A DNA stretch of 64,000 nucleotides from Batrachochytrium dendrobatidis JAM81 (taxonomy: Eukaryota > Chytridiomycota > Chytridiomycetes > Rhizophydiales): assembly GCF_000203795.2 (NCBI RefSeq), contig NW_006281107.1:196965-260964 (forward strand). The letters are read 5' to 3'. Below, in pieces: positions 1 through 64,000 of this stretch. The position numbers and the translations under genes were made by a program. Every line of letters begins with the position of its first letter. The stretch's first letter is position 1. The notes beneath the pieces are model-generated. The model was given only the letters and a program-made list of their open reading frames with translations. It did not search any database and was not told where the DNA came from.

Positions 1-350
1 TGTGTATATCGAGTTTGAGTTGCATGGACACATCAAGGTGTTTGATAACGAGTCCAACGTGATGATACAAACCCGAGATTATATGAATATACAAGTTGAT
101 GAATCAAGTCAAGGTTTGCAAAGTGTCGATATGTCAGGTCAATCAAACAAGTCAGTCAACCATTATATGGTGACTAGTGATGGCACGGTTTGAATGTCAA
201 CGAGTTAGACAGTCGACAATATGTGATAACTGCTATGCGTATGCGTGTGTGATTGCGATTTGGTCAAACCGCAGCACTTGCATATCACTGAACTGGTTTG
301 ATGTGTGTGATGTGTGTGGTGTAAGCAGTATGCATAAACTCGTTGATATC
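1..350. other. Left window edge, no gene seen
   Basis: No reading frame here has an ATG start, a signal peptide or a family motif. The text is AT-rich with many TGATATG/TTGATG words, like the other spacers of the window. It may be decayed coding DNA, but I cannot name it. Confidence 0.4.
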
Positions 351-878
351 ATGGACTATATTCCGGTATACATCACACATATACAGTGGTAAACACCAAC
401 GTGTGGTGTATCCAGTGATCCTATATTGGTCGATTGGTGCAATATGATCATGCCACATACTATTGTATTGGCGACAATGTGTTGTCGAACAGGCGAGATC
501 TCGAGTGTTTGCAACATAAATGGAGTGCATGGACAATATTGCTTGTGTACCATCATGTAATGATATCACCTGGAATGTGCTATGTAGCGGCATCATAGTG
601 CGGCAATATACTCTGGTCACCAATCTTGATATCGGATGCCAAATTAAGCAATGGGCGATTGTATAAAGGGGGATCCCTTTAAAGTTACCCTGACATTCAT
701 AACAGTAAATCAATGCTAACTCTGGAAATAAATACAATAAATGAAATAAAGCCAATCCCTTAGAGCGGTCATTCAAGGAACATGCTTTTGATATTACCCG
801 CCAATAATGTGTATAAATACGACACCAAATCGACGTGTTGAATGACATTCATTACAACTTGCTCAACCAACCAATACA
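351..878 (+). promoter_or_regulatory. Upstream block and promoter of secreted family A gene 1
   Basis: The segment from about 355 is closely similar to the DNA before the family A gene at 51129 (about 50,650-51,128), so it was copied with the gene. A block of about 110 bp before the ATG is shared by all four family A genes. It holds an AAGGAACATGCTTTT-like element (773-789 here), a TATAAATA box at 812-819, 67 bp before the ATG, and a GTGTTGAATGACATTCATTACA element just before the start. The TATA spacing of 65-69 bp is the same in all four copies. Confidence 0.65.
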
Positions 879-1469
879 ATGAAATTATCAATTGCCCTAC
901 TGTCATCGATCCTTGCTGTCTGCTCAGTTACTACAGCTAGTCCAGTTTACCCCAGTTCGGCCACGAGCTCTGAGACCAGCACTCCAGCTGATGGATCTGA
1001 CTCTCCAGAATATCCTACATCAGCAGATCTTAAGGAATATTGCGGTCCATTCGATGATGTTGAAGTGTCGTATATCAAGGACTCTGGAAAAACCCATGCT
1101 AAAATCGAAAAAATGTTTAAAAAACTTGAACTCGTAAGTTATTACATTAGTTTTGAAAAAGGATTGACTACTGAGCTGCAGCAAAAAGTCGAGACTATGA
1201 AACAAACTTCGGACAATGGGTTAAGTGCTGCCGAAGCCGAGCTTAAGATGCATAGCGGCATTCTTGTAAAACTTGAAGCTGAGAAGCAGGAACGCATAGA
1301 TAAAGGCATGTCTTTGGTTGACGAAGATGAGCTTTTAATGGGACAACTTAAACAGTACATGGGTCTGGATCCATCAACGAATGGTGATCCTACTTCACCA
1401 AAAACAACTTCTGCGTATGAAAAATGTCACAAGTTCTTCCTTGATAGTTTTATGCAAGCATTGCCATAA
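879..1469 (+). CDS. Small secreted coiled-coil protein, family A copy 1
   Basis: An intact, intron-less frame of 196 residues. The first 20 residues (MKLSIALLSSILAVCSVTTA) form a clear signal peptide. Residues of about 21-45 are Ser/Thr/Pro-rich. After that comes a charged, helical segment of about residues 60-150 rich in Lys, Glu and Leu, likely a coiled coil, and a C-terminus containing YEKCHKFFLDSF. Cysteines are few. The start is fixed by the signal peptide and by agreement with the three paralogues at 7410 (minus), 48940 and 51129. An AATAAA poly(A) signal lies at 1649-1654. No known domain is recognised. The protein is likely secreted into host or environment; function unknown. Confidence 0.85.
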   Translation: MKLSIALLSSILAVCSVTTASPVYPSSATSSETSTPADGSDSPEYPTSADLKEYCGPFDDVEVSYIKDSGKTHAKIEKMFKKLELVSYYISFEKGLTTELQQKVETMKQTSDNGLSAAEAELKMHSGILVKLEAEKQERIDKGMSLVDEDELLMGQLKQYMGLDPSTNGDPTSPKTTSAYEKCHKFFLDSFMQALP

Positions 1470-2503
1470 TCTGAACATGATGCAACTTTTCAAGATTCTG
1501 GTGTTCAGCAACAAACTTTTCAATCAGACTTGTCACATTGTTGCAGCTCAGTGGGCCATCAACAGTTTCATCTAGGATATGTTGTAATGCAGCGTGTATT
1601 GCATGTTGGTTTACTTTTGATTTGTCATGCATCCAATCTCACTCATTCAATAAACACCTTTTATTGCCAAACCATGTGTATTAGACTAATGACTTGATCA
1701 TACTACACCAATCAACTATCATGCATTGTATTGATCACTGCAGTGTCATTGCTGAATCCATGCAATTATGTATATTGCCATTTTGGGTTACCAATCAACA
1801 CATTACATTTGACACCAACCCATTGTTATCACTGGACTATTTAATCCAAGTGACTTGGCTGGTTCAAATGATCCGGCTGGTTTTGACAATCTGACAGTAT
1901 CCACAAATCCATGTTTAATATTTGCACATATTTCATTGACATGCTACAAACTAATATTGAACGTCACATTACATTGTTTTGGTCTTGAATGGTACGATAT
2001 GTATCAGCCGATGTTTCGTATTCACATTCACATCCAGTATATACAACAAATCTGTCCATAATTCAACATATCAGCCATATTTGATTTGACAGTCATTTGT
2101 CACATTGTTGTGTACTTGCAACGATCAGTATCAATCATTTGCATGTAGTCAGCTGTCTAGTGTAATGTTTGCAGTATGATCACATAACATGACATCTGGT
2201 GATATAGCATACACCACAACCACAACCAGAAACATCGATCGTTGTCCCAATCAATATCAACAGTTGCATCAAACAAATCCATAAATCCACAACTCGGCAA
2301 GTGCAATGCATACAACTACAACATGTGTATACGAATACCGAGTGTGTCCAACTACAAACTATGTATATTGAGACCATTGGATAGTATATTCGACACGTCA
2401 TTGACATTGATAGTCAATTAGTATTGTGAGTGACCCTATGCATGCAACAGGTTAACATGGTTGACATGTTGGTGTTGGATGTATCAATGTGACTATATTC
2501 CAA
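1470..2503 (+). repeat. Duplicated 3' spacer of family A (copy 1)
   Basis: About 1 kb following the stop codon is nearly the same as 49,596-50,660, which separates family A copies 3 and 4. The two copies differ by scattered substitutions and small indels. The shared part ends at the words GTATCAATGTGACTATATTCC (2489-2503). Copy 2 then runs on into the upstream block of the next A gene, whereas here it runs into unrelated DNA. The spacer contains the AATAAA signal and no supported gene. Confidence 0.8.
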
Positions 2504-3289
2504 GAATTGATCGGACACGGCTCAACATCAAATTTGTTTCTAGCAATATGTTTATTGTGGTACCAAACATCAATCACAGTTGTTGATTGTTGAAAACTCG
2601 TTGTTGGAGTATTACTGGCAGCTATTTCAGTATTTGAAAATACGTGTTGTTTGCAATAATGAGTATGATGGTATTTACAACAATGATCTTGATGTGTTCA
2701 GTGTATGACAGAGTGTGTCCGTCATAGTTCAAGTTTCAAAATGGTAAAACTGGACTGGGAATGTTGAATCTATCATAACATTCAACCATTTCAAGCAATA
2801 AAATCGATATGGATTGAATTGAATTCGAGTGGTGCATTGGCATTCAACTATCATGCATGGTATATACACAGATCCGTTTGCATTGATTTGTATTGGCAAA
2901 CAGCCTGAAGCATATTGGTTTGAAAGTGCTGGTGATTATTCTGATAGCTATTGTATGATTGATTGGATGTGTATAAATGTTGAATAAAATCCATGTTGCA
3001 GCAACTGTTTTCAGAATAAATGGCATTTTATTGACCAGTATTGATGACTGCATTACGCTCAATAAACAACCATCAATGTAACAGCCTAAAAACAGTCGTC
3101 ATGTTTTAGCATTTACACTGTAAGCCATTTGTTATAATGTGTAAACCAAAGTCATGTCTAGTGTCTGACCAACTGGTTGTTTGGATCAAAACCATGCCTG
3201 TTCAAGTTGATGATGCGATAAACCAAGAAATACATCAAATCTCAGTAAACGCTGTCACATTTTCCAGGTTGCTGAAACTCACATTACGC
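2504..3289. other. Spacer without a recognised gene
   Basis: AT-rich DNA with no frame that combines an ATG, useful length and protein-like composition. I see no RNA gene and no long repeat inside it. Confidence 0.4.
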
Positions 3290-3485
3290 ACAACTTGACA
3301 TGAATGACAATGTTGATGTTGAGACTATCAATGTATTACAGTGTATTGGTCAACAGTGACTGCGATCAATGATAATATTGCAGTCAATTCAATCCAATTG
3401 TTGATTGGAACAATCATTATCCACTTGTCAGATTCAGCATGTAAATGCATGTTTTGTAACACATTTACCAATCCAACAATTGACT
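3290..3485 (+). repeat. Dispersed repeat of about 200 bp, copy 1
   Basis: Nearly identical to 56,118-56,330 in the same orientation, with few substitutions. It reads like a decayed coding segment: open stretches in two + frames encode Asn/Asp/Ile/Val-rich peptides, and a frame change and stops break it up. No family is recognised. Confidence 0.7.
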
Positions 3486-3860
3486 GATCAGAAATGATTG
3501 TGAGACATTTCTGTGAGAATGTTGGAATGTGCAGTCTGTTGACTTGCATTGTGTGATTATTTGTGAGACACGCATGTTTGGATTGACAGTCGACATTACA
3601 AAATAGTTTATAGGAATCAGAAACCCTCAATAATGGTGTTTGAACTGGGACCTACATTGCTTTCTTGCTTTATTTTATGTTCCTCCGCTGCTCTTCCGTC
3701 TTATAAACTCACTCTCTTCCTGTTCTTTAATAAACAACGTAATTAGTTTATTGGTTCATTCTTTCATATCTTTGATCAGCTGTGATATATTTCCAACTAT
3801 GACGACCATGAATATGCCGCATATGTTTACAACCTTCATATCCGAGTTTTTATGATAGCA
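3486..3860 (+). repeat. Segment resembling the upstream flank of the Crinkler-like gene
   Basis: This segment resembles 42,920-43,200, the DNA upstream of the minus-strand Crinkler-like gene. Shared words include the TGAGACATT motif (3501-3509), GTTGACTTGCATTGTGTGA, a GTTTGAACTGG block, TTTATAAACTCACTC and AATAAACAACG. No Crinkler coding sequence remains beside it, so it may be an orphan promoter left by a lost copy, or a dispersed repeat. Confidence 0.5.
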
Positions 3861-3935
3861 AGTCATTGAACAACCCGACCTGTATACAAATTGACCAATA
3901 AACGACAAATGAAATCAATCTAAACAGTGTACAAA

Positions 3936-4330
3936 ACATGACCAATTGAACAATCAGTCAAATATTTGGTATACAGTAACAGCATATTCTGTAGTAATGG
4001 ATTGTAGATGTGATGACAACTATCCATAATCAGGGTGACAATTTGAAACTACCTGGTTACTGAATACATGACCGCAATTGAGAATATCAATGCAATATAC
4101 TACTGAAATTGATTTTCCATTAACAGCGATGCTTGTATATTAATCCACCCTACAGGGTGTTTCCAGCTTTGTCCACCCTATATGGTGTTTTTTAAATATA
4201 CATTTGAAAAGTGTTGATTGTCACCCTTGAAGCTGCCGTCATTATAAAATGGCAGCCATCTACCAAGTTCAAAACACCTTCAAAACACTTTCATCACACT
4301 CATCACACTTTTATCAAACTACTCGATACA
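3936..4330 (+). promoter_or_regulatory. Duplicated upstream flank and promoter of aspartyl-protease-like copy 1
   Basis: The segment matches the inverted upstream flank of the second copy (36,585-36,960). Shared parts are the ATTTGGTATACAGT word near 3963, a block with two CACCCTA-(C/T)A-GGGTG-type repeats near 4146-4185, and a CATTATAAAA-type box at 4239-4247, about 90 bp before the ATG. Conservation of this non-coding block suggests a shared promoter. Confidence 0.6.
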
Positions 4331-5979
4331 ATGCTGATTACTCTAGAATGCGTTCTACTTGCGTTACAAGCGGTTGCTGCAGTTCGAATTCCATTAGATT
4401 CGTCAACTGGAATTGCCGGCCAATCAAGCAATAGGCTATCGAAACGATCACCCGTTGAATTGGGTCTTGGTGCTAGCCGATGTTTCGCGATAAAATCCAA
4501 TGTTTATGGAGTTGATGTACGTATCATGTCATGCATTGTAATTCGATATCAATTTGCACCACGTTGAATCAATCTCACACTTGTTTAAAATAGTTGAATT
4601 TACTAGTCGATTCATCAGTTTCCGATATAGTCGTACCACTTCCTAGTTCAAGCAACGATGTAGGTTTGGCTATACAAAGTATTCCAGGTGGACAACCCGT
4701 TACTATAAATTACAAAGGCGATGAGTATAATGGAATTAGTTCCACAACCGCTGTGACGATTCCGGGTACTAGGATAACTGGAATTGATTTACCAGTATTG
4801 GCAGTTCAAAAAAAGTCGGCAAGTCTAATTGGTATCAATCCAAAGTTTGATGGAGTATTTGGATTTGGTCACCCATCGTTGTCAAAGCATCATTCACCAA
4901 TCACTGCGATAAATGTTTTGTATAATGATGGTGTCATTTCTAAAAACGAGGTTGGTCTTCAACTATGTCCGTATGAAATGCTTTCAGATAGCTTCATCAA
5001 TATAGGAAACACGGATATAACTGAAAAATGCGGAACGAATGGAAAAAGTATTGCGTGGGTACAATCGCCACCAAACAGTTACTCTACTGTCAACATCAAG
5101 AGTATACTAGTTAATGGCGAAAAAGTGGATCTGCCTGCTGGATTCCAAAAAAAAGTGGAACATGGACGTACTTTGTACTCGAGTTTGGAAACATGTTCTA
5201 CATATATGCATTTCCCTGAAACAGTCGTGGCAGCGTTGATTAGTGCTATTCTTGATAATGGTGCAATCACTGTCAAAAGTAATCTGTTTGATGACCAGCT
5301 CAGTAAAGAAGAAATTGAAAAAATATTTTTAAAACACTATCTAATGCCCACATCCAACTACAATATCAAGTGGGACAGGATGCCAACGCTTTCAATTACA
5401 ATGCATGCTGAAACTCCCGTAACTGTTGAAAATCGCAATTCCGTTGTAACAATCAAATTGGGTCCTAGAAGCTATATGCAGAGATATGATTCTAAAAGAT
5501 GTAAATAGTTGACAATTGTATGCAGTATGTGTTGTTTGATTAACCTGACTAATATACATGTTGAATTATAGTTGAATTTGCTATAGAAGTTGGTTCAGAT
5601 TATTATGCAGCTCTTGGTATTCCATTTATGAACCAACTTGGATTGACATTTGATCGAAGACATGCACGCATTGGGTTTGGTCCTGGATGTGGATGCGAAG
5701 CCGCGACTGATGGATATCCCAGTATTTCGACCGGTTATCGAGTGCTCTGGCCATTAACACAGTAAGTTGTTTGATATTGATGTGTGGATGTGTGAATTGA
5801 TATTGATCATGAATTTGATGTATACTGTTAGATTGTCTGAACAACCAAGTACTTCAGGCTCAGGTGGTGCATCTACTCGCAGGAGGAAACCAACAACTGC
5901 AGCTGATCAAGCAGTCGTGTCTGAAGACACTCACGACACTGCCAAGAGTCACAAACAGACTCTCAATAAACTCGACTGA
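4331..5979 (+). CDS. Secreted aspartyl-protease-like protein (A1 fold), copy 1, probable pseudo-peptidase
   Basis: Four exons: 4331-4516, 4594-5500, 5572-5761 and 5832-5979, giving 476 residues. Introns are 77, 71 and 70 bp with GTACGT, GTAAAT and GTAAGT donors. The N-terminus (MLITLECVLLALQAVAA) is a signal peptide. A1-pepsin landmarks are present: VDSSVSDIVVP near residue 67, FDGVFGFGHPSLS near 147, and the C-terminal ALGIPFMN...FDRRHARIGFG lobe. The first catalytic triad reads D68-S-S rather than D-T/S-G. By alignment with the usual DSGTT-x(3)-LP block, the second catalytic position is E261-T-C. Peptidase activity is therefore doubtful. The tail after residue 427 is Ser/Thr/Lys-rich. The copy at 34960-36584 has the same exon lengths except the last. 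Confidence 0.85.
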
Positions 5980-6582
5980 ATACAATTCATTAGTGACAAA
6001 CTGATATTATATTCATTTTTAATGTGGTGTGTTCATGTTTGATTGTGTGATATGTCCAAGCCGTGCATGTATTGGATCAGTCCAGTGTGTATCGTAATTG
6101 TTTGATACACGATGATCGCATAGCTCAATCATGGTATGGATTGCTTGAATCCATCACTGTATATCTGGATGATCATGTCGATACTGGATGCGCGATATCA
6201 ACATGTGATACTTGATACACGACAAAGTTGATACTGCGACTGATGTGTGTGATCAGTCAGGCTATTGATGCAACCTTTTGATAGCACAATCAACGAGTCA
6301 AACCAGTCAAACCAGTCAGATCTGATATCAATACACATGGCTATTGTTGGTATTGATGTTGTATGTCAGCATCATCAATGTGTACAACTATGCAATATAC
6401 AATCAACTGTATCGTATTGTATTGGAAATACAAGTGTCAATGTACAATATGATATAATACCAACCAAGACTGTGTACAATGATCAAATACAATGCATGAA
6501 AATTCAATTTTATTGTAAATTAAACCATAATGGCAATTGAATTGGTTGAAACAAATCCAGATTAAGATTCAAATCAATCAAA
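5980..6582. other. 3' flank of aspartyl-protease-like copy 1 with coding relic
   Basis: 5980-6140 matches, in inverse, 34,570-34,740 downstream of the second copy, so the duplication ran past the gene. A frame from about 6265 to 6540 encodes an Asn/Val/Ile/Gln-rich peptide with a SVNVQYDIIPTKTVY segment. It recalls the relics near 32.6, 45.3 and 52.8 kb but lacks context for a real gene. Confidence 0.45.
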
Positions 6583-7410
6583 TCAATTGGATGGATCGTC
6601 ACGTCTGGATTTCTGAAAGAATGATCCAAATCTACCCATAGACTTGGAGGAATCTTTTCGTCTATTGGAGGAAACTCTTTGTACAGAGGATCCAGATTCG
6701 GATGGTGTATCCAATAATGGTTGCGAATCTTGACGTTGTTGTTGATCATCATGATTTTGATGTTGTTGCTGATCACCATGATTCTGACCAAGATTATTAC
6801 TGCGTCCTGATGATTGTCCTTTACTACCTAATTCGCCAAGGTAACTCATAACGGAAGAATGTGTGGCGATGAAAACAAACTGCTGTTCAAATGATCTAGG
6901 ATTCCAAGATTCTCCGAAAATGAGATTCACGAGTCCTATTTCAATCATACTCTTTCCGGCTACAAAACCACTACACTTGAACTCGCAGTCTTGACGACTT
7001 TTTCCAAAATCGGCAAGTTTGGATTTTTGGGCTTCAAGATCAAGCCTAGTCTTCTGAATTTTACCATCATATTTTGAATTGTCACCGTTTCTTTGAGATT
7101 TACCTCACAAAACATAAATCTTTGTTTCCAAGTCCGCTATCAGTTTCTGTTGATTGTCATATTCAGATTGTAACAACTTGCATTTTTTTCCTTGCTCATT
7201 ACGATCATCCTCTAGCTCTATGTACTTGTCGAGTAAATCTTTGACGCTATCTGAAAGTGGATCAAGACCACTTATGCCTATACCGTTTGGATTAGGAGTT
7301 GGCGAGGTGATAGCCTCAGTACTTGTAGTTGCACTGGGATCAATTGGATTGGCAATAGTAACCGAGCATGCAAGCAGGATTGATGACAATACAGCAACTG
7401 CGAGTTTCAT
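6583..7410 (-). CDS. Secreted coiled-coil protein, family A copy 2, with in-frame TGA or tiny intron
   Basis: The start at 7410 gives the family signal peptide (MKLAVAVLSSILLACSVTIA), and the family promoter lies upstream (TATA at 7468-7475). A helical, charged region follows. At 7105-7107 the frame meets TGA, yet the same frame is open on both sides down to 6583 and stays protein-like. Two readings fit. One is a nonsense mutation. The other is a 63-bp intron, 7046-7108, with donor GTGAGG and acceptor CTAG, which removes the stop, keeps the frame and gives 254 residues. The C-terminal third holds a Gln/His/Asn-rich stretch, then Ser/Arg-rich sequence. No known domain; function unknown. Confidence 0.6.
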
Positions 7411-8612
7411 TTTACTGGTTTGGTTGAGCAAGTTGTAATGTCATTCAACAAGTCGGTTTTTGAACTGTATTTATATCCATTATTGAATAAATAATATTAA
7501 AAGCATATTCCTTGAATGGTCGTCTTAAGGGCTAGTGTTATCAGGGTTGAATGGTGATTTGTTGTCAATGCCAAACTTTGAAGAGTCTCCCTTTATATGG
7601 TGGTCTGCAATTGTGGTTGAGCCGCTATTTGACCATACATTTGAATATCATGTGGTTGATTATAAAGCTTCACTCTGAAAAGGGTTAGGGTTAAGAAATG
7701 AGTATAAACTGATACTGGAATGAGTTGACACTCGACTATTAGTTGGTCATCAACATGTGCCGTGATATTCCATGTTTGTTAAAATAGCAAGTGATTGGCA
7801 TGATTCAACGTACAAGCAGTGTATAGTGAACATCGGATGATACCGTTTTACTTGAACAAGAGTGCTAAATCCGTTGGAATAATTGTAATTTAGTCGTCTA
7901 TTTCTGTACTACATTTTACACCCTCATTGTTATGTTGAAGCAATCAGACATTGACCGTTTACGTATAGTTTGAATGGTTAGTGTGTATCTGTTGTAATAT
8001 CCAAGCAAGATATCTCGGCTTTAACCCTTAACAAGCAAGCTAATGCTTGCATTGGACACTCCCTAATTTATCATTTCCTCATTATTGTTCTCTATGCTCC
8101 AATACCACTACTATTACTTTTCAAAAGACCCAGCGTTACCAATATTTTCTATAGCGGCATATTATATTATATTTTACTAATTGAAAGACCCAGTATCTTT
8201 ATCTTTTCTACATTCTACTTTTACGATAAACACCTATATTCATCAACATATAACACAGTCACTGCAGGATGAATACTGGAGTGATCCATTTGACACGAAT
8301 ACGGTTGTAGAAGCAAAGCATTTGCGGTTACACAACACCCTTGAAGGGTGCTTTTAAGTATACCTGATCAAAGGGTCGTAAAAGCATAGTTCAATCGACA
8401 CGATCATCAAATTGGTCAATATGATATTGTGGATAGGGAGCAGCATACTGTCTGGTTTGATAGTAACCCACTACAAGCAATCAAGTAGCCCTGTGTCGTT
8501 GGTTAACCTAAAAGGGTCAGGGTTGGTTTACTATACAAAAATATAAATACGATCGATTACGTTCAATATTTTAATCGACATCAACAATCTTTTAAACCCA
8601 TCCACCAATCTA
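7411..8612. promoter_or_regulatory. Divergent intergenic region with promoters of family A copy 2 and family B copy 1
   Basis: On the minus side, the family A promoter block lies at about 7411-7535. On the plus side, the family B promoter block runs from about 8270 to 8612: a short dispersed motif at 8282-8312, a block CTATCAAACCAGAC-like (inverted) near 8450, the element GGTTAACCTAAAAGGGT at 8500-8517, and an ATATAAATAC box at 8541-8550, about 70 bp before the ATG. The middle part (about 7540-8270) shows no gene. It holds several TTAGGG-like words, but not as an array. Confidence 0.55.
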
Positions 8613-9326
8613 ATGAAGTTCATCGACATTTTATTCTTACTGACCGCAGCAGCAACCGCTAATGCAATACTGGTTTCAGATAACGGCAATGACTCAGTTC
8701 AGGCATCAAGCACTTCCAGTCAAGTGTCTGGCCCAACCAATGAACCTGAACCAGGTACTTCCAGACAAAGCCAGCAATACTTGCATCGAACTGGTCCAAG
8801 TGCTCCAAAACGAATTCGAAAACGAATTCGAAAACGCCCAAGCGGTAGGCCTGGTTCAAGCACTCTCGATCCAGACCATAAACAACTAATGTATCAACCC
8901 GGTCAAAGCACTTCCAATCAAGACCAGAAACAACCAATGGATCAACCCGGTCCAAGTGCTCCAAATCAAGCGGTTGTATTAAGCGAAGAAGACCAGGAAA
9001 TCTTGGATAGTCTAAACCAAAAACTTGAAGAGCTTGAAAAAGATGAAGTGGCCAAGATCAAAAAATATTCTAAGGGTATAGCTTATCAATTTAAACTATG
9101 GGGAGTATTAAAAGATGATGGACAGGCATCTGACCCAAATTACACCCCAAGAGGTATAAGGCGATTGAGAAAAGATTGTGAAGAAGTAAGAAAATCAATA
9201 GTCAATATCAGAAAAGAATTGAAAACGTTTATGGAAAGTCATGGTTTGAAATATGAAGATTTGCTCTCTGACGCTGCACAGTTGTACGGAGATTTGAATT
9301 CGGATTCGGATTCAGATTCAGATTGA
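8613..9326 (+). CDS. Secreted low-complexity protein, family B copy 1
   Basis: Single exon, 237 residues. Residues 1-18 (MKFIDILFLLTAAATANA) are a signal peptide ending in Ala-x-Ala. Residues of about 19-125 are Ser/Pro/Gln/Asn-rich with repeats of a Pro-Gly-Pro/Gln-Ser-(A/T)-pattern. A basic patch KRIRKRIRKR (about 68-77) is encoded by a direct 12-bp repeat. Residues of about 130-220 are charged and helical, and the chain ends in a poly-(Asp-Ser) tail. The start is supported by three paralogues (33452, 46949 and 53954 on the minus strand). AATAAA occurs at 9352-9357. No known domain is recognised; probably an exported, lineage-specific protein. Confidence 0.85.
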   Translation: MKFIDILFLLTAAATANAILVSDNGNDSVQASSTSSQVSGPTNEPEPGTSRQSQQYLHRTGPSAPKRIRKRIRKRPSGRPGSSTLDPDHKQLMYQPGQSTSNQDQKQPMDQPGPSAPNQAVVLSEEDQEILDSLNQKLEELEKDEVAKIKKYSKGIAYQFKLWGVLKDDGQASDPNYTPRGIRRLRKDCEEVRKSIVNIRKELKTFMESHGLKYEDLLSDAAQLYGDLNSDSDSDSD

Positions 9327-9977
9327 TGATATGCCAACCAATTTGATTTTGAATAAATTTAAACTTTCTGATGTGTTGGTATTTATCGAGTATTGTGAAT
9401 GGGTCAACAACCATATCATTGATTGCATACTGTGTTGGGTATTACATCAACAGTTACTGGGTTGTTGATCGATACATTGACACGGTGTTGGAATATCCAG
9501 ACAGATATCCTTAAGCGGTAACCTATGAAAAAGCTAGTTCTATAAAAAAGCACCAACTTAAAATCTCAAACAATGGATGGTATGGATGCTGCATAAACTA
9601 ACAAGCATTGTATAACAAATAAGCTATACGCAAGGTGAAACTTATTTAAGGCGATGACTATCGTTCCCTTTATACAAGAACTGGGAAGCTTAGGACCCTC
9701 AACGGCGAAGCTTAGAGTGAAGATCTTATATCTCCACTCTCTCCCTTAACTACTTCTTATTTTACTATAAAAGCTAGAATGCTTACTTTTATCAATAAAT
9801 AACTCTTCAAACTATTTCATCTGTCCAACTACTTTATTACATCTTTTCACTACTCTTGAAAAGACTAAGTCTGTTGATCTTGATTTAAAGTGCAACATAC
9901 ATTACACTTTTGATTTGTTCTCTTCTGATAACTACTAACAGTTACAGATTATATTCTACTCTTTACATTATACTATT
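9327..9977. other. 3' flank of family B copy 1 and spacer
   Basis: 9327-9480 matches, in inverse, the 3' flank of copy 2 (about 32,590-32,747), including TTAAACTTTCTGATGTGTTGG and a GGGTCAACAACCATATCATTG word. Beyond about 9490 I see only AT-rich text with no supported gene. Confidence 0.5.
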
Positions 9978-11304
9978 CTACATACAAAACAAATCACAAA
10001 GCTCGAAATATTCTGACAATTTGTGTCCAAAATAAAGTCTAGTCCGTTTCTGCATCAAGAGTACCGAGTGAGCGGATCTTTGCAATGGGTTTGAAATTTT
10101 CTGTAATTGATATGATACTGTCGTTGTTTGTTCCTGTACACATGCAAATGAGGTTTGTTTTCCAATCAATTGAGTAACAAGTAGAGACATGAATGAATGA
10201 TAAACTGCTTGATCCTGTTGAAACATTGATTGAACATTGGTGCATTGACACAACTCTTGAATCTCATTCAACAAGAATACAGGTGGAGAATCACACTGGA
10301 CTTTAAAAGCAATATTGGACAGTCATGTTTGGAAAGCAAGTTGTTTCTCCTGAAAAGTGCCAATATATCCAAATTGGCTGATCAGCTCAAATTGTATCGC
10401 ATCAACTTCAGTCTCTTGAAAAAGACAGTACAAAAGTAAATTATTAGACGAGTGAAGAAAGTCGAAATATTCTCTTGGTTTGGCACTGCGAATGCCGAAA
10501 TAGTCCAGCAAAATCAAAAGCTAAAATTCATATTCCAAAACATCTCCAATCAAACCACATTCAAGATCCGACATTTCGAGTTGCAACACATTTCATCAAA
10601 AGTCTCATTCCTCTGCTGGTACTGGTCATGATGGTTTGGTACTTGTCTTGTTGGCGCATTCGAATGGTATTGTTGTTTTGCTAGACTATCTCATCCCTAC
10701 CAATAGAGTCTTGGGTTCAAAGTATTTCAAACAACCATCATTGGCAGATCCAAACAACGGAAACAAGTCAAACTAAAGTATAGTGCACCATGGGATCCAA
10801 AGCAGGATATCCACATCCATTTGCGCTCTTGGTATTACATTAGCAATACCTTGACTAGCATCACTCTTGGATTTGATGAGTGGATGTAGGTCGTTTAAAA
10901 CAAGACCATTCAGTCGAGTAAGAGGACAGCATGGATCAAGAGTTGTGTCAGTTGCTTCAGAAGAAACGAAATAGTCTTTATCAAAAGCAGATCTATCAAC
11001 CCATCAGGCAAGTGGAGTTTGTCAACAGGAGTAGTGTCAAAACGAGAAGTGACAGTCTTGTAAGTTGGACCAAGTGAGCAACAGTAGAATGGTCTTTCCA
11101 GCTCTTCAATAAAATGAGGTTCAATAGGCACTGGTTGATTGTCAAGGTGATCGACACAGATTTCTGGTTTCCATTTTGAAAAAGTTTCAGACGACTCGAA
11201 TCAAAAGCCTCGCCAGAATAGTTCAAACATTGATGACTGAATACGTTGTAATTACAGATGGGCAAGTCGATTGTTAATTCTTTAGTTTGATCTTGGAGTG
11301 ACAT
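9978..11304 (-). pseudogene. Broken minus-strand gene, possibly a vWFA-type protein
   Basis: Protein-like frames lie in a row on the minus strand but are split by stops and frame changes. The first starts at ATG 11304. A shift near 11,125 moves into a second frame with an IEELERPFYCCSLGPTYK segment, and the last third runs from about 10,517 to 9978 with an in-frame TGA near 10,320. Near the end, the motif IGKQTSFACVQE recalls the 'kYgi-Sk-TSFvaVee' segment of VIT/vWFA proteins. This resemblance is weak, by eye only. No intron set I tried restores a single frame. Most likely a decayed gene. Confidence 0.4.
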
Positions 11305-13314
11305 TGTTCTTGAGATGGCTAATCAAATAAAAGTAAAGCTTGAAGAGTTGAATATTCAACAATCCAGCACTAGACTTTATTTCTTGAATATTATTATTAA
11401 AAGAACAATGGCATTTCAACAGCAACTACACAATATTCAACTATTATCGACATGATTGGAGTATTGAACATCAAGTTTGATATGCGGTGTCATGGAATCA
11501 TCCGGTTGTCCATATGATTGTCAATCACCAAACGTGTAGTTGTCAATGTTCAGATCCAATATAAAACAAATGACCATTGGTGATGAGAATATCATGTAGT
11601 ATTGATTTACAAGTGCTGACACCAAACCACAATGTATTTGACAAACACATCTAACGAATATTACCGTATAATTGGTTTCAATCAACATCTACGGCCATAC
11701 ACACAAGAAAATACCGGATCCCGTTCGATCTCCAAAGTCAAGCTTGTGATGGCTCAGTCAGTACTGTGGTGGGGGACCACACGGGAATACTGAGTGCTGT
11801 AGTTTTTGCTAAATTAACAATCTGATCTCGTTTTGGATGTTTTGGATCAAATCTCGACTTGAATCTTCATGATGGTTGTGTTGAAATTGGAAAGCAAGAT
11901 TTTCATCTGATAAACTATTTGACAGTATCTTAATATGGCGTGTATACTGTGTTCACTACATGATGGTTCATTCCATTTGTCTTGCAAACACTAAATACTA
12001 CCATAACAGCAGCATAGTATACACTGTATTACCTTCAAGCTATCGACTTTTTCAAGCATACTGCACTAATCAACTAGTATACACCATATACACTGCATGA
12101 TTAGTTGCACTTTCAATCACCATCTGTCATTATTTTGTTTGCTACTAGTTCACCAGTCTGCATTCAATCACATGCATATTATTACAAACACCATTGTGCA
12201 ATATACATCATTCTTATGATCGTGTTTGTACCAACTCGGATCTGAATGATTACATACACTTTCAACATATTTGATATGGTCTGATCCAGTGACACATTAG
12301 TCAATATCTATATGCGAGTTTCCCACTCACTTTTGATTATTGCAATGCGGATCCACAATGTGATTAAACTGGCACTATTTACCATACTTGAATAGGCTAC
12401 TGCTAGACCATTGTACACGATTACGTATTCGACTACTGACATGCATAACATGTTCAACCACAATATATCATCAAGTATTACATTACAACACACGTAGCCA
12501 TTGACTTGAGATCTGCAACTCTGTACCACACCAACAATTGGAATGACGATCGCAATCATTTATTCCATCGAATGATCAACTATAATACAATAACATGATG
12601 GCATTCATTGACAGCTGTCGTGTCCATCACATGTATGATACTGTTCATTTATCCATGAACAATGCAGCCACATTTGCAGGTGAACCCACATTCTGCATAT
12701 TTGATTCTTTTTAACATCATCGACCACTGCCTCTGCAACAATCGGAATGCAACACCATCTTGTAATGGTCAGATATGTTTGACTGGTCATTGTCATGACT
12801 GTTGCCATGACTCTTTGCAATGCTTTGGATAGTCCAAGATTAAACTGGTATTGACCATTTCAATTATACAACTCATGTCTGAAACCAAGCAATTGATGCA
12901 TTACCAGTTTAATGTTTTGTCGAGATTGCTTGTTTGATAACATTTTCATTTGTCGTATTGTTCCCTTGCTCATAATTAATGCCATACATTTTATCCGATC
13001 TCCAAGTTGGCTATACAGTTGTAGCCAATCAACACGCCTGCTTACTATCATCCTGCTTTTGCTTATCAACTCAAAATCTAGTCATTTCGAACTTGAAATG
13101 AACAAGGCATATTGCAATCATTCATGATTACAAATAGCATGGTGATATAACACACTTGGTATATAAACAGGCATGCCATCAATTCAAGTAACTCAAGCCA
13201 CTAATAGTGTGTCCACTTTTGAGTACTCGATTGATTCATGCTCCAATGAGTCTTGCTTCAACATATACAGAGCATGCATACAGCCAATACAAACAAGGTT
13301 GTTAGTGGTGTGAA
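11305..13314. other. Long spacer, no gene seen
   Basis: About 2 kb of AT-rich DNA. Frames are short and have no signal peptide, domain motif or neighbour support. A TATATAAAC box at 13,159-13,167 precedes the small frame at 13315. Confidence 0.4.
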
Positions 13315-13626
13315 ATGGACGTTTCATGTATATGTCAATTACTCATTCGATATTATCACAGTTCATTAATGGATACCAACAGCCCAGTTTTATCTGTCCG
13401 AATTCGGCATTTGACTCGCAATGCACAAGTTTGGAGTGTATGCAAGTTGTATATGATGAAGCAAATTTCGGTTAGTCCATTTTGCATTGATTCCAAGAGT
13501 TTAACTGATTTACAATTGAAAACGGGTATCGGTGCTACATCCCAATACAACTGCAATGAAACTCGAAAATTTGTCATTTATGCAATCAATCAAAAGCAAT
13601 ATACCCGTTTTAAATGTATGGCTTGA
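13315..13626 (+). CDS. Small hypothetical protein (low support)
   Basis: An ATG-started frame of 103 residues with no stop until TGA at 13624. A TATATAAA box sits about 150 bp upstream. The product has no signal peptide, no membrane segment and no motif I know. Its composition is ordinary, with six cysteines. Without a paralogue in the window it may be a chance frame or a relic. Confidence 0.25.
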   Translation: MDVSCICQLLIRYYHSSLMDTNSPVLSVRIRHLTRNAQVWSVCKLYMMKQISVSPFCIDSKSLTDLQLKTGIGATSQYNCNETRKFVIYAINQKQYTRFKCMA

Positions 13627-13858
13627 ATACATGTAATTCGCGAATCACATGCATTTGCATAGATATTGGCATGCTTTTCTTGATTAGCACATGTATATTC
13701 AATTAACTATCAAATTGCTGCGTAGCATGCTTTGTAGATTCAAGATATAAAATGACGTGAAATGGTATGGAACCAATCTCACCAACCTCTATCATTGTAC
13801 CAGTTTGTATCTTATACTTGCTACATTCACACTATAGATATTGAAAATATTGTTCAAA

Positions 13859-15789
13859 ATGTTTGTTTCTACTGTTTCTCTCGTTCTTGCTCTTGCCACC
13901 TCTGCAGTTTTTGCGGTTCCAACCATTCCGTCCACACAAGACGCCTCTGACAGTCTTCCATTCTACTTTCCCGAATCCACGTACCAGCAGATTCCTTATG
14001 AACATTCATTCAGCCTCATGGCTCCGTCCAATACCGATCCAGTCAAGACTGGTGTTGCGTATCTCTGTGACAAACTCAATCTCGCACCTAACGAGTTCAA
14101 GGTTTACAATAACTTTACAGACAGTGCTGGCATAACTCACGTATATGGTGCACATCTAGTTAATGATGCACGTGTATCCAATCACCAAGCTGCAGTCCAT
14201 ATCCAAGACGGCCAAATTATCTCATATTCTGCTTCGTTTGGTACTGAAAGCCATTTTGCCAAAAGTGAGCTTTCAGTCGCAGAACCCAAAGCCAAACTGA
14301 CGTTTGAACAGGTTGCAGATGCTGTATCCAAAGCCAAGGGTCTGCCAGTTTACTCTGAGTTTAAACATGAGCTCGAGTATGTTCAACAGGCTGATGGCAC
14401 GCTTGTGTATGCTTATAAATTCCAGCTTCGCGACAAGAATGTTATTTCATGGATCCAAGTTTGGGCAGATGCCGACACTGGTACGGTATTTCGGGTTCAG
14501 ATATTGATTTTTATAGAGTCGGTACTAATCTGAATGTAAATGGATTGATGTTAGGCAAACTGATCCAGGCTGTTGATTTTGCTCATCGTGCAACATACAA
14601 GGCTATCAAACTTCCTGACCTCAATCCCAATGATGGATTTTCAGACATCAAAGATCCAGAATACAAACCATCGTCACCTAATGGATGGACAAACGGAACT
14701 GTCACTGAGGGTAACAACGCCAAGACTGTTGATTATACAAAAAAACCGCCAGTTCCAGCAAACGGTGTTGATGGTGTATTCAACACCAAGTTCAATTCCA
14801 CTGCTGACGTTACCGATCCAGACAACATGCAGGCAGCTGCTGTCAATCTGTTCTACGTTGCTAACCTAATGCACGATATCACATACCAGTATGGTTTCAA
14901 CGAGGCTGCTGGTAATTTCCAAACGGACAATTTTGGAAAAGGTGGTGAGGGTAACGATGCAGTTACAATCAATGTCCTAGATGCTTCGAGTACTGACAAC
15001 GCCTTGTTTCACGTTCCAGCTGATGGTCAACCTGGCATAATGAGAATGTTCAGATTCACTCCTGCCAAACCCAATCGCAATGGTGGTTTGGACAACCAAG
15101 TTCCTTTGCACGAATATGGACACGGTATTTCAACTCGGTTGACTGGTGGACCTGCAGCAGTTGAGTGTTTGTTTAAAGGTGAAGCTGGTGGTATGGGTGA
15201 AGGCTGGTCCGATATATTTGCCACAATCATAACTGCCAAAGAATCACACAAAGCCGACACTCCAATTGTCATTGCTGCATATGCCAAGAATACGCCTATA
15301 GGTATTCGCACCCATCCTTACACGACTGACATGAAAGTCAATCCTCTGACGTATGCCGATGTTAAAACTCTTAAAAGCCCTCACGCTATAGGTGTAGTGT
15401 GGGCTTCTATGCTTTGGGAAATCTACTGGAACTTGGTCACCAAGAACGGATTCTCCACCAATCTCTACGACGCCAAGGGCAAGGCTGGTAACATTATTAC
15501 TATGCAGAATATGATTGGTGGTATGATGCTTCAGCCATGCCATCCCACTTTCCTTGATGCTCGTGATGCCTTTATTGCATCTGATGTTGCTCGCTACAAT
15601 GGAGCCAACAAATGCGAGATCTGGAAAGGATTCGCCAAACGCGGTCTGGGAGTCAAGGCTGCCAAGTTCAATAACGATTTCTCAGTTCCTGATGAATGCA
15701 GTGGTGGTACTTCATCGTCTAGCAGTGTTTCTATTGCTACCACAGCAGAATCTACCACAGTAGAGTCTGCCACAGCTCATAGTTTCTAA
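13859..15789 (+). CDS. Secreted M36 fungalysin metalloprotease
   Basis: Two exons, 13859-14480 and 14555-15789, give 618 residues. The 74-bp intron has donor GTACGG, a TACTAAT branch site at 14523-14529 and acceptor TTAG. Removing it joins two frames at a conserved spot (ADADTG then KLIQAVDF). Residues 1-19 are a signal peptide. Residues of about 40-215 are the FTP/PepSY-type propeptide. The catalytic domain has zinc motif H393-E-Y-G-H397 and the third ligand E423 in GEGWSD, spaced exactly as in fungalysins. After about residue 595 comes a short Ser/Thr tail. Fungalysins are extracellular endopeptidases that degrade host or environmental protein. A GATATAAAAT box lies at 13,744-13,753. All catalytic residues are present. 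Confidence 0.95.
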
Positions 15790-16360
15790 CTCACCAAACA
15801 TTTATTTCAACTATGCTGGAAAAAGTTGCGATCAAAACTAGATATTCAAGTCTAGTAATTGTTTCCCACAATTTATTGAATAAAGTATATTGTAACAGTG
15901 TATAAACAATCTGTATTGGTAACGGCTATTTGGTGTGTATGGCTTTGTGACAAGTAATGCCATTAGTTTAAACTCGAATGAACACGGCACACTTGCATGG
16001 AGTTATCTATGCTTTGATATTCGAGTTTATTCAGCAAATAAATCCATTCAATATCAAATAAAGGCTTGAATGAAATACATTCAGAACTATCAACCCAGAA
16101 TATGCTGTTTTTACCAGACATTGACTAGTAATACAATATGTCCACCATTGGGTAGAGTTGTACCAATCAAAACAAGTATAGGCTGCATTATCACAATTAC
16201 TGATGATCGATCTCAGAATTCTGTTTAAACATATCAATCAATGGCAATGACTGTTGAAAAGGCTAGCATGGATGACAAGTGCTGATGTATCAAATCAAGT
16301 AATACAATGTTCAACACGATATTGTGAGATTGTATATGCATTGCTCAACTCAATCAATAT
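15790..16360. other. Spacer between M36 gene and tRNA
   Basis: Contains the 3' end of the protease gene, with a TTGAATAAAG poly(A)-type signal near 15,877. No further gene is seen. Confidence 0.5.
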
Positions 16361-16433
16361 GCCTTTATAGCTCAGCTGGGAGAGCGTTAGACTGAAGATC
16401 TAAATGTCCCGCGTTCAATCCGCGGTGAAGGCA
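16361..16433 (+). tRNA. tRNA-Phe(GAA): tRNA-Phe (anticodon GAA)
   Basis: A 73-nt cloverleaf. Acceptor arms GCCTTTA and TGAAGGC pair, including one G-T. The D arm is GCTC/GAGC around AGCTGGGA. The anticodon stem TTAGA/TCTAA encloses loop CTGAAGA with anticodon GAA. The T arm CCGCG/CGCGG encloses TTCAATC, and the discriminator is A. There is no intron and no encoded CCA. A run of T (16,434-16,438) directly after it can end Pol III transcription. It decodes UUC/UUU. Confidence 0.97.
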
Positions 16434-17102
16434 TTTTTACTTTTCATATTTTATACTTTTGCATTCATACTCAATATTTGTCTATTGCTTGAGTTGATGT
16501 TGGCTGTCACTGTTTTTGATTGTAGATGATCATCTTGGTGTATTCCAGTTTTGTATGTATTGATTCGTGTAATGGCTTGTTCCAAATCACCCAAATCTGG
16601 ATCATCAAAGCATGTCAGATTACATGACAGATCATCTGTTCATTACCCTGACTTGTAACATCAATGACCTTGTACATGATTCCAACTAAAAGCACATGTG
16701 ATGATACTATCGAGTGTTCTGTTTGAACCAATACTGCCATTTTGTTGTTCAGATCACATTCCCAAAACATCTGCTTGATCAGTCCACCAAGCTATTCACT
16801 TTATATTTTATTGTATCTCGAGTATCCATCCATTTAATGATATGGTTGATTGCACATTTCAAGAATAAAATAGTTGTTTTTATACCAATCATACCACAAA
16901 ACTGTCGATTTATTATCCCCTTTGGAATCTTTAATGGTATTCATTTTACGTGAATACGATTGTAAATCAAAGTTGGCAGTATGTTTAAAATTGAAATGAT
17001 CAATTTTGAAAAATGATGGTTTTGAATGTGATCCAAAGTACAGTTTGTAAAGTTGAGCTATAGTTCATATTGCATCAAATCGGCATAGCAATGATCTAGA
17101 GA
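16434..17102. other. Spacer between tRNA and pyruvate kinase 3' end
   Basis: No gene seen. The segment near 16,940-16,970 holds one copy of the short dispersed motif ATTTTACGTGAATACG, found elsewhere beside family B genes and in a pyruvate kinase intron. Confidence 0.45.
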
Positions 17103-19160
17103 TCAGATAGATATTGATGATTTGAACAGGGACAGTTTGACCGTGTAGGATAGTGCAGGCCAAGGACCATGAAATCCAGCACAATAAGTAACAACACTTC
17201 CAGACAAAAGACCAAGAGTTTCCATCAGTCCGTGATTGGTAATATCTTGTTCAGTATAGTGATACAGCTGATCGGCAGTCATGGACAGAGAGGGTGTACT
17301 CGAATTGTTTAGCAATGCAGTTGAGAGAACAGGAAATACGCCATATAAAAGAGCCAAACGACGATACATAAACTCCTTGTGTGTGACAGCAATAATGGGA
17401 CGAATAGGCCGACGTTTGGATACGAAATGAGCCATATCACCCGTGTATGTGAATACAATTAATGCGACTGCTCGAGCCTATTTAATATAGATTAGTTTAA
17501 AAGAAATTGGAATGTATAAATATACTAAAATTGAAACCCAAGTGTACCTCGTCAGAAGCAGAGACTGCTGCATTAGCAATTGGGTGTCCAAGTGTCAGTT
17601 GCTGGATAGTCTTTGTACTTTCCCAGTGCTTCATGGCTGGCTGCTGCATAAAATCATCACCCGATTCGGCATTTTGACAAATATTGCTCATCTATTCATT
17701 ACGGATTGATAGAAACAAAACAGTCAGTGGTATAGTTTCTTAATCCATGCATCTACTACATACAATGGACAACCAAAGACATTTACCATTTGAACTGTTT
17801 CAACTGGATAATCGCCAACAGCGCATTCACCTGAAAGCATGACTGCATCTGTACCATCCAATACCGCGTTGGCAACATCGCTGACTTCAGCACGAGTTGG
17901 AAAAGGCGAATGAATCATAGACTCGAGCATCTGAGTAGCAGTAATGACAGGTTTCTCTACATAGTGTCGTATTCACGTAAAATAGAACAAGAACGTCAGT
18001 GCATAAACAGCAAATCTTGTGAAATGATGGATGCGAATCACCATCGAGTCGGTATGCAGCAAATATACTTTACCTGCAGCATTAGCCTTTCTGATCAGCA
18101 TCTTTTGAATAATAGGAACTCTTTCGAGACTGATTTCAACGCCCAGATCTCCACGAGCAACCATGATGCCATCAGTGACAGCAATAATCTCATCAATCAC
18201 ATCTAACGCTTGTGGTTTTTCGATCTTGGAGATGATCAATGGTCGCCATGGCAACTGAGGAAACTCTTCACCATATTCTGGCTCAACACCAGTCTCAAGA
18301 CTACCAGAACTGATATTGGTGATGCTGCTAGTATCCACACCATCTAATCGAGGCCGTAACCTCAGAATCTCAAACAAGTCCAGCAGTTGCTGCACATCTG
18401 AAGCAACCTGTACAAACGACAGTGCAACGTAATCCAAACGATGATCCCACATGTATACTGCATCCAGTTTATCCTTTTCTGTCAAGGCAGGCACATCCAA
18501 ACGAATATCTGGAACATTAATTCCCTTGTGTGGTTTGAGATGACCTCCCACTACCACCAAGAGCTCGATACTTGACGGTGATAGTCGTCGGGTCATTTTC
18601 AGTTGCATGGCCCCATCGTCAATCAGAACTCGGTGATCTGGCTGCAAGGACAACACCAAACTCGCTACTGTAGTGGTGATTCTTCCCTCGCTACAAGGAT
18701 CATTACTGGCATCTAAAACCACGGTGGATCCCGATACGAGTAGAATCTCAGTCACTGCTGGCTGGAATGCATTGCATCGGATCTTTGGGCCTCCAAGATC
18801 TCCTAATTATCCAACAATGGATGGTCAGTATCGCAGATCTATATAGAGCGAACCGTTTGAATAAAATAGAAATGCTTGCCTAGGATAGCGACTGGCTTGC
18901 ACAACTCAGCAGACACTTGTCTGATGGTTTGAATGATGGGCGTCTGGGTTTCTGGGTCGTAGATATGCGAAAAGTTGAGTCGGAAAACATTGACACCTAA
19001 CAGCCATCAAGAATATAAATAGTTGGTCTGCAGTCGTTGGCATTCAATCTTTAGTGAGCAATAAGTTACCAGACTGGATGAGCTCTCTAATCTTGGGAAC
19101 AGAAGAAGGTCCAAGAGTAGCAACAATTTTTGTCTTGCGAGTAGTGAGTTTCAAGGGCAT
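17103..19160 (-). CDS. PYK1: Pyruvate kinase
   Basis: Six exons on the minus strand: 19160-19070, 18996-18880, 18802-18074, 17956-17787, 17691-17548 and 17477-17103, giving 541 residues. It catalyses the last step of glycolysis, phosphoenolpyruvate + ADP to pyruvate + ATP, in the cytosol. Landmarks are FRLNFSH (K+/nucleotide site), GDLGGPKIR, catalytic Lys in ISKIEKPQ (K262), the metal-binding [10 protein letters not shown] (283-292), ITATQML and [14 protein letters not shown]. Intron 2 uses a GC donor (GCAAGC); the others are GT-AG. Residues of about 214-256 form an extra insert before the catalytic Lys block, longer than in most kinases. The N-terminus is short, so an upstream non-coding or tiny coding exon is possible. 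Confidence 0.93.
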
Positions 19161-19927
19161 TTCAATGGTAATCTGTAGTTATTGGTGATGGATAGTTTTA
19201 CGTCGTGTTCATGCAAAATGATTATCAAATAAGACTGCCAATCTCATGCAATGATTGGTATCCCGAAATTCACTGGACAAATGTTGATATTATAGTTTCA
19301 GTAAATTCCACATCAAAACACTCAATCCCAATGTCTAATGTATTTAGACGATTGTGCAATGCATGATTATTCAAAAATGGAAAATCTCGGTTCAAAACTA
19401 TAGTTTTTAAATCATATGATGGTTCCTGTGTCTACCGAGTTGAGAATATCTGCTAAAGCAGACAATTTCTAATAGGAAAGCGCAATAAATATTCAACCAT
19501 TGCTTATCCCAAAGCAAAATAGTGCTTGATTTTACATGAATAGTACTGATTTGAATCTGTGAACCAACCACTCGAGTTTATTCTTCCGACTGCTGATCAT
19601 CCGAGAAATCAATTGGTTACTTTATCTTCTGATTGAATATCAACACCATCACTTGTAAATCTACCCATATTCTAACCCGACCTGTAATATACGAAATAAT
19701 ACCATCAACTCTTTCATACCCACCATTCATCAGACGCGTCGCTTCAACCTCAGCCCACTCGTGTTTGTCCAGGTTCGAGTCGGGCCAGTGTTGTGCTGCA
19801 TACCCTCCATTCCATATTTGATCAAAACATTATACTGTATCATATTCATTTCATTACAACTGACGTTAAAGTTGGTTTGCCAGACTTGTCCTTGCACACA
19901 CAAACCATTGCCAAACAAGACTTGTTC
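19161..19927. promoter_or_regulatory. Divergent promoter region between pyruvate kinase and formin
   Basis: About 770 bp separate two divergently transcribed housekeeping genes. No TATA-type box like those of the secreted families is evident. A frame open in phase with formin exon 1 reaches back to 19,793 but has no ATG there, so the formin start could lie on a further upstream exon. Confidence 0.4.
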
Positions 19928-22900
19928 ATGTCGACATACAAACCCAAGACACTCGCCAACCACATTGGTTCTGCTCCAGTCACAGATCATCCGTCTCATA
20001 GACTTCTTCGCACAGCTAGCACCACATCCTTTAAAACGAATGAAACCTCTGATAGTGGTGGAACTCAAGGCACGTTTTCCAAACGTGTCTATCGCACAGG
20101 TATAGCATGTCTTGGCGTATATCAACAGACTTGTTGGCTAGGGTTGAACTTGAATATACAACTGATTTTTTGTCGAGATTTTCAGGTTTAAATATCACTG
20201 ACCGCGATGGACATCTCAAGATGGAAGAGCAGTGTCGGTTTGAACCCGAGCAAGCTAGTATGCTTCTTGCCAGTGCATCGGAAAAGTACATGTTTAATCA
20301 ACAATCCAATAGCACCTTGGAACAAAAGTTGGTGGATGATTTGTTTGAATTGGCATTGGATGCTCGAAGTGAAACTAAACGAGCTCCAATGCGGGCCTTG
20401 TCAAAAGATAAAAAGATAATGATTATTCGCCAAATGACGGTAAGTTTTTCATGATCATTTGCAAGTCAAACACACAGGTGTACAATAGGTTGGTTAGTGT
20501 TGAATTGATAGTGACGTTTTACACATTTGGCTAGGCAATGACGCAAAGTACTGCAAACACGACCGCATCAAAAAAACCAGCATATTATGTCGATCAACTC
20601 AATCAAGCTATTTCTGGTCAATCACATGGAAAAAGTCAAGCCGAGCGGTTGGTTGATATGGTGACTCGGTCTATTGCCGGAACAAACAGACAGAGCCAGG
20701 GTCTCAAAGATATTATTCTTGAACTTAAAGTGCAGTGCAATTGTCAATCCATGAGGTATTATACTTTGAAACAGAGTTTGTATTGTAAATGTTAAATTTC
20801 CAATAACCCAACGTTGAATGCAATTAGCTGGCTCAAGGAATTCATGGAGTGTGGTGGATTAAACTGTTTGATCAACGTTCTTTGTACCATGCATTCCAAA
20901 ACGGGTCGTAAAACTAAGCACTTTGAAATTGAGTCGGAAACTCTCAAGATCTTGCGTCTTATAGCCAATCATCATAGTGGCATAGCAGATGTTCTTTATC
21001 ACCAAAACTATCTCAACATTTTAATACAATCGCTTGATTCACCCATGCTGTCAGCTCGAACAGCCACAATGGATTTCCTATTAGCAATTGTGACGCTGGA
21101 TTATCCAAAAGGCCATAAATTAGTCATGTCAGCCATGAACGATTTTCAAAAAATCCGAAAATTACCAAGAGTGTTTGACGCACTTGTGGAAGCACTTGTG
21201 CAAGCAGTGTCGTCGCGTGGAATTTTTGGAAGTGCCGTGTGCGGTAGCCTATCCACTTCACACACCACCACTACAAATCATCCAACCCACACGGGCTCAA
21301 ACCAACAGACATCTTCAGATCTTGCAAGTCTTTTTACTCTCAACGTATTTGAAAAGCACCGTCTTCCAACTGAAAAAGATATACGCGAGTTTCTTGTATC
21401 CATTATTGCACTGATACGATTCATAGTAGAGGTTCCAACAGATTTTGAGTACAGAATGTATCTTCGAAACGAGTTTATATCTTCGGGATTGGTGCCAGCA
21501 TTCACAAAATTGAAAACATGGGCCAAAACAGAGTTTTCTAGTGTGTTGCAGCACGTTGATGCATTTGAGCAGCTCAAGCAAGCAGATTTTGAGTATTTGG
21601 TTGAATCTCTGGATACAGATTTAGATGTGGATATCTATGATCCACAGCAACTGCTTGGTACGTTGCTTGTACAATGCTGCGATGCAGATCGCAGAGGTAT
21701 TACCTCGATTCTACAGCATTTGTTGGTGGGCACAACGTTGATGGATGCATCTTCAAGGTAAATTATTGGCATGTGAGTCTCTGTCAATCTCGTATCATTT
21801 AATAACCTGTTTGATAATGATACACATTGATTTGGTATCAACCCCATTTCAAAATAGATCCCATATGATGTACGTCATTGAGAGCGCTGTGATGCAAATT
21901 GTATTGGACCAAAATGGTACAACCGATTTCACAGATACATTCAAATACTCTATGAGTCAAATCATCAATGGGCTGCAAGAAATTCAACGACTGGATGACG
22001 AAAATGCTAGATTAACTGCAATTTGCGAATTGCAGGAGCATGAGATTGTTCGACTTCAGCAGAGTAGTAACAATGTTCAGGATGTAGTCTGTAGTACCAA
22101 ACCGCCTAAATCAGAAAATATAAAAACTGAGGGCGATCCCATCAAATCTGATAGTCAAGTCGCGGATATATCTAGTAAAGAGTTGACACTGCATCGAGAT
22201 GAACTAATGCGCATTCTTGAACTGCTTTCAGATAAAAAACTTGTGCCAAATACGCTCAAGACTTTGCAACCTACTGTAAGTTGATCAATCTTATCCATTT
22301 CTTTCTAGACACTAGTTTGTCAGGGTTCATTTGTTTTACTAGACTATTTACTCGATCAATGTTTTTAGAATGACACGACTCTGCTTTTTCGCGGCGACTC
22401 TGATGCCACTGTTGCTGTTGAAAGTCGCTCTTCAGTTTTCGAGGTACCAAACACTATTCAGCCTAGTACGGACGTGTTGATTGCTTCTGGTGGACCGCCA
22501 CCACCACCTCCTCCTCCTCCACCACCTATACCAGGTGGTTTGGGTTGTCCACCTCCTCCTCCTCCAGGATGTGCAGCGCTTCCAGCAGGTAAACTCAATA
22601 TTTGGGAATTCTTGACCTATGCATAGTATTCAAACAACTCATCACATGTCTTTGTATAGCTCGATTACCAAAATACCGACCCAAGACTCAAGTGAGAAAA
22701 ATGCACTGGGAACGAGTGATTTCATCTTCGTTTTCATCCGATACTTTGTGGTCAAAAATCAAAGCAAAAGACAGAGATGCCGTTCAGGATCTTTTAAACA
22801 CCGAGGGAATATTTGCAGAACTCGAGTCCATGTTTTCCATTTCTGGAAATAAAAACACGCGACTTTCTACTGCCTCGAGTGTTAAAAAAGATGCACATCA

Positions 22901-24432
22901 AGTCTCTCAGTCGGACACTCCAGCCCATCTCAAGATATTTGATGAAAAACGAGCGCAGAATCTTATGATATTCATCAAGTCGCTTAAAACGTATACCCCA
23001 CAGACACTTATAGCCGCCATTAAGAAATTTGACGAGGTGGGATTAACAGAGGAGCTTGTTTCTCGCTGCATTAAATGTTATCCCACTGAAGACGAAGCAA
23101 AATTGCTTCATTCAGTAATGCATCGGACAGATTTACGACAGTCTGAGGAATTTGCAACACGACTTATGAAGGTGTATCGATGCAAGCAACGGCTATCCAT
23201 CATGAAATTCAAACATGTGTTGAACGAACAGTATAATCCTTTAAAATTGGGACTTCTTAGCACTATGGAAGCATTCAGAGCAGTACTTCAATCATCGTCG
23301 CTGCCAAGATTATTGACAGTGATATTGGGGATTGGCAATTTCTTAAACTCGCAAAGTAATCAACAGGCATCTGGATTTAGAGTGACATTTTTGGACAAGA
23401 TTGTGGATATACGCAGTGTAAATGGTGCAGGATTGTCTGCTATACAAGTGCTGGCAAAAATAGCTCGGACAAGTATGCCCGACTTGGTAGATGTGGTCAA
23501 TGATCTTCGTATGCTGGATCAAGTCAATCCATCCATGTTGGCGGTTTTTGATACGGATGTCAAGGAAATGCAGCAGGGTTTAAGATTGATCCAAACAGAG
23601 TTAAAGTTTACAACTGCAGGCGATGGAGATGCTGGAAAGTCCAAATACGAGCAAAGTGAGGGGTATGATCCTGAATTGGACGGGGTGTTTGTACACAAAC
23701 TGGGCGAGTGGAGCTTGGAAGTAGAGAAAAAAATCAAATTCTTGGAGACCGAATTGATGACTCTAAACGAAACCATCAAGGCCACGTTTAGGTATTTTGG
23801 TGAACCAGATAATTCAAAAATGGGTGCAGACGAATTGGTTACCACGTTGACCAAGTTTTTAAAAGGGTTCGAGGTATAGTTTTTGCCACCATTATAACTG
23901 CTCAGAGTTGACATTCAACTGTTTTACCATGTCGACTGACTGATTTACCATGTTTTACATCAACCATTAGATTGCATTGAAAGATATGGATAAAATTCTG
24001 GCAGCACCCAAAGACACATCAACACAGCCAGCTAAACCATTGGATTCTGTATCGACACCAGAGCAACTCACATCAAACTCTGCACAAAAAGTGATACCTC
24101 AACTTCCAGTGATTGAAGGAATTGGCCATATGGATTCACTTCTTGATAGCCTTAAAGCACGTCCAGCTCTTAACCTCAAAGAAACCGTGAAACGACCCAA
24201 ACGACGCGATCCGGCAGATTTACCACAACGGCTACGATCACCACTTTTACCTAGATCTGTTGTTGGAGTGTCAGAGTCTGGAGGTGGTGGACCAAAGCGG
24301 GTTGGATCTATTACAATGCTAGGTGAAACGGCTTTGGAGCTGTTGGGTGCTCTTGAAGCTTCTTCACCGTCTTTAAAGCCTAGAAAGTATAATGGATTAG
24401 CCACTGGAAATGATAAAGTTCGGTTGAAATGA
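19928..24432 (+). CDS. Diaphanous-type formin (GBD/FH3-FH1-FH2-DAD)
   Basis: Eight exons: 19928-20099, 20186-20439, 20535-20755, 20828-21757, 21858-22275, 22369-22588, 22660-23873 and 23971-24432, giving 1296 residues. Formins nucleate and elongate unbranched actin filaments and are switched on by Rho GTPases. Residues of about 58-560 form the GBD/FH3 armadillo-like region (SWLKEFMECGGLNCL). A coiled-coil-like stretch follows. FH1 (about 706-736) has runs of 11 and 6 prolines that bind profilin. FH2 starts at KMHWERV (about 750) and carries GNFLNSQSNQQASGF and LDKIVDIRSVNG. The tail has a DAD: GHMDSLLDSLKARPALN near 1195, then the basic KRPKRR. DAD binding to FH3 would autoinhibit the protein. 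All seven introns keep the frame. The first ATG (19928) is the least certain point. Confidence 0.92.
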
Positions 24433-24710
24433 TAATTAACGTACAAGCTTTTGTTGATTCTATATAAAATATAATCTAGCGTAAACGCATTTAAATTAAG
24501 ACTCTAGTTTGCTTTAGATTGTATTTGAGGATTAGAGTGACATTTGAATTTACAGATGAATTGGAAACTAAAACCCATCCAGAAACAATGTCGCTTGTTT
24601 ATTTTTTAATGGTTATAGGATCAGCAGGTCTCACAGCTAGTCCATGAGCAAGCACATCAAATCCAGCAACATAGAATAATAAATGTTGATTTTACGAACA
24701 TACACTACAA
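24433..24710. other. Convergent 3' region, formin and SPC3
   Basis: The two genes end toward each other across 278 bp that hold both 3' ends. No other feature seen. Confidence 0.5.
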
Positions 24711-25540
24711 TCAGCCTTTTTTTGCAGGTGCATCAGGAAAGGTGATTCCATCGGCAACCACATGTCGGTAGGTTCTCATTACTCCAACCCAAGGGACAAC
24801 TTGAAGCTGCAGTGTGAGATTTGCCTTTGAGTTTCTAAAAACAACAAGGATTTTAGATTGAGTTTATACAATAATTGATGCAAGAATAAAACCTACGCCA
24901 GCGAATTGGTTAGATCGTGAACTTGGTACTCGTGGCGTTGGTTCTTGAGGACAATGACAGCATCCTCCTTGTCAGAGATTAAATCGTCCCAAATCACAGC
25001 TTGATTAACATGATACTGCGAATTGGTAAACTCGACAATTGCTGAAACAAACAGCAGTTTGGTATTCCATTGAAAATAAGATGATAAATCTGACAGTGTA
25101 TTTTCAGTAGTCCATTGTGAATGAAATAAGAGTTAATCCATGGATAATGTACTATAGATTTCAAACACCAAGAGGTGGATAATTGAGTATGGTGTTCATT
25201 GTAACCAGGACATACCAGCATCCAAGTCGAATGAAATGACTCCAAGATTGGTGTAAGGAGATCCGTACATGTAATAGTCACCACCACCGACTCTTCCTGA
25301 CACACTTTTATACATGAAAAATCAGTCACAGTTGCAATATATCAAAGCATTGACCAGGCTGAATACAACATGCAACACTACATACAGTTTTACCCTGGCA
25401 GGTTCAAACGAATTGACAACTATAGCAGACTTGGAGAACACCAGAACCAGTTGAAGCAGAGCAACAAGACTAAACTGAGTTGCCAACACAGTCAGGAAAA
25501 ACGAAGCAATTGCACTGATTCTGGACTGTAGATCATGCAT
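24711..25540 (-). CDS. SPC3: Signal peptidase complex subunit 3 (SPC22/23 family)
   Basis: Four exons on the minus strand: 25540-25386, 25304-25216, 25089-24897 and 24834-24711, giving 186 residues, the usual size of this family. The protein is a single-pass ER membrane subunit of signal peptidase, needed to cut signal peptides. Residues of about 10-38 are the membrane anchor. The lumenal part has the family landmarks GVISFDLDADLSSYF, QWNTKLLFVSAIVEF, NQAVIWDDLI and a C-terminal NLTLQLQVVPWVGV block. Donors are GTATGT, GTATGT and GTAGGT. Acceptor 1 is an unusual AAAAG, chosen because it alone keeps the frame open. Introns are 81, 126 and 62 bp. Confidence 0.88.
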
Positions 25541-25876
25541 TGCAGTTGCGAGCCAATTATGAATGTAAAATATTCGAGGTTAAACCAAAGGCAATGAAAA
25601 GGCAGAAATCTTGCAACTGATTTCATCAACATCAAAACATTGTTTTTTAGAAGCTCAAATTCCTTAAATTGTACTTTAACAAAATGTTGATTATTAAAAG
25701 AACAAGTGATTCTGTCATTCAAATCAACAGTTGTTGATGGTTTGAATCTCTATCATGTCACGCATGCAGCAGTGAGTTTGGAATGTCGAGTCATTCCAAA
25801 TCATCTCGAATCTTGTTGCAAGATTAAAAATATTACAATGCTCAACAAGAGAATTCAAATAGTTCAAATGCACAGT
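25541..25876. other. Spacer between SPC3 and ketoacyl reductase
   Basis: About 340 bp holding the SPC3 promoter and the 3' end of the reductase gene, both on the minus strand. No other feature seen. Confidence 0.5.
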
Positions 25877-26980
25877 TTAATTCTTTTTGGCTTCACGAGC
25901 AATCTTGGCAAGTGCTCTCTTGCGAATATCCAAGTGCATATCGCATGAAAGTTTCATCAATAGATGTTCGGGAGCAAATCTTTCAAACATCCACGAGACA
26001 AAGCCATGTGGAGGATAAGGAGTGCTGTTGATGGAATTACCCACATTTGCCAAGACAGATTGAACATAGAGTTTAGGAGAAGGAGCAAGCCAACTGGCTT
26101 TGCGGATCTTGGACATGGCAGTAGCCACAAAATAGGTATTAACGTGTTCAACGTGAATGTTGGATGGTTTGACCTCGAGAGCAAGTGCTTGAGACCAGAA
26201 ACGAAGAAAAGCCTTTGAACCAGAGTAAACAGAAAGATAAGCAGAAGGAACTTTTCCTGCCATTGAGCCAACATTGATGATGGTTCCTTCCTTGCGAGCC
26301 AACATTTGAGGAAGTATTATACGAGTCATGGTCAACTGAGCCATGATATTAACCTGAACGATCGAGTGAACCATGTCACTGGTTTCTTCAACAAAAGAAA
26401 TAGGAAAGGCATGACTGATGCCAACGTTGTTGATCAGAACAGTGATGTGGAGTGGACGCAAGGCAGCAGCGATGGTGTCGTAGTCGTGGGTTGAGGCGGC
26501 AGCATAGTCCACAGGCAAGATCAGTGTTTTTGACAGCGGATCTTGAGTCGAGATAAGATCAGCAACCAGTTTCAATCGATCGACAGACCGAGAGATGAGA
26601 ACAATATTGTATCCAAGATGAGCAAGCTGCAAAGCAAACTCTTTCCCAATTCCATCCGAAGCTCCAGTAACGACTGCCCAAGGTCTCAGTTTCTTTGAAG
26701 GAACAAGTTTTCCTGCCTTGTTCTTCTCTTGTAGTTGCAGTTTGAGTATCGATCCTTTTGAGGCCCAAAAAGAAGAAGGAAGCAATATCAATATCAAATA
26801 GTTGGTAAACGACAGTAGAATCTGCACAACAAAGCTGAGTGAAAGTGTGGTTAAAGCAATCACAGTGACAGTAAGGATAGGATGAGCAGTGTATAAGATG
26901 AATAAATCATCCGAGAATCCAGTTAACACTGAAATAATCTTTTTTAAAGGTCCAATGAGATACGGGATAAGAAACATCAT
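25877..26980 (-). CDS. IFA38: Very-long-chain 3-oxoacyl-CoA reductase-like SDR (HSD17B12/Ifa38 family)
   Basis: Single exon, 367 residues from the first ATG at 26980. The frame is open further upstream but has no ATG there. Residues of about 20-75 hold two hydrophobic membrane segments. The Rossmann fold starts at TGASDGIG (105-112), followed by NNVG (184-187) and the catalytic set N211, S239 (NVGSMAG), Y252 and K256 (YSGSK). Family members reduce 3-ketoacyl-CoA with NADPH in the ER elongation cycle that makes very-long-chain fatty acids. The N-terminal membrane anchor and the overall length support this over other SDRs. The C-terminus ends in a lysine-rich REAKKN, only loosely like an ER-retrieval signal. 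A steroid-type dehydrogenase cannot be excluded. Confidence 0.88.
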   Translation of the reverse strand: MMFLIPYLIGPLKKIISVLTGFSDDLFILYTAHPILTVTVIALTTLSLSFVVQILLSFTNYLILILLPSSFWASKGSILKLQLQEKNKAGKLVPSKKLRPWAVVTGASDGIGKEFALQLAHLGYNIVLISRSVDRLKLVADLISTQDPLSKTLILPVDYAAASTHDYDTIAAALRPLHITVLINNVGISHAFPISFVEETSDMVHSIVQVNIMAQLTMTRIILPQMLARKEGTIINVGSMAGKVPSAYLSVYSGSKAFLRFWSQALALEVKPSNIHVEHVNTYFVATAMSKIRKASWLAPSPKLYVQSVLANVGNSINSTPYPPHGFVSWMFERFAPEHLLMKLSCDMHLDIRKRALAKIAREAKKN

Positions 26981-27224
26981 GATGGTTTGATGATGATTCA
27001 ATGATGGTTTGATGCTATTCACCAAGTTTATTGGATTCTTGTAAAAATACTTTTTTATTTTGATTATAAAAACTAATCGACATTTTCATTGAAATTCACA
27101 TTTATTTCAAAATTCAATTTCTTATTTTTGTTGTATTTTAATCTCATATTTGTTAATGATATAAACAAGTAGTTTGCACAATCACTTAATTATATTCTCA
27201 ATTTAAATTCTTGAAATCTTGTTT

Positions 27225-29295
27225 TTATTCCATGTCACACATTCTATCCAGTGCTGCTGAAAGATTCGCTTGAATTGCACTCATGTATATGCATGAGATT
27301 TTAAGTTCACATTGCTTGCATTCCATTGAATGTATTTGTGCGTCGTGTTCATACTCGTCAATCGCTTCTTGCATCTCTTCTAAAGCCTACAAACATTCAA
27401 TTGATATACTAGCATGTTGGATCCTGTTTCGTGTTTTATATACAATTCATTCAATAAGTTACCTTTTGCTGAACCTCTAATTCTTTAGATTTGGTTTTCA
27501 ACTGATTCAACAGTGTTTGATGTCCATCAAATAGTCCAGAATTGGAATCATCAGAGTTTTCAAAATCTTTAGACTCGAGGTGTTCGTCAAACGTACATTT
27601 TGATTGGGTGGAAGATCCGTAATTAGAATAGCAACTTGGTGTCGATGTAGATGAACCTGGAAAATTGGATTCACGTTGAGTTGAAATGGTCCCCGCCGTT
27701 GTCATATTGCTATGGAGACTCTCTGTACTAGATGTTGGACTATCACTTGCATGCATGTGTGACCTTGTCTTGCTACTCTTGCTATTTTCACAATCACATG
27801 TTTTGCACGAGTTTGTTTTCTGATGAACAGAACTCCAGCCCAGCGCATCCACAGATACTGTAGATTTAGACTGTACTGGAGCAGCATAGATCAATTTAGA
27901 ATATGCAGCAATAAATGCTTTGAAATAAGAACTGTCCCATTCAAGCACTTCGTCCACATAGCTGATTAATTCAACTGACACGTCTTGTTTCCATCCATTT
28001 GAAAGACTACGAATGAATAATGCTGCTGCCGAAGGTGGTTCTGCGTGGATAAGATATGCTGTACACATGGCTGTTTGTGGATTAAGTGGCCATTCTCGAC
28101 ATAGAATTGCAAACACACATCCAGCAAGATCTGGTAACCAATCAGAAAAAATCATGACAAGGAGTCTAGCTGTGTTGTGTACACTCCATCCTTGAATAAT
28201 CCAATTCAGTGCTTTTGCCACTTGCTTGGGTTGATACTCTTTGACAAGACGAGCAAGCTTTTGTCCGGATATCTCAATGTTGCTTTCCGATCGAATAAAA
28301 TCATAAAAGGATGCACTATAAAGCGTATCCATCGCCTGCATGCTCCAATCAATGTCAATATGTGCATACTCGTCTGTCCAACGCTGCGACATGGATGGGT
28401 TGGGTGAAGATGGCAAACTGGGAGAACTCCCAACTAAATCCAATGTAGAACTTGCGGATGAGGATGCTAGTGAGGGCATACGCGACATGGATGCTGGCAA
28501 AACAAGATTTGGTATTGGTATTGGTGTTGATGTGCAATCAGGTAGTCTCATATCTGCTGATGCTAAAGATGGTTGACAAAGATTTGTAATACCGCGTACT
28601 AATGGTTGTTGACTTGTGGAGTTTCTGCGACTAGTCTGGCAGCCATGTGATTCGCATTCAACAAGATGTGTCGTTTCTATAGTGTTTTGAATATCTTGCG
28701 CTTCATGCAAGTTTGGTTCTGTTTTGTAAGTTTCACACAATGGTTGCGATGGCGGATCTGTTCCTGTCAATGAACCAAGACCGAGTTCAGACAAACTCTG
28801 GAGCTGTTGCACTGGTAAACTAGCGTGTTCAATACGATGAGCATTTGACACCATATCAGATACGGCAAAAACTTGCTGTCTTGCATGTGATGCTGCCAAG
28901 GTTTCTGACGATGATGCGGTGGATTCATTTGGCTGTAGATTGGGCAAAGATGAACCATAGGTGGGCAACAAGTTCGAAGAAGATAAAAAGGTTGGTTGAA
29001 AAACTTGATTGCCAGCCATATCATTTAGTGACTGCGACGCAGTAATATTTTCTACTGCATCCGATTCTTGTCGAGCCACGCTAGATGTATTTTCGTTTGA
29101 TTCAACCGATTGTAGAATGGTGATAAGACGAAAAAGAGGACTGTCGAACGTTCCTGGAAAAAACTGCTTTTGTGATCGTAGTGGATATGGGTCAATCACT
29201 TTATCCTTGTCCTTGAGTGCTTGATACTCTGCATCTTCTTGAATAGAATGAAGGATACTGACGAGCGTCGCCATTCGCAATCTACCTGCTCTCAT
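27225..29295 (-). CDS. Unknown 664-residue protein with Ser-rich N-terminus and C-terminal coiled coil
   Basis: Two exons, 29295-27463 and 27386-27225, joined across a 76-bp GTAACT...GTAG intron. The start is the first ATG (29295). Residues of about 1-65 are helical. About 65-325 are Ser/Thr/Pro/Gln-rich and likely disordered. About 325-510 form a helix-rich block (ALNWIIQGWSVHNTARLL; WPLNPQTAMCTAYLI) that could be HEAT/ARM-like. A second disordered stretch follows, then a coiled coil near 600-640 that spans the exon junction. The end holds a CKQCELKISC cysteine cluster. I do not recognise the family. It sits among conserved genes and is probably a conserved fungal or chytrid scaffold protein. 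Confidence 0.75.
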
Positions 29296-29402
29296 TTTTA
29301 TGCAGTTTGTCAATCAAAAATGATGGCAAGGTTTTAAATATATACTAGACACTGATGTTGAAGTGGATGATATGTAGTAATTTAATACTCTACATACTAT
29401 GA

Positions 29403-29519
29403 CTTGAAGTGCAATTCAAGACGTATCCACTCCAAGTGAACCGTGGATTACTTGGAGTGGATGACTGCATACACGTGGACTCGTTTCGCGTATCAACGAG
29501 TACTCGAGGTAAAACCTCG
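29403..29519. repeat. Cluster of four inverted repeats (hairpins)
   Basis: Four separate perfect inverted repeats follow one another within 117 bp. Arms are 29403-29408/29415-29420 (6 bp), 29425-29437/29450-29462 (13 bp, ATCCACTCCAAGT), 29479-29485/29495-29501 (7 bp) and 29505-29510/29514-29519 (6 bp). Loops are 6, 12, 9 and 3 nt. The cluster lies 108 bp upstream of the ATG at 29295. It may be a structured 5' UTR, an operator-like element or a small RNA. Confidence 0.7.
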
Positions 29520-30489
29520 TTTCAAGCAGTTTGTAATATACATCTCCACCCGAGTGTGCATTTAACTTTAAGACATAGTATGAACAGTTGAAATATAGTT
29601 GTTTTTTCAGTATAAGTTGCTTTGTAATAGATTGTTGAATGTCACTTATAGTTTACCTTGTGAATACACCATACTCGACTACTCAGTCTATCAAGGTTAG
29701 ATGTCCAATAGCTTAAATGATAGAACCAAGTGTTGTTTTAAACTCATTGTTGCATGGGCACCACATGCACATTTATTTGACTCATGAAATATTCAAAATG
29801 AATGGAAAGCACATTAACAAGTCGATTATATTGGCGCTATAATAGCAATCTGTAGATGAGCCAAGCAGAAAACGTATGCTTTTTCTACTACTATTTCTAA
29901 CCCCATCCATCCACCATTGATGATGTGCTTTAAAATTTGGTCATTTACATACTTGTTCAATTACAACTATATTCACGTAAAATGGAACATCAAAGTCGGA
30001 ATGGATGATAAACAGTCATGTTTGATTAGTGTCAAACTTACTGGACAATATTGTTTTATGAACTCATTAGTTGACTGATCTTGATGCTCGTTTTTGTACA
30101 AAAATACAAAACAAATGTTTACATCTTTTCCAATACATTTCACACCTATTAGAATACAACAGAGTTTCAATAAAAGAAATAATCAACAACAATGAATGTT
30201 TATTGTTTATTCCAAGACCATCATTACAAGATCAATACAAAAAAATCATTTTACGCGAATATGGATGTAAAATATTTGACACATTTTGGCAAAACAATTA
30301 TCAAGATGTGCGCAAGTCGATTCCTAAATGCAAGCATCGACTGCTGTTGGACTGATACTAGAGTTCTTGCCATGCTACATAAATATCAATGCAGGAACTT
30401 GGTAGGTCTGTATTGAGCCATCAAAAATTAAACAATTGCATTTAATTCTAGCACAGACCTGTGATGACTTTAGTTATTAGTAACATCGT
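29520..30489. other. Spacer, no gene seen
   Basis: AT-rich DNA with no supported gene. Two copies of the short dispersed motif occur near 29,971-29,990 (TATTCACGTAAAATGGA) and 30,247-30,275 in the opposite sense. Confidence 0.4.
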
Positions 30490-31410
30490 TTATTGAAAAA
30501 AGTTGAAGTACTTGATGCATTCCTTTTGCAATTCCTTGACATTAGGAGTAGATCCAACAGTGAATTTGGGTCGCCAGTGATGCTCCTTTACAGAATCAAA
30601 TGGGAGTTGCAGATGATATGGTCTGAACCCTTTGCGATACAGAAATCCAGATAGAAAAACATCGTCATGGACTACACATCCATGCGGCACACCTGTCAAG
30701 TCAAAGATGCTGTCATCAAACATGCCTACACGATACATGATGCCTTTGTATGCACATGCCCATCCCTTGCATTCCCTGTCGTCAGTTATATAACTCCAAC
30801 TGTTCTTCAAAAAACCAACCAGTTCCTCGCACGCTACTGCAATAAAATGAGTTGGATGCTCTCTGTAACCACGATACAGTTCGCTCATTGTATCATTGTG
30901 ATACTCGGTATCGTCATCCACAGTCACAATCAGCGTATCTGGCTCACGCTCAATCTTGAGTGTTCCAAGAAGCTTTGTGGCTGGACCGTAGTCCTTGCCT
31001 CGTAGAATATGCAACTTGCTACCAAACTTGACCTTCAACTCCTCAATGTTCTTGCTCAGCTCGACTTCGTCAATAGTGAGGTTGAATCTTTCAATTTTAT
31101 CTGGAATATGAATGTAAATGGCATCTAGAGAAAGGGACTGTGCAAAGAGTGATCCAAGCGAAAGCCGAACTTGCTCCATGCGTCCTGGGAAAGTGGATAG
31201 AGATGCAACTATGCGAGGTTTAACATGTTGGTCAGAGTGTGTTCTGTTGACTGTTGCAGGTTGTAATGCCAATGTGTCTGAAGACGTTGGCAAGTACATA
31301 TTGCTATTGAGCAAGACCATCGATACTGCAATCATAAGTAGAGCAACTGCTACTGCAGTCAGCATACACACCTTGAAATGCTGAGGCTTTAACATTCCGA
31401 CAAATAGCAT
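30490..31410 (-). CDS. Type II membrane glycosyltransferase-like protein
   Basis: Single exon, 306 residues from ATG 31410 (a second ATG at 31395 is possible). Residues of about 14-35 form one membrane anchor, and the rest is predicted lumenal. Landmarks are RIVASLSTFPGR, GKDYGPATKLLGTL and VDDDTEYH. The last is a DxD-type metal and nucleotide-sugar site near residue 165. A WACAYKGIMYR and GVPHGCVVHDDVF block follows, giving an acidic pair that could hold the catalytic base. The layout fits a GT-A (GT2-like) fold in the Golgi. Donor sugar and acceptor cannot be told. It is the last gene of the conserved island. Confidence 0.7.
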   Translation of the reverse strand: MLFVGMLKPQHFKVCMLTAVAVALLMIAVSMVLLNSNMYLPTSSDTLALQPATVNRTHSDQHVKPRIVASLSTFPGRMEQVRLSLGSLFAQSLSLDAIYIHIPDKIERFNLTIDEVELSKNIEELKVKFGSKLHILRGKDYGPATKLLGTLKIEREPDTLIVTVDDDTEYHNDTMSELYRGYREHPTHFIAVACEELVGFLKNSWSYITDDRECKGWACAYKGIMYRVGMFDDSIFDLTGVPHGCVVHDDVFLSGFLYRKGFRPYHLQLPFDSVKEHHWRPKFTVGSTPNVKELQKECIKYFNFFQ

Positions 31411-32747
31411 GAGTGCTGAATCCAGTTGTAGTGTTTTCAAACTTTAAACAGTATCAATGCATGGATGAACTCGCTCAAATCTTTATTATTTGTAGTTCAA
31501 CTCTGATTTCACAACCAAATTATATTTCCAAAGACTTGTGCAATATCGCCAATCCAATTGAGATTCTGATCAAATAATTGGCTTTATAGTATTGTCAGAA
31601 TAAACGATCAAAATCTACGTTTATGTCCATGAAATCTGTTGCTGGAGTTGAGTTCTGAACGCTCTGATGAACTGTTTGGCTATTAAAAGCACTTTGCATA
31701 ATAATGTTCAACTATAAGACGATCAATGCTATTCTTTATTGATAAATAACCAGTTTTATTATTGTGCCTATTTAACAGGTTTTCTATCGTTTTTGACATT
31801 ACACAATGTGTTTGACATATGCATTGATACACTTTAAACGGATACTTTATTTGTTGCAGTCGCTATATATGTTGATGATATTGATACCAAGTGATGATTG
31901 TGCATTGCTAGATTTGATCAAGTCGCGACTGTTCAAGGTATTTTCAAACATTTTGAACCAATACATACATGTTTCAACATCAAACTTGACCGATATCGTG
32001 TCAATCGGACACCACTTTAATGATGTACTATCAATGTTTGGAATGTGTGGTTGCAGACTGCTTCACATTGTAATTGAATCAAAACTATAGTCGGAAGTAG
32101 CTGGAAAAGGTGAGTTTACCACGACTCGGTCTGATCGTGAAGCAGTCCAATTACTAGTGTATGCAATGGTTTCAAGATACTCGGACTTACAAACAGCTGT
32201 TGAACAGCTGTCAAACAAGCGTCGATGTTGATACATAACCCAGCTAACAAAAAATGTGTAACCATTGTATATTGCAATGCATAATACAGTCATTGCAGGA
32301 TGAATACAAATGATCCATTTTATATGAATACGACTGTTAATACACCACTACCAATATCATGCTGCATACATTACATTGCAAACTGATGGAACACTAATTG
32401 ACCAATATCGAAGTAGTTGATGGCACAATCTACATCCGACCTTGAACAAATGTATTGCTCCGTTTGTTGTACAATACACAACATGATCAGTTGGTGGTAT
32501 CATGCAACTGACAAGTGATTGCAAGTATGACTGATAGTTACAATCAACACTGGTTGTTACCGGATCATTGATGTATATAGTTCAAACCATGTCAATGTAT
32601 CAATCAACAATCCAATAACTGTTGATATAATACCCAACACAGTACACACAATCAATGATATGATTGTTGACCCATTCACAATACTCGATAAATACCAACA
32701 CATCAGAAAGTTTAAATTTATTCAAAATCAAATTGGTTGGCATATCA
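31411..32747. other. Boundary spacer between the conserved island and family B copy 2
   Basis: A frame from ATG 31806 to 32090 (94 residues) is leucine-rich but has no support. One copy of the short dispersed motif is at about 32,305-32,335. The part 32,540-32,747 is the 3' flank of the family B gene and matches 9327-9480 in inverse, and also 45,280-45,497 and 52,790-53,006. Confidence 0.45.
32193..32211. repeat. 19-bp palindrome with two CAGCTG E-box words
   Basis: ACAGCTGTT, one G, then AACAGCTGT form a perfect 9-bp inverted repeat. Each arm contains CAGCTG, the word bound by some bHLH factors. It may be chance in AT-rich spacer DNA. Confidence 0.5.
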
Positions 32748-33452
32748 TCAATCTGAATCTGAATCTGCTTTCGGTTCTTCAGCGTCAGAGAGCGACTCTA
32801 CATATTTCAAACTACGACTTTCCATAAACGTTTTCAATTGTTCTTTGATACCGACTATTAATTTTCTTACTTCTTTATAATCTTTTCTCGAATCCTTTAT
32901 AGTTCTTGGGGTGTAATTTGGGTCATGCACATGTCCCTCTTTTTCTAATACTCCACATTCTTTAAGTTGATAAGCTATACCCTCACAATATTTTTTGGTC
33001 GTGTCCTTTTCCATTTCTTCAAGCTCTTCAAGTCTTTTCTTTATACAATTAAGGACTTTCTGGTCTTTTTTGCTTAATACAACCGCTTGACTTGAAACAG
33101 TATTGCCCGACTCTCCTTTGTTCATTGGTTGTTTCCGACTTCGTTTTGGAGCACTTGGACCGGGTTGATACATTGGTTGTTTATGGTCTGGATCGAGAGT
33201 GCTTGAACCAGGCCTACCGCTTGGGCGTTTTCGAATTCGTTTTCGAATTCGTTTTGGAGCACTTGGACCAGTTCTATGCAACAAGTATTGCTGGCCTTGT
33301 CTGGAAGTGCCTGGTTCAGGTTCATTGGTTGGGCCAGACACTTGACTGGAAGTGCTTGATGCCTGGACTGAATCATTGCCGTTATCTGAAACCAGTATTG
33401 CATTAGCGGTTGCTGCTGCGGTCAGTAAGAATAAAATGTCAATGAACTTCAT
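32748..33452 (-). CDS. Secreted low-complexity protein, family B copy 2
   Basis: Single exon, 234 residues. The first 75 or so residues are almost the same as in copy 1 (8613), including the signal peptide and the KRIRKRIRKR patch. The middle differs by a changed number of Pro/Ser/Lys-rich units, and the helical C-terminal half has diverged much more. The poly-(Asp-Ser) tail is shorter (ADSDSD). The copies lie inverted on either side of the conserved island. Fast change in the C-terminal half beside a fixed secretion signal suggests that the exported half is what evolves. Confidence 0.85.
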   Translation of the reverse strand: MKFIDILFLLTAAATANAILVSDNGNDSVQASSTSSQVSGPTNEPEPGTSRQGQQYLLHRTGPSAPKRIRKRIRKRPSGRPGSSTLDPDHKQPMYQPGPSAPKRSRKQPMNKGESGNTVSSQAVVLSKKDQKVLNCIKKRLEELEEMEKDTTKKYCEGIAYQLKECGVLEKEGHVHDPNYTPRTIKDSRKDYKEVRKLIVGIKEQLKTFMESRSLKYVESLSDAEEPKADSDSD

Positions 33453-34959
33453 TAGATTGGTGGATGGGTTTAAAAGATTGTTAGATGGGCAGATTGTTAA
33501 TTATGAAACTGGAACACTCGATCGTATTTATATTTTTATATAGTAAACCAACCCTAACCCTTTTAGGTTAACCAACGACACAGGGTTACTTGATTGTTTG
33601 TAGTGGGTTACTATCAAACTAGACAATATGCTGCTCCCTATCCACAATATCATATTGACCAATTTGATTTCGCGTCAATTGAACTATGCTTTTACGACCC
33701 TTTGATCAGGTATATTGAAAAGCACCCTTCATGAGTGTTGTGTAGCCGCAAACGCTCCTTTTTACAACTGTACTCATGTCAAATGGATCACTCCAGTATT
33801 CATTGTGCAATGATTGTGTTATGCATTGCAACATACAATGGTTGCATATTCGGTTGGTTGTCACTACGCATTGACTGTATTGCGTGTTTGATATACAACA
33901 ACCACCATATGACACGCAATCAGACTATAATGCTGAATCTACATTATGTGCACTCTTAGTAATCATACATTGCACAATCACCAAGTTTGAACCCACATTC
34001 ATGTATTGTGTTTGACTGTCGATGTTGTCAATACAACTCTGTACACACATTTGTTGTATTCTGAATCACAGATACGATTGCAATCTAGTTCAACAACAAT
34101 CATGATACATGTCAGTAATGCAACCATGCATGTCAATCACCACCAACAACACCACTGTATTGTCAACCAGTCCATGACACTGGCTGTTTATCACACACCA
34201 ACACTGTTATTTAGTGGTCCATTTACATCAATATGGCTGCAAGTTGTTGTTATATCACGTATTCTGGACATGGTTTTAATATTGCACATCCAGTTCCATC
34301 ACATTGTTGTTGACCCATCATTGTAACGATGTATGTATCCAACACTGGCATATACTCATAACCACAACCAGTAAAACGACACTCGAGTTGTTTACTGTGA
34401 TCAGTATATGCAGCCCAGTGTGACTACACATACTGGATTCAGTCTGTTGATTGTTCCAGTTGACCTTGATTCACTTTTGACGTTTTGTTCGAGATTGACA
34501 ATACAAATGTGTCAAGCTGAACCCAAACTACACGACTTGACTGTTCATGTCAATTGGATCGTGATCGAGCTATGTGATCATGATGTGTATTCAATCAATA
34601 CCATGCATTACCAATATAATAGCATGCGTGATCATCGTGTATCAAACAACTACGATGCACACTGGACTGATCCAATACATGCACGGCTTGAACATATCAC
34701 ACAATCAAACATGAACACACCACATTAAATATACATATAATATCAGTTTGTCACTAATGAATTGTATTCAATCGAGTTTATTGATAGTCTGTTTGCGACT
34801 CTTGACAGCGTGGTGAGTGTTTTCAGACACGACTCTTTGATCAGTTGTAGTTGTTGATTAACACCAAGAGTCCTGACATACATCATATCAACTATAAGAC
34901 AATCAGAATCATCATTCATTCAACAAATAACCAGTTTTATTGATATATCTGTTTGGCCA
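33453..34959. other. Promoter of family B copy 2, coding relic and 3' flank of aspartyl-protease-like copy 2
   Basis: 33453-33800 is the family B promoter block in inverse: a GTATTTATAT box at 33,524-33,533, the CCCTTTTAGGTTAACC element at 33,558-33,573, and the short dispersed motif at 33,768-33,795. About 33,930-34,060 carries a minus-strand coding relic (SCIDNIDSQTQYMNVGSN) found four times in the window. 34,570-34,740 matches 5980-6140 in inverse, downstream of the paralogue. No intact gene. Confidence 0.5.
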
Positions 34960-36584
34960 TCAAGCTTTCTTGTGAGTGGCCTTTGAATGCTTACTACCAC
35001 GGAGAGTATTACCAAGTTGCGACAATGATCTCCTGAGAGTAGATGTGAGATCTGAACTTGAAGTACTTGGTTGTTCAGGCAATCTAACAGTATTCATCAA
35101 ATTCATGATCAATATCAATCGATACACCCACACATCAATATCAAGCAACTTACTGTGATGGTGACCAGAGCACTTCATGACCGTTTGAAATAATAGGATA
35201 ACCATCAGCCATGACTTCACATCCACATCCAGGACCAAATCCAATGCGTGCATTTTGTAAATCAAATGTGACTATAAGTCGGTTCATAAATGGTATACCA
35301 AGAATTGCATTGTCACTTGGACCAACTTCTACAGAAAACAGGTCTATAATCCAACATGTATATTAGTCAGGTTAATCAAACAACACATATTGCATACAAT
35401 TGTCAAATATTTACAATTTTTAGAATCAATTCTCTTTAGATAGTCTTTGGGACCCAATTTGATTGCTACAACAGAGTTGCGATTGTCATCAGTTACGGGA
35501 GTTTCAGAATACATTACGATTGTGAGTGACGGCAGCTTGTTCCATTCGATATTAAAACTGGATTTGGGCATTGGATAGTGTTTCCAAAATATGTTATCAA
35601 TATCTTCCGGGCTGAGCTTGCGCTTAAGCATACTATTCTTGGCAGTGATCGCACCACTATCAAGAATAGCGTCAACCAATGCTGTCACGACTACTTCAGG
35701 AAAACGCATATATACAAAGCATGTATGTATATATGAATACAAAGTACGTCCGTTTTCCACAACTTGCTGAAATCTCTCGGGCAGTTCCACTTGTTCGTCA
35801 TCGACTAGTATAATTCTGATGTTGACAGTATGGCGATCGGTTGTTGGTGAGTTTACCCATGCAACACTTGTTCCATCTGTTCCGCATTTTGCAGTTACGT
35901 CCGTGTTTCCTATATTGATGAAGCTATTTGAAGTCATGCCATACGGACATAGTTGAATTCCAATCTCGTTATTGGGAATGGTACCACCATTGTACAAACT
36001 ATCCAACACAGTGATTTGTGGACGACGCTTTGACAACGAGGGATAACCAATCCCAAATACTCCATCAAAATTTGGACTGATACCAACTATATCTGGCGAT
36101 TGTTTTTCAACTGCTACTACTGGTAACCCAATGCCAGTTATTTCGGTACCCGGAATCGTCACAGTGGCTGTGAAACTAATTCCTCTATACTCTTTGCCTT
36201 TGTAATCTATAGTAACGTGTCTCCCACTTATAATACTTAGTATATCCAAACCTGCATTGTTTTTTGGAGTAGGATATGGTACGATCGTATCAGAAATTGA
36301 TGAATCGACATATAAACCCAACTGTTTTAAACAAGTGTGAGATTGATTAAACGTGGTGCAAATTGATATCAAACTACAATAAATGACATGATACATACAT
36401 CGATTCCATAAATATTGAATTTCATTGTGTAACATCTGTTAGCATCACGGCTCAGTTCAACAGGTGATCGTTTTGACAGCCTATTGTTTGATGGACTGTC
36501 AATTCCAATCGGTGAATGTAATGAAACTCGAACTGCAGCAACCGCTTGTAACGCAAGTATAACGCATTCTAGAGTAATCAACAT
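34960..36584 (-). CDS. Secreted aspartyl-protease-like protein (A1 fold), copy 2, probable pseudo-peptidase
   Basis: Four exons on the minus strand: 36584-36399, 36321-35415, 35343-35154 and 35083-34960, giving 468 residues. Exons 1-3 (186, 907 and 190 bp) and all introns (77, 71 and 70 bp) have exactly the lengths of copy 1. A signal peptide (MLITLECVILALQAVAA) is present. The first active-site block reads VDSSISDTIVP (D68-S-S). The second position, D in active enzymes, is H261 followed by T-C. The fold landmarks FDGVFGIGYPSLS and LGIPFMN-type C-terminal lobe remain. So this copy too keeps the fold, secretion signal and reading frame while lacking the canonical catalytic pair. The short tail (about 41 residues) differs from copy 1. 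Confidence 0.85.
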
Positions 36585-36960
36585 TGTATAGAGTAGTGTG
36601 ATGAAAGTGTTTTGGATCTGATACATGACTGTCGTTTTATAATGACGGTAACTTCAAGGGCGGCAATCGGCACTTTTCAAACGGATATTTATAAAAAACG
36701 CCAAAGCACCATGCAGGGTCAACAAAGCCAAAAACACTCTGTAGGGTGAATCGATATACAAGCATCGCTGTTGGTGGAAAATCAACCTCGGTAGTATTCT
36801 GTGTTGATCTCTTCGATTGCGGTCATGTATCCAGTGATCGGATAGTGTCAGATCATTACCCTGATTATGGATAATTATCATCACATATACAATCCATTAC
36901 TACAACATATACTGACACTGTATACCAAATATTTGACTGATTGTTCAATTGGTCATGGTT
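36585..36960 (-). promoter_or_regulatory. Duplicated upstream flank of aspartyl-protease-like copy 2
   Basis: Inverse match to 3936-4330. It contains the CATTATAAAA-type box (36,635-36,645), the paired CACCCTA/TAGGGTG words near 36,700-36,755, and the GTATACCAAATATTTGACTG end near 36,920-36,940. Confidence 0.6.
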
Positions 36961-38513
36961 TTGATTTGTCCGAGTGATTCAAACCATGTCAAAATGGTTG
37001 TTGAAATATAAATATATATCATCCAAAGTTGATTCAGATTGTCGCTAGCTGTAATCTGTTGATCTGTCAATGTGTGACCATGTGTCAATGCACACAGTAA
37101 ACTTGAAACCAACTTGCATAATTGTCAATGTTCAAATCAAAACCGCAAAGTTTCATTCTATTTATCATTGTTCATTGTTTATGGCTCATGGCTCATGGAT
37201 AGCTGATCAATAAATCACATTCGACATGATTGACATGATTGTTTTGTTGGACATATTTCAGTAGATTTGTTTAGTTACGATTTCAATCAACTCAACAGCT
37301 TTGGAAATAACAGTGGTAGCGTAGTAAATGGTTTTAATAGCAACAATTCATATCGATTTTGCAAGATTCATATTTTTGATGTAGAAAATCATGGTTTGTA
37401 ACAACTATTTGTTGTGTATACATCATAAACTATCAACCATTTGGTCATGCATCAACACCAATGTACAGTGTGACATGGTATGTTGAATAGATTCAATGTT
37501 GATTCAATATTCCCAATATTCCCAATACTATAAACAACATATGGACACCAAATAATACCAGTTTTTCAACCGATATTCACAACTAAATTAGTCAGACTAT
37601 TTATCCAAGATGTGCAACTCAGACCAAACATCATGTGTACAATGGTGGATGGTTTGCATGTTTGAATAATGGACAACGTTCAGTGCTAGATTCATATCCA
37701 ATGTAAATCATCAAGTGATGGCAGGGTTTTCAACAAATAGTTTCGATTACATTTTGACCAATAGCAAGTGTTGATTGGAGGTGATCATCAATCAACAATC
37801 ATGGACAAAACTCGTTCAACTATATAGTGGATGAATGTAACATTGCATGATTGTCTACTTATCAGTGATATGTATATTAATGACATGAACAAACAAATGT
37901 ATGATATCATTAGTACAGGTTTTGATCAAGGTTTTGAAAATCAACTTCAAGTCTTTGCGCCAGGTTGTCATAATCTTGAATGACTGATGACTGTCAGTGC
38001 AATATTCCTGCTCAATACGTTTATGGACACGGTAGTTTCAGGAAATCATTGCATGATTGGTTACTTTGACATGTTGGATTTACATGGTACTCAATGGTAT
38101 GATTGATAGGTCAATTGGCAATTGTTTCGTGTTTTTAGTCATTTATTTGCCTGCAATAAAAGCGGCTTGATCTCATATACCAGGAGTTTGACAAAAATAC
38201 AAGACTCATTGTCATGACACTATTTCAAGAGTAGTCATTGCACATTGGTGTTCACCAGACAAACAAACCATCGAGTATAGCGTATTTTTCAATTTTCAGT
38301 TTTTGGCATTCAGGTTTGGGTTTTGATCAATCGTTGAACCAAGACTAAATCATCATTGGTCGTTACGGCTGGCCAAACAAGCTTACTCGATAAATATTAC
38401 AAATCATATAACCCAAATCATCAAAATCACTCCAAACTGCTGACAAGTCATTGACAAGTCACCGCCAAGTTGGTTGTTGCTAATTCATCAGTGTTGGCAG
38501 CTACAATAATCAA
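36961..38513. other. Spacer, no gene seen
   Basis: About 1.5 kb of AT-rich DNA without a supported gene, RNA or clear repeat. Confidence 0.4.
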
Positions 38514-40613
38514 TCAACATATGTTTTGAAAATTGTTTTGAAAATCGATTCGCACAATCTGCACAACTTTTGGACGAGTCATGATCCAAGATACTATCGC
38601 TGTTGGTTTTGATGTTATAACCAATTCAATGCCACATCCAAATGTTTTCAAAATCATCCAAAAACTATTGTGTTGACAAGCATGTATATTGGCATTGATT
38701 CCATTGTAAAAATAGTCGTATAGTTTAGAGTGATTGCTCGCGAGGTCAACAATATCACCACATTCACGAAATGGAACTTTTACAAAGCTACAAATCATAT
38801 ACTGCATGCATGTCGTTGGCATCGAGTCTGTGATTGTTGAACAGTGTTATTGTCTTGATTGTAGTCAGTCCACCAAATCCAAAATGTGTTGGGTTTGAAA
38901 ATACTTTATATTTTCAAAATCATTGATCTGACAATTAGGTCGCATCTTGTTGAATCCCAGCCTGAATATTTGACACCAGCTGTTGCGATTGCATCCAATA
39001 AACTAGCATTGATGCTTGTATCATGAATACCCTGAATATCAGTCATGGCATTATCCATACATATACATAGTATGTTTGGTGGCAATTTGTATCCAAATGC
39101 AATTTTGGATTTGGCATTGTCATGCAGTCAAACCATGTTTTTTGCAAAACATCGGTAAAGGATTGGTAAACATGCGGATCTCAACCACAAATCGTTCAAA
39201 AGTTACAAATACAAGTCATCAAAAAATGTATATCGTTGTCATCAGACAATTTACCATCACACTGCACGACACTTGTACAAAGTTTGTTGGACAAAACTTG
39301 GTTGATATCTAGGATACGGTTGAAACTGACAAGCATGTGTGTTCATATTGTCACCAGTGTTGTATTTGATATTCAATCAGTGTGTATTACACTGTCTGAC
39401 CAATATTAACCACACTACACTAAATAATCAAATGCCAAACAATCTGTAAACAGAGCAAGACACCACTCTAATTCATTATTTGCCACAAACTACCGACTGA
39501 TCAAGTGTCGTTGAGATATATAACACACTATCAAGACGTGTAATATGTCGAGTTGCAACAACACTAAATACATAATAAATGCATAAATGTCCATTTTTAA
39601 TGGTATTGGCTGTTGTATAATGGCTTGAGCAACTTTTTAAACAGCGAAATTGATGTTCAACATTGTTGCGCAAGCCATTTCAACACAAACGCATTTCCAA
39701 GCCAACCCATATTAATAACTGTATCAGTTGTATCAGCTGTAAACCATACTGTAAAATGATGCTATGTTTGGCATGTATTTGACATGTACATGTTGTACAT
39801 TTTCGATTGCCATTTCATGTATTGGATTATCAGCATAATAAGCGCAGTATTTCAGTCATTCAGATTCCTTGTTTTGGGAATGATCATTTCTGTATCATTT
39901 TTTGCTGAAATGATAATCAGTGTGTCATTGTGAATTACTGTTTGAACCAAAGTCAGTACTGCAAGCACTCGAGTGCTACTCTAATCAATTGAGTTGAACT
40001 GACATTGGTATTGATATCAGCAAGAAATCCAACTGATTTCCAAATTGAACGAATTGATTCCAAAATATTGTTATCCACAAACATAAATGTCAATTGCAAC
40101 ACTTTTATCAAATCTATTGGATATCAAATCCAGTAACCCATTGTAACAAGCCTTGAATTATGTCTCGGAACAATGCAGCCATGACAAAATATAACATTTT
40201 ACCAGGTTTGCTGTATACAACAACATATATTTGGAGCAGAGTTTGAACATATAGTTGCGCAGTTATTTGAAGTTTGTGTGTTTCTAGTATCATACCCAAA
40301 ATGTGTGTTATTCCATCATCAATAATTTGCTCACAATACACTAACACTATTACTACACAATCAGTTGTCAATGACCATGAGTAGTATATGTAGTGCACTG
40401 GATGATACCACTTGTTTTAAGCAAGACTGCTAAAATATTCAAAAGTTGACGACATACTTTGATACATTCGTACATGATGATTGTGATTGATATTGAACGC
40501 ATTTGGGTTGTGGTTGCAATGTGAATTCTGGTTTTAGAACTAATCAGAATCGGATTGTCTGGAATTGCCTGGAATTGTTGTTGTGCTAGATTGGTGTTTT
40601 CACCTATAATCAC
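38514..40613 (-). pseudogene. Decayed minus-strand coding relics
   Basis: Three protein-like stretches lie on the minus strand: 38822-38514 (FVKVPFRECGDIVDLASN, then a helical segment), 40398-40114 and 40613-40368 (ISITIIMYECIKVCRQLLNI). They are helix-rich and leucine-rich like ARM/HEAT repeats, but stops and frame changes separate them and there is no start region. I infer a long-dead repeat-protein gene or several fragments. No family can be named. Confidence 0.3.
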
Positions 40614-40965
40614 TGCTAAATTTGATTCAAAGTTGTCAGGTGTGATATCCTGACAAATGCCGACATTATCAAAATGCTTACCGTATACAAGTTGATTAAA
40701 GTTGCAAGTTGTCTGCCAAACTCATACTTGATGCTTCAATCGGACACGATTAGATGGTACAAGGATGTGTCAACAGAGCCATTATTTGTCAAAAAGCGTA
40801 TGTTACAATAGTAAACTTGAATTTGGAACTTTCCATGCTAAATGCATATCAATCCCTTGAATGGACACAATTGTATGATGCCAGTTGTATTAACAACATT
40901 GAATTATCAAATAATTGGAACAATTGGAATGATTGAAAATATGCCATTTCAGTTGTAAAATACAA

Positions 40966-42717
40966 CTACCACTTTCTACTCTTCAAATCTGGTTGTATTA
41001 GTGGGAGTTGTATAACGTATTGCTTCAATCCATGAATGGGTTGTATCTGCTCTGTGCCATCAATTGGTTTGAAACTCTGCTTTTTGAACCCTTTAAACCG
41101 ATGAGGCGGAACCACAAAATAAAGTTTGGGTTCATCATACAAACTGCACAGTTTTGTAAGAATATCAACTCCACAAATAGGATGTTCAGCAACAGCTGTA
41201 AATTGGAACATTCCCTGTCGACTGAGTGAATCAATTGCTGCAAAATTATCGTCATCTGTCGGTTCGTAATAGTTGCCATCAAGTGCTGCAGCAGTAGGGA
41301 TAGTATTTATTCCAAATGTAATTCGTTGGCCATTGAGTGCATCCAAAGTAATATCTGTCACTGTACCATCTTCCAGGCATCTGCATTTGAGAGTTTGTCC
41401 ACCAGTACAAAAAACCACATGTCCGTATATTTCAAACAAATGTCTTGAAATTTTGGTTGGAATACTACCAAACATTTGCTGCAGATTGGTAATCATTTGA
41501 GCAGAATGACGTTTCCAAAGCTGTTCTCCAATATATCTTGAAGCAATATCAACATGCAGGAATCTGTACTGTCCGTCGTCCGACACAATGGTATGAAGCA
41601 ATGTATGAGTATTTGCAGATATTTTGATTGTGATTCCAATGTTTCGTACTCCTTTGACTGCATCAACATCAGCCAAAGCTTTCTCCATTGGATTTGATAC
41701 AATATCAAAAACAGAACGAGCTACACCACCATACATGCGATATCTCTCATTGATAGTCCCAATGGGTACATCCGGATAGCAATGACGTCGACAAGTCTGT
41801 AACTCATTCAAAGTCCAAACAGGAAAATACCATTCCCTTGCCATCTTTTGTTTGACGAACTCCTTGTATCCTTCAGACTGAGGAGATGACATGAACAATA
41901 CAATGCAACATGATGACATTGCAGTCATGTGTCCATCAACAATATACAATGTGTCTTGTTTCCAAACAATATTGGCCACTTCAAGTCCAAGTTCTGTGAC
42001 GAGTTGTTGCTGCAAGTCAAAGCATTTGTACGAGGATCCCACTTGATGAACAATCCGGTTTGGCTTCAAGGACAGACTTTTCGTGGTAAAGTCATCCATC
42101 AAGCGATGCAATATGTAGACAAAAAACAGTGACTTTCCGATGCCTGATGTTCCAGATATTGCAAATGATTCCATGCCACAATCAATTTGATCCAAAAGCA
42201 AGCCAAACACATCATGATAGCACTCTCTAACATATAGTTTTTGTATTTTGTCTTGGGTGTATGGGAAAAGGACATGATCTGTCGACTGTATGCATTCATC
42301 GATCAGCTGGGCGTTTGCAAACGACTTGAATTGGGTTGTCAAAACATTGGGTTCGGTACGTTGTCGTTTAGGAGAAAAGTCTTGATGGTTTGCTGTTGAT
42401 AAAGAAGTAGAACCTGCATCAAAAATGGCACTTTTGCTTGGTTTCCTGGTAGGTAGAGGTAAACAACCAATAACAACACAAAAACCATCTTGAGTAAAGT
42501 ATTCTTGAGGAAGGGAGTCGAGTAAAGCCCATTTGCTGATTAGTTGGTCCTTGTTACTGTTGGTGTATAGCTGGAGTTGAGGAGCATCGATGTCAGCCAT
42601 AACAGGACCATACTCTGCCTTGATAGCATCCTGAACGTCACTCGGGTCTTCAAAGTCAGTCACATCGATTTCAGTAGAAATAGTGTCGTATTCAACATTG
42701 AGGTATCGTTTTGGCAT
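40966..42717 (-). CDS. Crinkler-like protein with P-loop NTPase domain
   Basis: Single exon, 583 residues from ATG 42717. Residues of about 1-100 form a compact header of the ubiquitin-like type seen at the N-terminus of Crinkler (CRN) proteins, with no signal peptide. KRQRTE (117-122) is a possible nuclear localisation signal. A P-loop NTPase domain follows: Walker A GTSGIGKS (189-196) and a Walker B-like DTLYIVDGH. The C-terminal part (about 420-583) has a FEIYGHVVFC segment and ends in a basic tail. CRNs occur in oomycetes and chytrids and are thought to act in host cells or in inter-organism conflict. Here that is inference from architecture. The decayed relative at 56.6-59.4 kb carries a different P-loop subtype. 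Confidence 0.75.
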   Translation of the reverse strand: MPKRYLNVEYDTISTEIDVTDFEDPSDVQDAIKAEYGPVMADIDAPQLQLYTNSNKDQLISKWALLDSLPQEYFTQDGFCVVIGCLPLPTRKPSKSAIFDAGSTSLSTANHQDFSPKRQRTEPNVLTTQFKSFANAQLIDECIQSTDHVLFPYTQDKIQKLYVRECYHDVFGLLLDQIDCGMESFAISGTSGIGKSLFFVYILHRLMDDFTTKSLSLKPNRIVHQVGSSYKCFDLQQQLVTELGLEVANIVWKQDTLYIVDGHMTAMSSCCIVLFMSSPQSEGYKEFVKQKMAREWYFPVWTLNELQTCRRHCYPDVPIGTINERYRMYGGVARSVFDIVSNPMEKALADVDAVKGVRNIGITIKISANTHTLLHTIVSDDGQYRFLHVDIASRYIGEQLWKRHSAQMITNLQQMFGSIPTKISRHLFEIYGHVVFCTGGQTLKCRCLEDGTVTDITLDALNGQRITFGINTIPTAAALDGNYYEPTDDDNFAAIDSLSRQGMFQFTAVAEHPICGVDILTKLCSLYDEPKLYFVVPPHRFKGFKKQSFKPIDGTEQIQPIHGLKQYVIQLPLIQPDLKSRKW

Positions 42718-42873
42718 TTTATGAAAAGAAAAAGAGTAAAAAAGCAATTTATTTGTCAAATTGTAAAACAAAAATCGACTTTTTAATCGAGTCAAAATAA
42801 CAAAATTTTGGGATATTTCAAGACAATTCACACGATTTAAATATTTGGAAATTAGTCAAATTTACACCAGAAT

Positions 42874-42961
42874 TAATGTCTCATTAATGTGAGACATTAC
42901 TAGTGTGAGAGTGTTGACTTGCATTGTGTGAGACATTAGTAGTGTGTGAATGTGAGACATT
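42874..42961. promoter_or_regulatory. Repeated TGAGACATT motif upstream of the Crinkler-like gene
   Basis: A 10-bp perfect inverted repeat (TAATGTCTCA, 6-nt spacer, TGAGACATTA) covers 42,874-42,899. Two further TGAGACATT copies follow at 42,929-42,937 and 42,953-42,961. The cluster is about 160-245 bp upstream of the ATG at 42717. The same word recurs at 3501-3509 in the segment similar to this flank. It could be a transcription-factor site. Confidence 0.5.
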
Positions 42962-43295
42962 TCTGAATAGTTTAACAATCAAAAACCAACAACAATGACG
43001 TTTGAACTGGAATTCACATGACTTTCTTGTCTCCTATTTTATAAACACACTCACTTCCTTGTTAATAAACAACGCAATCGAATATTGATTCATTCCATCA
43101 CATCTTCAATCAACTGCAACACACTTGACAATAATGACAACCATCAATATGCCATCATATGTTCACGATCCTCAAATTCAAAAGTCAATTTGAAAACCCA
43201 TTTTTAAGCATCTACAAGTCTGCAATATCAGATTTGTGGTTGGTACATAATAGGTTGCCAATAAAAGTCGACAAATTGAGCAACTGCAATGTGCC

Positions 43296-45245
43296 TTGCT
43301 GTATGATAGTAACATATCAGAAACTATGAATGCTTTCAAAACCAAAAGTCTGCAAACGATGTCACTGCTGGCTTGTAGTCTCTGTTTACAAACCTACAAT
43401 CGACATATTCACTGGATTCGTATAATGGTAAATGCTGAACCACAAACCGCTGATGATATTATTATGGACAATGCTCATATTATTGGAAATCAAACGATTG
43501 GTGCAGTTTCAGATGCTGTTTCATCACACAGAAAGTCTTGCTACAGAGTCTGAATACAATAGCAGTGAATCTGCAGTTTGACCCAACACAGTCAATAATT
43601 ATCGTTTCAAACTCGAATCAAGTGATGATGTTGCTGTTTCAGATGCACTCAATGTCATCAATGCAGTAACATTGAAACCAACTCAAATCATTGATCATGA
43701 ACCAATTTACCGTGTCTTGATAAAAACACTGATAAACCATTATTCATACATGAACTTGTCAAAAGTATGAACTGATTGCTGACCAGATGTTTAAAGTGGA
43801 ACTCAAAACAGTGCAACTCAATGTGCAGCTTTACCACAACTTTCCCGCTACAAAAAATACAGTCTTGGAACTCAAAGTGTACATCAACAATACTTGTGTG
43901 TATCGACCATCAATGATGTTGTTGGTGTAGCATACACAATGTGCATTGCATAAACGCTTGTTTGTTTGCTGGAGCTATTTCAAGCAAGCAAAAATACTAA
44001 AAGGTTCAGTTTGATGAATGTCTGGTGTATATTTACAATGAATTCAAACTCGAGAGATTGTCGTATTTTGCATACAAGACATACTACAATATATTACAAC
44101 AATATCGTGTATTTCAATATGCACCCATTCGATTTACAACAGTGGCATAAACATCATCACATTTGAACAATGGTTCAGTCGTACAAAGTCCAATAACAGC
44201 CATGAATTGTATCAGACATGAACATACTGGTGCAAAATTCACATCAAATAACACACCGCAACAAACATGTTTCTGGTAGATGGCGGAATTGATGTCATTG
44301 ATTTTCAATTACACGATATTGATGTTGAATGATTCAATAAACTATACTCATCGACTTTGTGTACTTTTTTTCAGTTGCATCGTTTCTGATTCCGAGTTTG
44401 AAGCATAATAGTTGCGACAGCGCTGTTGTCCAATTTGCTTGTTTTGTGAATAGTAATCATGATACCACTTGTTTGACGCTTCCTGTTGTTGAACTGGATA
44501 TGGATGTCAAATTTGGATGCCAAATTTGGATGCATTGCAAGTAATTGTTGTAGTTTTTGATCGAGTCAATGAATGGCATTTATAGTTGCTCTAGAAAACA
44601 AGTTGTTTGAAATGTCCTGTCATATGCCATATGTTTTGTTGTTTTCATGTTCACTAATTGTTGATAATGCATCCAATTGACTTCTGTTTTGACGCTGCTT
44701 ATTTGTCATTGTTGGATCTGGGTTTCTAGATTCAGTAACAAACGTTTCAGCAATTTGGATGTGTTCAAATTCATAATACTTGCAAGTCTGAATCATTTGA
44801 TCATCATCTGAAATTGGATACGAGTAATCATTTCCACTAACCACAGTATACATAGTATACACAGCATTACTGTATATTGACTTGTATTTTACTCAAAGGT
44901 TTGTCCATTCAGTATTCCAACACAATTTCCAACATTGATTGAATGGTTTGTAGTGTTTGTTTTAATTGAACCACTTGATGGATCACTTTCATATCTTGAT
45001 TCAGCAATATCACCAACTGCACAATGATGTATGTGATTGTAGTCAAACACAATATGTTGCAAGGCATTAACGTATTGGTTAGTTTTAGTATATTCTTGAT
45101 AAAATGCAATGATGTTTTGTAATGACGTGTTGAATCCTTCAATCAAACATTGTCTGTTGTGATTTCCAACATTGACAGTGACATGGCAAACACCTTTTGC
45201 TTGTGACAGACTTTGAACAAGTGTATTGCTCTGTTTGTTGTACAA
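43296..45245. pseudogene. Decayed coding relics on both strands
   Basis: On the plus strand, 43.3-44.3 kb has consecutive open stretches broken by stops and shifts. They read as one Asn/Val/Ser-rich protein (for example NYRFKLESSDDVAVSDALN near 43.6 kb). On the minus strand, 45245-44889 and 44862-44620 encode a further broken protein (TNTTNHSINVGNCVGILNG; NDYSYPISDDDQMIQTC) in two frames. Neither has a start region or a recognised domain. I infer at least two dead genes of unknown type. Confidence 0.35.
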
Positions 45246-45497
45246 TGCACGACATGGTCAGTTGGTGATATCATGCAAGTATGACTGCTAGTTACAATCA
45301 ACACTGGTTGTTATCAGGTCATTGATGTATATGGAACAAACCATGTCAATGTATCAATCAACAATCCAGTAACTGTCGATGTAATACCAAACACAGTATA
45401 CAGTCAATGATATGGTTGTTGATCCATTCACAATATTCTATAAATATCAACACACCAGAAAGTTTAAATTTATTCAAAACCAAATTCATTGACATCA

Positions 45498-46949
45498 TCA
45501 ATCTGGATCTGATTCTTCGAATTTCAAACCACGCCTTTTCATAAAATCCTTCAAATCTCGTCTGATATCGGGTACTTTTATCCTTGCCGCTACATACTCT
45601 TGTTTCAACTTCTTTTGAACCTCTGGATCGTATCTTGATCCAGATATTTCTTTGCCCATTGCTAACGTCATTTGTTGTTCAAATTCAAGGTCTACATACC
45701 TACGATATTCTTGCCATTTTTCGTCTCGTATTATTTTAGACGCTTCAAGCTTTTTCTTTATACGATTAAAGGTTCTCTGATCTTTTTCGTTTAATCCAGT
45801 CACTTGATTTGAAACAGTGTTGACAGACTCGTCTTGTTCCATTGGTTGTTGTTGGTCTTGACTGGAAGTGCTTGGATTAATTATAACAAATAGTGGTATC
45901 CAATATTTACCAGAAGTGCTTGGATTGGGTTGATCAACTGAGTCTTGACTGGGAATATTTGGATTAATTATATCAAATAATGGTTTCCAGTATTTGCCAG
46001 AAGTACTTTGATTGGGTTCATTAATTGAACCAGGCGCTTGACTGGAAGTACTTGGCCTGGTTTTATTGATTGGCCGTTTCCGACTTTGTTTGGAAGTACT
46101 TGGCCTGGTTTTATTGATTGGCCGTTTCCGACTTCGTTTGGAAGTGCTCGGACTGGACTGATCAATCGACTGTTGCTGATCTTTGTTGGGAATATTTAAA
46201 TCAGTTGCATCCATTAGGTGTTGCTGGGTTTGATCGGAAGCACTTGAACTGAGTTGATCAGCTGGTTGTTGGTATTTGTCAAAAGTGTTTGGACCGACTT
46301 GATCAATTGGGTCAGAAACTTGACTGGGAGTATTTAAACCAGCTATATCAAACAGTTCTTTCCATTCTTCAAAAGTGTCTGAATTGACTTCATCTATTAA
46401 GCGTTGCCAGTATTTGTCAGGGATGTCTAGACCGGGTTCATCAGTTGATTGTTTCCGACTTTGTTTGGGAGCACTCGGACCGGCTTGATCCATCGATTGT
46501 TGTGGATCTTGTTTGGAAGTGCTTGAACCGTGTTCATCAATTGGCCGTTTTCGACCTCGTTTGGAAGTACTTGGACTGGGTTGATCCATTGGTTGTTGCT
46601 GGTCTTGGTTATCAATATTTGAATCGGGTTTATCAATTGGATTAGATACTTGACTGAAAGTGCTTGAACTGGGTTGATTCACTATATTCTGCCAGTCTTC
46701 ATTGGAAGTGTTTGGATCAATCGGATCAAATATGCTTTTCCAGTTTTCGTCAAGAATGCTTGAATTAATTGCATCAATTATACTTTGCCAATCTTGGTCG
46801 GGAGTCTCTGGATTAGGTTTATCAGTTGGGCTGGACAATTGACTCGAAGTGACTGATGCTTTGGGTGAACGATCGTTATCAGTCGGTATCAGTATTGCAT
46901 TGGCAGTTGCTGCTGCGCTCAGTACAAATAAAATATCAACCAATTTCAT
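45498..46949 (-). CDS. Secreted low-complexity protein, family B copy 3 (longest)
   Basis: Single exon, 483 residues from ATG 46949. The frame is open further upstream, but only this ATG starts the family signal peptide (MKLVDILFVLSAAATANA). It is twice the length of copies 1 and 2 because the Ser/Pro/Gln region (about 20-390) carries many repeat units. There are D-Q-x-x-P-S-x-S-T-S type units, three to four SKR(S/G)RKRPI(N/D) basic units, and WK(S/P)(I/L)FD(P/I)I units. The C-terminal 90 residues are charged and helical as in the other copies. The gene lacks the poly-(Asp-Ser) tail and ends ESDPD. The repeats likely expand and contract by unequal exchange. Confidence 0.85.
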   Translation of the reverse strand: MKLVDILFVLSAAATANAILIPTDNDRSPKASVTSSQLSSPTDKPNPETPDQDWQSIIDAINSSILDENWKSIFDPIDPNTSNEDWQNIVNQPSSSTFSQVSNPIDKPDSNIDNQDQQQPMDQPSPSTSKRGRKRPIDEHGSSTSKQDPQQSMDQAGPSAPKQSRKQSTDEPGLDIPDKYWQRLIDEVNSDTFEEWKELFDIAGLNTPSQVSDPIDQVGPNTFDKYQQPADQLSSSASDQTQQHLMDATDLNIPNKDQQQSIDQSSPSTSKRSRKRPINKTRPSTSKQSRKRPINKTRPSTSSQAPGSINEPNQSTSGKYWKPLFDIINPNIPSQDSVDQPNPSTSGKYWIPLFVIINPSTSSQDQQQPMEQDESVNTVSNQVTGLNEKDQRTFNRIKKKLEASKIIRDEKWQEYRRYVDLEFEQQMTLAMGKEISGSRYDPEVQKKLKQEYVAARIKVPDIRRDLKDFMKRRGLKFEESDPD

Positions 46950-47260
46950 CAGAACGATGAATGGGTTCAAACAATTAGTAGAAAGTAGAGTGTTGAAACT
47001 GATATTGATTATAGGACTGAATGTATTGTATTTGTATGTTTCTGTATAGCAAACCAACCCTAACCCTTTTAGGTTAGCAAATATACAGGGTTACTTGATC
47101 GCTTGTAGTGGTTACTATCAAACCACAGTATGCTGCTCCCTATCCACAATATCATATTGATGATCATGCCGATTGAACTATGCTTTTGTGACCCTTTGAT
47201 TAGGTATATTGAAAAGCACCCTTCGGGAATGTTGTATAACCGCAAACGCTTTGATTTACA
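46950..47260 (-). promoter_or_regulatory. Promoter of family B copy 3
   Basis: Inverse family B block. AACCCTAACCCTTTTAGGTT (about 47,055-47,074) is followed outward by CAGGGTTACTTGAT, TAGTGG-TTACTATCAAAC and GCTGCTCCCTATCCACAATA, all in the same order as before copies 1, 2 and 4. The block of roughly 200 bp is better conserved than the coding C-termini. Confidence 0.6.
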
Positions 47261-48060
47261 ACCGTATTCATGTCAAATGGATCACTTTGGTATTCATTAT
47301 GCAGTGACTGTATTCTGCATTGCATGTTTGATATACAACAACCATCATATGACACACAATCAGACTATAATGTTGAATCTACACTTTGTGCTCTTAGTAA
47401 TCATACATTGCACAATCACCAAGTTTGGACCCACATTCATATGTTGTGTTGGACTGTCAATATTGTCAATACAACTCTGTACACACATTTGTTGTATTTT
47501 GAATCACGGATACGATCGCAATCTAGTTCAACAACAATCATGACACATGTCAGTAATGCAACTGTATTATCGACCATGACATGACACTGTTATTTAGTGG
47601 TCCATTTACATCAATACGGTCGCAAGTTGTTGTTATATCACGTATTCTGGACATGGTTTTGATATTACGCATCCAACTCCATCACATTGTTGTTGACCCA
47701 TCATTGTAATGCTGTATGTCACCATAACCATAGACATGGACATGAGTATGTGGTTTCACGTATAATATTACAACCATGCATGTCGTTGGTTGAATCATCA
47801 CTGCTAGTGTATACTACACTACACTACATGTATGTTGGCATGTGTTGTACCAATTTGGTTGCATTGTTACAATGTGGCATGCTCCAACCTGTTTGGATGA
47901 CTGTTGTGCAACATATTGATATCATACACATGTGATACTGGCCACCAACAAAGTGATCGGCGGTATTTGATCGTATCATTCAATTGATCATCCAATCTCA
48001 TAATCAATGCATTTCAACATACTCCACTACATGTACTGGGCCATGACAATAACCTATACA
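47261..48060. other. Spacer with short dispersed motif and coding relic
   Basis: 47,261-47,290 is the short dispersed motif. About 47,365-47,490 carries the minus-strand relic also present near 33.95, 54.43 and 63.82 kb. 47,560-47,710 matches 34,200-34,330. The DNA up to 48,060 shows nothing else I can support. Confidence 0.45.
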
Positions 48061-48540
48061 ATACATATCAACTGATACAATTACCAACCATTGCATGATT
48101 TCAGTTGTCAATCAAGTCGATATTATGATATTGTTCAATGTCAAATATACAACCAAATCAACAAGACACAGTCCAAACTGATCCAATACTGTACCACTGC
48201 AAACTTCCAAGAACAGGCCAATCGCCAATGTGGACACTCGTTGATCAAACTTGTAACCACATCAACCATGGGCTCAACGTTGCAGCTATACTCATGATTG
48301 AACAACTGTGTACATCGTGTATATGCATATTGACGCTAGATGAGTTGAATGACAATCACTCGGTCAATATCAATCATGACTTGGCGGGTTGGTGATTTCA
48401 TGCATTGTGCAAGCTGGTTGTTTAGTCGATGTGATACTTTAAACTGATCATCACTGCACACCATTCTCAAAAACACTGTAGTAAACTCCATTACTTTGAT
48501 CTACACAACACATGTTGATTAGTTTAGTCATGACGTGAAC
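48061..48540 (-). pseudogene. Truncated copy of the ARM/DUF4246 gene (exon and intron fragment)
   Basis: The segment parallels about 62,325-62,815 of the ARM/DUF4246 gene, in the same orientation. Shared landmarks are GATATTGTTCAATGTCAA, CAGGCCAAT-CC-AT, TATATGCATATTGACGC/AC and the stretch ending TACACAACACATG. It covers exon 3, the flanking introns and little else, and its frame is not kept. It is a genomic partial copy, since it includes introns, not a retrocopy. Confidence 0.55.
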
Positions 48541-48939
48541 AAGAGGCAATAGCACATGTAAAGTAAATCGATCATGTCATAACTAAATGCCAAACCCATT
48601 TCATATTCTTGCTTGACCTTTACTATATTTTGACACTAACCCTTTTTAGGGTTGAAAGGGTGGAAAATTACACAGTTGGTCAGTCAACCCTAAAATGTTC
48701 GAATGCGCAGCCAAGCAGCGGTCTAATCAAGGTTGCGGATCACTGTACAAATGAATCTTTAAAATACTTTGCCATTGGTAGCGATAAATCACCACAAATC
48801 CTAATAATACGAGTTCCTTAAAACGGCCATTTAAGGAACACGCTTTTAGTATTATATACTTGATAATGGATATAAATACAATATAAAAATCAATGTGTTG
48901 GATAACATTTATCACACCCTGCTCAATCAAACTAGTATA
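48541..48939 (+). promoter_or_regulatory. Promoter of family A copy 3
   Basis: Contains the family A block: AAACGGCCATTTAAGGAACA near 48,822, TATAAATA at 48,871-48,878 (69 bp before the ATG) and the TGTTGGATAACATTTATCACA start-proximal element. Farther up, CTAACCCTTTTTAGGGTTGA near 48,637 resembles the family B CCCTTTTAGG element. Confidence 0.55.
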
Positions 48940-49595
48940 ATGAAACTGTTGATCACCGCACTGTCATCGATATTGGCTGTCTGCTCAGTCACAGTCGCCA
49001 ATCCAGTCCTTACCAGCTCAATTACAAGCATAGAATCTACTTCCACCACAGCTTCTCCTAGTACGACTGCAGCTAGTGAACCTGACTATTCAAATCCTTT
49101 TGATCCATATAGTCTATATATGACTAATTGTTATCCAATTAATTTTGATGGAATATTACTAATCGAAATGCTTGCATCAACTACACATAGAGCTGAACAA
49201 ATAGAAAAAAGCATCAACAAGAAAAAGGCTGAAACTAAAAATCAAAAAAAAGTGGTGGGCAGACTCAAGGAAAAAATTGTCTCCCTGAGGGCTGGCCCTT
49301 CAGGCTGGCCCTTCAGGCTGGCCCTTCAGGCTATGGATTAGGAATTCTCAATCTTGAATCTATGCTTGCTGAAGAGGTTAAGATTCTTAAGAAGCACCGA
49401 GAGGATTTGAATGAACTTCTCTTGGAGTATTCGAATATCAATGAGGAAGTGACCAAGTCACGATCAGAGCTTGGAGAGCATTTTAAGAAAAATTATAAAA
49501 CCAAGGCAATGAATGCTAACGGTGAAATAGACCTGGATTTAATTCCCGAATTCTTAAGCTGCTTTGATTCTTTCTATTATCGCCTACCACAGTGA
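48940..49595 (+). pseudogene. Family A copy 3, frame-shifted by a 13-bp triplication
   Basis: The ATG at 48940 starts the family signal peptide (MKLLITALSSILAVCSVTVA). The frame then runs through a Ser/Thr stretch and a Lys/Glu coiled-coil part to a premature TAG at 49339-49341. The helical second half continues in another frame to a TGA ending at 49595 (LSCFDSFYYRLPQ end, as in copy 4). The break falls exactly at three perfect copies of a 13-bp unit (49290-49328). The two extra units (26 bp) account for the frame change, so the break is recent. As it stands the gene makes a shortened secreted protein of about 133 residues, if anything. A sequencing or assembly slip at the repeat is the alternative. 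Confidence 0.75.
49290..49328 (+). repeat. Three perfect 13-bp tandem units inside a family A gene
   Basis: GGCTGGCCCTTCA occurs three times without a mismatch at 49290-49302, 49303-49315 and 49316-49328. It is GC-rich compared with its AT-rich gene and shifts the reading frame. Confidence 0.95.
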
Positions 49596-50660
49596 TTGCT
49601 ACATTCTGGGTATGGTGCAACTTTTCAAGATTCTGGTACTCGGCAACAAACTCATGGACCAAATTCGTCACATTGTTGCAGCTCAAAGTGGGTTATCAGC
49701 AACCTCATCTAGGATATGTTGTAATGCAGCGTGTATTGCATGTTGGTTTAATTGTCATTTGTCATGTATCCAATCTCACTCATTCAATAAACACCTTTTA
49801 TTGCCAAACCATGTGTATTAGACTAATTACTTGATCATATTGCACCAATCAACTATCATGCATTGTATTGATTATTGCAGTGTCATTGCTGAATCCACGC
49901 GATTGTGTATATTGTCATTTGGGTTACCAATCAACCCATTACATTTGACACCAACCCATTGTTATCACTGGACTATTTAATCCAAGTGATCCAGATGATC
50001 CAAATGATTTGGCTGGTTTTGACAGTATCCACAAATCCATGTTTAATATTTGCACATATTTCATTGACATGCTACAAACTGATATTGAACGTCACATTAC
50101 ATTGTTTTGGTCTTGAATGGTACGATATGTATCAGCCGATGTTTCGTATTCACATTCACATCCACATCCAGTATATACAACAAATCTGTCCATAATTCAA
50201 CATATCAGCCATATTTGATTTGACAGTCATTTGTCACATTGTTGTGTACTTGCAATGATCAGTATCAATCATTTGCATGTAGTCAGTTGTCTAGTGTAAT
50301 GTATGCAGTATGATCACATAACATGACATCTGATGATATAGCATACACCACAACCACAACCGGAAACGTTGATCGTCGATTGTCGTCCCAATCAATATCA
50401 ACAGTTGCATCAAACAAATCCATAAATCCACAACTCGGCAAATGCAATGCATACAACTACAACATGTGTATACGAATACCGAGTGTGTCCAACTATAAAC
50501 TATGTATATTGAGACCATTGGATAGTATATTCGACACGTCATTGACATTGATAGTCAAGTAGTATTGCGAGTGACCCTATGCATGCAACAGGTTGATATG
50601 GTTGATATGGTTGATATGGTTGACATGTTGGTGTTGGATGTATCAATGTGACTATATTCC
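49596..50660 (+). repeat. Duplicated 3' spacer of family A (copy 2)
   Basis: Nearly the same as 1470-2503 after family A copy 1, including the AATAAACACC poly(A) region (about 49,786). It joins copy 3 to copy 4, so the unit gene + spacer + promoter forms a tandem array here. Confidence 0.8.
50591..50627 (+). repeat. 10-bp tandem repeat
   Basis: GGTTGATATG-type units repeat about 3.7 times. The matching place after copy 1 (2448-2466) has fewer units, so this small array has changed length since the duplication. Confidence 0.8.
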
Positions 50661-51128
50661 GGTATACACCACACATATACAGTGGTAAACATCAACGTGT
50701 GATGTATCCAGTGATCGTATACTGGTCGATTGGTACAGTATGATCAATTCAGACATACTATTGTATTGGTAATAGATCTATTTGCACAATAATAGAGTGG
50801 ATAAATAAAAATGTTTGTGAATCATCGTGTAGTGATCAAAACATATTTGCCGCATTATGATGCCGCTACACAGCATATTGTGGATAAAGTCTAACCATGA
50901 TATCGGATTTCAGCTCAAACGACCAGCAATTGTATAAAGGGAGATTTTTAAGTTGGTTTGGTGTTGATGACAGTAAATCACCATTAACCCTGTAAATAAA
51001 TCAATACGCTAGAACGGCCATTTAAGGAACATGCTTTTAATATTATCCACCAATAATGGATATAAATACAATTCAAAACCGACGTGTTGAATGATATTCA
51101 TTACAACTTGCCCAACCAAACCAGCAAA
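50661..51128 (+). promoter_or_regulatory. Upstream block and promoter of family A copy 4
   Basis: Matches 355-878. It has GAACGGCCATTTAAGGAACA near 51,013, TATAAATA at 51,061-51,068 (68 bp before the ATG) and GTGTTGAATGATATTCATTA near 51,085. Confidence 0.65.
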
Positions 51129-51782
51129 ATGAAATTCTCAATTGCCGTACTGTCATCAATCCTTGCTGTCTGCTCAGTCACCGTTGCCAATCCAGTTGAT
51201 CCCAGTTTGACTACGACCACGAGCACTGAAGCTAGTACTTCGACAACCTCTCCAAGCGCAACTTCAACTGATGGACCTGACTATCCAAGTTTTCCTAGCC
51301 CATATGACCAATATCTGAATGACTGTTTTCCAATTGATTTGGAAGGAATATTCCTGATCAAGCAATACGCGGATGGTAAAAATAGATACGACAAGGAAAA
51401 GAAAAAGGTCGACGAGAAACAGTCCAAGATTGAAGAGCATGAACAATTGTGGCAAGAGCTAAACACCGAATTTATCAATAGAAGGGAAAAAGTTTTTCAA
51501 GGCATTGGTGTTGATAATTTTATATCAGATCAATATGATTATCAATGCCGGCTTTTTGAACAGTGGGCTAATATTGACAGGCTTAAAAAAGAAATGGAGA
51601 AGCTCCACAAGAAGTATACAAAAGTGCACGAGAAATGGACCAAGTTACAATCGGAACTTTATGATTACCTCTTGGAACATGATAAAACTGCAGTAATGAC
51701 CACTGATGGTACACCAGACCTGAATTTATATCCCGGATTCATGAAATGTTTTAGTATTTTCTACAATGGCTCACCACAGTGA
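51129..51782 (+). CDS. Small secreted coiled-coil protein, family A copy 4
   Basis: Intact single exon, 217 residues. The signal peptide (MKFSIAVLSSILAVCSVTVA) is followed by a Thr/Ser-rich linker to about residue 55. A conserved YDQYLNDCFPIDLEG motif comes next, with counterparts in copy 3 (NCYPINFDG). Then comes a long Lys/Glu-rich helical part (about 85-200), very likely a coiled coil. The C-terminus PGFMKCFSIFYNGSPQ matches the end of copy 3. The two conserved Cys-containing ends flank the variable coil. The protein is exported; function unknown. Confidence 0.85.
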   Translation: MKFSIAVLSSILAVCSVTVANPVDPSLTTTTSTEASTSTTSPSATSTDGPDYPSFPSPYDQYLNDCFPIDLEGIFLIKQYADGKNRYDKEKKKVDEKQSKIEEHEQLWQELNTEFINRREKVFQGIGVDNFISDQYDYQCRLFEQWANIDRLKKEMEKLHKKYTKVHEKWTKLQSELYDYLLEHDKTAVMTTDGTPDLNLYPGFMKCFSIFYNGSPQ

Positions 51783-52731
51783 TTCGACACTCTGGGTATG
51801 ATGCAACTTTTCAAGATTCTGATGTTTGGCAACAAACTCATGGACCAGATTCGTTACATTTCTGAAGTTGAGTGAACCATCACAATCCCATCCAGTATAT
51901 ACTGCAATGCAGCGTGTATTGCATGGTGGTTTAATTGTCATGTGTCATGCATTCAATATCATTCATTCAATAAACATCCTGTATTGTCAAACAATAGTGT
52001 ATTATACTAATGGTTTGATCATATTGCACCAATCAACTACTATATGCTGTCATGACTGATCATTCGGTGTGCAACACATATTGGATACACACAAATCCAT
52101 GACTGTCAATACTTGTTGTTGAAATGGGTTCAGATCACCATCAGCTCACTCACTCGTTGCACCGATGCAACTGCATGATCAACCTGACACCAACCAAACC
52201 ACACTCGAATATATATGTTCCATTCATGTGCATGGTGTATCGATTGTCAACTCCAACACATTACATCATGATTATGGTCACATCACACCATGCTGATGTA
52301 TGTCGATTGGTATCACATTGCAACCAGTTATCATCCAATGACTGCAATGCAATACCGTGCATGTATTGTGACTGATACGCTGTGCACCATCAGCAAGTGT
52401 GCAACTGTCACTTGATATATCGACTCTGATATGCAACAACATGCTGTGTTTACCATGATCAGGTTTTTGATCAATCTTGAACTCATGATACATGATTTGT
52501 CATGTTGGATCGTGTGGATGTGTCATGGACTGCAATTTAGTTGCAGACACACATATGTTTGACATTGACTGATGCATACTGTGCAACGACTGATCAGTGC
52601 GGGTGTGATTGCACACTTGGTGGTATTGTGCATTATGGTTGTTTGACAACGGATGAATGCTGGATTAATCGGTTATATGCAATCCATTTGAATCGACCTA
52701 TTTGGACCATCACTCGATGTAACTGACAACA
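51783..52731. other. 3' flank of family A copy 4 and spacer
   Basis: The first 280 bp match the 3' flanks of copies 1 and 3. After about 52,060 the DNA differs and shows no supported gene. Confidence 0.45.
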
Positions 52732-52965
52732 ATGTGTATACATGGCTGTTGGATCAATCGAGTTTCTGATGGTAGCGTACCATTGGTAACAAACACAATC
52801 AACACTGGTTATCCGGTCATTAATGTATATGGAACAAGCCGTGTCAATGTATCAATCAACAATCCAGTAACTGTTGATGTAATATCCAACGCAGTATACA
52901 CAAACATGCAGTGCACAATCAATGATATGGTTGTTGACCCATTCACAATATTCGATAAATGCCAA
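52732..52965 (+). pseudogene. Open coding relic beside family B copy 4, shared by three family B 3' flanks
   Basis: An open plus-strand stretch encodes a Val/Asn/Thr-rich, probably beta-strand peptide (NTGYPVINVYGTSRVNVSIN and on). Similar DNA, with the frame partly kept, lies at about 32,540-32,680 and 45,280-45,430, in each case just past the stop of a family B gene. It has no start region. It is either a domain relic of an unknown mobile or structural protein, or a piece of a gene that once lay tail-to-tail with family B. Confidence 0.35.
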
Positions 52966-53006
52966 TACATCAAAAAGTTTAAATTTATTCAAAATCAAAA
53001 TCATCA

Positions 53007-53954
53007 TCAATCCAAATCTAAATCCGACTTTTGAAATTTTAAACCATGCCTTTTCATAAACTTTTTCAATTGTTGCCTGATACTGTATACTCTTGTGCTT
53101 ACCTCTCTATACTCTTGTTTCAATCGCTTTTCAACCTTTGGATCGTACGTTGATTCAGATACATCTTTGCCCATTTCTAACGCTGACCGGTGTTCCCATC
53201 CAAGGCTTTCATAGTCATAATACTCTTTGTGTTTTTTGTCTTGTATTATTTTAGACACTACAAGTTTTTGTCTTATACGATCAAGGGTTCTCTGATATCT
53301 TTGGCGTAATACAGCTATTTGATTTGTAACAGTATTGGCAGACTCATCCTCGTCTATTGGCTGTTGCTGGTTTTGACTGGAAGTGTTCGGACTGGGTTGA
53401 TCAGTTGGTTGTTGCTGGTCTTGGTTATCAATATTTGAATTGACCTCATCAATCAACTCTCGCCAGTCTTCCGGAATGCCTGGATCGGGTTTATCGATTA
53501 CATTTTTCCAAACTTGTTTGGAAGTGCTTGGACCCAGTTCATCAATTGGTCGTTTTCGACCTCGTCTGGAAGTGCTTGGATCAACTACATCAATTGATTG
53601 TTGCTGGTCTTGGTTGGGGTTTTTTGAATGAATCATATCCATTATTTCTTGCCAGTCATCTTCGGGAATTTGTGGAATAGGCTCATTGGTTGAACCAGAC
53701 ACTTGACTGAAAATGTTTGGATCAACTACATCAATTGGTTGTTGTTGGTCTTGATTGGGGTTTTTTGAATGAATCATATCCATTATTTCTTGCCAGTCAT
53801 CGTCGGGAATTTGTGGAATAGGCTCATTTGTTGGACCAGACACTTGACTGAAAGTGCCTGATGCTTGGAGTGAACCATCGTTACCAGTCGGTATCAATAT
53901 TGCATTAGTGGTTGCTGCCGCGCTCAGTACGAATAAAATATCAACCAATTTCAT
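53007..53954 (-). CDS. Secreted low-complexity protein, family B copy 4
   Basis: Single exon, 315 residues from ATG 53954, which begins the family signal peptide (MKLVDILFVLSAAATTNA). Residues of about 32-125 are a direct repeat of about 45 residues present twice (SQVSG-TNEPIPQIP..DDWQEIMDMIHSKNPNQDQQQ). Then come a basic SRRGRKRPIDE unit, Ser/Pro/Gln units and a charged helical C-terminal 110 residues ending KSDLDLD. The C-terminal half is most like copy 3. The repeat is also visible at DNA level (about 53,590-53,680 against 53,720-53,830), so it arose recently. Confidence 0.85.
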   Translation of the reverse strand: MKLVDILFVLSAAATTNAILIPTGNDGSLQASGTFSQVSGPTNEPIPQIPDDDWQEIMDMIHSKNPNQDQQQPIDVVDPNIFSQVSGSTNEPIPQIPEDDWQEIMDMIHSKNPNQDQQQSIDVVDPSTSRRGRKRPIDELGPSTSKQVWKNVIDKPDPGIPEDWRELIDEVNSNIDNQDQQQPTDQPSPNTSSQNQQQPIDEDESANTVTNQIAVLRQRYQRTLDRIRQKLVVSKIIQDKKHKEYYDYESLGWEHRSALEMGKDVSESTYDPKVEKRLKQEYREVSTRVYSIRQQLKKFMKRHGLKFQKSDLDLD

Positions 53955-54300
53955 TAGATTGGTCAATGAGTTTAAACGACTAGTAGAAAGTAGAGTGTTG
54001 AAACTGATATTGATTGTAAAACTGAATGTACTCGATTGTATTTATATGTTTTGTATAGCAAACCAACCCTTTTAGGTTAACCAATATACAGGGTTACTTG
54101 ATTGTTTGTAGTGGGTTACTATCAAACTAGACAGTATGCTGCTCCCTATCCACAATATCATATTGATGTTCATGTCAATTGAACTATGCTTTTACGACCC
54201 TTTTATCAAATTTCTTGGAAATCACCCTTCAAGGGTGTTATGGCCACAGACACTTTGTTTTACAACCGTATTCATGTCAAATGGATTCCTTCGGTATTCA
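53955..54300 (-). promoter_or_regulatory. Promoter of family B copy 4
   Basis: Inverse family B block with CCCTTTTAGGTTAACCAA at 54,067-54,084, CAGGGTTACTTGATTG, the TAGTGGGTTACTATCAAAC word, GCTGCTCCCTATCCACAATA and the short dispersed motif at 54,261-54,290. Confidence 0.6.
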
Positions 54301-56117
54301 TTGTGCAATGACTGTATTCTGTGTTGCAACATACAATAGTTACACATTCAGTTGACTGGTATTACACATTGACTGCATTACGTGTTCAATATACAACGAC
54401 CATAATATGACACGCAATCAGACTATAATGTTGAATCTACACTTTGTGCACTCTTAGTAATCATACATTGTACGATCACCAAGTTTGAACCCACATTCAT
54501 GTATTGTGTTTGACTGTCAATGTTGTCAATACAACTCTGTACACACATTTGTTGATGATATTCATGACCAAACTGTAACAATGTGTATTTTGCATTGGAT
54601 TTGAACTGCAATCTGCGACTTGTACGCATTATGATGCATTGTTTCAATAGCCATGTTGCATTCATCAACATCAACGTGCAGTGTCGATCTGATGTTTGGT
54701 GTTGATGTTGTGTTGATATTCCAACAACACTGAATATCGCAAATCAAGTCAGCATTGACTCGTGTGATAATAATCCACAGACAGTCGGTCTTATCAAACT
54801 GTTGTACAAACATATTGACATTCGATCGATCGGAACGACAATCAATCACTCCAATGTGTTGCTGGATATACAAACTATAACACACATGGTGACTGTTTAT
54901 GTAACACATGTCGTAACACAACATTGAATCAATCAAACTGCAATTACACACTCCATCATATGTCGCATGTGTTGGCATGTCAAGTGTGGTGATATCAGGT
55001 CAAAACAGTTGATTGGCATAATAATCCATCAACATTCGAGTCGTTTGGTCAGCCAAACAGTTGTATCATGCGGTAATATCAATATACTGTGATTGTAGCA
55101 TGTCATTCATCAGACATTGTTGAAACCATTACAAAACCTGTTTGGACCAAATCAAACTGTGACGAATACCGCATACTCGGATCATCATCAACTAAACCAG
55201 GAATACACACTTTTCCAATATTTGCGATTGATGATTGAACCTGATTCATGGCTAATTCGTCGAGTGTTTGCAATGTGTTAATACAACCAGTCATATATCA
55301 TTTGGTGTTGTTAACTTGTGGTTTGGTGATGGTTTGATTGCAAGTGATTCCTGGACACAACACATTGCAAACCAAGCAACTTGACTACTTGAACGACTCA
55401 AATGACTCGATACTAACCGGAATTCAATACAATTGTTGAATAGCCCGTGTAATATCAGATCTAGTCAAGCCAACAGACAAGCCAACAAACACGACAGCCG
55501 ATACAACTATATACAGCAAAAATGCGTTGGATTCATTTGTGATTGTATACTCATCAATCTTGAATGACAGTGTTTGTGCAGTTTTGGATATAGGTTGTAT
55601 GAATATTGCAACAAACATGTAGTATTATAGTATGACTGACATATACTACTATTGGATCAAACAACATAACAGTCCGATATAATGTCAAATATATATGTGC
55701 ATAGAATGGTCACCAAACCTGATCGGTTGTGTATCAATCATAAACAACTACCAATTAGCAACAAGTGACATTCGTATACATTGACAGAATTACTACAGAC
55801 AACACCAACAATTACAAGATTACGTGCAATATATCAAGAATTGTGACATGGTTTCAATAAACCAACAACAACTGAACAAATGGCATTGCAATGATTATTC
55901 ATAGAACAAGGCAATCAAACGACAACGACAGTGTTAGTGACGATTATATTGGACAATATTCATGATTCAAATATTGACAGTCAAACATTGGTTAACCAAC
56001 AGTTGTACGATTATACAACTGACCCGTGTATTGACAAGTGATCAACCTCGATCCGGTCATAGTTGAAACGGTATATCACAGGACTCGAAAGTTGTCAGTA
56101 TTGTTGTGGTGTAATAT
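54301..56117. other. Spacer with coding relic copy
   Basis: About 54,426-54,553 is the third copy of the minus-strand relic (SCIDNIDSQTQYMNVGSN), here open for about 80 residues. The remainder shows Asn/Ile/Val-rich scraps on the minus strand but no supported gene. Confidence 0.4.
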
Positions 56118-56330
56118 TAGCAACTACACACAACTTGACATGAATGACAATGTTGATATCGAGACTGTCAATGTATTACAGTGTATTGGTCAACAGTGAC
56201 TGAGATCAATGACAATATTGCAGTCAATTCAATCCAATTGTTGATTGGAACAATCATTATCCACTTGTCAGATTCAGCATATAAATGAATGTTTTGTAAC
56301 ATATTTACTAATCCAACAATTGACTGATTT
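56118..56330 (+). repeat. Dispersed repeat of about 200 bp, copy 2
   Basis: Nearly identical to 3290-3485, same orientation. It lies some 270 bp before the decayed Crinkler gene. Confidence 0.7.
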
Positions 56331-56602
56331 AAACATTGAATATTAAAATGTTGAATAAAAGACTCGAGTCATTATATGAATGACGTAATCAATTGAGTTG
56401 AATTGACACTCGATTGAACAATACAAATAAACACATGACAAATGTTTAATTTGATTGTAATTTCACACAAAATTGCTTAATTCAAAGTGTGAATTTGTCT
56501 CATTCTTCACACGCCATTAAATTTTGGATTTAAAGTCCAATTTTGTCTCTTTTACAAACTAAATGGAAAACACTTTACATTCAATACCTCAACAACCAAC
56601 CA

Positions 56603-59420
56603 ATGGAAATAGAAACTCACTTTGATGGAGAATTGGATAGCAAAAGACCACTTGACGATGTTTCAACACTAATTGCAGCCTTTCAAGCAAGACCAGGGTC
56701 GCTTCTCGGTAACACTGACTCGGAACTCATCACTCCACTATGTGATGGATGGGGTGGAGACCAACTACAACGCATGGGACTCGCTTGCTGCACTTGAAAC
56801 AAATGGGACTGTTGGATCCAGTCCACTCATAATCAAATCACACAGTGGTACTGGACAAGGCGTCGCTAGTTCAGTGTCAGGAGCGTCAGTGGGTGTGAAT
56901 ATCAGACTGGTTTCGGGGGAACTTGAAGAAACTACAAATCCATCACTTTCAAATTATTGCCACATTGCCGATTCTTTAAAAAACGACAACTGTGTCGTGC
57001 AAATCGTAAATACTCTCCTTTCAGTCACAGCTGGAGAACTTTCCGAGTCGAACTTCACAAACTTACCGTTCACGTTTCCCGAGGGCTCGTCTGGCTCAGG
57101 AAAGAGTCAGATGGGCTTTAATATCAAAGCCAATATCGGTAATGAGAGGAGAGTGCACTACTTCCTGTTTGATCCTCCTAGCTCAACATCACAGGATATT
57201 TACCGCAATTTCCAAAACACTTCAAAGTTGTTCAGCAAGTGTTATGTGGCGGATGAGCACATGTATAGCTCTGAAGCTTCGTCTCCAAGCTGTGGCTCGT
57301 TGTTCAAAGAAAGTCTATATATTTATGGATTTATTTTTGAACTGCTATCTGATAAAACTCAGTCATCCAGAATAAACACTGATCTAAGTCAATGGATTTC
57401 TTGGAAAGTCATCAGTTTTCAAACATCTTTGTCAGTCTTTGAATCAATACTGATCGTGGATGATTGAGTTTCGTCGGATAGCAATTTAAAAATAAATTCA
57501 TAAATTCATAAACCTTTTTTGAATAGCAAACCACAGCTTGGAGACGAAGCTTCAGAGCTATACATGTGCTCATCCGCCGCATAACACTTGCTGAACAACT
57601 TTGAAGTGTTTTGGAAATTGCGGTAAATATCCTGTGATGTTGAGCTAGGAGGATCAAACAGGAAGTAGTGCACTCTCCTCTCATTACCGATATTGGCTTT
57701 GATGTTAAAGCCCATCTGACTCTTTCCTGAGCCAGACGAGCCTTTGAGAAACGTGAACGGTAAGTTTGTGAAGTTCGACTCGGAAAGTTCTCCAGCTGTG
57801 ACTGAAAGGAGAGTATTTACGATTTGCACGACACAGTTGTCGTTTTTTAAAGAATCGGCAATGTGGCAATAATTTGAAAGTGATGGATTTGTAGTTTCTT
57901 CAAGTTCCCCCGAAACCAGTCTGATATTCACACCCACTGACGCTCCTGACACTGAACTAGCGACGCCTTGTCCAGTACCACTGTGTGATTTGATTATGAG
58001 TGAATGGTCCAATCATTGCTGTGAATGCGATTTCAGTTTCAATTCAATATCCAGTTGGTTGTTACAATCATTCACTCATCATCAAATCCAAGAATGATGT
58101 TGGCTCAAACCCAACAATCACTGGTTCATACAATTATTTCAAGAAAACTATCCAGATCAATGGTATCAATGTTTCTACAAATCATCTCAAAAGACCTGAT
58201 CAACTTGACAAACTCACATACTTGGTTTGAGTATCGGTTTGTCATATTGACTTGTTCATCTGATTCTGCAAAACCTATATTCATTAATATGTATCAACAT
58301 AGTCTCAAACAAATGTCATTTGGATTTGTTTCTTGGACAAGATTGCACGACACTTTTGTTGGAAATGCATTGATTGTTCCAAACAACAACGGATAGAATT
58401 GGAAAAAGTAAAACTGTTGTTTCTTGATGATGCTCAACAGTAATTACAAGACACAAGTTTATGGAGACTTTTAATCAAAGCATCGCTGAGTTGGTTGTCA
58501 TTAAGCATGCGATTTATCATTGCATCAAACCATATTTTTGTTGGAGGAATTTCAAGTCCTGTTGAACTCGGTAGTCTTTCAGGTCTTGAAAAGTGACTTT
58601 CTACTTATTCCAGCCAAACTCTGTGAATTCCATGAATTCCATGAATTTCTGGATTTACTCGTTATTGGGCTGCCAAATAACATGAACAATGAGACCTTGA
58701 AACATGTTCTTGTAACGGAATGTGATGGTCTTGTTGGTGCGCTGTGTGTGTCGATTGATGATCTAAAAACACAATGTCTAAACAACATTGAACCCACTCG
58801 AGCAGATCTACTACAATACTGTCTATCAAACAATTCCATGTTGGGTATGACTCGTTGTTTTGGAAGCGACCATTCAGATCTGATTAGAATGGTTTTAAAC
58901 TGCTACTCAAGAAATGTCTGACAAAAATCATCGATTGGGCAACTTGGAAACCCAGCAAAATATGGAATCTTATTCATCACTCAAAAGGCTGGAATATTGA
59001 TGGAGTCGTTTGACCTTGAACTTGCTTTTACTTTGCTGTTGGTCAAAAAATACTATTCAAATGGACATTCACAAACTGCTTTCCATCACAGCATTTGTCT
59101 CTTCAAAAACTCATACGCAATGTTGTCTCATCAATATCGACCAATGTATTGGAATCTGTTTCGTCATGCGGTTTTCCAAATGAAACAACTTTACAACACA
59201 TGTTTATGGAGATATTGGTTTACTTGACTAAACCAGACTGTTCAATCTAACCAAAACTATCAAAAGTATTTCCCAACAACTCGAATGTGACGGACACTAT
59301 TGATGGTGGAATTGATTATTATTTGGTCAATGGACTAGCAATCAATCAACACATTGACAGATTTACCATCCCAAATGGAAACAACGACAATCCAGTTGTA
59401 ATCCATATTGAGCCTTGAAT
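56603..59420 (+). pseudogene. Decayed Crinkler-type P-loop gene interrupted by a palindromic duplication
   Basis: Read on the plus strand, Crinkler landmarks appear in order but in several frames. An acidic header starts at ATG 56603, and a shifted frame from 56745 leads into LPFTFPEGSSGSGKSQM (Walker A, near 57,070) and KESLYIYGFIFELLSD. An inverted copy of this block follows (to 58002). Then come KVKLLFLDDAQ (Walker B-like, near 58,420) directly before a TAA, SMRFIIASNHIF, FLDLLVIGLPNNMNNETLK, and near 59,290 a last VTDTIDGGIDYYLVNG block. Stops at about 58,439 and 58,595 and several shifts break it. This is a dead copy of a chytrid Crinkler of a subtype different from the intact gene at 40966. 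Confidence 0.65.
56824..58002. repeat. Large inverted repeat, two arms of about 560 bp
   Basis: Left arm 56824-57383 and right arm 57443-58002 are inverse copies with a loop of about 59 bp. The outer roughly 470 bp differ at only a handful of sites. The inner 80 bp are more diverged. The arms encode the same Crinkler P-loop segment on opposite strands. Confidence 0.9.
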
Positions 59421-59866
59421 TCAAACAGTCGTGAATCAAATCATTAATAAACTACAAAAACAGTCCAATATGCCAACTCGCATTTATCCACAACTCGATA
59501 CGTGATGTTCAAATGTCTAATATTCAGACTGTGCTGATTGCAATTGTGGTTGTAATTGTGGTTGTGTGTAAATATCAATCCAATACTCGATTCAATACTT
59601 GATTCAACTTGAACATGTACAGTTTTGTAGTAATCCATTTGATCACATTGACAGAATCAAGCAATGATCTGATTCAACAACACCGAATGATGCATCCATA
59701 TCACTTGTATCAATCAATTGTACACAATCAGTCAATATAATCAACAGTCACTGTCAAGATTGGCATGATTGATTCAATTCATTCAATTTATTCGATCCAT
59801 TTAATTGCATAGATCTGACTGGCATTGCAACTCATTGTTGTAAAATCACTACCTCACAATCAATTA
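59421..59866. other. Spacer, no gene seen
   Basis: AT-rich DNA after the Crinkler relic and after the end of the minus-strand ARM/DUF4246 gene. It contains a TTGTGGTTGTAATTGTGGTTG direct repeat near 59,545, and no gene. Confidence 0.45.
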
Positions 59867-62800
59867 TCAATGATCAAGATAATACACCCGCTCATATATG
59901 TATTTGTTGTATGCTCTTATGATTCGAGTTCGGTCACTTGTCAATTCATCTCGATAGTGTTTGGCTTCAGTTGGTGATTGAACACCTTGAATATACTGCG
60001 TGGCATCATTCCACAGTTCAGGCAGTATGGGTGTCTTGTCAAGACTCGAGTTGTACCATTGTGGTTGTTGTGGAGCCACATGCGCAGTCGAAACAATCCG
60101 ATAGGCTGGATTCACTACAAAAAATGTCAAAATCTTGCAGTGTCCTGGTTGAGTTGGATCTGCAAGTTCAAATGATTGTTCTTTGTGTTGGTATCGATTG
60201 GGATAAACTGCACATCGACCACTTGGTAACTCAAGCGATCCTAGATACTGACTATGCGGTGATTCTAGATCAATTCCATACACATCTTTCCAATACATAT
60301 TAGATGCTCTTTCATCAAACCGATCAACAGCCTCGCGGAAATCGAGTTTGGGTGTGGTGATATTTTCCACGTCGTAGTAATACAGTCCAGTTGCAACAAT
60401 CGATTCGTTAATTGGACCTTCATTGTGCCAGTTTCCCTCGTCGTATTTAGGTTTGGATGGTGTCAGTTGAATGTTGGTGAGTTTGACAATGACTTGTAGA
60501 TTACGACCACGCAGTGATACTGGTTTTGCTGATTCATAACTGGGTTCAAAATGTTCCGGAAGTGTTGGTACATACACGGGACGAATGACTTTAGTGTCTG
60601 ATTCCATACCACCACGATCTGACTGGCTTGGTGGTTCATATCCATCTGTGCCATTGCGAATATCAATATACTTGAACACTGGATCCATCGTTCTGAACAG
60701 ACTTTCAAACATTGGGACAAAACATTTGAATATTTTGGCAATGCATTTGTACATGTCTCGATGCCATATCGGATTCAGATTGTTGATGTATGAGTTGATG
60801 GTCACACTGCCATCCTGTTCGACACGGAATTCACTCGGAAGACATTGGAACTTGCGTGATATAAACTTGGGATTGCCTTCAATGATGGGCGTATCTGAAA
60901 CAAGTCGAGTCGATAACAATATATCGCATGGTACCATTGTGATGTATTTGAGTCGTATACTCAGTGGTGCAATCATCGTTTGTCCATATACAACACTGTA
61001 CATTGATGCATCAATCAGATTGTGCACCATTTGACCAGTGTTGTGATTTGATCCATGTTCAATATCCGATACATTTGTCATCAATCGCGTGTATATATTG
61101 TCAGGTATGCCATTGTCCAGTATATACGTCAGTTCAACAGGTCCTGGTACAATTGTGCCCAATCCATCACTGCCATTACAAACAAGCTGCTCGACAAAAA
61201 CCCCGAGTTGTTCCAACGCAAGATTAAATGTTGATGGTGATATATTCCGATCGAGTGAGTCAGCCCTCCATTGTTCCACAATATGCTGGTTTGTGATATC
61301 GATCCACCACATGGGTTTGCAAAGTATACATTGCAGATACTGGATATACCGCATTTCGACAAGTGTGCGTACCTCTCCATGTTTATATCCGGCAATTCCA
61401 GATTTCATATCAATTTTGGCATTGTCGTCATATGGCTGAATACTTGAACTAGCAACATGAACCCGATGCTGAAAACACGTTTTAATGATCTGACCAGCAG
61501 CCCTCTTGTTTATGTAGTTAGCAGTATCCGATTTTACAATAGCCGTTAGATTTTCAAACATCCCGCCTTGATCCAACTCGGTACGTATTGAACTGTCGGG
61601 ATGATTGTCGGCAAAACCAGCAAGTGTTTTGAGTAAGTTTACAGCACCAGCGTCATAACTAAAGAGGCCATAAAAAAGTATATTTCTACGTGAATAAATA
61701 GTGTCGAGTTGCTTTACAATTCCATATTCTCGAAACACCTTGATCATCTCGGCCTTGTTTGTAGATGTCTGAATCATGTTGCTGACATTATTAAACAGAC
61801 GCAAAGAGTCATACATATCAACATCATACATCGATATCGTCAATTGCTCAAAACCAACGACCGTGCAAGTGATACAGGAAAGTCGCGCATATTGGATGCA
61901 ACTGATCCAGCTACTTCGATTATGCGTGTTTTTAGTTCAGAGTTGTTGCTGTATTTGATACACAAGTCGTTCAGTATTTGAATTAAACCCGACCTTATAA
62001 ACTCGGCTGAAATCACTTCACAATCTGCACGTTTGCAAAAGTTCTCAATAGTATAAATACTTTGATCAATCACTTCTTGATCGACACTCCTGTATTCATG
62101 TCATGTCAATCCAACCATGTCAAATTTACCAATTGTGATGACTGGACACATTCATGCATAACATCACATACCTGAGCGTATTGACCAGTGCTGGAATGAT
62201 GCCACATTCCGCTGCTTTTACTGGGTTATGACAATAAATATTCCGATACATGGTTTGAAGATTTCTGATGAAACCAACAGCAACTGAACCATTGGATGAT
62301 TCCAGTCGTGAAATAAGTCTTGATACCACGATGCCAAACTAATGATATTGTTCAATGTCAAGTATACAATCAACATGACATGACAAGACACTGTCCAAAC
62401 TGATCCAATATTGTATCATTGTAAACATACATTTTCATCGTCAATATTATGGTAAACTTTCAAAAACAGGCCAATTACCAATTCGAGCATTTCTTGATCC
62501 GACTCGTGAACAATAATATCAACCATAGGCTTGATGTCAAATTTACACTCCTCACTCCAGCATCCATAACCGAACAACTCTATGCATGTTTTTATCGCCT
62601 ATATGCATATTGACACTGGGTGAGTTGGATTTCAATCATTTGATCAATATCAATCATGACTTGCCATCAATTTGACTTGACGGTTTGGTGATTGCATGAG
62701 TTGTACAAGTTGATTGTTTAGTTGATGTGATACTTTTAACCGACCATCATAGTGTACAATACTCAAAAATACTGTAGTAAACTTCATTACTTTGACCTAC

Positions 62801-63208
62801 ACAACACATGATTAGTTTAGTCATGAACAATTCATTATTGTTGCAATATATGAATACCTGTAAACTGGGTCGATTATACTCCAAATACTTGGCTGCAATA
62901 TCTTCCAATCCAATACTCTGTAAACGATGCATCACATATGTATATCATGCTATTTCAAACCAACACAAAGTCAGCAATGGTTTGAACTCATCAATAATAC
63001 AATGACTATTAAACTTACTGCAGTTATGTTGTTTCAACTCCAGTAGCAATTCAAGTAATCTGTCCCATATTTCATCAGCCTTGTATACTTGAGCATCCGT
63101 TGTTAACAGTTTCAGATCTTCCAGGTGTTTGATCAACTCTTTCATGATATCAACACAATCCATGTTTGATAAAATTAGTAAAGTTGAATTTTGATTTGAC
63201 AATTTCAT
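59867..63208 (-). CDS. ARM-repeat protein with C-terminal DUF4246 domain
   Basis: Proposed minus-strand exons: 63208-63019, 62917-62858, 62598-62479, 62338-62172, 62089-61915 and 61846-59867. Exons 1-5 encode armadillo-like helices (DLKLLTTDAQVYKADEIWDR; ELFGYGCWSEECKFDIKP; AAECGIIPALVNTL). The last exon (659 residues) holds DUF4246 landmarks: RGRNLQVIVKLTNIQLTP, GNWHNEGPINESIVATGLYY, YDVENITTPKLDFR and LPSGRCAVYPNRYQH, with His/Glu residues that suggest metal binding. Two joins are uneasy. Exons 1 and 2 do not agree in phase, and exons 5 and 6 need a 68-bp intron (GTAGCT...GAG) whose DNA itself reads like ARM coding. Either the exon model is wrong there or the N-terminal part is damaged. The DUF4246 part is fully open. 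Biochemical role unknown. Confidence 0.65.
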
Positions 63209-64000
63209 TCATGCGAATGTCCAACAATTGCCAAGAATTGTTCATGTTTGGATTGTTGTAAAACACACAAACGAGTTGTTCCATTTTAGTATTGTTTTGA
63301 TCAGTTTTTTGTAACAAAATTGGATTGTTATCAAACATGCATTTAGAAATACTGTAAATTAATATTCTGAATGTGATCGTTGTAGATTTGGTTTAATAAA
63401 CAAGTTAGTTTACTACAACACATGGTAATGGATTACTAAACATCATCATAAATCAGATGGACTGGACTGGAATGGAATGAGATGAAATCAATGACAATCG
63501 CATTACAAACAGTGTGTTGTGATTAAATCATCGAGTATTTCCAAATACAAACTTGAATGAAATGCTTTGCCACAAGACTGATCAACTGTATTACTGTTTA
63601 TACTGTGGTATTATTGATGTATTGTAATATTTGGTGTTCAGATACACAATGATAATGGTAGTACAACTCATGTCAGTTGTACAAACCAAACGTGATTAAA
63701 GCCAATAATAATGTCAGACAAGATTGGATAATGAATTAGCGTGTAAATCATCAATATTGACCAAGATTGATTGAAATGGTGAGATTGAATTGGATGGTGA
63801 TGAACACAATAAATGTGTGTACAGAGTTGTATTGACAACATTGACAGTCAAACACAATACATGAATGTGGGTTCAAACTTGGTGATCGTGCAATGTATGA
63901 TTACTAAAAGTGCACAAAATGTAGATTCAACATTATAGTCTGATTGTGTGTCATATGATGGTTGTTGTATACCAAACACGCAATGCAGTCAATGTGTAGT
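63209..64000. other. Right window edge with coding relic
   Basis: About 63,818-63,950 is the fourth relic copy, here in plus orientation (SCIDNIDSQTQYMNVGSN up to a TAG). A minus-strand frame from ATG 63338 overlaps the start of the ARM gene but has no support of its own. Confidence 0.4.

What the first reader, a model, noticed from the sequence alone, without database searches (positions are those of the whole stretch)
56824..58002. Near-perfect 560-bp palindrome made from a Crinkler P-loop segment
A fragment of a Crinkler gene is present twice head-to-head with only a 59-bp loop. If transcribed it would fold into a long double-stranded RNA matching Crinkler mRNAs, a natural hairpin that could feed RNA silencing of related genes. 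It could equally be a recent inverted duplication from template switching, still young because palindromes are usually lost fast.
Basis: partly seen in the sequence, partly recalled or inferred. Interest (0 to 1): 0.8.

Follow-up and report, generated by a model that had tools for sequence, protein, structure and literature searches.

The report
Folded-back Crinkler gene fragment, present twice
In the frog-killing chytrid fungus a piece of a broken Crinkler gene lies next to its own mirror image at two places on one scaffold; it is best read as a scar of DNA copying that jumped strands, and whether its RNA silences related genes is untested but easy to test.

Summary
The palindrome is real. 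Its homologous arms are 56824-57369 and 57457-58002 (546 bp, 21 differences) around an 87-bp loop. The two fragments are convergent, not head-to-head. A second palindrome lies about 102 kb away in an inverted duplicate of at least 6.5 kb, so an artefact is unlikely. The insert sits at the N/C hinge of another Crinkler type; empty sites exist. The inner junction fits a template switch at a short inverted repeat about 87 bp apart. The palindromes then recombined: the window copy has 255 identical bp of arm; the other copy has its core reversed relative to its flanks and arms 60 bp longer. It is older than the duplication. Two Argonaute-like and three Dicer-like loci exist; no RdRP was found. A Crinkler upstream block is kept, and every arm shares 21-mers with all 12 single-copy relatives, so a silencing hairpin RNA is possible. 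But mismatches show no lean to G-U pairs and expression is unknown. Best reading: a recombining pseudogene scar; silencing about 1 in 6.

The parts
53514..60009 (.). Block present a second time, inverted, at C33:149500-155969 (92.5% over 6546 aligned columns); the copy's edge is an assembly gap, and similarity resumes beyond it (window 61674-63806 against C33:145704-147838)
56000..56566 (+). Upstream block shared by Crinkler loci; at least 40 places genome-wide, this one and copy A included; presumed promoter region (inferred)
56567..56823 (+). Crinkler N-terminal header of the C2 type, read in more than one frame
56824..56839 (+). Hinge sequence, left copy (16 bp; left edge of the insert)
56824..57369 (+). 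Left arm, P-loop Crinkler segment in sense
57360..57369 (.). Fold-back junction: matches relatives both as end of the sense copy and as end of the antisense copy
57370..57456 (-). Loop, 87 bp; continuation of the antisense (right-hand) copy
57457..58002 (-). Right arm, P-loop Crinkler segment in antisense
58003..58072 (+). Piece Y: resembles the tail of a divergent Crinkler header (70-82% to several); lies on both sides of the palindrome in copy A
58073..59324 (+). Hinge (58073-58088) and C2-type Crinkler C-terminal part; directly follows the header at the empty sites

Best explanation
A fold-back rearrangement scar in a Crinkler locus that has stayed a recombination substrate. (1) A P-loop Crinkler C-terminal segment came to lie at the N/C hinge of a C2-type Crinkler locus (shown by empty sites). 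(2) It became an inverted pair when DNA synthesis switched strands at a short inverted repeat about 87 bp apart (inferred from the junction). (3) The locus was copied as an inverted block about 102 kb away (shown). (4) The arms of the window copy were partly homogenised; in the other copy the core is reversed relative to its flanks and the arms grew outward by 60 bp (pattern shown, mechanism inferred). (5) The full reading frame of the relatives is lost; a transcript from the kept upstream block, if any, would be a long hairpin (inferred). No function is needed to explain it.
For: Empty sites L044 and L045 share a 16-bp overlap exactly at the insert edges. Left homology ends at 57369 in 11 of 12 relatives and right homology at 57360 in 12 of 12. 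Second palindrome with the same loop, flanks inverted but core direct. Six sites L=L and R=R across copies, none flank-linked; three sites changed in both arms of one copy; a 255-bp mismatch-free stretch in the window copy that random placement reached in 3 of 100,000 trials. Copy A complementary for 60 of 60 further bp. Relatives have 764-770 codons in 10 of 12 loci; the window has at most 264. Yeast fork-switch junctions use inverted repeats of 2-14 bp with halves within about 100 bp (PMC10766183, passages).
Against: No un-inverted donor closer than about 88% was found in this assembly, so the precursor is not seen. The arms differ with a lean to synonymous changes (P 0.016, 0.36, 0.13, 0.025 after allowing for transitions), not quite what an inert scar should show; the arms may come from two close paralogs or exchange with coding genes. 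Copy A shows no mismatch-free stretch beyond chance (121 bp, reached in 15,331 of 100,000). Expression is unknown.
Confidence: 0.68

Rival explanations
1. A hairpin-RNA silencing locus: transcribed from the Crinkler upstream block, the RNA folds, Dicer cuts it, and Argonaute-bound small RNAs lower P-loop Crinkler mRNAs. It would supply dsRNA in a fungus without RdRP.
For: Hairpin of -1025.8 kcal/mol; upstream block kept; two Piwi-domain loci and three loci with two RNase III domains and a Dicer dimerisation domain; 155, 133, 167 and 148 of 526 21-mers of the four arms are perfect in at least one relative and every arm hits 12 of 12; 21-nt small RNAs are abundant at Crinkler genes in Phytophthora, and hairpin origin was considered there (PMC3804510, PMC3522703, passages); two copies kept.
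Against: No RNA data. Mismatches are not biased to G-U (12 against 12 in the window copy, 10:12 and 12:10 in copy A). Arm similarity is explained by conversion. Paralogs of 82-87% identity share 21-mers anyway. The Phytophthora authors favoured an RdRP route for Crinkler small RNAs.
Confidence: 0.17
2. A short protein gene: the left arm is read as a truncated P-loop Crinkler protein of 240 residues that ends in the loop and the start of the right arm.
For: Open frame 56673-57467 with first ATG at 56745; the same 240-residue protein is in the protein database as P0070; B_L against A_L differences lean synonymous (9 of 14, expected 4.65, P 0.016).
Against: It starts inside the header and lacks about two thirds of the relatives' length; in copy A the corresponding arm is not the one linked to the header.
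Confidence: 0.08
3. Assembly artefact from mis-joined reads.
For: Copy A lies about 2 kb from an assembly gap (N at L017 854-2500).
Against: No N in the window; arms differ at 21 and 19 of 546 sites, partly different sites; the artefact would have to arise at two loci whose flanks differ by 2.5%.
Confidence: 0.03

Closest known systems
Inverted junctions by replication-fork template switching (ODIRA and related models; PMC10766183, passages read; PMC4689423 search listing only)
   Same: Inverted copy begins at a short inverted repeat whose halves lie about 87 bp apart
   Different: Only an inverted pair at each place, no triplication; origin of replication not testable; 87 bp is above the preferred 40-80 bp
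Hinge recombination of Crinkler genes in Phytophthora (PMC3726527, passages read)
   Same: Breakpoints at the junction of N-terminal header and C-terminal part
   Different: Here the incoming segment is an inverted pair placed ahead of the resident C-terminal part
Crinkler-derived 21-nt small RNAs of Phytophthora (PMC3804510, PMC3522703, passages read)
   Same: Crinkler genes as possible source and target of small RNAs
   Different: Oomycete, with RdRP suggested there; here a fungus with no RdRP found, and no small-RNA data
Hairpin-RNA loci of Drosophila simulans (PMC10317233, PMC10292708; start of abstract in search listing only)
   Same: Hairpin loci whose endo-siRNAs suppress genes; that such loci are made from pieces of their targets is recalled, not from these listings
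   Different: Expression and small RNAs are shown there, unknown here

Membership tests
Crinkler (CRN) gene fragment | Conserved N-terminal header joined at a hinge to variable C-terminal parts | tested here: met
   One header type joined to the C2 part, another to the P-loop part, with the border at the hinge. Database proteins named Crinkler match the relative L024 at 68% over 12% of its length (P0053, P0054). PF20147 does not detect Bd Crinklers (PMC12204190, passage).
Crinkler (CRN) gene fragment | Intact reading frame from header through C-terminal part | tested here: not met
   264 codons stop to stop at most near the palindrome, against 764-770 in 10 of 12 relatives; it is a fragment
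Fork template-switch inversion (ODIRA-like) | Junction at a pre-existing short inverted repeat with halves within about 100 bp | tested here: met
   Overlap at 57360-57369, TCCA by eye, about 87 bp apart
Fork template-switch inversion (ODIRA-like) | Interstitial inverted triplication containing a replication origin | tested here: not met
   Only two inverted copies at each place; the origin cannot be tested. So it works like a fork switch but is not filed as ODIRA.
Hairpin-RNA (endo-siRNA) locus | Long inverted repeat able to fold into dsRNA | tested here: met
Hairpin-RNA (endo-siRNA) locus | Dicer and Argonaute in the same genome | tested here: met
Hairpin-RNA (endo-siRNA) locus | Near-perfect match to target genes | tested here: met
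   Shared 21-mers with 12 of 12 relatives, though overall identity is only 81-89%
Hairpin-RNA (endo-siRNA) locus | Transcription and small RNAs from the arms | not testable with these tools
   No RNA data held

The most novel reading that the evidence does not exclude
In a fungus that has Dicer and Argonaute but apparently no RdRP, effector-gene shuffling itself makes hairpin genes: a fold-back at the Crinkler hinge, kept under the Crinkler upstream block and present twice, makes dsRNA that restrains the P-loop Crinkler family in time with the family's own promoter.
Probability: 0.15. Interest if true: 0.82.

Novelty: new member of a known kind. Interest (0 to 1): 0.48.

Why it matters
If it makes small RNAs, it would be a natural, RdRP-independent source of RNA silencing aimed at putative effectors of an amphibian pathogen, and would show one way such a fungus can use RNAi without RdRP. 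If not, it is still a clear record of how a fold-back arises at a Crinkler hinge and then evolves (arm conversion, core reversal, outward growth) in two copies that can be compared base by base.

Tried and rejected
Head-to-head arrangement: rejected, the sense strands of both arms point to the loop. Target-site duplication of a mobile element: the 16-bp direct repeat at the insert edges is the hinge sequence that other Crinklers carry, so it is not read as such. Several palindromic loci: of 16 genome matches to the arm, 4 belong to the two palindromes and 12 are single (counts there are lower bounds). Another inverted pair at C33:140020-140744 is a dispersed repeat. Pfam gave no name for three open frames of the C2 part.

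Mistakes of mine, corrected: searches did not turn four of 12 relatives (L008, L009, L011, L015) to the right strand; their 21-mer counts and polarised tallies are replaced. One search had the same fault for two relatives (L008, L011), replaced. The binomial P values ignore transition bias; one search replaces them. One search used 560-bp arms (27 and 25 differences), one search uses 546 bp (21 and 19). In one search the frame taken from L039 was a neighbouring gene (MIP family), so it is no test of that Dicer; searches are.

Full report
WHERE. The window is C33:196965-260964 of a 23.49-Mb assembly in 33 contigs. Contigs C21 (1,600,105 bases) and C33 (1,082,576) have exactly the lengths given for contigs that hold Batrachochytrium dendrobatidis JAM81 proteins (P0001, P0062), so I take the organism to be that strain. 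Bd has an expanded Crinkler-like family: 162 genes in PMC5364385 and 27 to 108 copies per strain in PMC12204190 (passages read).

OBSERVATION. The inverted repeat is there as described. Comparison with 12 single-copy relatives in the same genome (81.6-86.6% identical to the left arm by blastn) shows where homology ends: the left copy stops at 57369 in 11 of 12 (57349 in L027), and the right copy, on the - strand, runs through the loop to 57360 in 12 of 12. So the arms are 546 bp with 21 differences and the loop is 87 bp. The predicted fold is one long hairpin.

THE HOST LOCUS. In L044 (C27) and L045 (C15), window 55945-56839 and 58073 to at least 59315 lie directly next to each other, 96-98% identical, sharing 16 bp (56824-56839 = 58073-58088). 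These are empty sites. The insert is therefore 56824-58072: palindrome plus the 70-bp piece Y. The header before it is 98-99% identical to these two C2-type loci, and 71-74% to the five P-loop-type relatives that align over nearly all of it; a sixth, L029, is 85% over the last 98 bp. The insert point is the hinge between N-terminal header and C-terminal part, which in Phytophthora Crinklers is a known recombination breakpoint (PMC3726527, passages). The C2 part starts at the same point in 19 further places at 97-99%. P-loop relatives have 764-770 codons from the first ATG in 10 of 12 loci, 735 in L032, and L033 is broken. Near the palindrome the window has at most 264 codons. The C2-type loci L044 and L045 have no stop-to-stop frame above 138 codons in the stretch held, introns not considered.

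THE FOLD-BACK JUNCTION. At 57360-57369 the sequence matches the relatives both as end of the sense copy and as end of the antisense copy; by eye the switch can be placed at TCCA. The halves of this short inverted repeat lie about 87 bp apart. Yeast inverted junctions arise at inverted repeats of 2-14 bp with halves within about a hundred bp, 40-80 bp preferred (PMC10766183, passages). At the right edge the antisense copy passes into Y, which resembles the tail of a divergent header (70-82%), so a second switch or join happened there.

TWO COPIES. A second palindrome at C33:151497-152675 lies in a block of at least 6.5 kb that is inverted relative to the window's block; the block edge in that copy is an assembly gap, beyond which similarity goes on. 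The flanks match inverted, but the core with its loop matches directly. So one of the two cores is reversed relative to its flanks, as recombination between inverted arms would do. In that copy (A) complementarity goes on for 60 of 60 bp beyond the shared arm ends because Y lies on both sides, and by eye the header is cut near 56770, where it meets Y at a 5-bp match. The window copy (B) has none of this and its left edge is the regular hinge. I read B as closer to the first state and A as derived by fold-back growth.

AGE AND EXCHANGE. Over 546 bp: B_L/B_R 21, A_L/A_R 19, B_L/A_L 14, B_R/A_R 20, B_L/A_R 17, B_R/A_L 29 differences. Flanks differ at 44 of 1752 and 50 of 1910 sites. Six sites have L=L and R=R across copies and none has the flank-linked pattern, so the arms had diverged before the block was copied (unless the cores later exchanged between copies). 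Three sites changed in both arms of one copy, and all 21 differences of B lie in the inner 291 bp, leaving 255 identical bp, which random placement reached in 3 of 100,000 trials; copy A shows no such excess (121 bp, 15,331 of 100,000). I read this as arm-to-arm conversion in B. The palindrome is older than the duplication and not freshly made. I give no date.

CODING SIGNAL, AGAINST A SIMPLE SCAR. In the coding frame the differences lean to synonymous: pN/pS 0.16, 0.37, 0.26 and 0.21 for B_L/A_L, B_R/A_R, B_L/B_R and A_L/A_R, against 0.53-2.44 in the two wrong frames and 0.27-0.52 for the six pairs of the four relatives of 558 nt. Allowing for transitions the excess is modest: P 0.016, 0.36, 0.13 and 0.025, and the pairs are not independent. 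Either the arms exchange with coding paralogs, or they come from two close paralogs, or the left arm is still translated. A protein of another Bd assembly (P0071, O5D80_006347) joins a similar header to a sequence that matches the right-arm frame at 92% and ends where, by eye, the right-hand copy has a stop. It could be the precursor or a flipped palindrome; its DNA is not held.

RNA SILENCING. The genome has two Piwi-domain loci, one with PAZ, Mid and Piwi in one open frame, and three loci with paired RNase III domains that also carry a Dicer dimerisation domain. RdRP gave no match, but no control genome rang, so that search alone proves little. PMC9926174 (passages) states that Bd has Dicer and Argonaute and that no RdRP homolog is found; PMC4290597 (passages) gives what I read as 2 Argonautes and 0 RdRPs for JAM81. 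The Crinkler upstream block is kept: 40 places, this one and copy A included, of 99 candidates with 40 scored, and 94.7-95.7% identity over 55000-56449 to the block before relatives L023, L024 and L032. Each arm shares 21-mers with 12 of 12 relatives: 155, 133, 167 and 148 of 526 in at least one, for B_L, B_R, A_L and A_R. So everything needed is present except evidence of RNA. Against it, mismatches are not biased to G-U (12:12 in B, 10:12 and 12:10 in A for the two strands). By title, the library searches for Batrachochytrium dendrobatidis with inverted repeat (12 papers), crinkler with small RNA and inverted repeat (4 papers, all on Phytophthora) and Batrachochytrium with siRNA and small RNA sequencing (2 papers) showed no report of this palindrome or of Bd Crinkler small RNAs.

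VERDICT. A real, twice-present fold-back of a Crinkler segment at a Crinkler hinge, most likely a by-product of replication template switching and hinge recombination that went on recombining. Silencing is possible and can be tested cheaply with small-RNA reads.

Noticed in passing
58073-59062 and 19 further places in G000 besides copy A: The C2-type Crinkler C-terminal part is 97-99% identical in 19 further places, always starting at the hinge; the two such loci checked have no long open frame. A recently spread or homogenised, perhaps broken, Crinkler class.
   Followed up: partly
G000 C14:13396, C11:38723, C21:32602, C21:42758, C9:533355, C27:26257, C32:1249899: Seven single RNase III domains apart from the three Dicer-like loci, several near contig ends and in frames of 274-277 codons; looks like a small repeat family that carries RNase III.
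   Followed up: partly
L018 2921-3645 (C33:140020-140744): A dispersed repeat of about 255 bp stands as an inverted pair around a 219-bp piece that is itself 98-100% identical at other places; repeat-like, not Crinkler.
   Followed up: yes
4293-5885 and 35030-36622: A 1.6-kb inverted pair, 80% alike, 29 kb apart, covering an aspartyl-protease-like gene (PF00026 match in the right copy), one of several large mirrored repeats in the window.
   Followed up: no
57457-58002 (counterpart of left-arm 57296-57328): Ten of the 21 arm differences of the window copy lie within 33 bp and are special to its right arm among the four arms; part of the resulting peptide resembles P0071 of another strain, a likely conversion tract.
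   Followed up: partly
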